DNA from: Sphingobium sp. YR768
GTDB taxonomy: Bacteria > Pseudomonadota > Alphaproteobacteria > Sphingomonadales > Sphingomonadaceae
Assembly: GCF_900111125.1 (NCBI RefSeq)
Contig: NZ_FOGE01000011.1
Span: forward strand, 62,001 to 126,000
Reading direction: 5' to 3'
DNA: 64,000 nt
Shown: in pieces, positions 1-64,000 of the stretch
How positions within the stretch are numbered: the first letter of the stretch is position 1
How the letters are laid out: every line of letters begins with the position of its first letter
Made by a program: the position numbers and the translations under genes
The notes under the pieces: model-generated
The model's database searches: none
Told to the model about the DNA's origin: nothing
What the model saw: the letters and a program-made list of their open reading frames with translations, nothing else

Positions 1-2722
1 GCAATTTCCGGATCGACAGCATCACCGTCCGCCCGTCCGGGTCCAGATAGGCGCCCTGATAGGCCGTCGGCGTTGCCCTGGTCCCATCGGCCACCTTCTG
101 CCGGGTATTGAGGATATTCTTGACCGACAGGCTGACCCGCATGCCCCGCGTCCAATTCTGATTGTGGATCCGGTTGGACAGGTTGGCGAAAAGCCGAAGG
201 TCGAATGTCAGCAGCGATCCGAAATGCAGGTCGCTGCCTGCGCCGTTCTGATCGGCCGTAACGACGGCGCTGCTCTTCCAGTTGCTGTCGAGCCGCAGGC
301 CGACGCCATTGTCGATGACGCCGCTGCTGAACTGAACGCTATGGCGCGATTGGGCCGTACCGCCCAACGTGCCGCCATCCAGCAGGTCGATCCACGATGT
401 TTCTTCCCGCAACAGAATCGCGTCGCGCAGGATCACGCTATGGTAGAGTGAGAATTGCAGCCGCGCGCCATTGTCGCTGCCGCCACCGCTCGGTCCGCCG
501 GGGCCGCCCGGCGGTGGACCCATGCCACCCGGGCCACCGCCCATGTCACCGGGAGGGCCACCACCCGGTGGTGGCCCCATCCCGTCTGGCGGAGGCCCCG
601 GTGGTGGTCCGCCAAATCCGTCCGGCCCGCCAAAGCCACCCGGCGGGCCCATCGGCGTCGCGTCGTCGCCGCGCTGGCCGGTGACCAGAATATCCGCCTC
701 GTCCCGCGGACCATGCTCCTGTTCGCCGCCTTCTGGTGCGGGTTCATCCTGTGTGGTTGCTGCTGGCTGTGCCCGCTTCGCCCAATTCGGCGGGACGAAG
801 CCTGCCGACGGCGCGGACCGCTTGGGCGCGCGCAGGACGGTGGTGAAATTAATACCCCAACGGAACTGGTCCACATCCTCGCGCGCGACATTGACCGGCT
901 GGGTGTTTATGCGGACCAGATTACCCTCATCATCCCGTTCGTAGCGATCGGGAAAGGCCTCTTCCAATGCGGCCGATGTGCCCGACAGGCTGACGATCGC
1001 ATTGCGTGTCCGGCTGCTGACATAATTGGCCGACAGGCTCAGATTCAGCTTCGACCAGGGTTTGACGGTCGCACCCAGCTTGAGCTGATGGCGATTGTCC
1101 GCCTTCAGGTCAGGATTGCCGCCGCTGACCTGCGTCACTGTGGCGGTATCCCCGGTGACATAGTCATAGATGCGCACATTGCTGGTGGTGATCGTGGGAT
1201 CATTGCGATCTGACAATGTGGGCGCCGACCGGTCATTATTGATCGCCGCAATGAAGGTGATGCCGGTACCCGGTGTCCAGTTCAGCCCATAGCCCAGCGT
1301 CGCCAGCGCGCCATAATCGGAATAGTGAGTGACGGAGGCATTGGCATTCGCCGTCAATGTCCCCAGCGGCGACAGGAAGCCATTGCGCCGACTGGCGATC
1401 GGCAGGTCGATGCTGATCTGCGCGCCGCCGGTCGTGCGGCGGGCGTTCCGTGTCGTGGTGATGCTGTCTTCTTCGCTGGTCGAGCGCAGCGAACTGGTGT
1501 CGCCGCTGAAACGCAGGCTGACCCCCATATTACCGGCGGGCAGTCTCAGCAATTTGCCGTTGATCAGCAGACTGGCGCTGCCGCTGTCGGACAGGGCGCT
1601 GGACCGCCGGGTCTGCATCCGGCCGAGCAGGCTGGAAGGCAGGACGCCATTGGCATCGACATCCTCGCCCGCATCCAGCGCGGCCTGAAGCGCCGTCAGA
1701 TCATAGCCGGTATCGCTGTCGGTCTGGACATCCGAATGGCTGTAGCTGCCGATCAGGGAAAGGCGCCATGTCTTCGACAATTCAGCGTTCAGGCTGACGC
1801 CGCTACTCAGCGACAGGGTATGGCTGTCCTGCCGCAACGGATCGGTAGACAGGATGCGATCGATCGTCTCGCTGCTACCGTCGGTCGTCGTCGTCAGGCT
1901 GCCCGTCGGCAGGCCATTGAGCGCCGCGCTGGTCGAATAATTGACCCGCCCGTTCCACGACATGTTCACCTTGTCGGCCAGTTGATGCGCGACATTGGCG
2001 TTGAGCATGTAGGTGCGCGTGGACGGCGACAGGGTGCGATAGCGGCCGACATCGTCCACCTGTCCGGTCGGGTCGCTGGACGTGTCGGTCGACACCACGT
2101 CGCGTTCGCTTTCCAGCAGAGATGCGGTCGTTTTGGCCCGCGCGGTGATGTTGACCCGGTCATTGTCCCGGATGCGGGTGTAGCCAAAGTCGCCCGCGGC
2201 ATTCTCACCCTGTCCTGCCGTATCGAAGCCGCCGAACAGGTTGGCGACCTGCGACCGGAAGCGACGGTGCAGGATGATGTTCACCACCTTGCGCTGGGCG
2301 TCATAGCCATATTTCAGCGCGACCTCCTCGGGCAGGATGTCGAGCCGCAATATGGCTTCGGTCGGCAGGTCGTTGACTTCGTTGACGCCCGAAATGCGCT
2401 TGCCGTTGACCAGCACGACCGGGCCGTCATCGCTGCGCCCCTGATTGCTCTGGGTCTGGGAGGCGATCTCGTCCAGTAATTCGCTGATCGTGCCGACGCC
2501 ATAGGCGTCAATATCGGCGCGGTTGAGCTGATTTTCCGCCGGGATATCGCCAATGACCGCGCCCGGCGGCGCTTGACCAGTGACGACGATATCGTCCGCA
2601 GTCGGCGTCGTAGCAGCACTCGTCGCTGCCAGCGCCGGAGACAGCGCGAACGGACTACATCCGGACAGCATCAGGAGGAGACCCGCGCGGCGGCGCGAGC
2701 CGGCAAGGCACGGCAGGATCAT
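1..2722 (-). CDS. TonB-dependent outer-membrane receptor with Gly/Pro-rich insert (3' end missing)
   Basis: Outer-membrane receptor of the TonB-dependent family; 907 codons are visible and the window edge removes the last few codons (the visible end reads ...MLSIRKL). After an N-terminal export signal comes the TonB-box-like DDIVVTG (residues 43-49), then a plug domain with VVLVNGKRISGV and KVVNIIL, then a long beta-barrel. The signal contains LSGC at residues 19-22, which fits a lipobox and would be odd for this family. Residues about 689-747 are almost only Gly, Pro and Met, inside the barrel region. The start is 16 bases after the EF-hand gene with no clear Shine-Dalgarno, so translation is probably coupled to it. 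The substrate is unknown. Confidence 0.88.
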   Translation of the reverse strand, partial: MILPCLAGSRRRAGLLLMLSGCSPFALSPALAATSAATTPTADDIVVTGQAPPGAVIGDIPAENQLNRADIDAYGVGTISELLDEIASQTQSNQGRSDDGPVVLVNGKRISGVNEVNDLPTEAILRLDILPEEVALKYGYDAQRKVVNIILHRRFRSQVANLFGGFDTAGQGENAAGDFGYTRIRDNDRVNITARAKTTASLLESERDVVSTDTSSDPTGQVDDVGRYRTLSPSTRTYMLNANVAHQLADKVNMSWNGRVNYSTSAALNGLPTGSLTTTTDGSSETIDRILSTDPLRQDSHTLSLSSGVSLNAELSKTWRLSLIGSYSHSDVQTDSDTGYDLTALQAALDAGEDVDANGVLPSSLLGRMQTRRSSALSDSGSASLLINGKLLRLPAGNMGVSLRFSGDTSSLRSTSEEDSITTTRNARRTTGGAQISIDLPIASRRNGFLSPLGTLTANANASVTHYSDYGALATLGYGLNWTPGTGITFIAAINNDRSAPTLSDRNDPTITTSNVRIYDYVTGDTATVTQVSGGNPDLKADNRHQLKLGATVKPWSKLNLSLSANYVSSRTRNAIVSLSGTSAALEEAFPDRYERDDEGNLVRINTQPVNVAREDVDQFRWGINFTTVLRAPKRSAPSAGFVPPNWAKRAQPAATTQDEPAPEGGEQEHGPRDEADILVTGQRGDDATPMGPPGGFGGPDGFGGPPPGPPPDGMGPPPGGGPPGDMGGGPGGMGPPPGGPGGPSGGGSDNGARLQFSLYHSVILRDAILLREETSWIDLLDGGTLGGTAQSRHSVQFSSGVIDNGVGLRLDSNWKSSAVVTADQNGAGSDLHFGSLLTFDLRLFANLSNRIHNQNWTRGMRVSLSVKNILNTRQKVADGTRATPTAYQGAYLDPDGRTVMLSIRKL

Positions 2723-2738
2723 GATGGTACCGGTTTCT

Positions 2739-3461
2739 TTAGCGCGGTGGTTGACCGTCGCCGCCCATGGGTGGCGGGCCGCCACCGGGGCGATTGCCGC
2801 GCGGCATCAAGCGGCGCATCTCTTCTGGCGACAATTCGCCATCCTTGTCGAGATCTGCCGCATCGAAGCGGGCGCGCTCATGGACCAGCAATTCGTCCAG
2901 CGACAGGCCAACATCATAATTGCTGTTGGTCTGGGCGATCAGGGCGACGTCGATCGGCTGGATCAGGTGTTCCAGAATGCCGTCTTCCGGATCGTCGCCG
3001 ACATGGGGCCGAATGACTTCGGCGATCGGTCCGTCCCGGTCGCCTCGCGCACCAGCGTCGGTCGATGCGACCGACCCCATCTGGTTCTGCCAGGCCAGAA
3101 ACTCGTCCGGGCTGATCGCGCCGTTGCGGTCCTTGTCGATGGCAGCAAAGCGCTTGCGGATGATATCGTCCCGTCGCGCCTGGATGACGGCGCGCAGTTC
3201 CTGGATCGTCACCATGTCGTCGCCATTGGCGTCGGCCTCACGGAACATGGCCGTGACGGCCTTGTCCAGCGGCGCGCGCTTGATCGGCTTCATTTCCCGC
3301 GGCTTGGACGGGCGATCGCCACCGGGAGGACCACCTTCGCCACCGGGTGGCCCGCCCATGCCACCGCCACCGCCAGGCGGGCCACCCTGGGCCAGCAACG
3401 GCGCGGAACAGAGGATAAGGGCCGCGCCGAAGAGAATCTTGCGCATCTGGACATCCGTCAT
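2739..3461 (-). CDS. Secreted EF-hand calcium-binding protein
   Basis: A 240-residue protein with a signal peptide (ends near ...SAPLLAQ, residue 25), a Gly/Pro-rich linker (26-50, PPGG repeats) and EF-hand loops. Clear loops begin at D77 (DANGDDMVTIQE), D109 (DKDRNGAISPDE) and D203 (DLDKDGELSPEE); a degenerate one lies near 179-190 (NSNYDVGLSLDE). The tail (224-239) is again Gly/Pro-rich. Periplasmic or surface calcium binding is inferred from the loops. It is directly upstream of the TonB receptor, whose barrel carries a similar PPGG stretch. An in-frame ATG at 3446 (MRKILFGAA) gives a more typical signal peptide; neither start has a strong ribosome-binding site. Confidence 0.85.
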   Translation of the reverse strand: MTDVQMRKILFGAALILCSAPLLAQGGPPGGGGGMGGPPGGEGGPPGGDRPSKPREMKPIKRAPLDKAVTAMFREADANGDDMVTIQELRAVIQARRDDIIRKRFAAIDKDRNGAISPDEFLAWQNQMGSVASTDAGARGDRDGPIAEVIRPHVGDDPEDGILEHLIQPIDVALIAQTNSNYDVGLSLDELLVHERARFDAADLDKDGELSPEEMRRLMPRGNRPGGGPPPMGGDGQPPR

Positions 3462-3501
3462 GGAGGAAGATCAAGACTGGCCTAAGCCGGTCGTCATGGC
3501 C

Positions 3502-3786
3502 TTACAGCTTGCAGCGAACCCGCTTGCCCTTGAGCAGATAGGTGTCGGAACTGGCATTGTAGCTCTTGTAGCGGCTCAGGCAGCTCTTCTGGTGCGCGCT
3601 GTAGCCGGTCTTCTTCACCCCAGTCGTCTTTGCCTGGGTCTTCTGTGCCGTCTTGGTCGCGGTTTTGGCAGTCGTTTTGGCCTGCGCACTGTGCGCCCCG
3701 TGGGTCGAGGGGGCCTGCGCCTGCACAGAGGCGGCGGCGCACAGAGCGGCGAGGGTTGCAAGGCTCAGCAATGGGGTGCGGGACAT
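3502..3786 (-). CDS. BA14K-like small secreted protein
   Basis: A 94-residue protein: signal peptide (MSRTPLLSLATLAALCAAAS...), a Lys/Thr/Ala-rich low-complexity middle, and a C-terminal CLSRYKSYNASSDTYLLKGK..C motif. That motif matches the CxxRYxSYxxxxxTYxxxxGxRxxC pattern of the BA14K family (alphaproteobacterial surface proteins reported as immunoreactive or lectin-like). The start is the ATG preceded by AAAGG at good spacing; the frame stays open upstream but without a comparable signal. The two cysteines could form a disulfide in the periplasm. The exact function is unknown. Confidence 0.72.
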   Translation of the reverse strand: MSRTPLLSLATLAALCAAASVQAQAPSTHGAHSAQAKTTAKTATKTAQKTQAKTTGVKKTGYSAHQKSCLSRYKSYNASSDTYLLKGKRVRCKL

Positions 3787-3899
3787 GGATAACCTTTCTG
3801 GTCGAAGATGTGAGAGGGCGCGTTCGTTGCGAAACCGATCCCGGTTCCGATGCGCTTCGCCCCTGTCCACCCCTCTTTGGGTCATCCACTTTGCGTTGT

Positions 3900-3918
3900 T
3901 ATTTCACGGATATTTCAC
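3900..3918 (-). promoter_or_regulatory. Tandem 8-base direct repeat upstream of the BA14K-like gene
   Basis: On the minus strand GTGAAATA occurs twice with a 3-base spacer (11-base period), about 115 bases upstream of the BA14K-like start. An 11-base period is typical of sites bound by dimers of OmpR-family regulators. No regulator can be assigned from the sequence. Confidence 0.35.
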
Positions 3919-3949
3919 AAGCCCTTGGATGGGGCCTCCTATCGCCCGT

Positions 3950-5233
3950 TCAGCCCGGCTGCACCTGATCGAAACGGCGAGCCCGGCGCAGTTCGGGAAA
4001 TAGCCCGGCCCATAGGCCCGCGACCAGAACCGCCGCTATTCCGCCGGTAATGACGGCGCCTACAGGCCCGATCAGCGATGCGACCAGCCCCGATTCCATT
4101 TCGCCGAGTTCGTTGGAGCCGGCAACGAACAGGCTGGAAATCGCACCGACGCGCCCACGCTTGTCGTCGGGCGTCGCAATCTGGAGCAAGGATTGCCGGA
4201 TATAGACCGAAACCATGTCGACGGCCCCCATCAGCGCCAGGCAAGCGAGCGACAGGGACATGCTGCGTGACAGGCCGAAGGAGACGGTCATGGCGCCGAA
4301 CAGGGCGACGCATGCCAGCATCTTCACCCCGACTTCATGGCGGAGCGGGCGCCAGGACAGCCAGACCGCCGTCGCCAGCGCCCCGACCGACGACGCCGCG
4401 CGCAACTGCCCCAGTCCATCCGGCCCGACATGTAGGACATCGCGCGCGAAGATCGGCAGCAGCGCCGTAACCCCGCCCAGCAACACGGCGAACAGGTCCA
4501 GGCTGATGGCGCCCAACAGCAACCGATTGCTCAGCACATAGCGCAACCCTTCCAGCATCTGCTGAAGCGGTCGGGCGGCTGCCATCGGCGCCTGCTGCCG
4601 GAGCGGCCGGATGGCGAGGTGCAGCAGCAATGCCGCAAGCAACAGGGTGGCGCACAGGCCAAATGCCCATTTCGCCCCCCATGCATAGGCGAAGCCGCCC
4701 AGCACCGGCCCCAATATGCCGCCGATACGCCCCGCCACCGCGCTGATCGCGATCGCCTGCGGCAGGGTGGCGCGTGGCACCAGCGCAGGTGGCAAGGCGT
4801 TCATGGCGGGCATGTAGAATGCCCGCGATGCCGCGAACAACGCTGCTGTGGCATAGAGCGTATAAAGGCCCGCGCCCGGGCCAAAGGCCAGCAGGGACAG
4901 GATTGTGGCGCAACTCAACTGCCCCACCAGCGCCAGCCGCACCACATTGCGCCGATCGTACCGATCCGCCGCCAGCCCGGTAAAGGGGCTGAGCATCAGC
5001 ATCGGCAGAAACTGCACCAGCCCGATCAAGCCAAGCCGCAATGCGGCCTCCCGCACGCCCATCGACAGCCGCGCCTCGTCATAGACCGCCCAGCCCAGGG
5101 CGACGACCAGTCCGCTATGGGCCAGCATGGCGCAAATCCGCGCCGTCCAGAAATAGCGAAAATCGCGATAGGCGAACGGGTGCCGGGTCGAAACCGCCTG
5201 CGCTTCCACGCCGTCGATGGAATCGACCGCCAT
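3950..5233 (-). CDS. MFS transporter (MFS_3/EntS-like exporter type)
   Basis: A 427-residue inner-membrane carrier with about 12 hydrophobic segments. The N-terminal FAYRDFRYFWTARICAMLAHS and the loop-2/3 GLAADRYDRRNVVRLALVGQ (motif-A-like) resemble the MFS_3 'transmembrane secretion effector'/EntS group, which mostly exports siderophores or drugs. GGG(A)G runs preceding the ATG at about 9 bases support the start. The gene stands alone on the minus strand, 132 bases after the hydrolase gene, with no regulator next to it. The substrate cannot be inferred. Confidence 0.82.
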   Translation of the reverse strand: MAVDSIDGVEAQAVSTRHPFAYRDFRYFWTARICAMLAHSGLVVALGWAVYDEARLSMGVREAALRLGLIGLVQFLPMLMLSPFTGLAADRYDRRNVVRLALVGQLSCATILSLLAFGPGAGLYTLYATAALFAASRAFYMPAMNALPPALVPRATLPQAIAISAVAGRIGGILGPVLGGFAYAWGAKWAFGLCATLLLAALLLHLAIRPLRQQAPMAAARPLQQMLEGLRYVLSNRLLLGAISLDLFAVLLGGVTALLPIFARDVLHVGPDGLGQLRAASSVGALATAVWLSWRPLRHEVGVKMLACVALFGAMTVSFGLSRSMSLSLACLALMGAVDMVSVYIRQSLLQIATPDDKRGRVGAISSLFVAGSNELGEMESGLVASLIGPVGAVITGGIAAVLVAGLWAGLFPELRRARRFDQVQPG

Positions 5234-5365
5234 CTTATCTTGCTCCCGTCAACCCATCGTCGCCGCTGCCGCTATCAGCGACAATGGCGCAGGTCGATCC
5301 TCGCGCAGCGCGATTGGGTCGGCATGGCCGACTATGAATGGCGCACGGGGCAGAATTTATCGCAA

Positions 5366-6262
5366 TCAGGCCAGGCTACGGTGGAACAGGTCCATCGTCC
5401 GCGCCCAGGCCAGATCGGCCGCCGCCTTGTCGAAGCGCGGCGTGGTGTCGTTGTTGAAGCCATGTTCCGCGCCGTCATAGATATAGGCATGATAGCGCGC
5501 GTCGGCCTGTTTCAGCGCAGCTTCATAATCGGGCCAGGCGGCATTGGTGCGGGTGTCGTTCCCGCCATAATGAATCAGCAGCTCTGCCTTGATCTTCGGC
5601 ACGTCGGCCAGGGGGGCGGGGCTGCCATAGAAGGGCACGGCGGCCCGCAAATCGGCTATCCGGGTCGCCAGCAGGTTGGCGATGCCGCCGCCGAAGCAGA
5701 AGCCGACCGCGCCGAGCTTGCCGTTGCTGCCGGCCATGTCGCGGGCATGGTTTGTGGCGGCGACGAAATCCTCGCCGATCTTGCCCCGGTCGAGCGTTGC
5801 GAAGGCGGCGCGCGCCTTGTCCTCGTCACCGGGATAGCCGCCCAATGTGGTCAGGGCGTCGGGGGCGACGGCCATGAAACCGTCGAGCGCCAGCCGCCGC
5901 GCAATATCCTCGATATGGGGATTGAGGCCGCGATTTTCGTGCGCGACGATGACCACGGGCAACCGGGCATCGGCTTTCGCGGCGGGTCGGGCGACATAAG
6001 CGCGAACCGTGCCATTGCCAGCGGGGGAGGGGATATCGATCCGGGATAGGACCAGCCGCTCGTCGTCCGGGCGGATCACCTGCCCGCGCGCGAAATCCGG
6101 GCTGAGCGCCGTCAGTGTGGCGGTCGCCGCCGCCGTGCCACCGACATATAATGCGCATTGCTGAAGGAAACCGCGCCGGTCGATCGCGCCATGGACATAG
6201 GCATCGAACAGGTCGAGCACTGCGCGTGGATAGTGGCTGCCCGTCTCGGGACGTTCGGTCAT
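5366..6262 (-). CDS. Dienelactone hydrolase family protein with Tat-type signal
   Basis: A 298-residue alpha/beta hydrolase of the dienelactone hydrolase (carboxymethylenebutenolidase) family. The nucleophile is C189 in GFCFGGG; the expected acid and base are D236 (YGGNDTRT) and H267 (GAEHGFNND), and E109 (AHENRG) is the conserved glutamate that primes the cysteine. The N-terminus has DRRGFLQQCALYVGG (twin Arg 29-30), so export by Tat is likely, as seen in many sphingomonad members. AGGA seven bases before the ATG supports the start. The family includes ester and lactone hydrolases well beyond dienelactone, so the substrate is open. Confidence 0.85.
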   Translation of the reverse strand: MTERPETGSHYPRAVLDLFDAYVHGAIDRRGFLQQCALYVGGTAAATATLTALSPDFARGQVIRPDDERLVLSRIDIPSPAGNGTVRAYVARPAAKADARLPVVIVAHENRGLNPHIEDIARRLALDGFMAVAPDALTTLGGYPGDEDKARAAFATLDRGKIGEDFVAATNHARDMAGSNGKLGAVGFCFGGGIANLLATRIADLRAAVPFYGSPAPLADVPKIKAELLIHYGGNDTRTNAAWPDYEAALKQADARYHAYIYDGAEHGFNNDTTPRFDKAAADLAWARTMDLFHRSLA

Positions 6263-6285
6263 GTCGCGATCCTTTCCGATTTGCC

Positions 6286-6369
6286 TATCTGCTTATCTGC
6301 TTATCTGCTTATCTGCTTATCTGCTTATCTGCTTATCTGCTTATCTGCTTATCTGCTTATCTGCTTATC
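6286..6369. repeat. Tandem array of the 8-base unit TATCTGCT (about 10.5 copies)
   Basis: An uninterrupted, essentially perfect array of 84 bases sits between the divergent hydrolase (starts 6262, minus) and GH3 (starts 6510, plus) genes. It begins 23 bases upstream of the hydrolase ATG. Because 8 is not a multiple of 3, all three frames read Leu/Ser/Ala/Tyr/Ile strings; these are not genes. Slipped-strand changes would alter promoter spacing in 8-base steps. Confidence 0.95.
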
Positions 6370-6509
6370 GGCCTCCGCAGCCCTCTGGCCAACATAATCG
6401 CACCGCCAGCGATAAATAACGCGCCGCGCCTCTTGGGCCGGGGGCGATCCGTGGGCAATGGTAGCGCGCACATTGCCGAAGCAGGGCGAAGACATAGGGG
6501 AGAGGCAGA

Positions 6510-8876
6510 ATGCCGTTTCGCATCACGAGGCGCAGTTTGATGGCGGGATCGATGGTTATGGCAGTGCCTGCACTGGCCCGGCCAGCCATCTTGCCCTATC
6601 GCGATGCCAGCCTGCCGGTTGCCGATCGGGTTCGTGACCTGTTGTCGCGGATGACGCTGGAGGAAAAGGCCGCGCAGATGCGTTGCATCTGGTTCGGCAA
6701 GGCAGGCTTTACGGACGCGGCAGGGGCGTTCTCCCCGGACAAGGCGACACACAGTCTGGCGAACGGAATCGGTCAGATCGCCCGACCATCCGATACGGCG
6801 GGCACGCCCCGGTTCAAGACCGAACATTTCCGGACGCTCGATGACAGCATCGCCTTCATCAATGCGGTCCAGACCTTCCTTGTCGAACGAACACGGCTCG
6901 GCATTCCCGCCCTGTTCCATGAAGAAACAGCCCATGGGCTGGCCGTGCCGGGCGCCACCGTCTTCCCGTCGCCGCCCGCCCTTGGCAGTAGCTGGGATCC
7001 TGCGCTGGTTGAACAGATATTCACCGTCGCCGGTCGCGAAGCGCGCTTGCGTGGCGCCACCGTTGCACTGGCCCCGGTGATCGATCTGGCCCGTGACCCC
7101 CGCTATGGCCGCGTCGAGGAGATGTTCGGCGAAGATCCCTTCCATGTCGGGCAGATGGGGCTGGCGGCGGTGCGCGGGCAGCAGGGGCGATCCCGCCCGC
7201 TGGGCCGTGATCGGGTTTTCGCCACGCTCAAACATTTCCTGCACGCCTCGCCCCAGGCCGGGATCAACCTGTCGCCCGCCGACATCCATGAACGGGGGCT
7301 GCGCGAGAGCTTCCTGCGCCCGTTCGAAACAGTCATTCGGCACTGCGATCCGGCCATCGTCATGCCATCCTATAATGAGGTTCTGGGTATCCCCGCCCAT
7401 GTCAACATACCTCTGCTTCAGGGGGAAGGGCGCAAACGGATGGGCTTCAAAGGCGCCTATTTCAGTGACTATAATGGCATCACCAATCTGGTCGACCATC
7501 ATCATGTCGCCGCCGACAATGACGATGCGGCGGTGCAGGCTATCGAAGCGGGCATTGATGCCGAACTGCCCGACGGTCAGGCCTATGCCCGGCTGCCGCA
7601 GCTGGTCCGCGATGGGCGCGTTGCCGAAGCGCTCGTCGATGCGGCGGTGGCCCGCGTCCTGACGCTCAAGTTCGAGGCTGAGCTGTTCGAGCGGCCCTAT
7701 AGCGATCTATGCGCGGCACGGCGGGGCATCAACCGGCCGGACGATGTCGCGCTGGCCCGGCTTGCCGCGCGCAAGGCGGCGGTGCTGCTCAAAAATGACG
7801 GCCTACTGCCGCTTGATCCTCGAACCCGGCGGACCATCGCGGTGATCGGTCCGGTGGCCGAGCCAGCCTTGTTCGGCGGCTATGCCGGGGAGAATGATCG
7901 CGCCGTCGGGTTGCTGGCTGGCATTCGGGCGGCGGTCGGGCCGAATGTCCGGGTCGAATATGCCCCCGGCGTCCGGATCGTCGCGCCGCTGAAGCCCGGA
8001 GAGCGCGAAAATATGGCGCCGATCCGCCCTGCCGACGCACAGGATAATCGCCGCCTGATAGCAGAGGCGGCAGCGCTCGCCAAAAGTGCCGATCTGGTCA
8101 TTCTGGCCATCGGTGATGTGCCGCAGGTCACGCGCGAAGCGATCTTTGTGGACGGGTCTGGCGATCGGATCCGGCTTGGCCTGTTCGGCGATCAGGATGC
8201 ACTGGTCGATGCGGTGCTGGCGGCCGGCAAGCCCGTGGTCGGCGTGCTGCTTAACGGTCGTCCCCTTGCCGTGGCGCGATTGGCCGATGGCGCCAATGCC
8301 CTGATCGAGGGCTGGTATCTGGGACAGGAAGGGGGCCATGGGCTGGCCGATATCCTGTTCGGCCTTGCCAATCCGGGCGGCAAGCTCGCCATCGGTTTGC
8401 CTCGGACTCCGGATTCCGCGCCCGCTCCCTATGACCGTCATCAAAGCGCCACCATCCATCGCGCCATAGAAGCAGAACGTGCCCCACTCTTCCCCTTCGG
8501 CTTCGGCCTCAGCTACACCCGCTTCGAGCTATCCCCGCCTCGCCTGTCACAGCCCCGTATCGCGCCGGGTCAGGGGCTGACGGTCGAAGTGGACGTGGCC
8601 AATGTCGGTGAGCGGACAGGGGACGAAGTGGTGCAGATATATCTGCGGGATGAAGTCAGTTCCGCCCCGCGCCCTCTGCTGGAACTCAAGGCGTTCGAAC
8701 GGGTCACGCTGGCGCCGGGCGAGCGGCGTACGCTTCGCTTCCCGCTCGACGCGGACGCCTTCGCCTTTTGGGACCGGGCGATGCAATGGCGTGTGGAACC
8801 GGGCCGTTTCACCCTGTTCGCCGGTAACAGCAGCGCCGAACTACAAGGGGTTTTGTTGGAAATAAGTGCTGGCTGA
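6510..8876 (+). CDS. Glycoside hydrolase family 3 (beta-glucosidase/beta-xylosidase type)
   Basis: A 788-residue enzyme that removes terminal beta-linked sugars. The N-terminus has a Tat-like TRRSLMAGSMVMAVPALA signal. The GH3 TIM-barrel domain carries GEDPFHVGQM and KHF (241-243), and the nucleophile is D320 in KGAYFSDYNGI. The (alpha/beta)6 sandwich domain follows (VLLKNDGLLPL onward), and a fibronectin-III-like C-terminal domain ends the protein (PLFPFGFGLSYTRFEL onward). GGGGAGAGG precedes the ATG. The divergent neighbour across the 8-base repeat is the hydrolase. Exact sugar specificity (glucose versus xylose) is not decided. Confidence 0.92.
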   Translation: MPFRITRRSLMAGSMVMAVPALARPAILPYRDASLPVADRVRDLLSRMTLEEKAAQMRCIWFGKAGFTDAAGAFSPDKATHSLANGIGQIARPSDTAGTPRFKTEHFRTLDDSIAFINAVQTFLVERTRLGIPALFHEETAHGLAVPGATVFPSPPALGSSWDPALVEQIFTVAGREARLRGATVALAPVIDLARDPRYGRVEEMFGEDPFHVGQMGLAAVRGQQGRSRPLGRDRVFATLKHFLHASPQAGINLSPADIHERGLRESFLRPFETVIRHCDPAIVMPSYNEVLGIPAHVNIPLLQGEGRKRMGFKGAYFSDYNGITNLVDHHHVAADNDDAAVQAIEAGIDAELPDGQAYARLPQLVRDGRVAEALVDAAVARVLTLKFEAELFERPYSDLCAARRGINRPDDVALARLAARKAAVLLKNDGLLPLDPRTRRTIAVIGPVAEPALFGGYAGENDRAVGLLAGIRAAVGPNVRVEYAPGVRIVAPLKPGERENMAPIRPADAQDNRRLIAEAAALAKSADLVILAIGDVPQVTREAIFVDGSGDRIRLGLFGDQDALVDAVLAAGKPVVGVLLNGRPLAVARLADGANALIEGWYLGQEGGHGLADILFGLANPGGKLAIGLPRTPDSAPAPYDRHQSATIHRAIEAERAPLFPFGFGLSYTRFELSPPRLSQPRIAPGQGLTVEVDVANVGERTGDEVVQIYLRDEVSSAPRPLLELKAFERVTLAPGERRTLRFPLDADAFAFWDRAMQWRVEPGRFTLFAGNSSAELQGVLLEISAG

Positions 8877-8929
8877 CCGGTTCAGAAAGACATGTTCCTC
8901 AGCCTGTCCTGCCGCTTGGCTACGGGATG

Positions 8930-9553
8930 TTAGCGCGGCGCCATCCCGTTCATCACCACATCGACCAGCTTTTCGGCCACCTGCTCCGGCGTCAGGGTGC
9001 CGTCGGGATCATGCCAGCGGGCTGGCCAGTTGAGCGCGCCAGCCAGCGCGAAGGAGGCGAAGCGCACATCGACCGGCGCGATCGATCCGTCGGCAATGCC
9101 TTCCGCAATCAGCGCCCGCACCACGGCGTCAATCTCCCGCTTGCGCGCGCGAAAGCGGGTGGCGCTGTCCATCGACAGCACTTCGTCATTGGTCAGGATG
9201 ACGCAACGGCCGAAATCGTCCATATTGATCTGCGCATAACGGCACAGAAAGGCCCGCAGTCGGTCGAAGCCAGTGCCTGATGCATCCGCCGCCTCGTCGG
9301 CAGCTGTCCGCAGCATGGCCAGTCCGCGATTGACGCATTCGACCAGCACCTGCTCTTTATTGCCCAGATAATGATAGATGGTCGGCTTGCTGATGCCCAG
9401 GCTGGCGGCGACATCGTCCAGCGAGGTCGCATGATAGCCGCGCGCATTGAACATGCGCACCGCCGCCAGCAGCACCGCCTCGCGCTTTTCCTCCCGCTCC
9501 CTTTCCCGTTCCTCCCGCGTTCGAAAGGGGGATGCTGCCACTAACTTGGTCAA
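8930..9553 (-). CDS. TetR/AcrR-family regulator of the adjacent acyl-CoA operon
   Basis: About 207 residues: an N-terminal TetR helix-turn-helix (HATSLDDVAASLGISKPTIYHYLGNKEQVL) after a highly charged REEREREREEKRE segment, and a C-terminal ligand domain (KstR2-like outline, ...FALAGALNWPARWHDP). The best-supported start is TTG at 9553, with AAGGAG six bases upstream. An ATG at 9577 in the same frame lacks a ribosome-binding site and would overlap the -35 of the opposite promoter. It is divergent from the acyl-CoA dehydrogenase operon, so repression relieved by an acyl-CoA is the natural guess. Confidence 0.87.
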   Translation of the reverse strand: MTKLVAASPFRTREEREREREEKREAVLLAAVRMFNARGYHATSLDDVAASLGISKPTIYHYLGNKEQVLVECVNRGLAMLRTAADEAADASGTGFDRLRAFLCRYAQINMDDFGRCVILTNDEVLSMDSATRFRARKREIDAVVRALIAEGIADGSIAPVDVRFASFALAGALNWPARWHDPDGTLTPEQVAEKLVDVVMNGMAPR

Positions 9554-9576
9554 TCGGAACTCCTTCGCGGCCAGCA

Positions 9577-9615
9577 TTGACAGAAACCGAACGATAATCA
9601 ATATACTCGTGAGTA
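9577..9615 (+). promoter_or_regulatory. Candidate promoter with overlapping TetR operator
   Basis: TTGACA at 9577-9582 and TATACT at 9602-9607 (19-base spacing) form a plausible sigma-70 promoter for the acyl-CoA dehydrogenase operon. An inverted repeat TACTC-GT-GAGTA (9604-9615) overlaps the -10 element. This placement fits repression by the divergent TetR protein. The site is read from sequence only. Confidence 0.5.
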
Positions 9616-9635
9616 GAGGAGAGACTTGAGGGTTT

Positions 9636-10760
9636 ATGCTGACCGAAATTCAGGTGGCTATCCGCGATACGGTGCGGGATTTCGCGCAGGAGAGGATTCG
9701 CCCGCACAGCGCCGACTTCGAGGCGGAGGGCGGCTATCCACCCGTGCTGTTCGAAGAGATGGCAGGGCTTGGCCTGTGGGGCATGACCGCGCCGGAGGCT
9801 TATGGTGGCGCGGAAGCAGACGCCGTGTCCTATGCGCTGGCGCTGATGGAGATCGCCGCTGCCGACGGCGCGCTCTCCACCATCGTTTCGATCCAGAACT
9901 CGATCCTTGTCTCCGGCCTGCTCAAGGACGGCAGTGAGGCGCAGAAAAGCCGTTTCCTCGTCGATCTGATCGGCGGCCGCACCATCGGCGCCTTCGCCCT
10001 GACCGAAGCCGATGCGGGTTCCGACGCCTCGGCCGTGCGCACCCGCGCGGTCAAGGTCGATGGCGGCTGGCGGATCAGCGGCGCAAAGCAATTTATAACC
10101 TCGGGCAGGATCGCCGGGCTGGTGATGATCATCGCTATGACCGATCCGGACGCGGGCAAGAAGGGCCTGTCCGCCTTCATCGTGCCAACCGACCGGCCAG
10201 GCTATGGCGTCGACAAGGTCGAGCATAAGATGGGGCAGGGCGCGTCCGACACCTGCGCGCTGCGATTCGATGACATGTTCGTGGAGGATGACCTGCTGAT
10301 CGGCCAGCCGGGCCAGGGCTATCGGATCGCGCTCGCGAACCTCGAAACCGGTCGTATCGGCATCGCCGCCCAGTGCGTCGGCATGGCGCAGGCCGCGCTG
10401 GAGATCGCGGTCGCCTATGCCAAGGATCGCAAGAGCTTCGGCAAGGCGATCATCGATCATCAGGCGGTGGGTTTCCGCCTCGCCGACCTTGCCACTCGTC
10501 TGGAGGCGGCGCGGCAACTCGTCCTGCATGCGGCCCGGACCAAGGATGCGGGGCTACCCTGCCTCGCCGAAGCATCGATGGCCAAGCTGTTCGCCTCCGA
10601 AGCGGCCGAAGCGATCGTGTCCGGCGCCATGCAGACGCTGGGTGGCTATGGCTATCTGGAGGAATATGGCGTCGCCAAAATCTATCGCGACGTGCGCGTC
10701 TGCCAGATTTACGAAGGCACGTCGGACATTCAGCGCATGGTGATCGCGCGCAGCCTTTAA
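9636..10760 (+). CDS. Acyl-CoA dehydrogenase
   Basis: A 374-residue FAD enzyme for the first oxidation step of beta-oxidation (acyl-CoA to 2-enoyl-CoA). Signatures are ALTEADAGSDASAVRT, the flavin-contacting KQFITSG, and the C-terminal QTLGGYGYLEEY and YEGTSDIQRMVIAR with E360 as the expected catalytic base. It is the first gene of a three-gene operon with a thiolase (24-base gap) and an SDR dehydrogenase (13-base gap). The set can act on short or methyl-branched acyl-CoA, but no enoyl-CoA hydratase is present, so that step must come from elsewhere. Confidence 0.92.
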   Translation: MLTEIQVAIRDTVRDFAQERIRPHSADFEAEGGYPPVLFEEMAGLGLWGMTAPEAYGGAEADAVSYALALMEIAAADGALSTIVSIQNSILVSGLLKDGSEAQKSRFLVDLIGGRTIGAFALTEADAGSDASAVRTRAVKVDGGWRISGAKQFITSGRIAGLVMIIAMTDPDAGKKGLSAFIVPTDRPGYGVDKVEHKMGQGASDTCALRFDDMFVEDDLLIGQPGQGYRIALANLETGRIGIAAQCVGMAQAALEIAVAYAKDRKSFGKAIIDHQAVGFRLADLATRLEAARQLVLHAARTKDAGLPCLAEASMAKLFASEAAEAIVSGAMQTLGGYGYLEEYGVAKIYRDVRVCQIYEGTSDIQRMVIARSL

Positions 10761-10784
10761 CGACGCTATTTCAGGAGAGAGACT

Positions 10785-11969
10785 ATGCAGGACGATCCCG
10801 TCGTCATCGCCAGCTATGCCCGCACGCCGATGGGCGGGTTTCAGGGCATATTGTCGCCGTTGAAGGCCACCGAACTGGGCGCCGCAGCCGTAAAGGCCGC
10901 CGTCGAGCGCGCCGGCGCGCCGAGCGATGCCATCGACCGCATCTATATGGGTTGCGTCCTGCCCGCTGGCCTCGGTCAAGCGCCCGCGCGGCAGGCGGCC
11001 TTGGGCGCCGGCCTTGGCCTCAACACCGAAGCGACCACCGTCAACAAGATGTGCGGCTCCGGCATGCAGGCCGCGATCATGGCGCATGAGGCGCTGGCGT
11101 CCGGCGCGGCCGACATCGTCATCGCCGGCGGCATGGAAAGCATGACCAACGCGCCCTATGCCCTGCCCAAGCATCGCGGCGGCGCGCGGATCGGCCATGA
11201 CCGTATCATCGACACGATGATGATGGATGGCCTTGAAGACGCCTATGAACCCGGCAAGGCGATGGGCGTCTTCGCTGAGGAGGCGGTGCGCGACTATCAG
11301 TTCACGCGCGAGGATCAGGACGCCTATGCCATCCGATCGCTGGAACGCGCCAACGCGGCGATTGGCAGCGGCGCTTTCGCCCGCGAAATCACGCCGGTGA
11401 CGGTCAAGGGCCGGGGCGGCGACACGGTCGTCGACACCGACGAGCAGCCGGGCAAGGCCAAGCCGGACAAGATACCCTCCCTCAAACCCGCCTTTGTCAA
11501 GGATGGCACGATCACTGCCGCCAATGCCTCGTCCATTTCGGATGGCGCGGCGGCATTGGTCATGACCCGCGCCAGCGTGGCGGAGAAACTGGGGCTCAAG
11601 ATGGTGGCGCAGGTCGTCGCGACCGCCGGCCATGCGCATGAGCCGTCTAAATTCACCACCGCACCTGTGCCCGCCATGCGCAAGGCGTTGGACAAGGCCG
11701 GCTGGTCGGTCGCCGATGTCGACCTGTTCGAAGTCAATGAAGCCTTTGCCGTGGTCGCCATGATCGCCGCGAAGGAACTGGGCATCCCGGATGACAAGAT
11801 CAACGTCAATGGCGGCGCGACTGCGCTGGGCCATCCGATCGGCGCATCGGGCGCACGCATAGTGGCGACCTTGATCGCGGCGCTGGAGACACGCGGCCTG
11901 AAGCGCGGCGTCGCGAGCCTCTGCATCGGTGGCGGTGAAGCGACCGCCATGGCGATCGAACTGGTCTGA
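10785..11969 (+). CDS. Acetyl-CoA acyltransferase (thiolase)
   Basis: A 394-residue thiolase that cleaves 3-ketoacyl-CoA or, in reverse, condenses acetyl-CoA. Catalytic residues are visible: C90 in NKMCGSGMQA (acyl carrier), H350 in GGATALGHPIGASGAR and C380 in SLCIGGGEA. Length is typical of the AtoB/PhaA family. AGGAG precedes the ATG. Its position after an acyl-CoA dehydrogenase and before a 3-hydroxyacyl-CoA dehydrogenase-like SDR points to degradation rather than polyhydroxyalkanoate synthesis. Confidence 0.93.
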   Translation: MQDDPVVIASYARTPMGGFQGILSPLKATELGAAAVKAAVERAGAPSDAIDRIYMGCVLPAGLGQAPARQAALGAGLGLNTEATTVNKMCGSGMQAAIMAHEALASGAADIVIAGGMESMTNAPYALPKHRGGARIGHDRIIDTMMMDGLEDAYEPGKAMGVFAEEAVRDYQFTREDQDAYAIRSLERANAAIGSGAFAREITPVTVKGRGGDTVVDTDEQPGKAKPDKIPSLKPAFVKDGTITAANASSISDGAAALVMTRASVAEKLGLKMVAQVVATAGHAHEPSKFTTAPVPAMRKALDKAGWSVADVDLFEVNEAFAVVAMIAAKELGIPDDKINVNGGATALGHPIGASGARIVATLIAALETRGLKRGVASLCIGGGEATAMAIELV

Positions 11970-11982
11970 AGGAGACAGCGAA

Positions 11983-12744
11983 GTGGACATTAAGGGAGCA
12001 GCCGCGATCGTCACCGGCGGCGCATCGGGCCTTGGCAAGGCGACGGCGACGATGCTGGCGCAGCAAGGCGCGAAGGTCGCGATCTTCGACCTGAATGAGG
12101 AGGCGGGGCAGGCAACGGCGCAAGCGCTGGGAGGTGTCTATGTCGCTGTCAACGTTGCGGACGATGTCAGCGTCGCGGCGGGGCTGGACGCGGCAGAGGC
12201 GGCGCATGGCGTCGCCCGTATTCTCGTCAATTGTGCGGGCATCGCGCCGGCGGTGAAGACGGTCGGCAAGGAAAATGCACCGCATCCGCTCGATACTTTT
12301 GCGAAGACGGTGACCGTCAACCTGATCGGCACCTTCAATGTCATTTCCAAATTCTCGGCCCGACTGGCTGCGGCGAATGAGGTGGATGGCGAACGCGGCG
12401 TCATCGTCAACACCGCCTCGGTCGCGGCCTATGACGGGCAGATCGGGCAGGCCGCCTATAGCGCGTCCAAAGGTGGCGTCGTCGGCATGACCCTGCCGAT
12501 CGCCCGCGACCTGGCCCAGCACAAGATTCGCGTAATGACGATCGCGCCGGGTATCTTCCTGACGCCCATGCTGGAGGGTTTCCCTCAACATGTGCAGGAC
12601 GCGCTGGGCGCGCAGGTGCCGCATCCCAGCCGGCTGGGTAAACCCGCCGAATATGCGCAACTGGTGGAAAGCATCGTCCGCAATCCGATGCTGAATGGCG
12701 AAGTCATCCGCCTCGACGGCGCGATCCGCATGGCGCCGCGCTAA
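11983..12744 (+). CDS. Short-chain 3-hydroxyacyl-CoA dehydrogenase (HSD17B10-like)
   Basis: A 253-residue NAD-dependent SDR. The cofactor motif TGGASGLG is at residues 10-17; NCAG and the catalytic YSASK follow in the usual order, and NTASVAAYDGQIGQ precedes YSASK. The sequence outline matches type-2 3-hydroxyacyl-CoA dehydrogenases (HSD17B10 group), including long QLVESIVRNPMLNGEVIRLDG near the end. The start is GTG at 11983 with AAGGAG eight bases upstream; an upstream in-frame ATG would run into the thiolase gene. It completes the TetR-controlled beta-oxidation operon. Confidence 0.88.
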   Translation: MDIKGAAAIVTGGASGLGKATATMLAQQGAKVAIFDLNEEAGQATAQALGGVYVAVNVADDVSVAAGLDAAEAAHGVARILVNCAGIAPAVKTVGKENAPHPLDTFAKTVTVNLIGTFNVISKFSARLAAANEVDGERGVIVNTASVAAYDGQIGQAAYSASKGGVVGMTLPIARDLAQHKIRVMTIAPGIFLTPMLEGFPQHVQDALGAQVPHPSRLGKPAEYAQLVESIVRNPMLNGEVIRLDGAIRMAPR

Positions 12745-12787
12745 TAGAAGATATCTTCCTGGCCCGGCATGTACCGGTGAAGCACCT

Positions 12788-12825
12788 AATATCGGGACGC
12801 TCCTGCTTGGAAGCGTCCCGATATT
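12788..12825. terminator. Bidirectional terminator hairpin
   Basis: A 14-base perfect stem (12788-12801 with 12812-12825) with a 10-base loop lies between the convergent SDR gene and TonB receptor gene. The A/T-rich stem ends give a short T-run on each strand. Confidence 0.8.
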
Positions 12826-12829
12826 TCAT

Positions 12830-15295
12830 TCAATAGCGATAACCCAGCGACACGCCGTAGGTGCGTGGCGGCAGCCAGGTAGCGCCGATGACCCGACCCG
12901 TCGAAATCGCGAAGGTCGAACTGGCGCGCAGCGTGTCGGCGATATTCTTGATCCAGAAGGATGCGGTGACATTGTCCTTCGATGACGTCCAGCGCAGCGC
13001 TGCATCGAACAGGGTAAAGGCTTTCGCGCCCTCGCTCAGCCGGTTGAACTCGGTAAAATATATCGTGCTCTTGCCCGACATGTCCCCCGACAGGGTGAGC
13101 GTGCCCGAACCGTTATCCTCCATCACATCCACTTCACCATGGAGATTATAGGACCATTTGGGCGAGTTGCGCGTGCGGTTGCCCGCCAGTTGGATTTGAC
13201 ATCCGCCGACATTGGCGCTGCCGTCGACGCAGGGTGCGCCATAGGCCGTCGGGTCGGGATTGGTGACGGGATTATAAGCGGGTTGCCCCGGTTGAGCGAC
13301 ATTGCGCGGATCGAGCGGATCGAGTGTGAGGAAGTCGTTATATTTGCTGTCGGTATAGGACAGGCCGCCCGACAGGCGAACAGCGTGCAGCGGCCGCAAC
13401 ATCCATTCGATTTCCACACCCTTGGCTTCGGTGCGGGCGGCATTTTCGAATATGGTCGTATAGCCGGTTGGACCGCCGCCGATCGTCTTGTTGATCTGCA
13501 AATCCTTCAGCTTGTACCAATAGCCCGCCACGTTGAAGGTCAGCACGCGGTCGAACAGTTCCAGCTTGGCGCCGATTTCATGGTTCTTCATCTTTTCGGG
13601 CTTCACAATGGTTGAACTGCCCGCTGCATTTTCACCGGACCCTGCCTTGAACCCTTCGGAATAGGTATAATAGAGCAGGGTGTTGCCATTGGGTTGCCAG
13701 TTCAGGCCGATTTCCGGCGTGAAGTCCTTGAACGTCTTTCCCCGATAGGTGCCGCCCTGCGTATAGGGCGCATCGGTATAAGCCAGAACCACACCGGCGG
13801 CCGGATTGGCATTGGCGGTCATGACCACCGACATGTTGGCGGTCGACACCTTTTCATGGCTGAAGCGGCCACCCAGTTTGAGCGTCAGATTGCGAAGGCC
13901 GATCGCCTTATCCAGGTCGAAATTGAGCTGGCCGAAGGCAGCCCATGCTTCCGTATTCAGGCGCGAACGCAGGCAGACGCGGTTGGGCGCGACGCCTTCG
14001 GCAAAGCCGCACAGATAATCGGCATAGGCCAGATCGATCGATCCCGGCGCAACCGACCTGCCGTCGATGATGGTCGGGCGCGTGGCCAGAAATCCGATAT
14101 TGCTCGCCATGCCATAGGAAGAGGTCAGGCCGACCTGATCGCGGGGGCGCTGATGCTCTCCGAAATAATAGAGACCGACAACGCCGTTGACGATGTCGCT
14201 GTCATATTTGACCTGGAATTCGTTGCTCCATTGTTTGGCGTTGATGGTTCGGGTCTGCACCGTCGTTGCGGTGGGCAACTGGTTCACCACGGCCGAAATA
14301 TCCAGATCCTGAATCAACTGAGTCTGGAAATGGCGATAATTGGCGATGTTGCTGATAGAAAAGGAATCATTCAATTCCCAGTTGAAGGTCGCGGTATAGC
14401 TTTGGCTCTTGCTGTTGACGGAGGGCGGTTCATCGCTGCCCAGATCGCGCGGATTGGTGGCGATCCCGGCCGGGCCTAGTGGTGCCAGCCGTGCAACGCC
14501 GGGAAAGGCGTCGCCATAATAATGAACCGCGCCGCTATTATCCCTCTGACGGAAATATTCCGCCGACAATAGTAGATCGGCTTTTTCGGAAAAGAGAATG
14601 TGCGCCTGACCGCGCACCATCTTGCGGTTGAGGTTATCCACATCCCAGCCATTGAACGGATCGCGGCCATAGCCGTCGCGCAGTTCGCTCTTGGCCGCGA
14701 CGCGCAGGCGCAGCCAGTTCGCCACGGGGCCCGACACGGCCGCTTCAGTCGTCAGTGCATCATAATTGCCATAGCTGGCCCGGACATAGCCGCTCAGCGT
14801 GTCGGTGGGCTTGGCGGTGATGATGTTGATGGAGCCGCCAACGGCATTGCGGCCATAGAGGCTGCCCTGCGGTCCGCGCAGCACTTCGACCCGTTCGATG
14901 TCGAACAGCGACGTCAGTTGCGCTTCCGCACGCGCGACATAGGCGCCATCGACATGCAAGGCGACGCCGGTGCTGCTGCCGGTGGTCGACGTGTTGGCGC
15001 CGACGCCACGAATGAAGATTTTGGCCTGGTTGAAATCATTGCCGAACGTGACGGCCGGCACCAGCTGCTGCATGTCCTGAAGATTGTTGATCCCGGCATT
15101 GGCCAGTGTTTCGCCACCAATGGCAGACACCGCAACGCTGACATCCTGAAGCGACTGTTCGCGCTTCTGCGCGGTTACGATGATCTCATTAAAACCATTG
15201 TCGGTGCTATTATGTTCCTGGGCATAGGCCTGTTGCGTGATCGCTAAAGCCATGACGGACGCGGAAATGTTTACACGTTTGCGCAACGTTGGCAT
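12830..15295 (-). CDS. TonB-dependent receptor (Sus-like locus, divergent from GH97)
   Basis: An 821-residue outer-membrane receptor: signal peptide (MPTLRKRVNISASVMALAITQQAYAQ), TonB box NEIIVTAQKREQSLQDV, plug (VEVLRGPQGSLYGRNAVGG) and barrel ending in GVSLGYRY with a C-terminal aromatic residue. The start is the second of two adjacent ATGs, with GGGGAG five bases upstream; the open frame continues upstream without a signal. Family members take up siderophores, vitamin B12 or oligosaccharides. Its position divergent from a GH97 suggests an oligosaccharide, but the plug is of the general siderophore-receptor type. Confidence 0.88.
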   Translation of the reverse strand: MPTLRKRVNISASVMALAITQQAYAQEHNSTDNGFNEIIVTAQKREQSLQDVSVAVSAIGGETLANAGINNLQDMQQLVPAVTFGNDFNQAKIFIRGVGANTSTTGSSTGVALHVDGAYVARAEAQLTSLFDIERVEVLRGPQGSLYGRNAVGGSINIITAKPTDTLSGYVRASYGNYDALTTEAAVSGPVANWLRLRVAAKSELRDGYGRDPFNGWDVDNLNRKMVRGQAHILFSEKADLLLSAEYFRQRDNSGAVHYYGDAFPGVARLAPLGPAGIATNPRDLGSDEPPSVNSKSQSYTATFNWELNDSFSISNIANYRHFQTQLIQDLDISAVVNQLPTATTVQTRTINAKQWSNEFQVKYDSDIVNGVVGLYYFGEHQRPRDQVGLTSSYGMASNIGFLATRPTIIDGRSVAPGSIDLAYADYLCGFAEGVAPNRVCLRSRLNTEAWAAFGQLNFDLDKAIGLRNLTLKLGGRFSHEKVSTANMSVVMTANANPAAGVVLAYTDAPYTQGGTYRGKTFKDFTPEIGLNWQPNGNTLLYYTYSEGFKAGSGENAAGSSTIVKPEKMKNHEIGAKLELFDRVLTFNVAGYWYKLKDLQINKTIGGGPTGYTTIFENAARTEAKGVEIEWMLRPLHAVRLSGGLSYTDSKYNDFLTLDPLDPRNVAQPGQPAYNPVTNPDPTAYGAPCVDGSANVGGCQIQLAGNRTRNSPKWSYNLHGEVDVMEDNGSGTLTLSGDMSGKSTIYFTEFNRLSEGAKAFTLFDAALRWTSSKDNVTASFWIKNIADTLRASSTFAISTGRVIGATWLPPRTYGVSLGYRY

Positions 15296-15586
15296 CATCT
15301 CTCCCCTGTTTTTTCTTATCGGCTCGGGCCGACCATTGCCTTGTACATGCGATGATGGGCTGCATCCAGAAAAATGTTCGCTAAGGATACAATTTGGCGA
15401 GAGTCTTTGGGCGGGGGCTTCAGCGTCTCGGCTGCGCACTGAATACGAATGCATCATGGTCTGATGGCGGCCCAGGGCTGGAAATCGGATCCCCAAGCTT
15501 TTAGGCCGGATCATCTTGATAGCTGATTATGGGCGATCATTTCCCATGATCAGTTCCGAAAAAATATGCCGGTGAGGAGATTTTAC

Positions 15587-17686
15587 ATGCATCGCATTCA
15601 GGATGATGGGCGCAATCTGAAATCCATCTTCAAGAATAAATATGCTATTTCGCGATTTGCCATATCATCTGTATTTCTCTGTTCCTATATTTTCGGCTCC
15701 GGTCCTGCCTATGCGGAAATGGTGGCGAAGGCCTCGTCTCCAAATGGCCGCATCACCCTGTCTCTGAGCCTCGATAATGAAGGGCGCCCCAGCTATGCGG
15801 TGCAGCGCGACGGCAAGCCGCTGATCACGGACAGCCGCCTTGGTTTCATGTTTACCGACGCGCCCAAGATCGAGCGCAACCTGACAGTCGCAGGCACGCA
15901 AGCCGCTCAGCATGACACTACATGGACCCAGCCCTGGGGCGAATGGTCCACTATCCGCGACCATCACAATGAAATGCGCGTCACCTTCCGGGAAAAGGGC
16001 GATCTTCAGCGTCAGATGGACGTGACCTTTCGCCTGTTCGACGATGGCGTCGCCTTCCGTTACACGCTGCCCGATCAGGCCAATCTCCACCATGCCAATA
16101 TCGCCGAGGAATTGACCCAGTTCGCCTTTGCAGAGGGGGGCACTGCCTGGTGGAAACCCGCCTTTGAATGGAACCGGGAGGAATATCTTTATAACAGGAC
16201 GCCGCTTGACGCGGTCGGCACCGCGCAGACGGTGATGACGGTCAGGCTGGCCGACGGCACCCATGTCGCGCTGCATGAAGCGGCGCTGGTCGACTATGCC
16301 GGTATGAACCTTGCCCGTGCAGAGGGGAATATCTTCCGCGCGGCGCTGACCCCCGGTTCGGGCGCGCCCAAAGTCTCCCGCGACGCCGGCTTCTCGACGC
16401 CCTGGCGCACCATCGCCATCGCGGACGATGCGGCAGGACTCTACATGAACCACATGATCCTGAACCTCAACGAACCCAACAAGCTGGGCGACGTGTCGGG
16501 CTGGATCAAGCCGGGCAAGTTCGTCGGTGTGTGGTGGAACATGATCAAGGGCGACTGGACATGGGCACGCGGGCCAAAACATGGTGCGACCACCAGCCAT
16601 GTTCGGCGCTATATCGATTTTGCGTCTGCCAATGGCTTTTCCGGCGTGCTGGTCGAAGGCTGGAATGTCGGGTGGGATGGCAACTGGTTCGGCAATGGCA
16701 ATGCGATGAATTTCTCGCAGCCCACCGATGACTTTGATGCCGATGCGCTGGCGGCCTATGCTAGGGCAAAGGGCGTGCGGCTGATCGGGCACCATGAAAC
16801 GGGCGGCTCCGCCAGCCATTATGACGGGCAACTGGACAGCGCCTTCAAATGGGCATCCGATCATGGCGAGCAGGTCGTCAAGACCGGCTATGTCACGGAT
16901 GCCGGCCAGATCGAGCGGGTCGATCCCGATGGTTCCCGGCATCGCGAATGGCATGAGGGGCAGTGGATGGTGAACCACTATCTGCGCGTCGTGCAGGCTG
17001 CATCCCGATATAAGATCAGCATCGACAGCCATGAGCCGGTGAAGGACACCGGTTTGCGGCGGACATATCCTAATTGGGTTGCGCGGGAAGGCGGCCGTGG
17101 GATGGAATATAATGCCTGGATTGGCGGCAAGAATCCGCCGGAGCATGAGGCGAATCTCGTATTCACGCAGATGCTTGGCGGCCCGATGGACTTCACGCCC
17201 GGTGTCCTGAGCCTGACCGGATCAGAAGGGAGCGCAATCCAGTCGACCATTGCGAAGCAACTGGCTCTCTATGTGGTGCTCTATTCTCCCTTCGTCATGG
17301 CCGCCGATACGCCGGAAAATTACGCTAGGTATCCCGGTCCATTCAAGTTCATCAAGGATGTGCCCACGGATTGGGCGGACAGCCTGGTCCTGAACGGTGA
17401 GGTCGGCGATTATGTAACCATCGCCCGCAAATCGAAAGACAAGGGGGACTGGTATGTCGGGGCGATTGGCGATGAACAGCCTCGATCTCACAAGATCAAT
17501 CTGTCGTTCCTGGATCAGGGGGCGACCTACACGGCCGAAATATATCGCGATGGAAGCGACGCCGATTATCGAGCCGATACGCGACATTCGATTGTCATGG
17601 AGAAGAAGTCGGTCAGGAAGGGTGATATTCTGCAAATCGATCTGGCGCCCGGCGGCGGGCAGGCAATCAGGATTTACAAAAATTAG
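15587..17686 (+). CDS. Glycoside hydrolase family 97 (alpha-glucosidase type)
   Basis: A 699-residue exported enzyme. GH97 core motifs are present: an N-terminal beta-sandwich (ASSPNGRITLSLSLDNEGRPSY), the barrel with GVLVEGWNVGWDGNW, HETGGSASHYDGQLD, then DSHEPVKDTGLRRTYPNW (Glu near 483) and REGGRGMEYNAW (Glu near 501). These acidic residues fall in the region of the family's active-site carboxylates. SusB of Bacteroides (inverting alpha-glucosidase) is the best-known relative; some members are retaining alpha-galactosidases. The start at 15587 has GAGGAG seven bases before the ATG. It probably finishes periplasmic maltodextrin hydrolysis with the GH13 neighbours. Confidence 0.9.
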   Translation: MHRIQDDGRNLKSIFKNKYAISRFAISSVFLCSYIFGSGPAYAEMVAKASSPNGRITLSLSLDNEGRPSYAVQRDGKPLITDSRLGFMFTDAPKIERNLTVAGTQAAQHDTTWTQPWGEWSTIRDHHNEMRVTFREKGDLQRQMDVTFRLFDDGVAFRYTLPDQANLHHANIAEELTQFAFAEGGTAWWKPAFEWNREEYLYNRTPLDAVGTAQTVMTVRLADGTHVALHEAALVDYAGMNLARAEGNIFRAALTPGSGAPKVSRDAGFSTPWRTIAIADDAAGLYMNHMILNLNEPNKLGDVSGWIKPGKFVGVWWNMIKGDWTWARGPKHGATTSHVRRYIDFASANGFSGVLVEGWNVGWDGNWFGNGNAMNFSQPTDDFDADALAAYARAKGVRLIGHHETGGSASHYDGQLDSAFKWASDHGEQVVKTGYVTDAGQIERVDPDGSRHREWHEGQWMVNHYLRVVQAASRYKISIDSHEPVKDTGLRRTYPNWVAREGGRGMEYNAWIGGKNPPEHEANLVFTQMLGGPMDFTPGVLSLTGSEGSAIQSTIAKQLALYVVLYSPFVMAADTPENYARYPGPFKFIKDVPTDWADSLVLNGEVGDYVTIARKSKDKGDWYVGAIGDEQPRSHKINLSFLDQGATYTAEIYRDGSDADYRADTRHSIVMEKKSVRKGDILQIDLAPGGGQAIRIYKN

Positions 17687-17701
17687 GCCATGTGGACATG
17701 C

Positions 17702-17727
17702 TCGCGGGGCAGGGGACTGCCCCGCGA
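17702..17727 (+). terminator. Hairpin after the GH97 gene
   Basis: A 10-base perfect stem (17702-17711 with 17718-17727, TCGCGGGGCA/TGCCCCGCGA) lies 15 bases after the GH97 stop. It lacks a T-run, so it may act as an mRNA-stabilising hairpin or a weak terminator. Bases 17728-17897 hold only a second weak inverted repeat (AAAGCGAC/GTCGCTTT, 17833-17886). Confidence 0.5.
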
Positions 17728-17897
17728 TGCAGTAAGGATCTGTCCTACCAGATCGGGTTTGCCCAAGCTGCGACCGGCTCCGTCGATTGTCGGTGAAAGA
17801 TGTGCGGCACAGCGGGTCGTGCGGCAATGGTAAAAGCGACATAAGGCGACAATTTTCCGCGCATTTTGCGGTTCTTTTGTCGCTTTATCGTCCGCCT

Positions 17898-19505
17898 CTA
17901 TTCCTCGATCATCAGCGCGCCGAAGGACGGCAAGATGCCCGGCGCGGCGCCATTGACGGCGACGAGTAGATTATTGGTCGGGGCGATCTCTTCGGGCCAT
18001 GCGGCCGGTTCGCCCGACAGGTTGAACAGGCAGAGCAGCGACTGGCCATCGGCTTGACGGCGGAAGAGCAGGCGCTGGTCGTCGGCGACCAGTATCTCCA
18101 GACTGCCATGGCGGAGCGCCGGATGCGCCTTGCGCAGGGCCAGCATGGCGCGGGTATGGTTGAGGAGCGAGGCGGCGTCTGCCTCCTGCGCGTCGACGGC
18201 GCGGGCGACATTCTCGTCGCCGACCGGCAGCCAGGGTTCGGCGGTGCTGAAGCCCGCCTGCGCCGCGTCTGCGGCCCAGGGCAGGGGGGTGCGTGCGCCA
18301 TCGCGCGACAGGGTCAGCGGCCAGTTGGCGATGGCTTCGGGGTCTTGCAGCTTCTCGAATGGGATATCGACCTGGGTGATGCCCAGCTCCTCGCCCTGAT
18401 AGAGGATGGCGTTGCCGCGTAGCGCGACCAGCAGCATGGCCTTCAGCCGCCCAAAAGCGGGGCGATCGGCGGGCACACACCAGCGTGACAAGGCACGCGG
18501 CGCATCATGATTTTCGAACGCCCAGCTCGGCCAGCCAAGGCCCGGCTCGTCGGGCCAGCGATCAATCGTTTCGGCAACCAGCGCGGGCGTCAGAGCGCCG
18601 GCATAGAGGAAGTTGAAGCCATAGGCGCTGTTGAGATGCGTCTCGCCTGCCGTGTAAGCCTTCATCTCCGTCTCGGAGAGATCGCCGCCGACTTCGGCCA
18701 CGGTGAAGATCGCCCCATATTCGTCGCATAGCGAACGGATGCGCTTGATGAAGTCGACCACGCCAGGATGCGACTGGCTATATTTCTTGATCTGATAGTC
18801 AAAGGAGCGGGTGCGCGGCTTGCCGGTGTCGGGCGCGGGCGGATTGTCGCGCAGCAGCGGGTCGTGCATCGAATGGTTGAGCGCGTCGAGGCGGAAGCCA
18901 TCGACGCCCCGGTCGAGCCAGAAACGCATGGCGCCCAGCAGCGCATCCTGCACCGCCGGATTATGCACGTTGAGCTGCGGCTGGCTGCTCAGAAACTGGT
19001 GCATATAATATTGGCCGCGTCGCCCGTCCCAGGTCCAGGCCGGGCCGCCGAAGACCGATTGCCAATTGTTGGGCGGGGTGCCGTCTTCCCGTGGATCGAC
19101 CCAGACGAACCAGTCGGCCTTGTCGCCGGTGCGGCTGGCGCGGCTTTGGGTGAACCAGTCGTGCAGGTCGGAACTATGAGCGTAAACCTGATCGATCGTG
19201 ACTTTCAGGCCGAGATCATGGGCGCGGGCGACCAGCGCGTCGAAATCGGCAAGCGTGCCGAAGATCGGATCGACATCGCAATAATCGGCAATGTCATAAC
19301 CGAAATCGCGCATCGGGGAGGTGAAGAAGGGTGAAATCCAGATGGCGTCTGCGCCCAGCCTTGCGACATGATCCAGCCGCTGGGTAATGCCGCTCAGATC
19401 GCCGATACCGTCGCCATTGCTGTCCTGAAAGCTGCGCGGATAGATTTGATAGATCACCGCACCCTTCCACCAGGGTTGATCGGTCGATGTCGTCGCAAGC
19501 GTCAT
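17898..19505 (-). CDS. GH13 alpha-glucosidase (oligo-1,6-glucosidase-like)
   Basis: A 535-residue GH13 enzyme without a signal peptide, so probably cytoplasmic. Signatures are GDGIGDLSGI (31-40), YPRSFQDSNGDG, nucleophile D207 in DGFRLDALNH, acid/base E271 in VAEVGGD and transition-state D334 in FENHD. This matches exo-acting alpha-glucosidases of the proteobacterial subfamily (GH13_23 type), which release glucose from maltose and maltodextrins. It is the last gene of a TonB receptor / amylase / glucosidase operon, 17 bases after the amylase gene; no good Shine-Dalgarno is seen, so coupling is likely. Confidence 0.93.
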   Translation of the reverse strand: MTLATTSTDQPWWKGAVIYQIYPRSFQDSNGDGIGDLSGITQRLDHVARLGADAIWISPFFTSPMRDFGYDIADYCDVDPIFGTLADFDALVARAHDLGLKVTIDQVYAHSSDLHDWFTQSRASRTGDKADWFVWVDPREDGTPPNNWQSVFGGPAWTWDGRRGQYYMHQFLSSQPQLNVHNPAVQDALLGAMRFWLDRGVDGFRLDALNHSMHDPLLRDNPPAPDTGKPRTRSFDYQIKKYSQSHPGVVDFIKRIRSLCDEYGAIFTVAEVGGDLSETEMKAYTAGETHLNSAYGFNFLYAGALTPALVAETIDRWPDEPGLGWPSWAFENHDAPRALSRWCVPADRPAFGRLKAMLLVALRGNAILYQGEELGITQVDIPFEKLQDPEAIANWPLTLSRDGARTPLPWAADAAQAGFSTAEPWLPVGDENVARAVDAQEADAASLLNHTRAMLALRKAHPALRHGSLEILVADDQRLLFRRQADGQSLLCLFNLSGEPAAWPEEIAPTNNLLVAVNGAAPGILPSFGALMIEE

Positions 19506-19522
19506 AAGGGGCGTTCCGGCGG

Positions 19523-21352
19523 TTAGGGGTGAGCGGCGCAGACGGCATAGCCGAAAGCGGGGAGGGAGAGGGCAAGACTGCCCGGCGCGACTGGCGCGGC
19601 CGGGCAGGTGCCGGCCAGCGACGTGAAGCCGCCGCTGGCTGGATCGACCGCGATATGGCCCGACAGCGGAGCGGCCGATGTATTGAAAGCGACCAGCACC
19701 TCGCGGCCCGTATCGGGATCGATGCGGGAGACGGCGAAGAGGCCGGGCTTGTCCGAACTGGCGCGCAATATGGTGGCGCCGCGCGACAAAGCGGGCGTGT
19801 CGCGGCGGACCTTCGCCAGCGTCGCGATCGCGCGATAGAGCGGGTGGTCGGGGTTGAAACTGTCGGTCGCGGTAGTTGCGTTCGTACCGACCAGTGGGCC
19901 CGCATTATATTCGGCCACCTTCGACGCGAACATGTCCTGCCGCGCCTGCTGGTCGTTGCCGGTCCCGGCAAAGCCCTGCTCGTCGCCATAATAGAGCGTG
20001 GGCACGCCGCGCAGCGTCAGCAGCATCGCATGACCCAATATGGCGCGCGCCAGTTCCTCGTCCGCGCGCATGCCGGGCTTCGCTTGCCGCAGGAAATAAG
20101 CGAAGCGGCCGGCATCATGATTGCCGAGGAAGGTCGGCAGTTGCAGCGCCGCCGCCTTGCCGCCTTCGTAGAGGGCATCATCCTCGCCAAGGCGTGCGAG
20201 CATCTCGGTCCCGGTCTTGCCGCTGGCCGCGTCGACGGCGGCGCGCATGAAGGCGAAATCGAGCACGGCAGGGAAGGCGGCGTTTCGGGTCCAGCTTGCC
20301 AGCAGCGCCGGATCATAGGCGTCGGTCGCGACTTCGCCGAAGATGTGGAAATGGGGAATGCCCTTCGCTGCCGCATGGGCGCGGATGGCGGGAATGAAGG
20401 CGCGCCAGAATTCCGCATTCACATGGCGGGCGGTGTCGATGCGATAGCCATCGATGCCGAAACGGTCGATCCAGCCTTTGTAGATTTCGATGAAGCCAGC
20501 AACCACGCGCGGGTCTTCGGTGGCCAGATCGTCCAGCCCGACGAAATCGCCATATTGCGCACTCTCGCCCTTCCAGTCGGTGTCGCCGCGATTGTGATAA
20601 TAGATCGGGTCGTTGAGCCAGGCGGGGGTCTTGGCCTTCTCCTCGCCTTTCGGAATGACGGGCGTATAGGCGAAGGATGGATCGGTCAGTTTCGCCCAGT
20701 TGGCGGTACTGCCATCCCGGTCGCCGGCGAAACCGTCGTTGATCGGCTTGCCAGCCGCACCGCCTTGTCGCGACCAGGGATAGTCGGCCTTGCTGCGATA
20801 GGGCGCCGCGCTGGTGGGGCTTTCCCGATATTGGATCACATCGGCCGTATGGTTGGCGATGATGTCCATATAGACCTTCATGCCGCGTTGGTGCGCCGCA
20901 TCGACCAGCGCCTTGAAATCCGTGTCCGTGCCGAAATGCGGATCGACGCGAGTGAAGTCCGTCACCCAATAGCCATGATAGCCGGCGCTTTCCTGCCCCT
21001 TGGCGCCCTGTACCGGTTTGTTCCTGAAGATCGGCGCCAGCCAGATGGCGGTTGCGCCAAGGCCCTGAATATAGGCCAGCTTCGCTGTCAGGCCCTTGAG
21101 GTCGCCGCCGTGATAGAAAGCGCGGGAGGTCGGATCATAGCCGGTCTGGAGCGGACTGTCCTTCAGACCACCCCGGTCGTTCTTCGGGTCGCCATTGGCG
21201 AAGCGGTCGGGCAGGACGAAATAGACGATTTCCTGCTCCGGCGTGCGGGCGCGCAGGTCACTCAGCGTATCCGCCTGCGCACTGACCGCGCCGGTCAGGG
21301 CCGCAGCCATCCCGGCGGCCGTCACGAGAAAAGTCGTGGCCGTTCGACCCAT
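19523..21352 (-). CDS. Secreted GH13 alpha-amylase/neopullulanase
   Basis: A 609-residue exported GH13 enzyme. After the signal peptide (ends ...AVSAQA) come VYFVLPDRFANGD, the catalytic nucleophile in DGYRIDTARHV, the acid in HIFGEVATD and NHD in FLGNHDAGR, followed by a C-terminal beta domain. It resembles SusA-type neopullulanases and secreted alpha-amylases that cut starch or cyclodextrins outside the inner membrane. The chosen ATG has AAGGGG eight bases upstream; a GTG nine bases further upstream overlaps that ribosome-binding site. It is the middle gene of the minus-strand maltodextrin operon. Confidence 0.92.
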   Translation of the reverse strand: MGRTATTFLVTAAGMAAALTGAVSAQADTLSDLRARTPEQEIVYFVLPDRFANGDPKNDRGGLKDSPLQTGYDPTSRAFYHGGDLKGLTAKLAYIQGLGATAIWLAPIFRNKPVQGAKGQESAGYHGYWVTDFTRVDPHFGTDTDFKALVDAAHQRGMKVYMDIIANHTADVIQYRESPTSAAPYRSKADYPWSRQGGAAGKPINDGFAGDRDGSTANWAKLTDPSFAYTPVIPKGEEKAKTPAWLNDPIYYHNRGDTDWKGESAQYGDFVGLDDLATEDPRVVAGFIEIYKGWIDRFGIDGYRIDTARHVNAEFWRAFIPAIRAHAAAKGIPHFHIFGEVATDAYDPALLASWTRNAAFPAVLDFAFMRAAVDAASGKTGTEMLARLGEDDALYEGGKAAALQLPTFLGNHDAGRFAYFLRQAKPGMRADEELARAILGHAMLLTLRGVPTLYYGDEQGFAGTGNDQQARQDMFASKVAEYNAGPLVGTNATTATDSFNPDHPLYRAIATLAKVRRDTPALSRGATILRASSDKPGLFAVSRIDPDTGREVLVAFNTSAAPLSGHIAVDPASGGFTSLAGTCPAAPVAPGSLALSLPAFGYAVCAAHP

Positions 21353-21422
21353 GGAGGGCACCCCTTTGCTTGAGCCTTTGAAAAGGCCCGGCGACGCAGC
21401 GGCCGCCGGGCCAGTCTACACA

Positions 21423-24128
21423 TCAGAAGCGGTAGTTGAAGCCCGCCATGAAGCGGCGGCCATAAGTCTGGTAATTGCGGATCTGGATCGACGCGCCGGT
21501 ATCCACCGAAACAAAGGGTTCGTCGGTCAGATTCTGCCCCTGCAGGAAGAGCGACAGCCCCTCCAGCGCGCTGCCCTTCTGGAAATCATAGCCGATTTGT
21601 CCGTCGACGATGGTTTCGCTGAGCGCGCGGCGCAGCTCCCGCTCGCCGCCAAAGCCCACAAACTGGCCGACGAAAGAGGAGCGGTAGCGGACCGAACCGC
21701 GCGCAGAGAAGCCCCACTTCTCGAAGAACAGCGTGCCGTTGGCGACCCAGCGCGAATAATCGGGCAGGTCTTCGGACGATGCGCCCACGCCCGGCTTGAT
21801 GCTGGTCTTGGTATAGCCGAGGCCACCGGTCAGGCCGAAGCCGTCCAGCGCCGGCGTCACCACTTCGAACGGCACGGTTCCGGCCAGTTCAAAGCCATAG
21901 AGCTTGCCGCCCTTGCCATTGACCGGGCGGGTCAGCGTGCCTTGCGGATCGGTGACGCCCGGCGGCAGGAGGATGGGCAGGCCCGTATAATCGAACGCCG
22001 CCGTCTCGCGATAGACATAGCTTTGCAGCTTCTTGGCGAAGAGCTGGACGCCCAGATAGCCCTTGGTGCCGAAATATTTCTCGAAATTGAGGTCCGCTGC
22101 CCAGGCGCGATAGGGGCGCAGCGTGGGATTGCCGCCGGTGCCGGTGATGACGCCGCTGGCGGTGTTGTAGCCATAGTCGAGGCTGACTTTCATATCCTCG
22201 AACCGGGGGCGCTGGATTTCGCGTGCGGCCGACAGGCGGATCACGAAATCACTCGGCATGCGCAGCGACAGGTTCATGCTGGGCAGCACGTCCCAATAGG
22301 TGGCGCCGCGCGTGGTGGGCACCAGATCGGCCGCCGCCAGATTGACGAAGCCGCGCGACTTCTGCTCGGTATTCTGGGCAAGGACGCCGATATTGCCCGT
22401 CAGTTCGGACGATCCGACCGGCTGGTTGATATTGGCCATCAGATAGGCGGACATGACCCGTTCGGTCACAGAATAGGCTTTGGCTGGCACATCCTTGCTG
22501 GGGTTCAATATCTTCTGATAAACGCCATCCTCCAGCAGCTTGAACGGATCGTAACTCAGCACCGGGCCAAGGCCTAGGAAGCTCAGGTCCGTGGCGGCCA
22601 GCCGATATTGCTGCGGCAGCACCAGCGACGTCGCGCCATTGGCGAGATTCAGCACATATTCTTCCGGCGTCTTCGCCTTGGTGCGGTCGGTATAGCCAAG
22701 GCCGACGGTGATCTTCGACAGGAAGCTGCCCTCGATCTCCTTGCCGAACTCGATCTGGTAGCTCTTGATCTCATCGTCGATGATGCGGTTGTTATAATAG
22801 CCTTCCTGATGGCCGAGCGGCGCGCCGCCGCCCCAGCCGAGCGGATCGGTCAGCACCATCAGATTGGGGTCGCTATAGTCCAGCAAATGGCTGGTGAAAT
22901 GCGTGCCCTTGCCGTCGCTGACGAAGTCCAGCGTGTCGGTAGCGCCATTGCCCGCGCCCGGCCCGGTACCGGCATTGGATTCCAGCGAGAGTTCGCTGCG
23001 GTCGGTGCGCGAATAGCCGAAGTCGAAGCTGGCCGACCAGCCATCGTCACCGGTATATTTGGCGTTGAAGCCGCCGGAGAAGATGGTCGATTTACGCTCA
23101 TAGCCATGGTTGTTCACCACCGCCTCGACATTGGTGAAGGTGCCGCTGTTGATGAAATTGCCGTCGGTCGTTTCGCTGCCCGCAACGGGGGTGGCGCTGC
23201 TCCAGAACAGCGGAACCTCGACCCCGCGCTTGATCTGCTTGTCCTTGAAGTCGCCATAGAAACCGTCGAAGGTCAGCAGCAACGTATCGGTCGCCTGCAT
23301 CTGGACGCTGCCCTGAATGCCGAGACGCTTGAGTTGAGTCGACACGCCGAAGGGCTTCACCCCGCCGATCACCTTGCGGCCGTCGCTGGTGTCGGCATAG
23401 CCCCAGGCTTCGAACTCCTTCGACTGATAGGGTTCATCGCTATAGGCGACCGACAGGGCGACACCGATCCGGTCCCCGGCGAACTGGTCGACATAGGTGC
23501 CGGTCAGGCGATAGCCTTTGTCCTTGCTGTCGGCATTGACCTTGCCAAGGTCCGCATAGACGCCGCGCGCGCCCACGGCGATCATCTGCTTGCCATAGTC
23601 GAGCGGGCGGATGGTGCGGATGTCCACGGTGCCGACCAGACCCTGATGGATGAGGTTGGCCTGCGGCGTCTTGTAGACGTCGACGCGGCTGACGACTTCG
23701 GCGGGATATTGGTCGAATTCGACATTGCGCTGTTCGCCGGTCGATGTCTGCGGCCGGCCGTTGAGCGTGGTCGAGGACAGGTCGGCGCTGGCGCCGCGAA
23801 TGGCGATCGAATTGGCGCGGCCGAACAGGCGCTGTGATGTCAGGCCGGGCAGGCGAGCGATGGATTCGCCGATGGAGGCGTCGGGCAGCTTGCCGATATC
23901 TTCGGCCGATACCGACTCCACGATCGTCTGCGCGTTCTTCTTGACGTTGACGGCGCTTTGCAGCGCGGCGCGGAAGCCGGTGACGATGATGGTGTCGTTC
24001 GCCCCGCCTTGCGGTGATGCGTCGGCCTGCGGCACATCCTGCGCGCACGCCGGGGCGGCGCTGCCCGCCATGACGATGGCAAAGATGGAAGCGCCCAGCA
24101 AATGGGCACGATTGAACTGATTGGCCAC
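21423..24128 (-). CDS. TonB-dependent receptor, probable maltodextrin uptake
   Basis: A 901-residue receptor of the long Xanthomonas-Caulobacter type: signal peptide (ends ...APACAQ), TonB box DTIIVTGFRAALQSAVNVKK, plug with AEDIGKLPDASIGESIARLPG and RGASADLSSTTLNGR, and a barrel ending ...FMAGFNYRF. This subfamily includes maltose and oligosaccharide receptors. The start is GTG with GGGGAGAGG just upstream. It leads an operon with the amylase and alpha-glucosidase and is divergent from a LacI regulator, so maltodextrin-regulated starch uptake is a strong inference. Confidence 0.92.
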   Translation of the reverse strand: MANQFNRAHLLGASIFAIVMAGSAAPACAQDVPQADASPQGGANDTIIVTGFRAALQSAVNVKKNAQTIVESVSAEDIGKLPDASIGESIARLPGLTSQRLFGRANSIAIRGASADLSSTTLNGRPQTSTGEQRNVEFDQYPAEVVSRVDVYKTPQANLIHQGLVGTVDIRTIRPLDYGKQMIAVGARGVYADLGKVNADSKDKGYRLTGTYVDQFAGDRIGVALSVAYSDEPYQSKEFEAWGYADTSDGRKVIGGVKPFGVSTQLKRLGIQGSVQMQATDTLLLTFDGFYGDFKDKQIKRGVEVPLFWSSATPVAGSETTDGNFINSGTFTNVEAVVNNHGYERKSTIFSGGFNAKYTGDDGWSASFDFGYSRTDRSELSLESNAGTGPGAGNGATDTLDFVSDGKGTHFTSHLLDYSDPNLMVLTDPLGWGGGAPLGHQEGYYNNRIIDDEIKSYQIEFGKEIEGSFLSKITVGLGYTDRTKAKTPEEYVLNLANGATSLVLPQQYRLAATDLSFLGLGPVLSYDPFKLLEDGVYQKILNPSKDVPAKAYSVTERVMSAYLMANINQPVGSSELTGNIGVLAQNTEQKSRGFVNLAAADLVPTTRGATYWDVLPSMNLSLRMPSDFVIRLSAAREIQRPRFEDMKVSLDYGYNTASGVITGTGGNPTLRPYRAWAADLNFEKYFGTKGYLGVQLFAKKLQSYVYRETAAFDYTGLPILLPPGVTDPQGTLTRPVNGKGGKLYGFELAGTVPFEVVTPALDGFGLTGGLGYTKTSIKPGVGASSEDLPDYSRWVANGTLFFEKWGFSARGSVRYRSSFVGQFVGFGGERELRRALSETIVDGQIGYDFQKGSALEGLSLFLQGQNLTDEPFVSVDTGASIQIRNYQTYGRRFMAGFNYRF

Positions 24129-24264
24129 TATATCCTCTCCCCTATGGCATCGGCGAACCCCTTCACCGATGCTGGACCCTGTCTGTGCGGGCGTGGCCCT
24201 GTGGCACCACTGTCCTCGCTATGGCGCTGTTCTACGCCTGTAGCGATCGGTCCGGCCATAAGGC

Positions 24265-24275
24265 ATACGTATACG
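24265..24275. promoter_or_regulatory. Overlapping palindromes between TonB receptor and LacI regulator genes
   Basis: Two 8-base palindromes overlap here (ATACGTAT, 24265-24272; CGTATACG, 24268-24275) in the 275-base divergent region. They are CG-centred like many LacI-family operators and lie 137 bases upstream of the receptor start. This is the only candidate operator I can see in the gap. Confidence 0.35.
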
Positions 24276-24403
24276 CATAATTATGGCCCCTCCCGACTGT
24301 GGCGGCGGTGCAACGGATCGTTCGGGGCGAAAGGACGTAATTGCCTTGTTTTCCGTGCCGTCCTACCATGGCTGTGGCGCGGGCACCGCGCAGAAGGAGA
24401 GAG

Positions 24404-25438
24404 ATGGGACGCCAGCCCAGCAGCAAGCCGACCAGCTTCGACATCGCCTATTTAGCCGGCGTGTCGCAGCCCACGGTCAGCCGCGCCCTGCGCGGATCGC
24501 GATCGGTCAGTCTGGCCACCCGCCAGCGGATCGAGGCGATTGCCCGCGATCTTAACTATTCGGTCGACAAAAATGCATCCTCGCTGCGCTCACAGCGATC
24601 CAACACGATCGCCTTGCTGTTCTTCGAAGATCCGACGCCCGACGAATCCAATATCAACCCTTTCTTTCTGGCGATGCTGGGATCAATCACGCGGCAATGC
24701 GGCGCACGCGGGCTGGACCTGCTGATCTCTTTCCAGAAGATGGAGGATGACTGGCATGTCCGCTATCAGGACAGCCATCGGGCCGACGGCCTGATCCTGC
24801 TCGGCTATGGCGATTATACGCTGTACGAGCGGCGTCTGACCGATCTGGTCGGCCATGGCACCCATTTTGTGCGCTGGGGATCGGTAGGTGAAGACACGAT
24901 CGGTCCGACGGTGGGGTCGGACAACATTGGCGCGGGACGGCTGGCAGGCGACCATCTGCTGGGGCTTGGCCGCCATTACATCGCCTTTCTGGGGCATGCC
25001 GATCGCCATTATCCCGAATTTGCCGATCGCTATGCCGGCCTGTGTCAGGCGATGATGGCGCGGGGCGTGGCGCCCGATCCCGCGCTTCAGGTCGATGCCC
25101 TGACCGCCGAGGACGCCGGACAGGCCGCCGCCCGAACGCTGATCGCGCGGGGCGTGCCGTTCGACGCCATCTTCGCTGCCAGCGATCTGATCGCGATCGG
25201 GGCGATGCGCGCGCTGGCGGAGGCCGGCCTGTCCGTGCCGGGCGACGTTGCGATCGTCGGCTTTGACGATATTCCCGCCGCCAGCCTGACCAATCCGCCG
25301 CTCACCACCGTCATGCAGGATATCAAGGGCGCAGGAGCCTTGCTGGTCGACACACTGGTCGCGCGGATCGAAGATCGAGCGCCGCCGCCCGATATCCTTC
25401 AGGCGCGACTGGTGATCCGGCGCAGCACGGGCGGTTGA
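24404..25438 (+). CDS. LacI-family transcriptional regulator
   Basis: A 344-residue regulator. The LacI helix-turn-helix ([22 protein letters not shown]) is followed by the hinge ([20 protein letters not shown]) and a periplasmic-binding-protein-like effector domain ([33 protein letters not shown]). The ATG at 24404 is preceded by AAGGAGAGAG; the longer open frame upstream has no such signal. It is divergent from the TonB receptor operon, the standard position for a repressor of starch or maltodextrin genes; maltose or glucose derivatives are the likely effectors. Confidence 0.92.
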
Positions 25439-25502
25439 CCCTTGCCTGCGGCCGACCATCATGCGAACGGCGACGGCTCCATCAGCCATCGCAGGAGCAG
25501 GG

Positions 25503-26558
25503 ATGCATATCCTCATTTTGCCGGGAGACGGCATCGGTCCCGAAATCAGCGCAGCGACAAGGCAGGTGCTGGAGGCGGCGGACAAGGCCTTCTCGCTCAA
25601 CCTGAGCTTTGAGGAAATGGCGATCGGCTTCGCGTCTCTGGCGGAGCAGGGGACCACCTGTCCCGACGGCGTACTGACGCGAATTCCGCAAGTGGACGGC
25701 GTAATCCTGGGGCCGGTGTCGCATTATGACTATCCCCCGCGCGATCAGGGCGGGATCAATCCTTCGGGCGAATTGCGCGTGCGCTTCAATCTGGGCGCGA
25801 ACATCCGGCCTTGCCGGTCGCGCCCGGACCTCAGCATCCTGCGCAAGCCGATGGACCTGATCATCGTGCGCGAATGCACTGAGGGCTTTTATTCCGACCG
25901 CAACATGCATGCGGGCATTCCCGAATTCATGCCCGATCCCGACACCGCCCTGTCAGTGCGCAAGATCAGCGCGCAGGCCTGTCGCCGCGTCGCCCATGCG
26001 GCTTTCCGTCTGGCACAGGGTCGCCGCCGGAAAGTGGCGGCGGTTCACAAGGCCAATGTCCTCAAAATGTCCGACGGCCTGTTCCTGCGCGAAGTGCGCG
26101 CAGTCGCCACCCATTATCCCGATGTAGAACTGGAAGAGTTGATCGTGGACGCGACCGCCGCGCTGCTCATCCGCACGCCCGATCGGTTCGATGTCATCGT
26201 CACCACCAACATGTTCGGCGATATCCTGTCGGATGAGGCGTCCGAACTATGCGGCAGTCTGGGGCTGGGCGGGTCGATCAATGCGGGTGAAGATATCTGC
26301 GTCGCGCAGGCCCAGCATGGCTCAGCGCCTGATATCGCAGGCCGCAATGTCGCCAATCCGACATCGCTCATCTTGTCGGCCGCCATGCTCCTCGACTGGC
26401 GTGGCCATCGGGATGACAATGTCGCGCTGATCGAAGCCGCCGCTGCAATCGAACGGGCGGTGGATAAGGTGCTGGATGATCCGGCGCTACGCACCGCCGA
26501 TGTGGGCGGGCAACAGGGCACGGACGCCTTCACCCGGTCGGTGATCGCCGCACTCTAA
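25503..26558 (+). CDS. Isocitrate/isopropylmalate dehydrogenase-family enzyme
   Basis: A 351-residue NAD(P)-dependent beta-decarboxylating dehydrogenase. Visible family motifs are LILPGDGIGPEI at the N-terminus, catalytic Tyr in RECTEGFYSDRN, Lys in KANVLKMSDGLF and the metal-binding NMFGDILSDEASEL with GGSINAGE. AGGAG five bases before the ATG supports the start. It lies 64 bases after the LacI gene on the same strand. The family includes isocitrate, 3-isopropylmalate, tartrate and homoisocitrate dehydrogenases; the sequence features I can read do not separate these, so the substrate is open. Confidence 0.85.
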   Translation: MHILILPGDGIGPEISAATRQVLEAADKAFSLNLSFEEMAIGFASLAEQGTTCPDGVLTRIPQVDGVILGPVSHYDYPPRDQGGINPSGELRVRFNLGANIRPCRSRPDLSILRKPMDLIIVRECTEGFYSDRNMHAGIPEFMPDPDTALSVRKISAQACRRVAHAAFRLAQGRRRKVAAVHKANVLKMSDGLFLREVRAVATHYPDVELEELIVDATAALLIRTPDRFDVIVTTNMFGDILSDEASELCGSLGLGGSINAGEDICVAQAQHGSAPDIAGRNVANPTSLILSAAMLLDWRGHRDDNVALIEAAAAIERAVDKVLDDPALRTADVGGQQGTDAFTRSVIAAL

Positions 26559-27937
26559 CCCTGCTCGGCCGCGAAGCGAACGGAGATATGCGTGCCCGGT
26601 CCCTCCGGCGCGATCTCCACGCTGGCGCCCATGCGGGACGCGGCCGATTGCACGATCGCCAGCCCCAGTCCGGTGCCGTCCGGCCCGGTCTGGGCGTTCG
26701 CGCGGAAGAAGCGTTCGAACACTTTCTCATGATGTTCGCGTGCGATGCCGGGGCCGTCATCGCCGACCGTCAGCAGGATTGCGCCGCTCTGGTGCGACAG
26801 GGTGACGGTCACCATGCCGCCGCGACGATTATAGCGAATGCCATTGTCGATCAGATTGGCGATGATCTCAAACACCAAGGTCCGATGTGCTCGGACCCGA
26901 TAGGCATGGCCATCTTCCGAATCGAGATTGAGTTCGACTTCGGCATGGATCGCCTGATTGATCAGCCGGGCGATGACGGCGGTGCTGACCTCCTTCAGAT
27001 CGACCGATTCCAGCGGCGGAGCGGCACCTGCTTCCTCGGCACGCGCCAATGCCAGCAACTGCGTCACCAGCCGTTCCAGCCGCTGCACGGCGTCTGCAAT
27101 TTCATCGAGCGCGGCGACCGATCCACGTCGCGCCAGTTCGATCTGCACGCGCAATACCGAAAGCGGCGTGCGCATCTGGTGCGAAGCATCGGCCGTGAAG
27201 CGACGCACGCCGCTGGTGGCGCGATCGAGTTGCGCCAGAAGATGGTCGAACGCCGTTGCCAGCGGCTCCAGCTCATTGGGCAGCGGCCCGGCGTCGAGGG
27301 GCGAGAAGTCGGGCCGCACGCCGGCGTCGCGCGCTTCCACCGACCGGCGTAATCGGGCCAGAGGACGCAGGCTCCATCCCAGCGCCGGGCGCAGCAGCAT
27401 CACGGCAACGCCGACCAGCGCGACTTCGCCCAGCAGCAGGGCGACGATCAACTGCCCCGCCAGTGTCTTGCGATTGTCCAGCGTCTCGGCCACTTGCACG
27501 ATGACCGGCTGTTCGATCCGGGGCAGCATCCGTTTCACCTCGGCAATACGGATGCCCTGATCGCGATAGGTCGAAAAGCGGAAGCGCGGCTGATCCACCA
27601 GCATCGTGTCGGGATCAGGCGCGGGCAGGTCGGCATAGCCGGTCAGCAATGCACGGCCTACGGCGATCCGGTAATAGACATTGTCGCGCTCATTATTTTC
27701 CAGCATGCCAAAGGCGGCGGGCGGCAGGTCCAGCGTCACTTCGCCGCGCTCCACCTGCACCGTCTCCGCGATCGCGCCCAGCGCGCCGCCCAGAACACGG
27801 TCGTTGGTCCGGCGCACCACGTCGGAAATCAGCGTTGCGCCGCCCACGCCGATGATGGCCGCCGCGCCCAGTAATGGCCCCAGCATCGCCGCCAGCAGGC
27901 GGGTGCGCAGCGCAATGGCGCGTGCCTTACCCGGCAT
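26555..27937 (-). CDS. TctE-like sensor histidine kinase
   Basis: A 460-residue membrane kinase. Two membrane segments (about 12-40 and 160-183) flank a periplasmic sensor region of the 2CSK_N type found in TctE-like kinases, followed by a HAMP-like linker. The phosphoacceptor is H253 in ASHQMRTPLSVL, then an N-box (NLIDNGIRYNRRGG), DDGPGI and GTGLGLAIV. The start overlaps the response-regulator gene by 11 bases, so the two are translationally coupled. It probably senses a carboxylate, because the divergent operon encodes a citrate-type transporter. It overlaps the previous plus-strand gene by 4 bases, tail to tail. Confidence 0.9.
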   Translation of the reverse strand: MPGKARAIALRTRLLAAMLGPLLGAAAIIGVGGATLISDVVRRTNDRVLGGALGAIAETVQVERGEVTLDLPPAAFGMLENNERDNVYYRIAVGRALLTGYADLPAPDPDTMLVDQPRFRFSTYRDQGIRIAEVKRMLPRIEQPVIVQVAETLDNRKTLAGQLIVALLLGEVALVGVAVMLLRPALGWSLRPLARLRRSVEARDAGVRPDFSPLDAGPLPNELEPLATAFDHLLAQLDRATSGVRRFTADASHQMRTPLSVLRVQIELARRGSVAALDEIADAVQRLERLVTQLLALARAEEAGAAPPLESVDLKEVSTAVIARLINQAIHAEVELNLDSEDGHAYRVRAHRTLVFEIIANLIDNGIRYNRRGGMVTVTLSHQSGAILLTVGDDGPGIAREHHEKVFERFFRANAQTGPDGTGLGLAIVQSAASRMGASVEIAPEGPGTHISVRFAAEQG

Positions 27938-28592
27938 CAAGCATATAGCCCACGCCGCGCACCGTGCGGATGCCGGGGCCATCGGGCGCCAGCTTGCCGC
28001 GCAATCGTGTGACATGCACTTCGATGGCGTTGCCGCCGACCGGCTCGTCGAACCCGAATACTTCGCCGATCAGCAATTCGCGCGGCACCACTTGCCCGGC
28101 GCGTGTCGCCAGCGACTCGAGCACCGCCAGTTCGCGTCGGCGCAGGTCGAGCGGCCGCCCGGCCACGTCGGCAGCGCCGGTTGAGCGGTTGATGGTGAGC
28201 GATCCCACGCTGATTTCCGGTGTCGGATCGCCACCGCGCCGCCGACCCAGCGCCCGCACCCGTGCTTCCAGTTCCTCGGGATCGAAGGGTTTGCGCAGAT
28301 AATCGTCGGCGCCCAGGTCCAGTCCGCGCACCCGATCGTCCAGCGCATCGCGTGCGGTCAGCATCAGCACCGGCACCTTCTCGCCGCGCCGTCGCAGTTC
28401 CGCCAGCACGGCGAATCCATCGATATCAGGCAAGCCCACGTCAAGAATCACCAGCGCATAGGGTTCGCTGCCCACGACCGACAGCGCATCTTCCCCCGTC
28501 GCGACATGGTCCACGGCGTGGCCGCCCGCGCGAAGCAGGGCGGAAATGCTGCGCGCCAGCGCAGCGTCATCTTCGATCATCAAAATCCGAAT
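27927..28592 (-). CDS. OmpR-family response regulator (TctD-like) with probable ATT start
   Basis: A receiver with D51 (VILDVGLPDIDG), LTA-R and K101 region (DDYLRKPFDP), and a winged-helix output domain ending RTVRGVGYMLDAG. The first ATG in frame (28580) would cut off beta-strand 1. Reading from ATT at 28592 gives RILMIEDDAALARS, the normal N-terminus, exactly 221 residues with D51, matching the paralogous regulator at 39348-40013 in length and in the position of the phosphorylated Asp. AGG lies six bases before the ATT. It is probably phosphorylated by the downstream kinase. Confidence 0.88.
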   Translation of the reverse strand: MRILMIEDDAALARSISALLRAGGHAVDHVATGEDALSVVGSEPYALVILDVGLPDIDGFAVLAELRRRGEKVPVLMLTARDALDDRVRGLDLGADDYLRKPFDPEELEARVRALGRRRGGDPTPEISVGSLTINRSTGAADVAGRPLDLRRRELAVLESLATRAGQVVPRELLIGEVFGFDEPVGGNAIEVHVTRLRGKLAPDGPGIRTVRGVGYMLDAG

Positions 28593-28606
28593 GGGGCACC
28601 TGGTGC

Positions 28607-28623
28607 TGAAAGGTTGATGACAG
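28607..28623 (-). promoter_or_regulatory. Shared regulatory box, copy A
   Basis: CTGTCATCAACCTTTCA on the minus strand, in the 96-base divergent region between the first response regulator and the solute-binding protein gene. It fits CTGWCATSAACCTKWCA, the pattern shared with the copies at 34505, 37796 and 40150, and has half-sites repeating every 11 bases. Confidence 0.6.
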
Positions 28624-28688
28624 CTTGGCTTCGTAACTGACCATCACATCTTATCCGACGACAGAAACGGAAAGCAAAGGACAGGGTG

Positions 28689-29768
28689 ATGCGAAGGGTT
28701 ATTCAGATACTGGCAGCGTTGGCAAGTCTGGCCATACCGGCCGCTACAGCCGTAGCGGAACGGCCGACCGGCTATCCGCGCTCCTACGATCAGTTGATTG
28801 CGGCTGCACAGACCGAACGGCAGGTCGTCGTCTATGCCAATGCCGATACGTCGGAAATGGCGCCGCTCATTCTCGCCTTCCAGCGTCGCTATCCGGGCGT
28901 CACCGTCCGCTATGCCGACCTTGGTTCCAACGAAATGTATCGGCGCTTTGTGGCGGAATCACGGGCGCGCAAGCCTTCGGCAGATCTCGTTTGGTCATCG
29001 GCCATGGATCAGCAGGTGAAGCTGATCAATGACGGTTTCGCTCAGGCCTATGCCAGCCCGGAAAAGCCGGCTCTGCCCGCATCGGCCGTCTGGAAGAATA
29101 TGGGCTTCGGCATCACCGCCGAACCGATCGCCTATGTCTATAACAAGAAGGCGATTCCCCGGCCGCCCCAGAGCCATGCCGCGCTGGAGGCGATGCTGCG
29201 CAAGGATCGCCGGGCGCTGACCGGCAAGGTTGCGACTTTCGATCCGGCCCGATCGAACACCGGCTATCTCTATCTGACGCAGGACTTTGCCATCACCGGC
29301 GACACGGGGTCGCTGGTGGAGGCAATCGCGGCGACGCGCCCGACATTGTCGATCACGACCGAACCGATGCTGCGCGGCGTTGCCGAGGGAAAGCTCAGCA
29401 TCGCCTATAATGTCATCGGGTCTTATGCGGTGGAACGGGCGCGGCGCGACCCGCGCATCGGCGTGATCTTTCCGCAGGATTACACCATCATCATGTCGCG
29501 CATCGCCTTCATCGCGCGGGAGGCGCGGCATCCCGCCGCCGCCAAACTTTTCCTCGATTTCCTGCTGTCGCGTCAGGGCCAATCCCTGCTCGCCCAGCAC
29601 AGCCTCTGGCCGGTGCGCACCGACGCCCGTGGTCGCCGCCTGCCCGCCACACAGGCGCGACCGATCCGCGTCGGCCCCCAGCTTCTCGTCAATCTCGACC
29701 GCCTGAAACAGCAGCGCTTCCTGCGCGACTGGAACGCGGCCCTTGCTTCCGGAGCCCAACAGAAATGA
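28689..29768 (+). CDS. Periplasmic solute-binding protein (FbpA/type-2 PBP fold)
   Basis: A 359-residue protein with a signal peptide (ends ...AATAVAE) and an ABC-type solute-binding fold of the iron/thiamine/polyamine class (VVVYANADTSEMAPLILAFQRRYPGVTV; ADLVWSSAMDQQVKLINDGF; GFGITAEPIAYVYN). There is no ABC permease or ATPase gene nearby, so it is an orphan binding protein. GGACAGGG precedes the ATG. It heads an operon with a porin, a CitMHS carrier and an AbrB-type protein and is divergent from a TctDE-like system; it could deliver a ligand to the carrier or to the sensor kinase. Confidence 0.83.
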   Translation: MRRVIQILAALASLAIPAATAVAERPTGYPRSYDQLIAAAQTERQVVVYANADTSEMAPLILAFQRRYPGVTVRYADLGSNEMYRRFVAESRARKPSADLVWSSAMDQQVKLINDGFAQAYASPEKPALPASAVWKNMGFGITAEPIAYVYNKKAIPRPPQSHAALEAMLRKDRRALTGKVATFDPARSNTGYLYLTQDFAITGDTGSLVEAIAATRPTLSITTEPMLRGVAEGKLSIAYNVIGSYAVERARRDPRIGVIFPQDYTIIMSRIAFIAREARHPAAAKLFLDFLLSRQGQSLLAQHSLWPVRTDARGRRLPATQARPIRVGPQLLVNLDRLKQQRFLRDWNAALASGAQQK

Positions 29769-31252
29769 ACGCCTTCCTTCTGCGTGGCGGTTGCGCCGCG
29801 ATGGCGCTGATCGCCGCCACGCCTGCTCTTGCCCAGACGCCCAGCGCGGACGAACTGGCCGCCCTCGTCAAGGCACAGGCAGCCGAAATTGCTGCGCTCA
29901 AGGCGCGCCTCGACAAGATCGAGGGGCAGGCTGTCGCGCAAAATGCTGCGCCTGTTGCTGCACAGCAGTCTGCACAACAGGTGGCGCAGCAACAGGCGAG
30001 CCAGCCTCTGGTCGTCACCCCCTTCGCGCCACAGATCGTCCCGCCCGGCCCGGCCGATATTGACGTGGCACAGGCGCGCGCCGTGGCCGCCAATCCGTCC
30101 GGCGTGACCACCGAATGGGGCGCGGGGCTGCCCGTCTTCCGCTCTGCCGACGGCGTCTTCACCTACAAGCCGCGCGGTCGCATATTGGTGGACGTCAGTT
30201 CCACCATGGGGTCCGACTATGCGGGTCGCAACACGACCACCACCGGCATGCGCGCGCTGCGTCTGGGTCTGGAAGGGGGCGTCGGCCCGCATTTCTTCTA
30301 CCAGTTCGAAACCGACTTTTCCGAAAATGAAGTCGACATCGTCACCGCTTTCATGGGCTGGCGCAATCGGCTCAGCAGCAAGGTCGACTATGACGTCCGC
30401 GTCGGCCACCTGTTCAACGATCGCGCCTTCGAAGGCAGCACCGGGTCGGACTCCACGCCCTTCCTGGAGCGCGGCGTCGTTTCCACCGCGATCATTCCGC
30501 AGCGCGGCTTTTACGGCATCGGCGTGATGGGCCGCATGTTCGGTTCCAACTGGCACGCATCGGTCAGCGTGACCGGTGATCGGGTGGATGGCGAACAAAC
30601 GACCAATGACAGCCGCACCGCCGCTTTCCGCGCGCACTGGAATCCGATCAAGACGGACAAGTCTCTCCTGCATGTCGGCGCATGGGGCTTTGACGAAGCC
30701 CTGTCGTCGGCCGCCACCACGCTGACGCGCAGCACTGTCATCGGCGGCCGCTTCAACGGCGCGGTGCGCGTGTCGACCGGCGAACTGCTCGGCGGCAAGT
30801 CGACCACCGGCTATGGCGTCGAACTGGGCGGCTATACCGGCGGCCTCTGGGTCATGGGTGAGGCCGGCCGTCGCGTGGCGCGCCTGACCGGTGGCCGCCC
30901 CGATTTCGAAAGCAAGGCGTGGAGCGTGTCCACCGGCTATTTCCTGACCGGCGAACTGCCGCCCTATAACCCGCGTCTCGGCAGCTTCGGCCAGCCCAAT
31001 GTCCTCGACCCCGTCCTGAACGGCGGATCGGGGGCGATCGAACTGACCGCCCGCTATGAAAATCTGGATTATACCGACCTCGTCCTGGGTGGCGACGGCT
31101 GGGCCGCGACGCTGGGCGTGAACTGGTATCTCAACAGCTTCACCCGCATTCAGGTGAACGGCATCCACTGGCGCACCAACAACCGCGCCGGAACCTATAC
31201 CGGCAGCGACGACGGCCAGACCGTCAGCGCGCGTGTCGGCGTGACCTTCTGA
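29765..31252 (+). CDS. OprO/OprP-type porin
   Basis: A 495-residue outer-membrane porin. The signal peptide (ends ...ATPALAQ) is followed by a coiled-coil-like, Gln/Ala-rich segment (ALVKAQAAEIAALKARLDKIEG), then a beta-barrel with features of the phosphate-selective porin O/P family (GRILVDVSS, RLGLEGGVGPHFFYQFETDFSENE, RVGHLFNDRAFEG). It overlaps the binding-protein stop by four bases (ATGA). The family name does not prove phosphate transport: in this operon, with a citrate-type carrier, an anion or carboxylate pore is equally likely. Confidence 0.88.
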   Translation: MNAFLLRGGCAAMALIAATPALAQTPSADELAALVKAQAAEIAALKARLDKIEGQAVAQNAAPVAAQQSAQQVAQQQASQPLVVTPFAPQIVPPGPADIDVAQARAVAANPSGVTTEWGAGLPVFRSADGVFTYKPRGRILVDVSSTMGSDYAGRNTTTTGMRALRLGLEGGVGPHFFYQFETDFSENEVDIVTAFMGWRNRLSSKVDYDVRVGHLFNDRAFEGSTGSDSTPFLERGVVSTAIIPQRGFYGIGVMGRMFGSNWHASVSVTGDRVDGEQTTNDSRTAAFRAHWNPIKTDKSLLHVGAWGFDEALSSAATTLTRSTVIGGRFNGAVRVSTGELLGGKSTTGYGVELGGYTGGLWVMGEAGRRVARLTGGRPDFESKAWSVSTGYFLTGELPPYNPRLGSFGQPNVLDPVLNGGSGAIELTARYENLDYTDLVLGGDGWAATLGVNWYLNSFTRIQVNGIHWRTNNRAGTYTGSDDGQTVSARVGVTF

Positions 31253-31286
31253 TCCTTCTTCCTCCCGCCTCTTCAAGGACGCAGCG

Positions 31287-32594
31287 ATGAACCTTGCCCT
31301 GCTCGGCTTCCTGATGGTCGCCACCTTCATGACGCTGATCATGACCAAAAAGATGACGCCGCTGGTCGCGCTGATCATCATTCCCTCGTTGTTCGGCGTC
31401 ATCGCCGGGCAGGCGGCGGGCCTTGGCGACATGATGATCGACGGCATCAAGAATCTGGCGCCGACCGGCGTCATGCTGCTGTTCGCCATCCTCTTTTTCT
31501 CGACCATGACGGATACGGGCCTGTTCGATCCGCTCGTCGGCCGACTGGTGAAGCTGGTCCATGGCGACCCGCTGCTGATCCTGCTGGGGTCGGTCGTGCT
31601 GTGCGCGATCGTCAGCCTCGATGGCGACGGGTCGACGACCTACATCATCACCTGTGCCGCCTTGCTGCCGCTGTACAAGCGGTTCGACATGAAGCGCATC
31701 TACCTCGTCTGCCTTTTGATGGTGACGAGCGGGATCATGAACCTGACCCCCTGGGGCGGCCCGACCGCCCGCGCGGCGAGCGCGCTGAAGCTGGACCCCG
31801 CCACCCTGTTCCTGCCGCTGATCCCCGGCATGATCGCGGGCCTTGCCTTCCTGCTCGGCCTCGCCTTCTGGTTCGGTATCAAGGAACGCCGTCGTCTGGG
31901 TCATGTCCATCTGCCGCAGCGTGAAGCGGTCGACATCGCCGATCTGGGCGTGTCGCAATATCCCGAAGCCCGCCGCCCGCATTTGCGCCTGTTCAACGCC
32001 GCGCTGGTAGTCGCGCTGCTCGGCCTGCTGGTCTGGGGTATTCTCCCCCTCTCGGTGCTGATGATGATCGCCTTCGCCATCGCCATGATCGTCAACTATC
32101 CCGGCGTCGCCCAACAGAAGGAACGGATCGCTGCCCATGCCGGTAACGTCTTGTCGGTCGTGTCGCTGATCTTTGCGGCGGGCATCTTCACTGGCATCCT
32201 CGGCGGCACTGGCATGGTGGAGGCCATGAGCAAGGAAGTCGTCGGCGTCATCCCGCCCGCGCTCGGGCCTTATATGGCGCCGATCACCGCCTTGCTCTCC
32301 ATGCCCTTCACCTTCTTCATCTCCAATGACGCTTTCTATTTCGGTATGCTGCCCATATTGGCGGAGGCCGGATCGCATTATGGCGTCGATCCGATGGCGA
32401 TTGCCCGCGCGTCGCTGATGGGTCAGCCGGTCCATCTGCTCAGCCCGCTGGTGCCGTCCACCTATCTGCTGGTCAGCCTGGCCGGTATCGACTTGGCCGA
32501 TCATCAGCGTTTCACGCTGTTGCCGGCGGCGGCGGTCTGCGTCGTCATGACGCTGGTCGGCATGATCGCACTGGCCTTCCCCTTCGTTGCCTGA
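31287..32594 (+). CDS. CitMHS-family citrate (metal-citrate) transporter
   Basis: A 435-residue inner-membrane carrier with about 12 hydrophobic segments. Family features include MTKKMTPLVALIIIPSLFGV, LDGDGSTTYIITCAALLPLYKRF, MNLTPWGGPTARAASAL and FFISNDAFYFGMLPILAEAG, as in CitM/CitH of Bacillus, which import citrate with divalent metal ions and protons. AAGGA precedes the ATG at eight bases. The carrier follows a solute-binding protein and porin and is close to a TctDE-like system, so uptake of citrate or a similar tricarboxylate is the coherent reading. Confidence 0.92.
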   Translation: MNLALLGFLMVATFMTLIMTKKMTPLVALIIIPSLFGVIAGQAAGLGDMMIDGIKNLAPTGVMLLFAILFFSTMTDTGLFDPLVGRLVKLVHGDPLLILLGSVVLCAIVSLDGDGSTTYIITCAALLPLYKRFDMKRIYLVCLLMVTSGIMNLTPWGGPTARAASALKLDPATLFLPLIPGMIAGLAFLLGLAFWFGIKERRRLGHVHLPQREAVDIADLGVSQYPEARRPHLRLFNAALVVALLGLLVWGILPLSVLMMIAFAIAMIVNYPGVAQQKERIAAHAGNVLSVVSLIFAAGIFTGILGGTGMVEAMSKEVVGVIPPALGPYMAPITALLSMPFTFFISNDAFYFGMLPILAEAGSHYGVDPMAIARASLMGQPVHLLSPLVPSTYLLVSLAGIDLADHQRFTLLPAAAVCVVMTLVGMIALAFPFVA

Positions 32595-33666
32595 CGGGTC
32601 GCAACCGGTCAAACACCGGGCAACGCAGAGCGCCCTCCGCTTCCTGGCAGCCATCGCTGTCGGGGCAGCGGGGGGCGCTTTGTTCCTGGAGATCGGCGCA
32701 CCCCTGCCATGGGTGCTGGGTTCCATGGCCGCCTGCGCCATCGCCAGTGTCGTGGGCCTGCCGATACAGGCATCCTCCGCCACCCGTCGCCCGATGGCGG
32801 CGGTGATCGGCGTTGTGCTGGGCAGCAGCTTTGGTCCGCACCTCTTGCCGCAGGCGCGCGACTGGATCATTCCGCTCCTCGCCTTGCCCTTCTTCCTGGC
32901 CAGCGCGGCGCTGCTATGCGTCACCTATTTCCGCAGGGTCGCAAAGTTCGACCCCGCCACCGCCTATTTCGCCGGCATGCCCGGCGGCATCGCCGAAATG
33001 GTGGTGATGGGTGCAGAGCGGGGCGCGGACGAACGCACCATCGGCCTTATCCACGGCGCGCGCATCTTCTTCGTTGTCTTCATCCTGCCCTTCCTCATTC
33101 GGCTGGACCATGGCCCGGTCGCCATCGCGCCAACGGCGGCCGTCACCGGCGAGGTGGTGGCGGACTGGTCGCTCCTGCTATGGGTCGGGGGGTGCGTGGC
33201 GCTGGGCCTGTTTCTGGGCAAGCTTCTGCGCCTGCCTGCCTGGCATCTCGTCGGTCCGCTGGCCGTCAGCGCGGCCGTACATATGAGCGGCCTTGCCGAT
33301 TTTCGCATCCCCGGTTGGGCGCTGGCCGCCGCACAAGTCGGCCTTGGCGCGACCATTGGTTGCCGCTTCGTCGGCCTCACAATGAAGGCTTTGCTGCACA
33401 CCCTGGCGCTGGCGGCGGGATCGACGCTGATCCTGCTGGCCGTCACCTTCGCCTGGGCGGCGGGTATCGGCGCCTTGACCGGCCTTGATCCGGTGCTGCT
33501 GACGCTGGCCTATTCGCCCGGCGGCCTTGCCGAAATGAGCATGGTGGCGCTCAGTCTGGCGCTGGAGCCGGGCGTGGTCATCATCCATCACCTGACCCGC
33601 GTGGTGCTGGTCCTGATCGCGGCGCCGCTGGGTTTCAGGACGCTGGCCCGTCAGCCTATCGACTGA
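32587..33666 (+). CDS. AbrB-family membrane protein (PF05145 type)
   Basis: A 359-residue hydrophobic protein made of two similar halves, each with GxPLPWVLGSM/GLxGAT-like glycine-rich helices and a FDPATAYFAGMPGGIAEM motif repeated as LLTLAYSPGGLAEMS in the second half. This is the bacterial 'AbrB' membrane family (regulator of aidB in E. coli), thought to be a transporter and unrelated to the Bacillus DNA-binding AbrB. The likely start is TTG at 32587, overlapping the CitMHS stop by eight bases, which implies translational coupling. It may cooperate with the carrier, but the role is unproven. Confidence 0.82.
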   Translation: MPDGSQPVKHRATQSALRFLAAIAVGAAGGALFLEIGAPLPWVLGSMAACAIASVVGLPIQASSATRRPMAAVIGVVLGSSFGPHLLPQARDWIIPLLALPFFLASAALLCVTYFRRVAKFDPATAYFAGMPGGIAEMVVMGAERGADERTIGLIHGARIFFVVFILPFLIRLDHGPVAIAPTAAVTGEVVADWSLLLWVGGCVALGLFLGKLLRLPAWHLVGPLAVSAAVHMSGLADFRIPGWALAAAQVGLGATIGCRFVGLTMKALLHTLALAAGSTLILLAVTFAWAAGIGALTGLDPVLLTLAYSPGGLAEMSMVALSLALEPGVVIIHHLTRVVLVLIAAPLGFRTLARQPID

Positions 33667-33676
33667 CACAAAAAAA

Positions 33677-33711
33677 GGGCGGCTGATCCGATCGAACCGG
33701 ATCAGCCGCCC
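33677..33711. terminator. Strong bidirectional terminator
   Basis: A 14-base perfect stem (33677-33690 with 33698-33711) with a 7-base loop lies between the convergent AbrB-like and TerC genes. A run of seven A precedes it (T-run for the minus strand) and TCTTTATAT follows it. Confidence 0.9.
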
Positions 33712-33725
33712 TCTTTATATCCTGA

Positions 33726-34379
33726 TCAGAAGAGCGTGATCAGACCCGTCACCGGATCGATCGCGCCTTCATAGATCATCTTGCCCGCGACATAGAGGAT
33801 CACCAGCAGGCCGAAATAGGCGATCGCCCGATAACGTTCGATCACGCGGGCCAGCAAATTCGCGGCAATACCCATCAGGGCGACCGACAGGATCAGGCCC
33901 ACGATCAGGATGCCGGGATGTTCCCGCGCTGCGCCGGCTACCGCCAGCACATTGTCCAGGCTCATCGACACGTCGGCAATCGCGACGGCCCAAGCCGCTT
34001 GCGCAAAGCCCTTGGGCGCAGCCTTTCCGGCGATATCCTCACCATCTTCGGCTTCGCCACCCGAACGCAGCTCCCGCCACATCTTCCATGCGACCCAGAC
34101 CAGCAGCAGGCCACCGGCGAAGACCAGTCCGACCAGCTGCATCAGTTCCGTGACGACCAGGGCAAAGGCGATCCGTAGGACCAGCGCAGCGATCACGCCG
34201 ATCGCGATCACCTTGCGCCGCGACGCGGCTGGCAGACCGGCGGCCAATGCGCCGACGACGATGGCATTGTCCGCCGCCAGCATGATGTCGATCAGCACGA
34301 CCTGACCGAAAGCGGCCAGCGCGGATGGAGAGCCGAGATTGGAAAAATCGGCCACGATATGGGTCCAGATGTCGTTCAT
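33726..34379 (-). CDS. TerC-family integral membrane protein
   Basis: A 217-residue protein with about seven membrane helices. The two acidic TerC motifs are present: LIDIMLAADNAIVVGALAAGLP and AIADVSMSLDNVLAVAGAA, with a short charged loop between (SGGEAEDGEDIAGK). Family members are linked to tellurite resistance and to manganese or calcium export. GAGAGGATTT precedes the chosen ATG; the frame continues upstream without a better start. The 228-base upstream region contains a copy of the shared box but no riboswitch that I can recognise. Confidence 0.9.
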   Translation of the reverse strand: MNDIWTHIVADFSNLGSPSALAAFGQVVLIDIMLAADNAIVVGALAAGLPAASRRKVIAIGVIAALVLRIAFALVVTELMQLVGLVFAGGLLLVWVAWKMWRELRSGGEAEDGEDIAGKAAPKGFAQAAWAVAIADVSMSLDNVLAVAGAAREHPGILIVGLILSVALMGIAANLLARVIERYRAIAYFGLLVILYVAGKMIYEGAIDPVTGLITLF

Positions 34380-34504
34380 AAATCCTCTCGCCGTTCGCAG
34401 GGCGGGTCTGGACGCTGCCGACGCATCGAACGGCCTGTGGCGCACGGGCGTCGCGGTCCCTGCGGCATCGGCCACATGGATGACGGGCCGGTTAGAGAGG
34501 GAAG

Positions 34505-34521
34505 CTGTCATCAACCTTTCA
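34505..34521 (+). promoter_or_regulatory. Shared regulatory box, copy B (TerC promoter region)
   Basis: CTGTCATCAACCTTTCA, identical to copy A. The identity to copy A extends over 21 bases (34502-34522) although the surrounding sequence is unrelated. It lies about 125 bases upstream of the TerC start. The rest of 34380-34607 shows no gene and no secure promoter. Confidence 0.6.
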
Positions 34522-34607
34522 GCCCGGAGAGGCGGCTGAACAGGGATGAGGAGGGGGCAGGCGGCATGGATATCCACGCCGCCCGCCGGATAATCAGGAT
34601 GTAACGA

Positions 34608-36266
34608 TTACTTCCGCTGCGCCTCACTCGCGTCGCGGGTAGCGCGGAATTCGCTGTCCGCCGACCAGTTGGGCCAGACATGGCTATCGGCGACGCGGCG
34701 ACCGACATTGTAGAGCAGGGTCATGTCGCCTTGCCAGCTGCTGGTGTCCCAGTTGGCGTCATATTCGTCGGCCGGCTGGTGGTAGCGATCGCGGGTGTAG
34801 ATATCGCTCAGTTCCTTGCCGCGCGCCGCGCCGCCATTCACCAGTTCTCGCCCCGGATTGAAGGAAATGGCGGGCACGCCGCGCTTGGCCATGGAGAAAT
34901 GGTCCGAACGGTAGAAGCTGCCTGCTTCCGGCCGCGCGTCAGGCGTATAGTGGCGGCCCAGCTTCTCGCCTTCTTCGGTCAGCAGGTCCAGCATGCCCAG
35001 CTTGGCCGAACCCGAGATGCTGAAATTGGTGGTCTTTTCGATACCCAGCGGCCCATCCATATTGATGACGCCGGCCGTCGTCGCCAGCGGCCGCAATGGG
35101 CTGTCAGCATAATATTCGGACCCCAACAGGCCCTTTTCTTCCGCCGTCACCGCCAGGAACAGCACGCTGCGTTCGGGTTTCGGCCCCTTGGCATAGGCGC
35201 GCGCCAGCTCCAGCAGCGCGGCGGTGCCCGAAGCATTGTCGCGCGCGCCATTATAGATGGTGTCGCCCTTCGCGTCCGGCGCGCCTATGCCCAGATGGTC
35301 CCAATGCGCCGAATAGATGACGGTTTCGTCCGGATATTTGCTGCCCTGCACCAGCCCGGCGACATTGTGCGAGGTGATGATTTCCGACTTTACCGCATAG
35401 TCGGCGCTCATCGTCGCCTTCAGCGGGATCGGCTGGAAATCCTTCCTGCGGGCCGCCGCCTTGGCCGCGTCGAAATCGATGCCCGATGCCGCGAACAGCC
35501 TGGCGGCCAGATCCTTCTGCACCCAACCTTCCATCTGCGTGTGCGCGGACTTCGGATCGGCGCGGACAATGTCGAACATGGTGTTGGTGTTGCTGTTCTT
35601 GACCGTCGCCCAGCCATAGGAGGCCGGTTCGCTTTCATGCACCACCAGCACGCCGGCCGCGCCCTGCCGCGCGGCTTCCTCATATTTATAGGTCCAACGG
35701 CCATAATAGGTCATCAGCTTGCCGCCGAAATCGCCTTCGCCGCCTTCGAAGTCCGGGTCGTTGACCAGCACGACCATGATCTTGCCCTTCAGGTCCACGC
35801 CCTTGAAATCGTCCCAGCCGCGCTCGGGCGCCTTCACGCCATAGCCGACGAAGACCAGCGGCAGATCGGCGAACTTGACCGAAGACTGGCCCGTTTCGGC
35901 GGCACGGATCGCAACCTCACCGCCCTGCGTCAGGGGCTGGGCCGTGCCGCCAATCGTCATCGACAGGGTCGGCGCGCCGCTGATGTTCGACATGCGCAGC
36001 GGCACGTCCTGAAACCATGTGCCCTTCTGCCCCGCAGGCTTCAGGCCCGCCGCCTTCATCTGCCCGGCGACATAGTCGATGGTCTTGGTTTCGGCGCGAG
36101 TGGCCGGCCCGCGACCTTCAAATTCGTCGCTCGACAGCGTCTTGATGTCGTTGCTGATCCGCGCGACGTCGAAGGTCGGGGCCGATCCCGCGGCGATCGC
36201 CATGGCCGACGTGGAAAGCAGCCCGGCAACCGCCAGGAACGACAGGGATTTGAAAGAGGGCAACAT
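34608..36266 (-). CDS. Secreted M28-family zinc aminopeptidase
   Basis: A 552-residue exported peptidase. After the signal peptide (ends ...AMAIAAG) comes a PA-like insert (FVGYGVKAPERGWDDFKGVDLKGK) and the M28 catalytic core: SAHWDHLG (zinc His and Asp), ARDNASGTAALLE (bridging Asp), TAEEKGLLGS (catalytic and zinc Glu), INMDGP (Asp) and FYRSDHFSMA (His). All five metal ligands are therefore present. Such enzymes remove N-terminal residues from peptides in the periplasm. It is 47 bases after the CapA-like gene on the same strand, probably in the same operon. Confidence 0.92.
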   Translation of the reverse strand: MLPSFKSLSFLAVAGLLSTSAMAIAAGSAPTFDVARISNDIKTLSSDEFEGRGPATRAETKTIDYVAGQMKAAGLKPAGQKGTWFQDVPLRMSNISGAPTLSMTIGGTAQPLTQGGEVAIRAAETGQSSVKFADLPLVFVGYGVKAPERGWDDFKGVDLKGKIMVVLVNDPDFEGGEGDFGGKLMTYYGRWTYKYEEAARQGAAGVLVVHESEPASYGWATVKNSNTNTMFDIVRADPKSAHTQMEGWVQKDLAARLFAASGIDFDAAKAAARRKDFQPIPLKATMSADYAVKSEIITSHNVAGLVQGSKYPDETVIYSAHWDHLGIGAPDAKGDTIYNGARDNASGTAALLELARAYAKGPKPERSVLFLAVTAEEKGLLGSEYYADSPLRPLATTAGVINMDGPLGIEKTTNFSISGSAKLGMLDLLTEEGEKLGRHYTPDARPEAGSFYRSDHFSMAKRGVPAISFNPGRELVNGGAARGKELSDIYTRDRYHQPADEYDANWDTSSWQGDMTLLYNVGRRVADSHVWPNWSADSEFRATRDASEAQRK

Positions 36267-36313
36267 GGTCAGGATACTCCTCGGCCGCAGCGCGGCTGAT
36301 GACGATAGGGGGA

Positions 36314-37738
36314 TCAGTTCGATCCGCTGACGCGGATAATGCCGATCCCGCGCGCGATGTCGATATGCGTTCCAAAGGGTTGCGACAGGCGCTGCAACCG
36401 GGCGAGGATACGCGCGCCAACCGTCGCGTCCGCCAGATGCGGCACGCCGCGTCCCGCGCCCGTCGCGTTGACGCCCAGATCCACGGGATAGAGGCGGATT
36501 TCGCTGAGCTTGCCATCCTTATACTGGCTGACCGCGATCACCGTTTCATACAGGTTGGGATCGCCAAATTCCTTCGCCCCGCGCGCCTGAAGCAGCTCGG
36601 GTGCGGTCACGCTGCCCGGCGTGATGCCGAACTGGTCGTACATGTCGGCCGGCAGGTCATCGAGGCTGTTGTTCATCATCGCAAAGTTGCCGAGCGAATA
36701 GAAGATCGGCTTGCCCTTGTAGATTTCGATGCCGCGCAGCTGATGCGGGCCATGGCCGACATAGACGTCCGCCCCGGCATCGATCGCCTGATGCGCCAGC
36801 GTCGGCGCGAAATTGGCGGGCGTCTGAAAGGCATTGCCCGGTTCATGATTGTGCAGCGAGAAAATGGTGAAATTGCCGTTCTGATGCGCCTGACGGACGG
36901 CGAGCAGATTGGCGTTCACATCCTTGGCATTCAGATCATATTCGATCGTCATCGGCGTCGCCGGATTGGCCGTCGCACGATATTCGCGGCCCTTCATCTT
37001 GACCGGTGCGCCTGCCTTGGTCCCGGCGAGACGGGCGATAGTCGCCAGATCGGCGTCGGATACCAGCCCGATCTCCGTGCTGCGGATCGCATTCGCGCCG
37101 CCGCGTCCCGGCACCTGACCCAGCGGGTCGGAGGCTGGCGACATCGGCGTGAAGCTGGTGGTGGCGGAAATCAGCCCGACACGGCCATGCGGCCCGTCAA
37201 AATAGGCGGGGGCCCGCGCCGCCGTCATGCTGCGGCCGGTGCCGGCATGGACCAGATGCGCGCCGTCCAGCAGGTCGAGCGTGTCATACAGACCCTCGAC
37301 GCCCCAGTCGGTGGCGTGGTTGTTGGCATGGCCGACGATATCGATGCCCATCTTTGCGACGTCGCCCGGCACGGCGGGATCGGCCAGCATCCAGGTGCCG
37401 CCCGATTCCGCCTGTGGCGATCCCTTGAAGGTCTTGAGGTCGAGTGCCGTCGTTTCGAAATTGCCGAAGGTCACGTCCGCGCCACGCAGGATGGCCAGCA
37501 TGTCGGGCGATTGCTTCTCGATCGTCGCCAGCATCGGGCGCAGATAGATAAGGTCGCCGACCGCCGCGAAGCGGAAGGTACCGGCGATCGGCGTGCTCGG
37601 CACGGTTGCCGTCGTCAGCTTGCCGCCGCTTTCCTCTTCCTCCGCATGGGACGGGAGGGCGACGGTCATCATCAGGGCAGCGCCCGCCAGAGACAGGCTG
37701 CGCAGCGCCTTGCGGCGGAATGAAATGGGCAACGGCAT
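36314..37738 (-). CDS. CapA-family metallophosphatase-like protein
   Basis: A 474-residue exported protein of the CapA/PGA_cap family. Motifs are FAAVGDLIYLRP, FGNFETTALD, GHANNHATDWG (an NNH motif typical of the metallophosphatase fold), FSLHNHEPGN and VGHGPHQLRGIEIYKGKPIFYSLGNF. CapA is needed for poly-gamma-glutamate export in Bacillus, but no capB/capC partners are here, and many alphaproteobacterial members have unknown roles. AAGGGG about eight bases before the ATG supports the start. It follows the second kinase gene by 102 bases; a shared box lies 57 bases upstream of its start. Confidence 0.85.
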   Translation of the reverse strand: MPLPISFRRKALRSLSLAGAALMMTVALPSHAEEEESGGKLTTATVPSTPIAGTFRFAAVGDLIYLRPMLATIEKQSPDMLAILRGADVTFGNFETTALDLKTFKGSPQAESGGTWMLADPAVPGDVAKMGIDIVGHANNHATDWGVEGLYDTLDLLDGAHLVHAGTGRSMTAARAPAYFDGPHGRVGLISATTSFTPMSPASDPLGQVPGRGGANAIRSTEIGLVSDADLATIARLAGTKAGAPVKMKGREYRATANPATPMTIEYDLNAKDVNANLLAVRQAHQNGNFTIFSLHNHEPGNAFQTPANFAPTLAHQAIDAGADVYVGHGPHQLRGIEIYKGKPIFYSLGNFAMMNNSLDDLPADMYDQFGITPGSVTAPELLQARGAKEFGDPNLYETVIAVSQYKDGKLSEIRLYPVDLGVNATGAGRGVPHLADATVGARILARLQRLSQPFGTHIDIARGIGIIRVSGSN

Positions 37739-37795
37739 GGAATTTCCCCTTGGCTCCGGCCGGGATCGGCTTTGCCATGGGGATAGCCGCAGCGG

Positions 37796-37812
37796 CTGAC
37801 ATGAACCTGTCA
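37796..37812 (+). promoter_or_regulatory. Shared regulatory box, copy D (CapA promoter region)
   Basis: CTGACATGAACCTGTCA in the 102-base gap between the second kinase gene and the CapA-like gene, 57 bases upstream of the CapA start. It fits the box pattern CTGWCATSAACCTKWCA; its two halves also form TGACA-N6-TGTCA. Confidence 0.55.
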
Positions 37813-37840
37813 CACAGGCAGCTGCCCGCCCGGCGGCGCG

Positions 37841-39337
37841 TCAGGCGATGTCGGACCGGAAACGGACGATGGCGCACAAGCCCTTGCCCGATCGCCCGTC
37901 CTCAAGGCTGATCGTCGCGCCCATCCGTTCGGCGATGGCGCGGGCGATCGGCAGGCCCAGTCCGGTTCCGGCGGGCGCCTTGCGATTGGGGATGCGATAG
38001 AAACGCTCCCACACCTTTTCCCGTTCGGCCGCCGAAATGCCGGGTCCATCATCGTCGATCGCGACGATGGCGCCCTCTTCATCGCGATCGACATGCACCG
38101 AAACGCTGCCACCCGGACGATTGTAGCGGATGGCATTGTCGAGCAGATTGCCGATCAGCTCGGCCGCCAGTGTTGGCTGGCCCACCGCCATGACCGGGCC
38201 TTCCACGCTCTTGTCATAGCCGATGTCGATGTCGGCCGGCGCCTGCGCCGCCCGCTCTCCAGTCACGGTGGCGGCCACCTCCGCCAAGTCGAAGGGGCGC
38301 AATTGCGTGCCGACCTGATCCTCGCTGCGGGCGAGGGCAATCAGCTGGCGCAGCAATTGCTCCAGCGAATCGATGGCATGGGGAATGTCCTGCAAGGCCG
38401 CCTTGCCCTGCGGCGACGTCGGGCCATAGCGATCGAGCACGTCCAGTTGCACCCGCGCGACGGCCAGCGGCGTGCGCATCTGGTGCGATGCATTGGACGT
38501 AAACTGCCGCAGCGAGTCGGTCGCCCTTTCCAGCCGCGCCATCAGCCCGTTGAAGGCCGCAACGAAAGGCTGCATCTCGACCGGCCCAGTTTCTGGTGTT
38601 TCCAGCCGGAACGTCGCTGGCGCATCGCGTCGTGCCATATCGACCTGCTGGGTGAGATCCACCAGCGGGCGCAACCCCCATTCGATCGCCCACCAGAACA
38701 GCATGCCGGTCAGGATCAGGGCGGCCAGCCCCGCCAGCACCACCTGTTGCAGGAAGGTGCGTTCATAGGCGGCGCGATCGTCCATATAGTCGGCGACCTG
38801 AATCGCGATCAGCTCCGTGTTGCCCTGCGCCCGGCGCACCTCCGTCGCGATCCGCGCAGGCTTCCCGTGCAGCGTGCCACTGCGCAGATAGGCCGCCTGC
38901 GTGACCTGACGGGCGTCAGCAGGGTCAAGATAGCCCCGCACCATGCGGTTTTCGCGATAGGCGTTGACGAACGTGGTTGGCTTGTGCCGGTCGAGCACGC
39001 CATCCCATGTCGCGCGATAATCGCCGGGCGGCAGCAAAGCCGGGTCGCCCGCGATCAGGGTCTGTCCGCGATAGACGCTGTAGAGGACCACGGGCCGCGC
39101 ACGCCGTCGCAACAGGTGGATCACCAGCGGCACCAGTCGTTCCCGGTCGGCCGCCGGGCTGTTGTAAGCCAGACTGAGCGTCCGCACCGATCCGATCAGC
39201 ACCCGGTCGACTGTATTGGCTTCGGTGTCATGCGTGACCAGCGCCGTGATGACGCAGAACAGCAGCACCAGCGCCGCCAGCGGCATCAATACCGCGCCGG
39301 TCAGGCGAAGCCGGAGGGAATGGGGGGATTGCCGCAT
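37841..39337 (-). CDS. TctE-like sensor histidine kinase (second system)
   Basis: A 498-residue membrane kinase, paralogous in layout to the one at 26555-27937. Membrane segments are at about 13-35 and 198-218, with a 2CSK_N-type periplasmic sensor between them. The phosphoacceptor is H285 in ASHQMRTPLAVA; N-box NLLDNAIRYNRPGG, DDDGPGI and GTGLGLPIARA follow. The sensor domain is longer than in the first kinase and its sequence differs, so a different ligand is likely. The gene starts 10 bases after its response regulator. Confidence 0.91.
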   Translation of the reverse strand: MRQSPHSLRLRLTGAVLMPLAALVLLFCVITALVTHDTEANTVDRVLIGSVRTLSLAYNSPAADRERLVPLVIHLLRRRARPVVLYSVYRGQTLIAGDPALLPPGDYRATWDGVLDRHKPTTFVNAYRENRMVRGYLDPADARQVTQAAYLRSGTLHGKPARIATEVRRAQGNTELIAIQVADYMDDRAAYERTFLQQVVLAGLAALILTGMLFWWAIEWGLRPLVDLTQQVDMARRDAPATFRLETPETGPVEMQPFVAAFNGLMARLERATDSLRQFTSNASHQMRTPLAVARVQLDVLDRYGPTSPQGKAALQDIPHAIDSLEQLLRQLIALARSEDQVGTQLRPFDLAEVAATVTGERAAQAPADIDIGYDKSVEGPVMAVGQPTLAAELIGNLLDNAIRYNRPGGSVSVHVDRDEEGAIVAIDDDGPGISAAEREKVWERFYRIPNRKAPAGTGLGLPIARAIAERMGATISLEDGRSGKGLCAIVRFRSDIA

Positions 39338-39347
39338 TAAAGGATCG

Positions 39348-40013
39348 TCAGGCCGCTTCGATCATGTAGCCAAGGCCCCGGATCGTGCGGATCGCCGGGC
39401 CGGACGGCTGCAACTTCTTGCGCAGGCGGCCGACATAGACTTCCAGCGCATTGGGCGTCACCGCATCGTCGAAATTGAAGATTTCGGCCGACAGGCGCTC
39501 CTTGGCCACGACCTTGCCGGGCCGTCCCATCAACGTCTCCAGCACGGCTAGTTCGCGGCGGCGCAGGTCCAGTATCACATCGTCCAGATAGACCGTCCGG
39601 CTTGACCGGTCAAAGGTCAGCGCGCCGATGCGCATCACCGGATCGGGCGATCCCTGACTGCGGCGGACCAGCGCCCGAATACGCGATTCCAGTTCGCGCG
39701 GGTCGAAGGGCTTGGCCATATAATCGACGGCGCCCCGGTCCAGCCCGTTGATCCGGTCGTCGATCATGTCGCGTGCCGTCAGGATCAGGATCGGCGTTGC
39801 CGCGCCGCGCGCGCGCAACTGGCTCAGCACGTCCAGCCCGTCCATGTCCGGCAGGCCCAGATCCAGCACGATCGCGCAATAGGGTTCCTGGCTCGCCAGT
39901 CGCAATGCCTCTTCGCCGCTGGTCAATATGTCGACGGCAAAACCAGCTGCTTCCAGCGATGCGACCATGCCGCGCGCCAGCCGCTCATCATCTTCCACCA
40001 GCAACAACCGCAT
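39348..40013 (-). CDS. OmpR-family response regulator (second system)
   Basis: A 221-residue regulator: MRLLLVEDDERLARG, phosphoacceptor D51 (IVLDLGLPDMDG), LTARD, K101 (DYMAKPFDP), and a winged-helix domain ending RTIRGLGYMIEAA. GGAG upstream of the ATG at 40013 decides the start against a longer frame. It is paralogous to the regulator at 27927-28592 (same length, same motif positions). It heads a minus-strand run with the kinase, CapA, M28 peptidase and TerC genes, and a shared box lies about 137 bases upstream. Confidence 0.93.
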   Translation of the reverse strand: MRLLLVEDDERLARGMVASLEAAGFAVDILTSGEEALRLASQEPYCAIVLDLGLPDMDGLDVLSQLRARGAATPILILTARDMIDDRINGLDRGAVDYMAKPFDPRELESRIRALVRRSQGSPDPVMRIGALTFDRSSRTVYLDDVILDLRRRELAVLETLMGRPGKVVAKERLSAEIFNFDDAVTPNALEVYVGRLRKKLQPSGPAIRTIRGLGYMIEAA

Positions 40014-40149
40014 AACACACTCCGTGACGCGGCATCCTCTCGAAGGCAGCAGGAAATTGCGCCGTGCATGACCCATTCCGACCCAAAAGGGAAGGCCGGG
40101 ACTCGCTTGCTTGCCATTGATTGCGTGTAGTCGCTGTCTTTCCCGCTTG

Positions 40150-40166
40150 TGTCAGGTTCATGACAG
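40150..40166 (-). promoter_or_regulatory. Shared regulatory box, copy C
   Basis: CTGTCATGAACCTGACA on the minus strand, in the 248-base divergent region between the second response regulator (start 40013) and the serine hydrolase gene (start 40262). It fits CTGWCATSAACCTKWCA and shares the TGAACC core with copy D. I see no secure -35/-10 pair in the rest of the gap. Confidence 0.58.
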
Positions 40167-40261
40167 CGACTCCGGTTAAGGCATAGCACAACCGCGCCAC
40201 AGGCAGCGGACCGACAAGATCAGCGCGCGCCCACGGAAGGCGCGCGCAAGGGGAATCAGAC

Positions 40262-41884
40262 ATGACGATCAAGCTGCCTTCGCTTGCGGGGGCGTTCCTG
40301 TCCTTCTGTGTTGCCGGTACGGCCAGCGCCGCCGCGCCCGCTCCGGCCGACCCGGCCAGCCTCGCCCGGCTGGATGCCCTGTTCGCGCGCTGGGCCAAGC
40401 CCGATGCGCCCGGCTGCGCCGTCGCCGTTTCGCGCGAGGGACAGGCGATCGCGACCCGGGCCTATGGCATGGCCAGCCTGGAACTGGGCGTGCCGATCAG
40501 CACCGATTCCATCTTCGAAGCCGGTTCCGATTCCAAGCAGTTCACCGCTGCCGCCACGCTTATGCTGGCGCGCGCGGGTAAGTTGTCGCTGGACGATGAT
40601 ATTCGCAAGTTCGTGCTGGAAATGCCCGATTACGGCACGCCGGTCACCATCCGCCACCTGCTGCACCACACCAGCGGTCTGCGCGACTGGGGCTCGGTCG
40701 CCGCGATCGAAGGTTGGCCGCGCAACAGCCGCACTGCCGACAATCAGGATATGCTGAACATCGTCGCGCGCCAGAAGGAACTGAACTTCGCGCCCGGCAG
40801 CCATTATCTGTACAGCAACACCAATTTCAATCTGCTGGCGATCATCGTCGCCCGCGTCAGCGGCCAGTCGCTCGCCGACTTCACCCAGGATCATATCTTC
40901 AAGCCGCTGGGCATGACCCATACCCGCTGGCGCGACGATCATGCCGATGTCGTCGCTGGCCGCACCGGCGCCTATGAATTTGAAGATGGCGTCTATCGCA
41001 ACGATCAGGTGATCGAGGATGCCTATGGCAATGGCGGCCTGCTGACCACGGTAGGCGATCTGGTGAAGTGGCAGGCGGCGCTGGATGCCGACACATTCGG
41101 CCCCGGTTTCACCGAAACGATGCAGACCCCCACCAAGCTGAATGATGGCACGCCGATCGCTTATGCGCTGGCGTTGGTGAACCTCGATCATCATGGCGTG
41201 CAGGAAGTCAGCCATTCGGGGTCGACCGGCGGCTATCGCGCATGGATGGCGCGCTATCCGCAGCAGAAGCTGGCCGTGTCGCTGCTCTGCAATACAGGCA
41301 ATGCCGATACGCCGACGCTGGGTCGCGATGTCGCCGACATCTTCCTGCCCGCTTACACTGCCAAGCCCTACACGCCCAAGGGCGCGCTGCCTTCGGGTGT
41401 CTATGCCGATGGCATGACCGGCTTCCCTGTCCGCTTCGACAGCGACGACAAGGGCAATCTGCGCGCCGATGGCAAAGTGCTGAAGCCGGTCGGTCCGGGC
41501 CGCTGGGCGCAGCGCGAGGATATCTTCGCTTTCGGCAAGACCGGCCTGACGCTCGAACATCGGGAGGGCGAGAAGGTCGCCTATCGAAAGGTCGATGCCG
41601 TCACCGCTTTCGATCCCAAGCCCTATGTCGGCCGCTTCTGCGGTGTCGACACCTTCGCCTGCCTCAGCTTCCGGCAGGATGGCGACACGCTGATCTACAG
41701 CGGTCCGCGCTGGTACAACCAGTCGCTGACGCCGGCCTATGCCGACGTCTTCACTGGCGAAGCGATGCCGCAATCCTCGCGCATCACGGTCAAGTTCGAA
41801 CGCGATGCGAATGGGGCCGTCACGGGCCTGCGCTTTGGCGAAGGCCGCGCCTACGACGTCGCCTTCCGCCGCGTCGCCGACTGA
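40262..41884 (+). CDS. Secreted class-C beta-lactamase-like serine hydrolase
   Basis: A 540-residue exported enzyme with a signal peptide (ends ...GTASAAA) and a penicillin-binding/class-C fold: S89-D-S-K92 (SxxK nucleophile motif), Y184-S-N186 (YxN) and HSGSTGGYRAWM as the third motif, where KTG would stand in true lactamases. A C-terminal beta-domain follows from about residue 370. Such proteins are mostly peptidases or esterases rather than antibiotic-resistance enzymes. AAGGGG precedes the ATG. It is divergent from the second two-component system and precedes a TonB receptor by 74 bases. Confidence 0.87.
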   Translation: MTIKLPSLAGAFLSFCVAGTASAAAPAPADPASLARLDALFARWAKPDAPGCAVAVSREGQAIATRAYGMASLELGVPISTDSIFEAGSDSKQFTAAATLMLARAGKLSLDDDIRKFVLEMPDYGTPVTIRHLLHHTSGLRDWGSVAAIEGWPRNSRTADNQDMLNIVARQKELNFAPGSHYLYSNTNFNLLAIIVARVSGQSLADFTQDHIFKPLGMTHTRWRDDHADVVAGRTGAYEFEDGVYRNDQVIEDAYGNGGLLTTVGDLVKWQAALDADTFGPGFTETMQTPTKLNDGTPIAYALALVNLDHHGVQEVSHSGSTGGYRAWMARYPQQKLAVSLLCNTGNADTPTLGRDVADIFLPAYTAKPYTPKGALPSGVYADGMTGFPVRFDSDDKGNLRADGKVLKPVGPGRWAQREDIFAFGKTGLTLEHREGEKVAYRKVDAVTAFDPKPYVGRFCGVDTFACLSFRQDGDTLIYSGPRWYNQSLTPAYADVFTGEAMPQSSRITVKFERDANGAVTGLRFGEGRAYDVAFRRVAD

Positions 41885-41958
41885 TCTTTCAGGACATTAC
41901 ACAAGAGCCGCTCGGGTCGCGGCCATAATCAAAGCAAGAGCATAAGGGGACTATCAAG

Positions 41959-44682
41959 ATGCGTTACAATGAAGAAGGACTACGCCGCCTGCTGATGGCG
42001 GGGACTGCCGGCGCCGCTCTGGTGCTGTCGCTCGCCACCCCGTCTGTCGCCATGGCACAGGACGCCGCGCCTGCCGCTGCCGATGAAGCCGCCGAAGAAG
42101 CGGCCCCGGCGATCGTCGTCACCGGATCGCGCATCGACCGCAAGGGTTTCGAAGCGCCGACGCCGACCACCGTTATCGGCGACACCGAACTGCGTCAGGG
42201 CGCGCGTCCCAGCATCGCGCAGGTTCTGAACGACCTGCCGCAGTTCCGCGCGACCCAGTCGCCGGCCAGCACGGTCGCCAACACCAACTCCTCCTCCTCG
42301 GCGATGGACCTTCGCGGTCTGGGCGTCACGCGCACGCTGACCCTGCTCAACAACCGTCGCTTCACTGGCGCGAGCGACCTCAACACCGTGCCGCAGGGTC
42401 TGGTGAAGCGCGTCGAAGTCGTCACCGGCGGCGCATCGGCAGCCTGGGGTTCGGGCGCGATTGGCGGCGTGGTCAACATCATCCTCGACGATGATCTGGA
42501 AGGCCTGACGCTGGGCGCGCAGAACGGCCTGTCCTCGCGCGGCGACGGCTATCGTTACAGCCTCGACGCCACCTTTGGCACGAAGTTCGCTGATGGTCGC
42601 GGTCACTTCATGATCGGCGGCGAATATCAGAAGGATGACGGCATTCTCGACCGCAATTCGCGCAAGAATGTCGGCAGCGCCAACCTCTTCTCGCCGACCA
42701 GCGGCGACCATGACTATATCCTGGTGCGCGACGTCAACGCTTCGAACACCAGCCTGGGCGGCCTCATCAACGCGGGTTCGCTCAAGGGCCAGACGTTCAA
42801 CGCGGACGGCACGCTGCGCGACTTCGTCTATGGCAGCCAGATCAGCGGCACGACCATGGTCGGCGGCGAAGGCGTGGCCACCAATGACGAATATGCGCTG
42901 ACCAACCCCTATCAGCGCGTCAACAGCTATGCCCGCGCCAGCTTTGAAGTCGGCGACGCCACCTTCTGGGCGGATGGCAGCTACAGCCGCATCTGGGCGA
43001 AATATCCCTTCTATGCGGAAAGCGGCACCTACACCCTGTCGGCGACCAACCCCTATCTGTCGTCGGACATCCAGAGCCAGCTGGCCGCCGCCAAAGAAAC
43101 CACCGTCAAGATCGGCCGCGTGTTCGAGGATTATGGCTACCGCACCTTCGGCTATTATCGCCAGAATATCGAAGGCGCGATCGGCGTCGACGGCAGCTTC
43201 GCGGACGGCAAGTGGCGCTATTCGGCTTATTATAGCCATGGCGAAAACCGCAACATGCAGAGCTATGACAACCAGATCAACGGCACGAAGCTGAGCAACG
43301 CGCTCGACGCGGTGACGGATTCGAGCGGCAACATCGTCTGCCGTGTCACCCTGACCAACGCAAATTCCGGCTGTTCGCCGCTCAACATCCTGGGCACCGG
43401 CACCGCCAGCCAGGCCGCGATCGACTATGTGTTCGGCGATGTCGCCAAGGTCATCTACACGACCAAGCTCGACACCACCGGCGCCAGCCTGCGCGGTGAT
43501 CCCTTCTCCACCTGGGCCGGCCCGGTTTCGGTCGCCTTCGGTGCCGAAGCGCGCTGGGAAGAACAGGTCACCAACAGCCTCGACGCCGTTTCGGCTGCCA
43601 AGGGCTTCAGCCGCTTCAACTTCTCCCCGCTTGACGGCGGCTTCAACGTGCAGGAAGCCTTTGGCGAAGTGGCGATCCCGCTGCTCGACCAGCCGTTCAG
43701 CAAGCTCGACGTCAATGGCGCGGCCCGGTACAGCCGCTACAGCACCAGCGGTGGCATCTGGTCGTGGAAGCTGGGTCTGACCGACCGCATCTTCGACAAC
43801 CTGCTGATCCGTGCGTCGCGTTCGCGTGACATTCGCTCGGGCAGCCTGGCTGAACTGTTCACTACCAGCACGACCAGCTTCACCACGGTTGCCGAAACGG
43901 ATGATGAGGGCAAGAGCCACACCTATTCCGTCACCCGCTATGGTGGCGGCAACGCGAACCTGAAGCCGGAAATCGGCAGCACGCTGACGCTGGGCGCGGT
44001 GTTCACGCCGACCTTCCTGCCGGGCTTCAACCTGTCGGTCGACTATTATAACATCAAGCTGAAGGACGCGATCACCTCGCTCGGTGCGCAGGACGTGGTC
44101 AGCGGTTGCGCCAACGGCAATACCGACCTGTGCAGCCAGATCGAACGTAACGCCGCTGGTGAACCGACCACCATCTACACCACCTATATCAATCTGGCCG
44201 AGTACAAGACCAGCGGTGTGGACGTTGAAGCGACCTACACCCTGCCGCTCAGCAAGGTCAGCAGCGGTATGGGCGGCACGATGCGCTTCCGTGGCTTGGC
44301 CACCTATGTCGACAAGGTGCTGATCAACGATGGCACGACCGTCGTGGACCGTGCTGGCGACGTGGGCGACAATGTCAGCTTCGGCACGCCGCACTGGCGC
44401 GCCACCGGATCGATCAACTACACCAATCAGGATGTGTCGATCGACGCCCGCGTCCGCTATGTCGGCGGCGGCAAGTTCAACCATGCGCTGGACATCGCCA
44501 ACAACGACATCGCGGCCCGCGTCTATGTCGACCTGGGTGGTCAGGTGAACATCGACAAGTTCACCCTGTTCGCCAACGTCAACAACCTGTTCGATCGCGA
44601 TCCGCCGCTGACCACCTATGGCGCGATCCACTATGACACGATCGGCCGTTACATGACTGTCGGGGCGAAGGTTCGCTTCTGA
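41959..44682 (+). CDS. TonB-dependent receptor (TonB plug with SR/IDRKG-type N-terminus)
   Basis: A 907-residue outer-membrane receptor: signal peptide (ends ...PSVAMAQ), an Ala/Glu-rich linker, TonB box AIVVTGSRIDRKGF, plug with LDLNTVPQGLVKRVEVVTGGASAAWGSGAIGG-type motifs (positions about 135-175) and a long barrel ending YMTVGAKVRF. This subgroup is common in sphingomonads and Caulobacter and frequently sits beside peptidases or hydrolases. The serine hydrolase upstream is probably co-transcribed, so a peptide-like substrate is possible. AGGGGA precedes the ATG. The opposite strand is also open for most of the gene; that is a codon-bias shadow. Confidence 0.9.
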   Translation: MRYNEEGLRRLLMAGTAGAALVLSLATPSVAMAQDAAPAAADEAAEEAAPAIVVTGSRIDRKGFEAPTPTTVIGDTELRQGARPSIAQVLNDLPQFRATQSPASTVANTNSSSSAMDLRGLGVTRTLTLLNNRRFTGASDLNTVPQGLVKRVEVVTGGASAAWGSGAIGGVVNIILDDDLEGLTLGAQNGLSSRGDGYRYSLDATFGTKFADGRGHFMIGGEYQKDDGILDRNSRKNVGSANLFSPTSGDHDYILVRDVNASNTSLGGLINAGSLKGQTFNADGTLRDFVYGSQISGTTMVGGEGVATNDEYALTNPYQRVNSYARASFEVGDATFWADGSYSRIWAKYPFYAESGTYTLSATNPYLSSDIQSQLAAAKETTVKIGRVFEDYGYRTFGYYRQNIEGAIGVDGSFADGKWRYSAYYSHGENRNMQSYDNQINGTKLSNALDAVTDSSGNIVCRVTLTNANSGCSPLNILGTGTASQAAIDYVFGDVAKVIYTTKLDTTGASLRGDPFSTWAGPVSVAFGAEARWEEQVTNSLDAVSAAKGFSRFNFSPLDGGFNVQEAFGEVAIPLLDQPFSKLDVNGAARYSRYSTSGGIWSWKLGLTDRIFDNLLIRASRSRDIRSGSLAELFTTSTTSFTTVAETDDEGKSHTYSVTRYGGGNANLKPEIGSTLTLGAVFTPTFLPGFNLSVDYYNIKLKDAITSLGAQDVVSGCANGNTDLCSQIERNAAGEPTTIYTTYINLAEYKTSGVDVEATYTLPLSKVSSGMGGTMRFRGLATYVDKVLINDGTTVVDRAGDVGDNVSFGTPHWRATGSINYTNQDVSIDARVRYVGGGKFNHALDIANNDIAARVYVDLGGQVNIDKFTLFANVNNLFDRDPPLTTYGAIHYDTIGRYMTVGAKVRF

Positions 44683-44708
44683 TCCTGACTGTCGAATGAA
44701 AAAGGAAA

Positions 44709-44736
44709 GGGCGGCGTGTCGCAGGACGCGCCGCCC
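44709..44736 (+). terminator. Intrinsic terminator after the TonB receptor gene
   Basis: A 12-base GC-rich stem (44709-44720 with 44725-44736, one G-T pair) with a 4-base loop is followed by TTTG and preceded by A-rich sequence. It ends the serine hydrolase/TonB receptor unit. Confidence 0.8.
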
Positions 44737-44809
44737 TTTGCGCTATCTGGCAGATTGGATTTGATAATTTCCTGCCGGCACGCATTATGCGACCTCCAGC
44801 CGGAGCAGC

Positions 44810-45958
44810 ATGACCTTGCCTGAACAGACTCTCTCTACGCTTTCCACCCCCGCCCTGATCCTCGACGCCGACCGGATGGACCGCAATATCGCGCGTCTGC
44901 GGGATCGTCTGGATGGACTGGGCGTAAACCTGCGTCCGCACCTCAAAACCGCCAAGTCGGTCGACGTCGCGCATCGTCTGATGACCACGCCGCACGGACC
45001 GGCCACCGTGTCGACGCTGCGTGAAGCGCAGTTGTTCGCGCAGGCGGGAGTATGCGACATCATCTACGCGGTCGGGATCAGCCCCGACAAGCTGCCCGCC
45101 ATATTGGCGCTGAAAGCCGAAGGCATCGACATTGCCGTCGTGCTGGATTCCGTGGAGCAGGCGCAGGCGGTGGCCCGTGCATCGCGGGATGCAGGCGTCG
45201 CTATCCCCGCCCTGATAGAGGTGGATTGCGACGGCCATCGATCGGGCGTCCGGCCGAATGATCACGCCGCACAGCTTGCCATCGCGTCGGCGCTGGCGGA
45301 CGGCGCGGAATTGCGCGGCGTGCTGACCCATGCCGGCGGCAGCTATGGCGCGCGCGGCGATGAAGCCTTGCGCGCCTGCGCGGAGGAAGAAAGGCTGGCG
45401 GTCGTGTCCACGGCGGACTGGCTGCGGGCCAATGGCTTTCCCTGCCCGGTCGTCAGCGTGGGATCGACGCCGACCGCGCATTTCGGCACCAGCTTCGACG
45501 GCGTGACGGAAGTCCGCGCCGGGGTCTTCGTCTTTTTCGACCTGGTGATGGCGGGCATCGGCGTGTGCACGATCGATGATATTGCCCTGTCGCTTCTGTC
45601 CACCGTTATCGGTCATCAGCGCGAAAAGGGCTGGATATTGGTCGATGCCGGCTGGATGGCGCTGTCCCGCGATCGGGGTACGGCCCGGCAGGCGGTGGAT
45701 CAGGGCTATGGTCTGGTCTGCGATCAACATGGTCGCCCCTTCGGCGATCTGATCGTGGCGGATGCCAATCAGGAACATGGTATATTGGCGTTGCGGCCGG
45801 GCTCCAGCGGAACGCTGCCCGATCTTGCGATTGGGGACAGGGTTCGCATCCTTCCCAATCACGCCTGCGCGACGGGCGCGCAGCATGATCGCTATCATGT
45901 CCTGTCGGGGGGGACTCAATCGATAGAGGCCGTCTGGCCAAGATTTGGAGGATGGTGA
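44810..45958 (+). CDS. D-serine dehydratase/D-threonine aldolase-like PLP enzyme (DSD1 type)
   Basis: A 382-residue fold-type III PLP enzyme (alanine-racemase-like N-terminal barrel). K46 in RPHLKTAKS is the expected PLP lysine, and H351/C353 in NHACAT near the C-terminus match the zinc ligands of eukaryotic-type D-serine dehydratase and D-threonine aldolase. GGAGCAGC before the ATG supports the start. The stop overlaps the next ATG (TGATG), linking it to a RidA-family protein; RidA removes the reactive enamine or imine that such dehydratases release. The amino acid substrate is undetermined. Confidence 0.87.
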   Translation: MTLPEQTLSTLSTPALILDADRMDRNIARLRDRLDGLGVNLRPHLKTAKSVDVAHRLMTTPHGPATVSTLREAQLFAQAGVCDIIYAVGISPDKLPAILALKAEGIDIAVVLDSVEQAQAVARASRDAGVAIPALIEVDCDGHRSGVRPNDHAAQLAIASALADGAELRGVLTHAGGSYGARGDEALRACAEEERLAVVSTADWLRANGFPCPVVSVGSTPTAHFGTSFDGVTEVRAGVFVFFDLVMAGIGVCTIDDIALSLLSTVIGHQREKGWILVDAGWMALSRDRGTARQAVDQGYGLVCDQHGRPFGDLIVADANQEHGILALRPGSSGTLPDLAIGDRVRILPNHACATGAQHDRYHVLSGGTQSIEAVWPRFGGW

Positions 45959-46347
45959 TGCAAGTCGAAACTATCTCGACACCCGATGCACCGCAGCCCG
46001 CCGGCCATTATGCGCAGGCGACCAAGGCCAACGGCTTCGTCTTCATATCCGGCCAGTTGCCGGTCGATCCTGCCGTTGGGGTAAGGGCGGACCTGAGCTT
46101 CGACGATCAGGCAAGGCTGGCGATCGGCAACATGCTGGCCATCCTGTCCGCCGCCGGCAGCGATCCCGGCCATCTCGCGCGCGTGACCGCCTATATCGTC
46201 GGCGTCGAAAACTGGCCGGCCTTCAACGCCGTCTATGCCGCCATGCTGCCCGATGCGCGGCCGGCGCGGACCGTGGTGCCGGTTGCCGAACTCCATCATG
46301 GCTGCCTCGTCGAAATCGACGCCATCGCCCTGGCATCGGGCGACTGA
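45958..46347 (+). CDS. RidA-family enamine/imine deaminase
   Basis: A 129-residue RidA/YjgF/UK114 protein with the family features (TISTPDAPQPAGHYAQATKANG, FISGQLPVDP and the catalytic-pocket Arg in ARPARTVVPV). It speeds hydrolysis of enamine/imine intermediates to keto acids. The ATG at 45958 is chosen over ATG 45952 because GGAGG lies six bases before it. It overlaps the upstream PLP enzyme by one base. A paralogue, RutC, is encoded 0.8 kb downstream; this copy has a different N-terminus. Confidence 0.9.
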   Translation: MQVETISTPDAPQPAGHYAQATKANGFVFISGQLPVDPAVGVRADLSFDDQARLAIGNMLAILSAAGSDPGHLARVTAYIVGVENWPAFNAVYAAMLPDARPARTVVPVAELHHGCLVEIDAIALASGD

Positions 46348-46449
46348 TCCTTCTGCCCGCAAGAGGATGAGCCAGCCATTCACCATGGTTGCGCTTGCAT
46401 CTGCCCTGCCATTGGGGAAAGTTGCCTTCCTGTCCAGGGAGATCGCTCC

Positions 46450-47178
46450 ATGTCCGTCGCCATCACCCCGCCATCGACCGGCTCGACCAGCGTGATATTG
46501 CCCGCGCGGCCGGAACCGATCCGGGTCGATCCGGCCAGCAGCGCGGTCATCGTCATCGACATGCAGAATGCCTATGCCTCGCCGGGCGGTTATGTCGATC
46601 TGGCGGGCTTCGATATCAGCGGCGCGGCTGGCGTGATCGGCCGGATCGCGCAGGTGCTGGACGTGGCGCGTGGTGCGGGAATGCCCATAGTCTATCTGCA
46701 AAATGGCTGGGACAGTGATTATGTGGAGGCGGGCGGCCCCGGATCGCCCAACTGGCACAAGTCGAACGCGCTCAAGACCATGCGCGCCCGGCCGGATTTG
46801 CAGGGGCAGCTTCTGGCGCGCGGCGGCTGGGACTATGAACTGGTCGATGCACTTAGCCCCCGGCCCGGCGACATTCGCGTTCACAAGACCCGCTACAGCG
46901 CCTTCTTCAACAGCCAGCTTGACAGCGTCCTGCGCGCGCGTGGCGTGCGCACCCTGATCTTCGTCGGCATCGCCAGCAATGTCTGCGTCGAATCCACGCT
47001 GCGCGATGCCTTCCACCTCGAATATTTCAGCGTCATGCTGGACGACGCCACCCATCATCTGGGGCCGGATTTCGTCCATCAGGCAACGCTCTACAATGTC
47101 GAGAAATTCTTTGGCTGGGTCAGCAATGTCGCGGATTTCTGCGGCAGCGTAGGCCAGTTGCCGCAAGGAGCCGCCTGA
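46450..47178 (+). CDS. rutB: Ureidoacrylate amidohydrolase RutB
   Basis: A 242-residue isochorismatase-fold hydrolase that splits ureidoacrylate (from uracil ring opening) to aminoacrylate and carbamate. The catalytic triad D37 (VIDMQNAY), K146 ([10 protein letters not shown]) and C179 (ASNVCVEST) aligns with D24, K133 and C166 of E. coli RutB, each with the same 13-residue offset. Further identity includes [17 protein letters not shown] and FFGWVS. GGGAG precedes the ATG. It is the first of the rutB-C-D-A genes; the 102-base gap upstream from RidA holds no clear promoter. Confidence 0.95.
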
Positions 47179-47558
47179 TGCCGTTCGAACCGATCAACCC
47201 GCCGCAATTTCCGACGCCGATCGCGCCCTATTCGGCCGGGGCGAAGGCAGGCAACACCGTCTATGTCTCCGGCGTGCTGGCGCTGGGGGAGGGCGGCGCG
47301 GTGCTGCATGTGGGGGACGCCGCCGCCCAGACCCGCCATGTGCTCGATGTGATCAAGGTGACGCTGGAAGCGGCCGGCGCCAGCCTGGAGGATGTGGCGA
47401 TGAACCATATCTTCCTCAAGGATCTGGCCGACTATGCCGCGTTCAACAGCGTCTATGCGGAGTATTTCCCCGGCGCCAAACCCGCCCGCTACTGCATCCG
47501 CGCCGATCTGGTGAAGCCTGACTGCCTGGTCGAAATCGCCTCGGTGGCGCATATCTGA
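47178..47558 (+). CDS. rutC: Aminoacrylate peracid reductase/deaminase RutC
   Basis: A 126-residue RidA-family protein ([56 protein letters not shown]). RutC of E. coli deaminates 3-aminoacrylate in the Rut pathway. The ATG overlaps the rutB stop by one base (TGATG), so coupling is expected. Placement between rutB and rutD makes this the RutC paralogue and not the general RidA. Confidence 0.93.
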
Positions 47559-47583
47559 TGCCGGCATCCCGCTTCGCCTCTTC

Positions 47584-47674
47584 CGTCATCCTGAACTTGT
47601 TTCAGGATCCATCATGCCGGATCGAGCGAAGGTCCGAGGGGAGGAATGGATGCTGAAACAAGTTCAGCATGACG
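47584..47674. repeat. Dispersed palindromic repeat element between rutC and rutD
   Basis: Two arms of 29 bases (47584-47612, CGTCATCCTGAACTTGTTTC...; 47646-47674, its near-perfect reverse complement, two mismatches) enclose 33 bases. This is the kind of dispersed intergenic repeat (GTCATCCTGAACTTGTTTCAG-type) common in sphingomonads. It would form a large hairpin in the rut mRNA and overlaps the most upstream possible rutD start. Confidence 0.85.
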
Positions 47675-47692
47675 ATGAAGGGAGAGGTGACT

Positions 47693-48496
47693 TTGCCTGT
47701 CGCTGACGGCCTCTATTATGAAGAGTTGGGGTCGCCGACTGGCGCGCCCTTGATCTTTTCTGCCGGTCTGGGCGGATCGGGCAGTTATTGGCGCGCCAAT
47801 ATCGATCAGACCGACCAGTCGCTCGATTTCACGGAGGCGCATCGCGTCCTCCTCTACGATCATCGCGGCACCGGACGCAGTAACCGAGCTTTACCGCCGC
47901 AAGTCAGCGTCATGGATATGGCAGACGACATGCTGGCGGTGATGGATGCTACGGATGTTGCCAAGGCGAATCTGGTGGGCCATGCGGCAGGGGCGGCGGC
48001 TGCGCTGTCGCTCGCCATCCGTCATCCCGACAGGGTGCAGACGCTCATATTGGTCAATGGCTGGTCACGCGCAGATCCGCATTTTCTGCGGTGTTTTGAT
48101 GCGCGCCTCGCCCTTTTGCGAGACAGCGGGCCGCGCGCTTATCTGCGCGCCCAGCCTCTCTTTCTCTATCCGCCTGACTGGAGTTCGGATCATGCCGAAC
48201 GTCTGGCGATAGAGGATGAGGTGCATCTAACCCATTTCGCCGGTGCGGATGTCTATGAAAAACGGATCGCCGCATTGGCGGCTTTCGATGTTGACGACAG
48301 GCTGGGCGACATATCCGTGCCGACGCTGGTGATAACCGCAGCGGACGATATGCTCGTCCCGCCCAAATGCGGGCGTCACCTCGCAGCCCATATTCCCGGC
48401 GCGCAACTTCGGGAGATGCGCTGGGGCGGTCATGCCTGCAACGTCACCGATCCCGAAACCTTCAACCGCATCGTCCTCGATTTTCTCAGGAGCTGA
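47693..48496 (+). CDS. rutD: Aminoacrylate hydrolase RutD
   Basis: A 267-residue alpha/beta hydrolase matching E. coli RutD in length (266) and motifs: [34 protein letters not shown] (nucleophile-elbow position), [10 protein letters not shown] and [11 protein letters not shown] near the C-terminus. RutD hydrolyses aminoacrylate to malonic semialdehyde and ammonia. Start options in frame are ATG 47669, ATG 47675, GTG 47687 and TTG 47693; the TTG has GGGAGAGG five bases upstream and gives the family length, and the ATGs lie in or at the repeat. Start confidence is moderate. Confidence 0.92.
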
Positions 48497-48501
48497 AAAC
48501 C

Positions 48502-49569
48502 ATGCAGGTCGGCGTCTTCATCCCCATCAACAATAATGGCTGGCTGATTTCGGAGAATGCGCCCCAGTATAAACCCAGTTTCGACCTCAACAAGAAGATC
48601 GCGCTGCGGGCGGAGAAACATGGGTTCGATTTTCTGCTGTCGATGATCAAGCTGCGCGGCTTTGGCGGGAAAACGGAATTCTGGGAATATGGCCTCGAAA
48701 GCTTCACCCTGATGGCCGGCCTCGCCGCCGTTACCGAGAAGATCAAGATCTTCGCGACCTGCCCCACGCTGATCATCCCGCCGGCCTTCGCCGCGCGCAT
48801 GTGCAACACCATCGACAGCATCAGCCATGGCCGTTTCGGCCTCAACCTCATCACCGGCTGGCAGCCGCCCGAATATACGCAGATGGGCCTGTGGCCGGGC
48901 GAGGAGCATTTCCGCAACCGCTACACGATGCTGGACGAATATGCCCAGATCCTGCGCGAATTGTGGGAAAGCGGCACGTCGGACTTCAAGGGCCAATATT
49001 ATAAGATGGACGATTGCCGCGTCTGGCCGCAGCCGACCGGCGACATGAAGATCATCTGCGCGGGGTCATCTGACGCAGGCCTCGCCTTCTCCGCCAAATG
49101 GGCGGACTATGCCTTCTGCCTTGGCAAGGGCGTCAACACGCCGACCGCTTTCGCCTTCAACAACGACCGGCTGGCCGCCGCCACGGCGAAGACGGGGCGC
49201 GACGTGCAGGTGTTCGTCCTCGTCATGGTGATCGCCGCCGAAACGGATGAGGAAGCGATGGCCAAATGGAAAAGCTATAATGACGGCGTGGATATCGATG
49301 CCATCGCCTGGCTGGCGGAACAGGGCGCCAAGGATCAGGTCAACAGCGACACCAATGTCCGTCAGCTTGCCGCGCCCGAAGGGGCGGTGAACATCAATAT
49401 GGGCACGCTGGTCGGCAGCTATGCCAGCATCGCCCGCATGCTGGACGAGATGGCGGAGGTGCCCAATACCGGCGGCGTCCTGCTGACCTTCGACGATTTT
49501 CTGGAAGGGGTCGATGCCTTCGGCACCCATATCCAGCCCCTGATGAAGAGCCGGACCCATATCGGCTGA
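48502..49569 (+). CDS. rutA: Pyrimidine monooxygenase RutA
   Basis: A 355-residue flavin-dependent luciferase-family monooxygenase. RutA opens the uracil ring by an FMN-peroxide using reduced FMN from RutF. Family features include [57 protein letters not shown] and [22 protein letters not shown] precedes the ATG. The gene is last in a B-C-D-A order, unlike the A-first order in E. coli. No flavin reductase (RutF), RutE or uracil permease (RutG) gene lies within this window. Confidence 0.95.
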
Positions 49570-49571
49570 CG

Positions 49572-49612
49572 AAAAAGGGCCGATGCGGCATGATACCGCA
49601 CCGGCCCTTTTG
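49572..49612. terminator. Bidirectional terminator after rutA
   Basis: A 12-base stem with one mismatch (49577-49588 with 49596-49607), a 7-base loop, A-run before and TTTT after. It separates the convergent rutA and aldehyde dehydrogenase genes. Confidence 0.85.
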
Positions 49613-49632
49613 CATCCCGAAGGCGTCGTGCG

Positions 49633-51051
49633 TCAGGCGTCTTCGAGCGCCACGATATTGACGATATGCGCCTGCGTATATTCCAGCAGGCCCGCTTCGC
49701 CCAGTTCGCCGCCCAGCCCGGATTGCTTCACGCCGCGGAACGGGATGTTCGCGTCGATCGCCAGATGCTGGTTCACCCAGACGGTGCCGGTGTCGATCTT
49801 CATGGCGATCTGCGTCGCGCGCTCGACATCCTTGCCCCATACCGTGCCGGCCAGCCCATAGTCGCTGTCGTTGGCGCGGGCGATGACATCGTCGATATCG
49901 TCATATTTCAGCACCGGCAGCACCGGGCCGAACTGTTCTTCCTGCACCAGTGGCGCATCCTCGGGCAGGTCGCGCACGATGGTCGGCGCGATGAAATAGC
50001 CGGGCCGGTCCATCGGCTCGCCACCAGCCAGCACGGTGCCGCGCGTCTTGGCGTCGGCGATCAGTGCGCTCACCTTGTCGAACTGCATCTTGTTCTGCAC
50101 CGGGCCGATGGTCGTACCTTGCTTGGCGCCATCGTCGACGATCGCTTCGTTCGCCAGCTTCGCCAACTCGTCGCAGAAATCGTCATAGAGGGGGCTGGGT
50201 ACATAGGCACGCTTCACCGCCACACAAATCTGACCGGCATTGGTCATTGCGCCCTGATAGACCTTCTTGGCCACCTGCCGCGCATCGACATCGTCCAGCA
50301 CGATCGCCGCGTCATTGCCGCCCAGTTCCAGCGTCACCCGCTTCACCGTGCCGGCGGAGGAGGCCATCACCTTCTTGCCGGTCGCGGTCGATCCGGTGAA
50401 GGCGACCTTGGCGATATCCTTGTGCCCGGTCAGCAGCGGCCCCAGTTCATTCTGGTCGCAAATGATGTTCAGCACACCGGCCGGCAAAATGTCCTTCGCC
50501 AGTTCGCCGAACAGCAAAGTGGTCAGCGGCGTGGTGGGGGCGGGCTTCGACACCATCGTATTGCCGGTCACTAATGCCGGCCCCAGCTTGTTCATCAACA
50601 GGATCAGCGGGAAATTCCACGGCGTTATGGACGCCACGACGCCCAGCGGCGTGCGATGTTCGACCACCTTGTTGCCGCCTTCGTCCTTCAGTATCTTGGG
50701 CTCCACCCGCATCGCGGCGAAGGCGCGCAGGGTGAAGACGCTGCCCATGATTTCATAGGCGGCCTGATCCAGCGGCTTGCCCTGCTCGGCGGTCAGCAGG
50801 CTCGCGAACTCGCCGATCCGGGCTTCCAGCGCATCGGCCAGCTTGTTGGTCAGTGCGGCGCGTTCCTCGACCGGGGTCGCGGCCCAGCCGGGCTGCGCCT
50901 TCTTCGCCGCCGCGATCGCGCGCTCGGCCAGCGCCTCATCCGCCTTGGGACAGGATGCGAAGGGTTCCGCTGTCGCCGGGTTCACCACGTCGAACTGGCT
51001 GACGCCGGGCACCAACTCGCCGTCGATCAGCATCCGATAATCACGATCCAT
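49633..51051 (-). CDS. Aldehyde dehydrogenase (NAD-type, aromatic/aliphatic)
   Basis: A 472-residue ALDH-superfamily enzyme. Signatures are TPWNFPLILLMNK, FTGSTATGKKVM (cofactor loop), LELGGNDAAIV (general-base Glu) and NAGQICVAVKR (nucleophile Cys), ending in IPFRGVKQSGLGGELGEAGLLEYTQ. GGAGAG precedes the ATG. It is divergent from a MarR regulator whose promoter carries a 21-base operator-like site. With an NDP-forming acyl-CoA synthetase in the same set, it may oxidise an aromatic aldehyde (vanillin-type), but malonic semialdehyde from the neighbouring rut pathway cannot be excluded. Confidence 0.9.
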   Translation of the reverse strand: MDRDYRMLIDGELVPGVSQFDVVNPATAEPFASCPKADEALAERAIAAAKKAQPGWAATPVEERAALTNKLADALEARIGEFASLLTAEQGKPLDQAAYEIMGSVFTLRAFAAMRVEPKILKDEGGNKVVEHRTPLGVVASITPWNFPLILLMNKLGPALVTGNTMVSKPAPTTPLTTLLFGELAKDILPAGVLNIICDQNELGPLLTGHKDIAKVAFTGSTATGKKVMASSAGTVKRVTLELGGNDAAIVLDDVDARQVAKKVYQGAMTNAGQICVAVKRAYVPSPLYDDFCDELAKLANEAIVDDGAKQGTTIGPVQNKMQFDKVSALIADAKTRGTVLAGGEPMDRPGYFIAPTIVRDLPEDAPLVQEEQFGPVLPVLKYDDIDDVIARANDSDYGLAGTVWGKDVERATQIAMKIDTGTVWVNQHLAIDANIPFRGVKQSGLGGELGEAGLLEYTQAHIVNIVALEDA

Positions 51052-51121
51052 CTGTCGCTCTCCATTTATGCCGTGCGCGTCATTGCCTATCGCAATTCCG
51101 CGTTGCTGGCTGTACCATATA

Positions 51122-51142
51122 TTTGTGCGCCAGGGATACAAT
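51122..51142 (-). promoter_or_regulatory. MarR operator-like site 1
   Basis: On the minus strand ATTGTATCCCTGGCGCACAA(A), between the divergent aldehyde dehydrogenase and MarR genes. It matches site 2 (51621-51641) at 17 of 21 positions, in opposite orientation. ATTGT/ACAAA arms flank an 11-base centre. Confidence 0.6.
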
Positions 51143-51165
51143 ATTGGCAAGGGAATAAAGTGGGG

Positions 51166-51609
51166 ATGAAACAGGGGACCGACCTTCAGTCGCTCGTCGG
51201 CTATCAGGTCCGGCGCGCCAATCTGCGCATGGATGAAGATGCGCGCGCCGCGCTGGCGGAGCATGATTTGTCGCCGGCCAAGATGACCGCGCTGATCCTG
51301 ATCCGCGACAATCCGGGCTGCGATCAGACGGCGCTCGGCCGGGCGCTCAGCATAAACCGGTCCAGCGCGATGAAGCTGATCAACATATTGGTCGACAAGG
51401 GGTTGGTGGAACGGCGGCCCGGCCGCGACCTGCGCACTAACGCTCTGGCGCTGCTGCCGCATGGCGCGGTTCAGGTGGAAGCGATGCTGGAAGCCGTCAA
51501 GGCATCCGATGCCCGGACGACGGCGCGTCTCAGCGCCGATGAAGTGCATCTGTTGCGCGATCTGCTGAGCCGGCTCGGCCCGCCTGACGAGGGGGATGCC
51601 GTCGAATAG
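51166..51609 (+). CDS. MarR-family regulator
   Basis: A 147-residue winged-helix regulator: a helical N-terminus (LVGYQVRRANLRMDEDARAALAEHDLS), the helix-turn-helix (QTALGRALSINRSSAMKLINILVDKGLVERRPG) and the beta-wing (RDLRTNALALLPHG). GTGGGG precedes the ATG; GTG at 51160 is an alternative. It is flanked by nearly identical 21-base operator-like sites on both sides (51122 and 51621). It probably represses the aldehyde dehydrogenase, itself and the acyl-CoA synthetase, with an acyl- or aryl-CoA as likely inducer. Confidence 0.9.
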   Translation: MKQGTDLQSLVGYQVRRANLRMDEDARAALAEHDLSPAKMTALILIRDNPGCDQTALGRALSINRSSAMKLINILVDKGLVERRPGRDLRTNALALLPHGAVQVEAMLEAVKASDARTTARLSADEVHLLRDLLSRLGPPDEGDAVE

Positions 51610-51620
51610 CGCTTGCGTGA

Positions 51621-51641
51621 ATTGTATCATAGGCGCACAAT
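51621..51641 (+). promoter_or_regulatory. MarR operator-like site 2
   Basis: ATTGTATCATAGGCGCACAA(T), an imperfect palindrome (ATTGT-N11-ACAAT), 48 bases upstream of the acyl-CoA synthetase start. The twin of site 1 in the MarR/aldehyde dehydrogenase divergent region. Confidence 0.6.
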
Positions 51642-51688
51642 CTGGACCGTAACCGGAGACTGATTCGACGGACTGGAAGGGGATGCGC

Positions 51689-53821
51689 GTGACGGAAGAG
51701 CTTTGCCTGGATCAGCGGACCATAGCGGCGCCATCGCTCGATCGCCTGCTCCGGCCCCGGTCGGTCGCGATCGTCGGCGCGTCCGACAAGCCCGGCTCGC
51801 TCGGAGCGTCGGTCTTGGCCAATCTGCTGCGGCAGGGTTTTGACGGGCCGATCCATCTGGTCAATCCGAAGCGCGCCGACATTGGCGGTCGCCCCTGTGT
51901 TGCATCGGTCGATGATTTGCCCGAAGCTGTCGACGTCGCTGTTCTCGCAATCCCGCGCATGGGCGTTCTGGACAGCATCCGGGGCCTCGCGCGCAAGGGC
52001 GTCGGCGCCGCCGTCATCTTCTCCGCCGGCTTTGCCGAGGACGGGCCGCAGGGTCTGGCCGATCAGCAGGAAATCGCCCGCATCGCCCGTGAAAGCGGCA
52101 TGGTGGTGGAAGGGCCGAACTGCCTTGGCCTCGTCAATTTCCGCGACAATGTCTCGCTGACCTTCATCGAAATGCCGGAGGCGAAGGCACAGGGCGATCA
52201 GCGCGTCGGCATCGTCTCGCAATCGGGCGCCATGGCCGCCGTGCTGGCGACCACGATGATCCATCGCGAAGTCCCGCTCAGTTGCTACATTTCCACCGGC
52301 AATGAGGCGGCGAGCGGGATCGAGGATTATCTCGCCTATCTGGTCGATCAGCAGGACACCGCCGTCATTGCGCTGATCGCCGAACATATTCGCGATCCTG
52401 CCCGTTTCCTCGGGGCCGCTCGTGCGGCCCGTGCCGCCGGCAAGTCGGTGGTGCTGCTGCACCCCGGCCGCAGCGCGGCAGGCGCGGCCAGCGCGGCCAC
52501 CCATACCGGCGCCATGGCGGGCGATCATGCGGTCATGGCCGTCCATGTCCAGCGCGCCGGCGTGATCCTGGTCGACTCGCTGGAGGAACTGGGCGATGTC
52601 GTTGAAATCCTCACTCGTTCGCCACAAGCCGGGATCGGCGGCACCGGCGTCATCGCCGAATCCGGTGCGTTCAAGGCGATGATGCTCGACCTGGCCGAAA
52701 CGGTCGACCTCAACCTGCCGAAACTCACCGATGCGGACAGTCCGGCCCTGCGCGCGGCGCTGCCCGACTTCGTGCCCGTCACGAATCCTATGGACATCAC
52801 TGCGCAGGGACTGGTCGATCCGGGCCTCTATGGGCGCACGCTCGCGGCGCTGGCGCAGGACGACCGGATCGGCACCATATTGCTGACGCTGATCCAGACC
52901 GACACCGGCACATCGCATATCAAGTTCGGCGCCGTGCTGGATGCACTGAAGCAGATTGGCGCCGCCAAGCCGATCATCGTCGGTGGCGTGGATGAAGGCG
53001 GCGGTGTTTTCGCCGAAGACCTGACCGCCCTGCGGCAGGCGAGCGTGACCTATCTTCCGACGGCCGAACGGACACTGCGCGCGCTCGCCCGCATCGCCGC
53101 GCATCGTCAGCGCGACGCAACGGTCGCCACGCTCCACGCCCAGGCGGTCGATGGCCTGTCGCAGGTTGGCAGCACTATCCCCGAACATCGATCGAAAGCG
53201 ATCATGGGCGCACAGGGCATCGCCTTTCCTGCGTTCGAACTGGCGCAGAGCGCGGCCGAGGCCGTCGCCGCCGCCGATCGCCTTGGCTATCCGGTGGTGT
53301 TGAAGGCGCAATCGGCTGAATTGCCGCACAAGAGCGATGCGGGCGGCGTCATTATCAATCTCGCCGATGCGCATGCCGTCGCGGCCGGATGGGATCGGCT
53401 GATGGCCAATCTGGCCGCCTCGCGCCCCGGCCTGTTGCTGGACGGCGTGCTGGTAGAGGGGATGGCGGCAAAGGGCGTCGAACTGATCGTCGGCGCGCGC
53501 AACGATCCGCATTGGGGGGCGACCATCCTCGTCGGCTTCGGCGGCGTCGCGGCCGAACTATTGCACGACGTCTGCCTGCTCCCGCCTGACCTGACCCGCG
53601 ACGCGATCATCGCGCAGATCCGCACCCTGCGCATGGCGCCGTTGCTCGACGGCTTCCGCGGCGCCCCGGCAATGGACATCGGCGCGGTCGCCGACATCGT
53701 CCAGCGCCTCGGCCAGATGGTCGCTGCCACCCCAGCGATCCGCGAAGTCGATCTTAACCCCGTGATCGTTTATCCGCAGGGTCAGGGCGCCATCGCGCTG
53801 GATGCGCTGATTTCGCTCTAA
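51689..53821 (+). CDS. NDP-forming acyl-CoA synthetase (FerA-like)
   Basis: A 710-residue fused acyl-CoA synthetase. Domains in order: CoA-binding (VAIVGASDKPGSLGASV), succinyl-CoA-ligase-like with the phosphohistidine loop region (AATHTGAMAGD) and a C-terminal ATP-grasp domain (YPVVLKAQSAELPHKSDAGGV; EVDLNPVIV). It makes an acyl-CoA from a free acid with ATP to ADP. In Sphingobium SYK-6 the feruloyl-CoA synthetase FerA belongs to this class and is controlled by a MarR protein. No feruloyl-CoA hydratase/lyase is in this window. Start: GTG 51689 with AAGGGG six bases upstream. Confidence 0.88.
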   Translation: MTEELCLDQRTIAAPSLDRLLRPRSVAIVGASDKPGSLGASVLANLLRQGFDGPIHLVNPKRADIGGRPCVASVDDLPEAVDVAVLAIPRMGVLDSIRGLARKGVGAAVIFSAGFAEDGPQGLADQQEIARIARESGMVVEGPNCLGLVNFRDNVSLTFIEMPEAKAQGDQRVGIVSQSGAMAAVLATTMIHREVPLSCYISTGNEAASGIEDYLAYLVDQQDTAVIALIAEHIRDPARFLGAARAARAAGKSVVLLHPGRSAAGAASAATHTGAMAGDHAVMAVHVQRAGVILVDSLEELGDVVEILTRSPQAGIGGTGVIAESGAFKAMMLDLAETVDLNLPKLTDADSPALRAALPDFVPVTNPMDITAQGLVDPGLYGRTLAALAQDDRIGTILLTLIQTDTGTSHIKFGAVLDALKQIGAAKPIIVGGVDEGGGVFAEDLTALRQASVTYLPTAERTLRALARIAAHRQRDATVATLHAQAVDGLSQVGSTIPEHRSKAIMGAQGIAFPAFELAQSAAEAVAAADRLGYPVVLKAQSAELPHKSDAGGVIINLADAHAVAAGWDRLMANLAASRPGLLLDGVLVEGMAAKGVELIVGARNDPHWGATILVGFGGVAAELLHDVCLLPPDLTRDAIIAQIRTLRMAPLLDGFRGAPAMDIGAVADIVQRLGQMVAATPAIREVDLNPVIVYPQGQGAIALDALISL

Positions 53822-53828
53822 CAACCTC

Positions 53829-53914
53829 CGTCATTGCGAGCGAAGCGAAGCAATCCATGGTGCGCCAATGGATTAGTTGGGCTTCGCCCGCCTTCGGCCC
53901 GCTCCGCTCGCAAT
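53829..53914. repeat. Dispersed palindromic repeat (ATTGCGAGCG type) between convergent genes
   Basis: CGTCATTGCGAGCGAAGCGA... at the left and GCTCCGCTCGCAAT at the right form an interrupted inverted repeat, with an inner AATCCAT/ATGGATT pair. This is a different element from the one in the rut operon. It abuts the stop codon of the DUF3237 gene (53914-53916) and separates it from the acyl-CoA synthetase gene. Confidence 0.8.
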
Positions 53915-54417
53915 CAAGTCAGCGCGTAATAGCGCAGCACATTGCCGTCCGATCGCCGCTCGCCCACGCCGATGAACACATGTTTGGTCAGCCAGTCATG
54001 CTTGCCGACCGGACATTCGAAGCTGGGATTGCCGCGCAGATAATAATCCTGCTGCTCCACCGGCGCGCCGTCGGCAAAGGCCCAGTCGCGCAAGCGCGCC
54101 ATCGTGTCCGGCTTTCGCCCCCACAGGAAACCGCGATTGTTGAGCAGGATCAGCGTCCCATCTTCCTCCTCCAGCATGTAACGCGCATCGAACACGGCCA
54201 CATCGTCCGGCCGGAAATAGGCATAGTCGCCGCCTGACCCCGGCACCGCCTTGCCCTTGATCTTCGGCCCCTCGAACGTGCCGCTCTCGACATAGACCGC
54301 GCTGCGGTTGCCGCCCCAGGGGGTGTTGGCGATCATCTGCACGCGCGGAAATTGCAGCCGCACCTCCATCGCGAATTCCAGTCGCGGATTATCCAGCGTC
54401 GAAAACATATCCATCAT
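53914..54417 (-). CDS. DUF3237 family protein
   Basis: A 167-residue soluble protein of the DUF3237 family: FAMEVRLQFPRVQMIANTPWGGNRSAVYVESGTFEGPKIKG near the start, DARYMLEEEDGTLILLNNRG and a C-terminal KHVFIGVGERRSDGNVLRYY. No signal peptide, no known catalytic motif. GGGGAG five bases before the ATG supports the start. It follows the SDR gene by 13 bases on the minus strand; SnoaL-like, SDR and DUF3237 genes appear to form one operon, which hints at a small-molecule oxidation pathway. Function unknown. Confidence 0.85.
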   Translation of the reverse strand: MMDMFSTLDNPRLEFAMEVRLQFPRVQMIANTPWGGNRSAVYVESGTFEGPKIKGKAVPGSGGDYAYFRPDDVAVFDARYMLEEEDGTLILLNNRGFLWGRKPDTMARLRDWAFADGAPVEQQDYYLRGNPSFECPVGKHDWLTKHVFIGVGERRSDGNVLRYYALT

Positions 54418-54430
54418 CCCAACTCCCCAA

Positions 54431-55180
54431 TCACCCTAATTCCAACGTGCCGCCATCGACAAAGAGATTGGCGGCGGTGATAAAACTGGCTTCCTCCGAA
54501 GCCAGAAACAGAACGGCAAGCGCGACTTCCTCCGCCCGGCCCATGCGCTTCATCGGCACGGCCGCGATCATCGCCTCCCGCAGATTGTCCACATCGGCCC
54601 CGCTCATACCCGGATTGCGGTGCAGCAGCGGCGTCTCGATCGGGCCGGGACTGACCAGATTGACGCGGATGCCCTCGCTAACAAGTTCGCCGGCAATCAC
54701 CTTCAGCGCCGCATAAAGCCCGCCCTTTGCCGCGGCATAGGCAGTGTTGCCGGGCACGAAGGCATGGCCGCCGATCGACCCCGTCGCCACGATCGACCCG
54801 CCCCGACCCATCAGCCGCAATGCCTTCTGTATGGCGAACACGCAGCCGCGCAGATTGACGCCATGGACATGGTCCCAATCGGCCGGCGTCAGGTCGCGGA
54901 TCGGCGCGAAGCCACCCACGCCCGCATTGACGAACAGCGTATCAATCCGCCCGTCCTGCGCCGCGATATCGGCGATCACCGCCTCCATCGCGTCCAGATC
55001 GGCAATATCCGCGCTATAACCGCGCGCGCCGTCGATTCCCGCCACCGCCGCGTCGATCGTCGCCTGATCCCGCCCGGTCAGCCGCACGATCCCGCCCTCC
55101 GCTGCAAAGGCTTGCGCGCTGGCAAGCCCAATGCCGCTATTGCCGCCGACGACCAATATGATCTTGTCCTTGAACCGCAT
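54431..55180 (-). CDS. Short-chain dehydrogenase/reductase
   Basis: A 249-residue NAD(P)-dependent SDR: VVGGNSGIGLASAQ cofactor motif (VGGNSGIG), NAGVGG, catalytic Ser region GSIGGHAF and YAAAK. The C-terminal part (NLFVDGGTLELG) is the usual SDR ending. GGAGAAAG before the ATG at 55180 decides the start. It lies between a SnoaL-like gene (14-base gap upstream) and the DUF3237 gene. The oxidised or reduced substrate is unknown. Confidence 0.9.
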   Translation of the reverse strand: MRFKDKIILVVGGNSGIGLASAQAFAAEGGIVRLTGRDQATIDAAVAGIDGARGYSADIADLDAMEAVIADIAAQDGRIDTLFVNAGVGGFAPIRDLTPADWDHVHGVNLRGCVFAIQKALRLMGRGGSIVATGSIGGHAFVPGNTAYAAAKGGLYAALKVIAGELVSEGIRVNLVSPGPIETPLLHRNPGMSGADVDNLREAMIAAVPMKRMGRAEEVALAVLFLASEEASFITAANLFVDGGTLELG

Positions 55181-55194
55181 GCTCTTTCTCCGGC

Positions 55195-55584
55195 TCAGAA
55201 GGGCGAGTGGGGATTGGGGCTGTCCGTCGGCACATCCTGCACCACGTCCCAATGCTCGACGATCATGTCGCCTTCGATGCGGAAGATATCCATCACCGCA
55301 AAACCCGGATCGCCGTCGAACCGCCGGACATGATAATGGACGATCACATGGTCGCCATCGGCAAAGCGCCGCTTGATGTCATGCACCGCCTCCGGATTCT
55401 CGCCCCGCACCTTGCGCAAGAACGCCTTCAGCGGTTCCAGCCCCGTATCCACCCACTGATTATGCTGGATATAGTCGGGCGCGATGAACCGGTCCGCCGC
55501 GTCGCCATCCATGGGTATCAGCACATGGTCGAACATCGCCTGCACCAGATCCAGATTGCGCTGCTCCTGTGGTGTATAAGCCAT
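55195..55584 (-). CDS. SnoaL-like (NTF2-fold) protein
   Basis: A 129-residue NTF2-fold protein (MAYTPQEQRNLDLVQAMFDHVL; DRFIAPDYIQHNQWVDTGLEPLKAFLRKVRGENPEAVHDIKRRFADGDHVIVHYHVRRF). The HNQW..., W-EHWD pattern is typical of SnoaL-like proteins of the predicted aldol-condensation/cyclase type. GGGAGAGG before the second of two ATGs sets the start. It leads a minus-strand operon with the SDR and DUF3237 genes; a perfect 14-base palindrome lies 53 bases upstream. Confidence 0.82.
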   Translation of the reverse strand: MAYTPQEQRNLDLVQAMFDHVLIPMDGDAADRFIAPDYIQHNQWVDTGLEPLKAFLRKVRGENPEAVHDIKRRFADGDHVIVHYHVRRFDGDPGFAVMDIFRIEGDMIVEHWDVVQDVPTDSPNPHSPF

Positions 55585-55636
55585 CATCCTCTCCCTTATA
55601 TTTTCCGCTGGCGCATAGCCTTGCTTTGCGGTTACG

Positions 55637-55650
55637 ATAACGATCGTTAT
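55637..55650. promoter_or_regulatory. Perfect 14-base palindrome, copy 1
   Basis: ATAACGATCGTTAT in the 100-base region between the two divergent SnoaL-like genes (starts 55584 minus and 55685 plus). An identical copy is at 61278-61291. Position and symmetry suggest an operator, with the MarR protein of the plus-strand operon as the obvious candidate. Confidence 0.65.
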
Positions 55651-55684
55651 TAAAAGAACAAGAGCCAAGGAAGAGGAAAGCGCC

Positions 55685-56086
55685 ATGAATCGCGCCGATT
55701 ATGACCGCTATGCGCAGGCCTTCAACGATCGCGACTATGACACGGTGTTCGATTTCTACGCGCCGGGCGCCAGCATCCGTTTCTTCGGCGTCGATCTTGG
55801 CACGCGGGAAGCATTCAAGCGCTTCTACGGCTTCCTGCACGCCCATGTCATCGAGACGCTGACGATCGAACGCTTCGCCACCAGCGACGAACTGGTCGCG
55901 CTGGAAGGGATCATCCGGGTCGAAGCCACGCAGGATCTGGATGCGGCCACACTTGCCGCGCAGGGCCTCGACCAGTTCATGCCGATCGCCAAGGGGCAAG
56001 TGCAGCAGATGCGCCAATATATTCATTATCATGTGGCGGACGGCAAATTTACCAGCGTGGGCTGCGCGATAGTCGGCTTGACTTGA
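55685..56086 (+). CDS. SnoaL-like (NTF2-fold) protein
   Basis: A 133-residue NTF2-fold protein (MNRADYDRYAQAFNDRDYDTVFDFYAPGASIRFFGVDLGTREAFKRFYGFLHAHV in parts; C-terminal MRQYIHYHVADGKFTSVGCAIVG). It has no catalytic motif that I can name. It is divergent from the other SnoaL-like gene across the 14-base palindrome and is followed 28 bases later by a MarR regulator, so the pair is probably co-transcribed. A steroid-isomerase- or cyclase-like activity is possible but not shown. Confidence 0.8.
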   Translation: MNRADYDRYAQAFNDRDYDTVFDFYAPGASIRFFGVDLGTREAFKRFYGFLHAHVIETLTIERFATSDELVALEGIIRVEATQDLDAATLAAQGLDQFMPIAKGQVQQMRQYIHYHVADGKFTSVGCAIVGLT

Positions 56087-56114
56087 GCGCCGGCAAATGC
56101 CCTATCGGAAGACC

Positions 56115-56642
56115 ATGTCGAACAGCAGCCCGCCCAAGACGATATCGGCGCAGGCCGAAACCAGCCCCGCCGATACGCTGCACCGCGTCCTGCGGCTGGC
56201 GAACAAGCTGATGGCGCCCTTCTCCACCTATCTGGAGCATCGCTACAAGATCAGCCTCAATGAGTTTCGCCTGCTGATGCTGCTCGGCCGTTTTCCCAAT
56301 TCGGCCAGCCACGAACTGGCGGAAATGACCGGCGTCAACCCGATGAGCGTGTCACGCGCCGTCGCCGCGCTCCAGAAACATGGCCGCATCACCGTGGAGC
56401 GCGATCCCGCCAACAAGCGCCGCAAGATATTGGTCCTGACTGACGAAGGCCAGCGCCTCTACCGCCTGATGCGCCCGCAGACGGACAAGGTTTCAACCTA
56501 TCTCGTCTCCGACCTGAAAGCCAGGGAAGTGGAAACGCTCAACCAGTATCTCGACACTCTGGTCGATACGCTCGAATCGACTGATGCGGACGGCAACAGC
56601 CGCTTCCTGGAATTCACCCGGCCCGATGGCGAGGCCGATTAG
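56115..56642 (+). CDS. MarR-family regulator
   Basis: A 175-residue winged-helix regulator: LNEFRLLMLLGRFPNSASHELAEMTGVNPMSVSRAVAALQKHGRITVERDPANKRRKILVLTDEG in sequence order of helix-turn-helix and wing. The ATG at 56115 has GGAAG upstream; an ATG at 56097 is an alternative. It follows a SnoaL-like gene, and the palindrome upstream of that gene is the likely site for autoregulation. It overlaps the convergent LysR gene by four bases. Confidence 0.88.
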   Translation: MSNSSPPKTISAQAETSPADTLHRVLRLANKLMAPFSTYLEHRYKISLNEFRLLMLLGRFPNSASHELAEMTGVNPMSVSRAVAALQKHGRITVERDPANKRRKILVLTDEGQRLYRLMRPQTDKVSTYLVSDLKAREVETLNQYLDTLVDTLESTDADGNSRFLEFTRPDGEAD

Positions 56643-57526
56643 GGCGAGGGCGTCAGCGCGGTCGGCAATTGCTGCCGCAACAGGTCCAGCAATCCGCTGA
56701 TCTTGGGCAACAGATGGCGGCGCTGGGGATAGACGGCCCAGATCGGCTCCTCATCCGGACGAAAATCGGCCAGCACCTCCTGCAACGCGCCCGACGCCAG
56801 ATGGGCCAGCACATAGAATTCGGGCAGCTGGCATATGCCCATGCCCGCCAGCGCCGCTTCCGTCACCGCGCTGCCGCTGTTGCAGCGCCAGCGCCCCTTG
56901 GGCCGGATCGTTTCATCCCGCCCGCCACGCCTGAACCGCCAGAGCGGCGTCGTCCCGGCCAGACATTCATGCTGCGCCAGGTCCGCTGGCTTCACCGGCA
57001 CGCCATGCTTCGCCAGATAGTCGGGCGAGGCGCAGCTATAGAGTCGGCGCGACGCGATGCGCGTGCCGATCAGTCGTGATTCCGCCAGTTGCCCGGTGCG
57101 GATGGCAAGGTCATAGCCTTCGCCGACCAGATCGACGACCCGGTTGGTCAGGTCGATCGTCACCCGCAATTTCGCATGCTGCGCGGCGTAACGCTGCACG
57201 ATCGGCGCGATGAACCGCTCGCCCATCGCCGTCGAGCAGGTGATGCGGATATCTCCCTGCGGCTCACCGCCTTCGCTGATCATCGCGATCGCCTCGTCCC
57301 GCTCGGCGACGATGCGGCTGCAATGGTCGAAGAACAGCCGTCCCGTATCGGTCAGCCGCACCGTGCGGGTCGTGCGATGGAAAAGGGGTGCCTGCACCCG
57401 TGCCTCCAGCCCGGCGATGGCGCGGCTCATATGGGTGGTGGATACGCCCAATGCCTCCGCCCCGGCCTTGAAACTGCCGGCCGCCGCGACCGCCACAAAT
57501 TCATCTATGCCTTCCCAGCGGCGCAT
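56639..57526 (-). CDS. LysR-family regulator
   Basis: A 295-residue LysR regulator: helix-turn-helix at the N-terminus (IDEFVAVAAAGSFKAGAEALGVSTTHMSRAIAGLEARV) and a periplasmic-binding-protein-like effector domain (GDIRITCSTAMGERFIAPIV onward). It is divergent from the formaldehyde oxidation operon (frmA starts at 57691), the usual place for its target. The inducer is unknown; in other bacteria glutathione-dependent formaldehyde genes are often under FrmR, so a LysR here would be a different solution. Confidence 0.9.
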   Translation of the reverse strand: MRRWEGIDEFVAVAAAGSFKAGAEALGVSTTHMSRAIAGLEARVQAPLFHRTTRTVRLTDTGRLFFDHCSRIVAERDEAIAMISEGGEPQGDIRITCSTAMGERFIAPIVQRYAAQHAKLRVTIDLTNRVVDLVGEGYDLAIRTGQLAESRLIGTRIASRRLYSCASPDYLAKHGVPVKPADLAQHECLAGTTPLWRFRRGGRDETIRPKGRWRCNSGSAVTEAALAGMGICQLPEFYVLAHLASGALQEVLADFRPDEEPIWAVYPQRRHLLPKISGLLDLLRQQLPTALTPSP

Positions 57527-57580
57527 GGATTATCCCGTCAATGTAATAATGAATTTCCCATATGCTTCCTTATCGCGCCA

Positions 57581-57663
57581 GTGGGATATTGCTAGAGCGG
57601 GGGCACGATGGGGGAAGGATCGCCCGGTCTTGCGGCCGGGCGGCTCTTTCCGCCATATCCCAC
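57581..57663 (+). promoter_or_regulatory. Structured leader of frmA (nested inverted repeats)
   Basis: An outer 9-base stem (57581-57589 GTGGGATAT with 57655-57663 ATATCCCAC) encloses an inner 7-base hairpin (57621-57627 CGCCCGG with 57636-57642 CCGGGCG). The element ends 27 bases before the frmA ATG. It could be a regulatory leader RNA; I do not recognise it as a known riboswitch. Confidence 0.45.
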
Positions 57664-57690
57664 CATTCTTGTCCTTGTCGGAGTTGCCCC

Positions 57691-58802
<1,112 letters not shown>

Positions 58803-58803
<1 letters not shown>

Positions 58804-59657
58804 TGGAGACGGTCAGCACCAATCGCGCCTTTGGCGGCGTGCAGGGCGTGTACCGGCATGCCTCCGCCGCTACCGGCACGGACATGACCTTCTCCGTCTA
58901 TGTTCCGCCGCATGAAGAGGGCGCGAAGATGCCGGTGGTCTGGTATCTGTCGGGCCTGACCTGCACCCATGCCAATGTCACCGAAAAGGGCGAGTTTCGC
59001 GCGCTTTGCGCGGAATTGGGCCTGATCTTCGTCGCGCCCGATACCTCGCCGCGCGGCGAAGGCGTTGCGGACGATCCCGATGGCGCTTATGATTTCGGCC
59101 TCGGCGCAGGCTTCTATGTCGATGCGACGCAAGAACCCTTCGCCGCCAACTACCGCATGTGGTCCTATGTCACGGACGAATTGCCCGCGCTGATCGCCGC
59201 GCAATTCCCCATGGCCGACTTGGATCGCCAGTCGATCATGGGGCACTCCATGGGCGGCCATGGCGCGCTGACCATCGGCCTGCGCTTGCCAGATCGGTTC
59301 AAGGCCGTGTCCGCCTTCGCGCCGATCGTCGCACCGTCGCAGGTGCCCTGGGGGCAGAAGGCGCTGGGCGGCTATCTGGGCGATGACAAGGCGGCATGGC
59401 GCAAGCATGACGCCGTCGCGCTGATCGAAGATGGCGCGCGCGTCCCGGCGCTGCTGGTGGATCAGGGCGCGGCCGACACTTTCCTGGAAAAGGAACTGCG
59501 CCCCGACCTGCTGCGCAGCGCGTGCGAGGCAGCCGGTATCCCGCTGACGCTCACGCTGCGCGATGGCTATGATCACAGCTATTATTTCATCTCGACCTTC
59601 ATGGCCGATCATCTGCGCTGGCACGCCGATCGCCTGAAGGCAGGGGACAAGGCATGA
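58803..59657 (+). CDS. fghA: S-formylglutathione hydrolase
   Basis: A 284-residue alpha/beta hydrolase of the esterase-D group. It hydrolyses S-formylglutathione to formate and glutathione. The nucleophile is S149 in MGHSMGGHGA, with D225 (QGAADTF) and H258 (YDHSYYF) as the triad. It overlaps frmA by one base and the following NTF2-like gene by four (ATGA). Length and motifs are typical of bacterial FghA/FrmB. Confidence 0.96.
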
Positions 59658-60049
59658 GCAACGCCCTGTTGCAAAGCTATTATGACGCCTTCAACCGCGG
59701 GGACGCCGCCGCAATGCTGGATCTGCTGACCGACGACGTGATGCATGAACCCTCGCAGGGCGCGGTGCGCATGGGCAAGGCGGCCTTCGCCGATTTCCTC
59801 GCCCATATGAACCGCTGCTATAGCGAGCAGGTGATCGATCCGGTCTTCCTGACCTCCGCCGACGGTACGCGCGGTGCGGCGGAGTTCCTGCTGGAGGGCC
59901 GTTATCTGGAAACCGACGGCGATCTGCCGCCGGCCAGCGGCCAGACCTACCGGCTGCGCGTCGGCGCCTTCTTCGACATTGTCGACGGCCGCATCGCGCG
60001 GGTCAGCAACCATTATAATCTGGCCGACTGGCTGGCGCAGGTCGGCTAA
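59654..60049 (+). CDS. NTF2-like (SnoaL/ketosteroid-isomerase-related) protein in the formaldehyde operon
   Basis: A 131-residue NTF2-fold protein (LLQSYYDAFNRGDAAAMLDLLTDDVMHEPSQGAVRMGKAAFADFL). The gene overlaps the fghA stop by four bases (ATGA), so it is the third gene of the formaldehyde oxidation operon. No enzymatic role is known to me for this family in that pathway. It overlaps the convergent transporter gene by four bases at its 3' end. Confidence 0.85.
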   Translation: MSNALLQSYYDAFNRGDAAAMLDLLTDDVMHEPSQGAVRMGKAAFADFLAHMNRCYSEQVIDPVFLTSADGTRGAAEFLLEGRYLETDGDLPPASGQTYRLRVGAFFDIVDGRIARVSNHYNLADWLAQVG

Positions 60050-61257
60050 CCCGCCTGCCGCCGTCCCAGCGCCAGCATCACCAGCGCCATCAGCGTGAAA
60101 CTGCCGCCCAGCAGCAGGGTCAGCGGCAGCACCGCCATGGACGGCAACAGCGACACCGCGCCACTCGCCAGCGCGGTGATCGCCAGTTGCAGCGTGCCGA
60201 GCAAACCGGCGGCCGCACCCGCACCGCCCGCAGCAGCATCCAGCGCGGAAATCGCCGCCGGGGTCAGGACCAGCCCGGCCAGTGCGAACAGCAGCATGGC
60301 ATAAAGCTGGAACGCGGCGATCGAGACAGCGAGCGAGACACTTGTCAGCGCCATCAACGCCGAGGCCCCGATCGCGATCAACGCGACCACCGTCACCAGT
60401 CGCCGCGCGCCCAGCCGCCGCATCATCGTCGGCGCAAATTGGGTGGCGACGATCGACGTCCCTGCATTGAGCGCCAGCAACAGGCTATACTGATGCGCGG
60501 TCAGGCCAAAGCCCTGCGTGTAGAGAAAGGGCGCGGCGGTCACGAAGGCGAAGGGGATGGTCGTCCCCAGACCCGCGACCATGGTCCAGCCAAGAAAGGC
60601 CGGACTGGTCAGCAACTGGCGATAGCTGGCCAGCATCGGCAACTGAGGTATTCGCCGCTCGGGCGGCAGCGACTCCGGCAGGAAGAGCAGGACGGCCAGC
60701 AGCGCGATCCCGCCCCCGCCCGCCAGCAGTGCGAACAGCCCGCGCCATGACATCATCTGGAGCAGGACACTGCCGGCCAAGGGCGCCAATACCGGCGAAA
60801 TGCCGATGATCAGGAAAGTGAAGGCCATCAGCTTCGCCGCCCGATGGCCATTGAACCGGTCGCGGATCATCGCCCGCACGCTCGACGTTCCTGCGCAGGC
60901 CCCCATACCCTGAAGGAAGCGGCAGAGGATCAACTGATCCAGACTGGTTGCCGCGGCACAGGCGATCGAGCCGAGGATGAACAGCGTCAGCCCGCCGAGC
61001 AAAGGCCGCCGCCGCCCATAGCGATCCCCCAGCGTCCCAAGCGGTATCTGCGCCAGCGCCAGCCCCAGGAAGAAGGCGGACAGGGTGCGCTGTATCCCGC
61101 CTGTATCCACTGCAAAGCTGCGCGCCATGCCCGGCATCGCGGGTAGATAGAGATCGATCGCCAGCGGCCCCAGTGACGACAGGAAGCCAAAGGCGATGCC
61201 CAATGCCAGACTGGGTTCCCCTTGCCCCCCGGTCATCCTATCCTTGGTCGCCGCCAT
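60046..61257 (-). CDS. Bcr/CflA-type multidrug MFS transporter
   Basis: A 403-residue carrier with about 12 membrane segments. Motifs are IDLYLPAMPGMARSF near TM1, LGDRYGRRRPLLGGL (motif A) and CRFLQGMGACAGTSSVRAMIRD, the signature of the Bcr/CflA drug-exporter family. The ATG at 61257 has GGGGAG about ten bases upstream. A perfect 14-base palindrome lies 21 bases upstream (61278-61291), an ideal place for repression. It is divergent from an aromatic-acid-type carrier. Confidence 0.9.
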   Translation of the reverse strand: MAATKDRMTGGQGEPSLALGIAFGFLSSLGPLAIDLYLPAMPGMARSFAVDTGGIQRTLSAFFLGLALAQIPLGTLGDRYGRRRPLLGGLTLFILGSIACAAATSLDQLILCRFLQGMGACAGTSSVRAMIRDRFNGHRAAKLMAFTFLIIGISPVLAPLAGSVLLQMMSWRGLFALLAGGGGIALLAVLLFLPESLPPERRIPQLPMLASYRQLLTSPAFLGWTMVAGLGTTIPFAFVTAAPFLYTQGFGLTAHQYSLLLALNAGTSIVATQFAPTMMRRLGARRLVTVVALIAIGASALMALTSVSLAVSIAAFQLYAMLLFALAGLVLTPAAISALDAAAGGAGAAAGLLGTLQLAITALASGAVSLLPSMAVLPLTLLLGGSFTLMALVMLALGRRQAG

Positions 61258-61277
61258 CCATGTCTCTCCCCTTATTA

Positions 61278-61291
61278 ATAACGATCGTTAT
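61278..61291. promoter_or_regulatory. Perfect 14-base palindrome, copy 2
   Basis: ATAACGATCGTTAT, identical to 55637-55650, located 21 bases upstream of the Bcr/CflA transporter start in an AT-rich stretch (TTATTA...TATTTATT) that could hold the promoter. Confidence 0.65.
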
Positions 61292-61367
61292 ATTTATTCT
61301 GCCGATTGCACAAGCCGGGATGCGGGCGGCGATGGCATGACGGAAAGACGCGCATCGCCGGTTTACA

Positions 61368-61388
61368 ACTGTGTCATAAGCATACAGT
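61368..61388 (+). promoter_or_regulatory. MarR operator-like site 3 (weak copy)
   Basis: ACTGTGTCATAAGCATACAG(T), 36 bases upstream of the aromatic-acid-type carrier start. It has the same 21-base design as site 2 at 51621 (ACTGT-N11-ACAGT) and agrees at 15 of 21 positions; all six differences are transitions. It may tie this carrier to the MarR at 51166. Confidence 0.4.
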
Positions 61389-61424
61389 ATTGGCCGCAAG
61401 AACGAACAGGAGAGGATCGCCGCC

Positions 61425-62756
61425 ATGGCATCGACCCAGACCATTGCCCTGCCGGCGGACGATCCGCGTGCCATTCTCGCCGCCCGGCCGATGCGCTGGC
61501 CGCAATGCCTTGCGATCGCCATCTGCTTCCTTTTGAGCGCGCTCGACGGCTTCGACATATTGGCCGTCACTTTCGCCGCGCCGGGGATCGCGCGGCAATG
61601 GGATGTCGGGCCGGGGGCGATCGGGCTGGTCGTATCGGCCGGGCTGGCCGGCATGGTGATCGGATCGCTGACCCTGGGCCAACTGGCCGACCGGATCGGC
61701 CGGCGACCGCAGGTGCTGCTCTGCCTCGCCATCATGATATTGGGCATGTTCGCCTCGGCCTTCGCGCCCAATATCGTGCTGCTCTGCCTGTTGCGGGCCT
61801 TTACCGGCCTTGGCCTTGGTGCGGTGCTGGCATCGATCAACGCGCTGTCGGCCGAGTTCGCCAACCGGAAGCGCCGCGATCTGGCCGTCAGCATCATGGC
61901 GGCGGGCTATCCGGTCGGGGGCATCGTCGGCGGCTGGGCGGCGGCGCAACTGCTCAAACATCATGGCTGGGAATCGATCTTCCTGTTCGGGGCGGCGGCC
62001 ACGGCGGCGATCGTGCCGCTGGTGCTGCTGTTCCTGCCGGAATCGATCGGCTGGCTGGCGACGCGCGGCGGGCCGGATGCGCTGGCGCGGATCAATGCCA
62101 TCCTCGGGCGGCTGGGCCAACCGCATGCTGCGCGCATCGCCACCATCGACGCGCCAAAGGCGGCGATGGCGACCCTTTTCACCGATCGCTATCGCGCCAC
62201 GACGATCGCGCTGATCGCCATGTACGGCCTGCATATGATGACTTTCTATTATGCGCTGGGCTGGACGCCCTCGCTGGTCGTGGCGCTGGGCTTCGATCCG
62301 TCACAGGCGACGATCGTGTCCGTGGTGATGAACATGGGCGGTGCGACCGGCGGGCTGGTGCTGGGCCTCCTCTCGCCGCGTCTGGGCCTGCGTCCGCTGG
62401 TGATCACCGGTCTTGTCGGCGCCACCATCGCGGTCGCCGCTTTCGGTGCGGTCCCTGCGGACATCATCCTGTTGCAGTCCGCCGCCTTCCTGCTCGGTTT
62501 CCTGTCCAATGGCGCGGTCGTGGGCCTCTATGCGCTGATCGCCAATATCTACCCCACCACGTTGCGCGCGACGGGCACGGGCGCGGTGATCGGTTTCGGC
62601 CGCTGCGGTGCAGCCTTGGGGCCGTTCATGGCGGGGCAGTTGCTGGCCTTCGGCGCGGGCAGGGGCGTGACGTCCCTGCTGTTGGCACTGGGTTCGGGCC
62701 TCGCCGCGCTGGTGCTGATCACCGCGCGGTTGCAGGTCGCGGACGAAAAGGATTGA
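61425..62756 (+). CDS. MFS aromatic acid:H+ symporter (AAHS/PcaK type)
   Basis: A 443-residue carrier with 12 membrane segments. The TM1 motif LLSALDGFDILAVTFAAP and the loop LADRIGRRPQVLLCL (motif A) are typical of the aromatic acid:H+ symporter family (PcaK, BenK), as are AGYPVGGIVGGW and LYALIANIYPTTLRATG. AGGAGAGG lies before the ATG. It is divergent from the Bcr/CflA carrier. Probable substrates are aromatic carboxylates, consistent with the acyl-CoA synthetase at 51689. Confidence 0.88.
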   Translation: MASTQTIALPADDPRAILAARPMRWPQCLAIAICFLLSALDGFDILAVTFAAPGIARQWDVGPGAIGLVVSAGLAGMVIGSLTLGQLADRIGRRPQVLLCLAIMILGMFASAFAPNIVLLCLLRAFTGLGLGAVLASINALSAEFANRKRRDLAVSIMAAGYPVGGIVGGWAAAQLLKHHGWESIFLFGAAATAAIVPLVLLFLPESIGWLATRGGPDALARINAILGRLGQPHAARIATIDAPKAAMATLFTDRYRATTIALIAMYGLHMMTFYYALGWTPSLVVALGFDPSQATIVSVVMNMGGATGGLVLGLLSPRLGLRPLVITGLVGATIAVAAFGAVPADIILLQSAAFLLGFLSNGAVVGLYALIANIYPTTLRATGTGAVIGFGRCGAALGPFMAGQLLAFGAGRGVTSLLLALGSGLAALVLITARLQVADEKD

Positions 62757-62763
62757 GAGAAAG

Positions 62764-62793
62764 GGGGCGCTCGACGATGGCTGAACGCCCCTG
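62764..62793. terminator. Candidate hairpin between convergent MFS and folB genes
   Basis: GGGGCGCTC (62765-62773) pairs with GAACGCCCC (62784-62792) with one mismatch. It lies in the 41-base convergent gap; there is no strong T-run. Confidence 0.5.
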
Positions 62794-62797
62794 ATCT

Positions 62798-63151
62798 TCA
62801 TCGACCCATGCAGACTTCCACCCCGGCCAGCCCGCGCGTGATGGCGAAGGGCTTGTCGACGCTGATGCGCGCATGGATGACGCCCGGCATGGCCAGGCAA
62901 CGGTCGCCCAACCGCTGGGCGAAAGTCTCGATCAGCGGGATATGCACCAGCGCCAGTTCCTCGGCCGCCTGTGCGACGCGGCGATAATCCACTGTCTCGC
63001 CAATCCCCTCGATTCGCCCGGCCTCCAGCGTCAGGTCGACCGAAATCACCAGCGGCTGTCGCCGCCCGATCTCGTCGGGATTGATGCCGATATCGGCCAG
63101 TAATGGCAGGTCGCGGACCCGCACGATCGTCGTGCATCCTGTTTCAGTCAT
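62798..63151 (-). CDS. folB: Dihydroneopterin aldolase
   Basis: A 117-residue folate-synthesis enzyme that splits dihydroneopterin to 6-hydroxymethyl-dihydropterin and glycolaldehyde. Family features are VRVRDLPLLADIGINPDEIGRRQPLVISVDL, ETVDYRRVAQ, LIETFAQRLGDRCL and VDKPFAI with the catalytic-region Lys. The start overlaps the folD stop by eight bases, so the two are one operon transcribed leftward. Confidence 0.92.
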   Translation of the reverse strand: MTETGCTTIVRVRDLPLLADIGINPDEIGRRQPLVISVDLTLEAGRIEGIGETVDYRRVAQAAEELALVHIPLIETFAQRLGDRCLAMPGVIHARISVDKPFAITRGLAGVEVCMGR

Positions 63152-64000
63152 GTCGGGCTCTCTCTGCGGCTGTTATCGTGTTGCTCAGCAGGCAGGCGAT
63201 AGTCATCGGGCCCACGCCGCCCGGCACCGGCGTCACCGCCCGTGCATGGTCCAGTTCATGGGTGGCGCAATCGCCCGTCAGCCGGGTCGATCCGTCCGGC
63301 TGGGCGACCCGGCTGATGCCGACATCGATCACGATCGCGCCCGGCTTCACCCAATAGCCGCGCACCAGATGCGGCGCTCCGGCAGCGGCCACGATGATAT
63401 CGGCCTTGCGTGCGATATCGGGCAGGTCGCGCGTTTCGATATGGGTGACGGTCACGGTCGCCTCCCGCTCCAGCAACAGCATGGCGACCGGCTTGCCCAC
63501 GATATTGGATTTGCCGATCACGACGACATCCAGCCCGCGATAATCCGTCACGACGCTGTCCAGCAGCTTCATGATGCCCAACGGCGTGCAGGGGACGAGA
63601 CCGCCGGTCCCGGTGGAAAGCCGCCCGACATTGACCGGATGGAAGCCATCGACATCCTTGGCCGGATCGATCCGGTCCAGCACGCGCGCGGCATCGATCT
63701 GCGGCGGCAGCGGCAGCTGGATCAATATACCGTCGATATCGCTGTCGCCATTCAATCGGTCGATCAGGTCGATCAATGTCGCCTGCACCGTATCGCCGGG
63801 CAGCCGATGTTCGACCGACCGGATGCCGGCCTTGGCGCATTCCGCCACCTTGCGCCCGACATAGACTTCGCTCGCGGGATCGCTGCCGACCAATATCACC
63901 GCCAGCGCGGGCGCATGGCCGGTGCGGGCGTGCAAGGCGGCCACTCGCGCCGCCGTCTCCGCCGACAGGGCACGCGCCAGCGCGCGCCCGTCGATCCTTT
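63144..64000 (-). CDS. folD: Methylenetetrahydrofolate dehydrogenase/cyclohydrolase (5' end missing)
   Basis: Two-activity enzyme interconverting 5,10-methylene- and 10-formyl-tetrahydrofolate. 285 codons are visible; about ten N-terminal residues lie beyond the window. Motifs are LAVILVGSDPASEVYVGRK (with the YxxxK catalytic Tyr/Lys), GILIQLPLPPQID, PAKDVDGFHPVNVGRL, VVVIGKSNIVGKPVAMLLL (Rossmann) and TPVPGGVGPMTIA near the end. The frame stays open to the window edge. It overlaps folB by eight bases. Confidence 0.96.
   Translation of the reverse strand, partial: RIDGRALARALSAETAARVAALHARTGHAPALAVILVGSDPASEVYVGRKVAECAKAGIRSVEHRLPGDTVQATLIDLIDRLNGDSDIDGILIQLPLPPQIDAARVLDRIDPAKDVDGFHPVNVGRLSTGTGGLVPCTPLGIMKLLDSVVTDYRGLDVVVIGKSNIVGKPVAMLLLEREATVTVTHIETRDLPDIARKADIIVAAAGAPHLVRGYWVKPGAIVIDVGISRVAQPDGSTRLTGDCATHELDHARAVTPVPGGVGPMTIACLLSNTITAAERARHD

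Follow-up and report, generated by a model that had tools for sequence, protein, structure and literature searches.

A conserved ATT codon as the probable translation start of an OmpR-family response regulator in the Sphingobium clade

The DNA analysed was a stretch of 64,000 nucleotides from Sphingobium sp. YR768 (contig NZ_FOGE01000011.1, positions 62,001 to 126,000 of the forward strand), called the window here, and all coordinates refer to it. A response regulator and an overlapping sensor kinase were located in the window together with the following genes.

26555-27937, minus strand: sensor histidine kinase with 2CSK_N, HAMP, HisKA and HATPase_c domains (start read by eye)
27927-28592, minus strand: PmrA/TctD/QseB-like response regulator of the OmpR family (221 aa; Response_reg and Trans_reg_C domains)
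28689-29768, plus strand: extracellular solute-binding protein, divergent (start read by eye)
29765-31252, plus strand: Porin_O_P family porin
31287-32594, plus strand: CitMHS citrate transporter family protein
32587-33666, plus strand: AbrB-family (PF05145) membrane protein
33726-34379, minus strand: TerC/YjbE-family membrane protein (start inferred; YjbE name taken from a Sphingomonas plasmid)
37841-40013, minus strand: another such pair of regulator and 2CSK_N kinase, its regulator with an ordinary ATG start

The kinase ATG at 27937 overlapped the end of the regulator by 11 bases, and a similar gene order, with the names CitMHS and YjbE, was found on a Sphingomonas plasmid. The regulator showed the receiver with a phosphorylatable Asp (PF00072, 99.1 bits) and the winged-helix domain (PF00486, 69 bits) that characterize the OmpR family. 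The best NCBIfam models were PmrA, TctD and QseB; the cut-offs of all three were missed (200.1 against the equivalog cut-off of 337 for TctD, NF012023), and the protein is therefore named TctD/QseB-like only.

The beginning of the regulator gene contained the following elements.

28578-28580, minus strand: ATG, codon 5, rejected start
28581-28583, minus strand: TTG, codon 4, rival start
28590-28592, minus strand: ATT, codon 1, proposed translation start
28597-28601, minus strand: AGGTG, Shine-Dalgarno-like
28644-28646, minus strand: in-frame TGA that closes the frame upstream of ATT

Between the TGA at 28646-28644 and the ATT at 28592-28590 lay 17 sense codons in the window, and none of them was ATG, GTG, TTG or CTG, which agreed with the sequence-only reading that no other start lies in frame before the ATT. 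After ATT the gene read CGG ATT TTG (28583) ATG (28580) ATC GAA GAT GAC and ended with TAA at 27929-27927, giving 221 residues, the same length as its paralogue at 39348-40013 read from an ATG, as had been claimed. The phosphorylated Asp was correctly assigned to residue 51, and D51 was an invariant column in the alignment of 23 relatives. The AGG at 28601-28599 was indeed separated from ATT by 6 bases, compared with 15 bases to TTG 28583. In the AlphaFold model (mean pLDDT 87.6) beta-strand 1 comprised residues 2-6, so that the strand would be shortened by a start at TTG (residue 4) or at ATG (residue 5), much as had been stated for both codons. At 28644-28649 (minus strand) an ATG stood directly before the in-frame TGA, forming a start-stop pair 18-19 codons upstream of ATT, and this ATG was left open in some relatives.

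To compare the start codon among orthologues, a DNA-level search was made of 94 genomes of the genus (counting that of the window), and 23 orthologues beside the window were obtained. Their identity was 82-95% along almost the full length of the query; the match that came next by score had 69%. The aligned codon was ATT in 22 of these and ATC in one. ATT was also present in the Sphingobium-titled records and two unplaced Proteobacteria MAGs, and ATC in Novosphingobium sp. Leaf2; Sphingomonas, Croceibacterium and a few others had ATG, GTG or TTG exactly at this codon, and the family-level genomes (L120-L128) agreed with the pattern. The family-level sample was 397 genomes from a larger family, in which other lineages may exist. 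The named-genome loci were the best 80 of 362 relatives; 47 were used and 33 with 36-56% identity (L084, L085, L087-L117) were not. Loci L032-L037 and L129-L132 were excluded as paralogues, the latter four having ATG at the codon just ahead of the aligned one; L118 and L119 were left out because they duplicate the window and G001. Locus L080, used until the tree was built, was then dropped from the tree and all counts; this orthologue of Sphingomonas sp. H160509 (match 3001-3665) had a broken frame with 525 bases to the first stop, which points to a pseudogene or else to a faulty assembly. Merging 16 identical coding sequences reduced the 79 usable loci to 63 distinct sequences.

The aligned start codon in the 63 sequences was ATG in 26, ATT in 23, TTG in 8, GTG in 4 and ATC in 2. 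The distribution followed a single division: all 25 sequences of the clade made up of the window's genus and Novosphingobium sp. Leaf2 were near-cognate (ATT 23, ATC 2), and all 38 outside it had ATG, TTG or GTG (26, 8 and 4). Codon 1 is therefore the usual start position of the family. The comparison with orthologues that the sequence-only reading had called for thus returned ordinary starts at the same codon everywhere outside the clade and ATG in 0 of 25 sequences inside. The ATG at 28580, at which orthologues might have been found to start, was rejected as a start, because three of the 25 clade sequences have ATC there. Five plasmid loci (L136, L197-L200), read singly and left uncounted, had ATT in Sphingobium, ATG in Novosphingobium and Sphingomonas, and GTG and TTG in two Azospirillum.

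A gene tree of the 63 sequences was built with codons 1-4 left out. The 25 ATT/ATC sequences formed one clade (support 100/99), and the difference between the ATT/ATC class and the ATG/GTG/TTG class required a single change on the tree, with two further separate changes for the two ATC sequences; throughout the clade only ATT and ATC were kept at codon 1. On the same tree, L070 (RPSH01000003.1, titled Bacillus sp.) and L078 (JAGSNX010000001.1, titled Microvirga sp.) grouped closely with Sphingomonas L081 and L074, and these two assemblies are probably mislabelled or contaminated.

Two other genes were used as controls. In all 14 same-genus loci of the regulator's paralogue the aligned codon was ATG, indicating that ATT is not an artefact of the method. 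The infC gene read ATA at its apparent start, with AGGAG eight bases ahead of it, in all 18 same-genus loci that gave a reading (19 genomes; the incomplete infC of L166 was unread and order-level infC loci were outside the count), and an in-frame ATG followed four codons later. The infC of this lineage (L135 at about 1471-1473, L147 and L150-L165) thus appears to start with ATA, a second apparent conserved near-cognate start, and with such an infC an IF3-based discrimination is plausible in the lineage.

The main rival of ATT is TTG 28583 (codon 4), which would give a protein of 218 residues with ATT as a relic of the ancestral start, or, in a variant, both codons would be used. TTG is a common start codon; it did not vary among the 25 clade sequences, with zero inferred changes, while most orthologues outside had CTG and the conserved Leu columns of the gene were mostly mainly CTG. 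The 218-residue form still matched Response_reg with 96.4 bits, compared with 99.1 bits for the 221-residue form, although residues 2-3 of beta-strand 1 would be removed. The Shine-Dalgarno duplex energy was also equal for both (mean -6.1 kcal/mol); since the same AGGTG motif falls in both search windows, energy cannot separate ATT from TTG and only the spacing does, in favour of ATT. The codons before TTG also told against it, through the ordinary start at codon 1 in the 38 outside orthologues and the pattern of substitution inside the clade. The branches of the clade summed to 2.07 changes per column, and 92 fourfold sites changed 4.4 times on average. Over codons 1-3 six changes were inferred, every one at the third position: two at codon 1, between T and C only, three at codon 2 and one at codon 3, the last four all synonymous, while no first- or second-base change occurred in codons 1-9. 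If position were indifferent, four synonymous changes in codons 2-3 would have a probability of (1/3)^4 = 0.012. Such third-position, synonymous-only changes indicate that codons 1-3 are probably translated, which in the window requires the ATT start. A start at TTG is accordingly judged unlikely.

The retention of T at the third base of codon 1 was compared with a neutral simulation, a crude one (F81 on the gene tree, with the rate picked by eye to fit the fourfold sites). For simulated third positions that began as T, G was missing from all 25 tips in 1.7% and at least 23 tips had T in 0.3%, so that such constancy with no G would be rare under neutrality; at a lower rate the two values were 7.4% and 4.3%, respectively; when only Ile codons were allowed, at least 23 T occurred in 0.6%, 5.4% and 32% of runs as the rate fell. 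The bases preceding ATT were well conserved in the clade as well, and part of the conservation around codon 1 may be at the DNA level.

The initiation context of ATT was examined in the same sequences. GGTG was kept in 24 of the 25 clade sequences (absent from L030); the AGGTG is a short match of about -6 kcal/mol. The start region was less folded in the clade than in the 38 ordinary-start orthologues, with mean values of -6.8 and -9.1 kcal/mol. Codons 3-5 (28578-28586, minus strand) were AT-rich in the ATT/ATC clade, with 22% G+C compared with 44% in the ordinary-start orthologues. A weakly structured start may account for the AT-rich codons 3-5 and the invariant TTG, and is the only explanation we can offer for them. 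Translational coupling through a short overlapping upstream frame (GTG 28599, out of frame) was also considered and dropped, as it was unconserved; by eye, the equivalent frame ended at TGATG in L026 and L030 and not in the window.

Upstream of the regulator a putative operator was recognized, which occurred in two places.

28607-28622, minus strand: TGTCATCAACCTTTCA, 11-bp direct repeat TGTCA/TTTCA, putative operator, ending 14 bases before ATT
34506-34521, plus strand: second copy, upstream of the TerC-family gene (exact pattern match)

Nowhere else in the genome was TGTCANNNNCCTTTCA matched exactly, and the reversed control pattern had zero matches there. Among the genus genomes, by hand tally, the operator was present in 24 of the 24 that bear the orthologue, twice in 22, and in 15 of the 70 without it, and the two copies lay 4.7-6.0 kb apart in 19 of the 22 two-copy genomes; the control pattern occurred three times in all 94. 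With one mismatch allowed, every one of the 63 distinct orthologue sequences carried a site of this form ahead of the gene, 9-51 bases before the start. TGTCATCAACCTTTCA probably serves as the binding site of the regulator itself, and the two copies suggest a small dedicated regulon.

The operator allows another view of ATT, as part of a promoter with its -10 element on or near ATT, transcription beginning inside the gene and a downstream start being forced. TGTCA-N6-TTTCA resembles a PhoB box, and the E. coli spacing from such an activator site, here ending 14 bases upstream of ATT, would put the -10 near ATT. However, several ATG orthologues had the site 9 bases before the start, with no room for a -10 and an ATG-containing transcript, and the variable C/T base before ATT speaks against this view as well. 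A scan of 28540-28760 for promoters of the sigma-70 type found nothing. A promoter role that displaces the start is considered very improbable.

A start upstream of ATT, giving a longer protein, fitted poorly too. In-frame ATG, GTG or TTG was present upstream in 12 of the 25 clade members, eight of them having it at codon -19 and five at codon -26 (two members in both), and in two of the frames no stop was reached within 400 bases. By contrast, 13 of the 25, the window included, had no ATG, GTG, TTG or CTG before the upstream in-frame stop; in the window codon -19 was ATG too, but TGA came straight after. Small insertions or deletions in L026 and L030 shifted the upstream frame, and an extension would cross the operator, so that an upstream start is scarcely credible. 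Misreading of an ATG by sequencing or assembly, the check proposed for 28590-28592, was excluded for practical purposes, because ATT or ATC recurred in independently sequenced genomes (ATT 23 and ATC 2 in 25 distinct clade sequences) and in a complete Sphingobium sp. V4 plasmid, and no correction to ATG is indicated.

Taken together, the orthologue comparison made the ATT at 28592 the best-supported start of this OmpR-family regulator, in line with what had been proposed from the sequence. We put at roughly 80% the reading that the regulator is translated from ATT and that the ordinary start changed to ATT once in the ancestor of the Sphingobium clade; a dose of regulator held low and fixed would follow from it. 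In this scheme the start of a TctD/QseB-like regulator would have become ATT in the common ancestor and ATC twice later, the codon staying near-cognate ever since. The initiator tRNA would pair imperfectly with AUU and IF3 would reject most such complexes, a discrimination that is plausible at this codon; a small fraction would pass by virtue of the correctly spaced AGGUG and the AU-rich, weakly structured start. ATT would thereby perhaps cap translation and keep the regulator scarce, and possibly also the overlapping downstream kinase. The phosphorylated regulator would bind TGTCA-N6-TTTCA and turn on the divergent binding protein, porin and CitMHS genes, the inducing signal presumably being citrate or a similar acid. 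It is a more speculative suggestion, which we hold with considerable doubt, that AUU serves as a regulatory device: the dose of the two-component system would be tied to IF3 and the state of the ribosomes, growth status would set the gain of the citrate response, and the AU-rich codons 3-5 and AGGUG would have evolved to tune the leak.

Judged from the neighbouring CitMHS, porin and binding protein genes, the regulator probably switches on citrate uptake, and the open-access literature searched yielded no publication about a citrate two-component system in Sphingobium. In Pseudomonas aeruginosa, citrate is reported to bring about the induction of opdH-tctABC by TctED (PMC10865840), and that system likewise combines a two-component pair (TctD-TctE), a porin (OpdH) and a carboxylate transporter (TctABC). 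In Sphingobium the genes are direct neighbours and the kinase has 2CSK_N; a CitMHS carrier and a Porin_O_P porin stand in place of TctABC and OpdH, the ligand is here presumed, and the regulator falls below the TctD model cut-off.

The near-cognate start itself has counterparts in other genes. Like infC (AUU/AUA), the regulator would be a translationally controlled gene with a near-cognate start; infC is autoregulated through IF3, whereas any IF3 control of the regulator would be one-way. The AUU start of E. coli pcnB reportedly limits its translation, to go by the title of the work of Binns and Masters in 2002, and pcnB and the regulator share an AUU start in different proteins and lineages. 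Documented cases of a conserved AUU start are, to our knowledge, few, and no response regulator with one was found in the open-access literature searched. The five variants of this family, ATG, GTG, TTG, ATT and ATC at a single codon of one regulator, offer a natural comparison, by which the effect of weak starts on two-component gain is directly testable. A gene finder restricted to ATG, GTG and TTG would shorten or extend the regulator in the clade. For Xanthomonas infC, an ATT start with peptide support is described (PMC5559785). In Staphylococcus aureus, expression from AUU and AUA starts in poor medium was about 10% of that from AUG; cvfC1 (AUU), possibly a regulator, and ccpN (AUA), a catabolite control protein, have conserved non-canonical starts, there shown to lower expression (PMC13009471). 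The S. aureus starts were demonstrated by Ribo-Ret and reporters and have extended Shine-Dalgarno pairing, whereas that of the Sphingobium regulator was recognized by sequence comparison and has AGGTG only (PMC13009471). Conserved near-cognate starts are already known elsewhere, and the Sphingobium regulator would be a further case.
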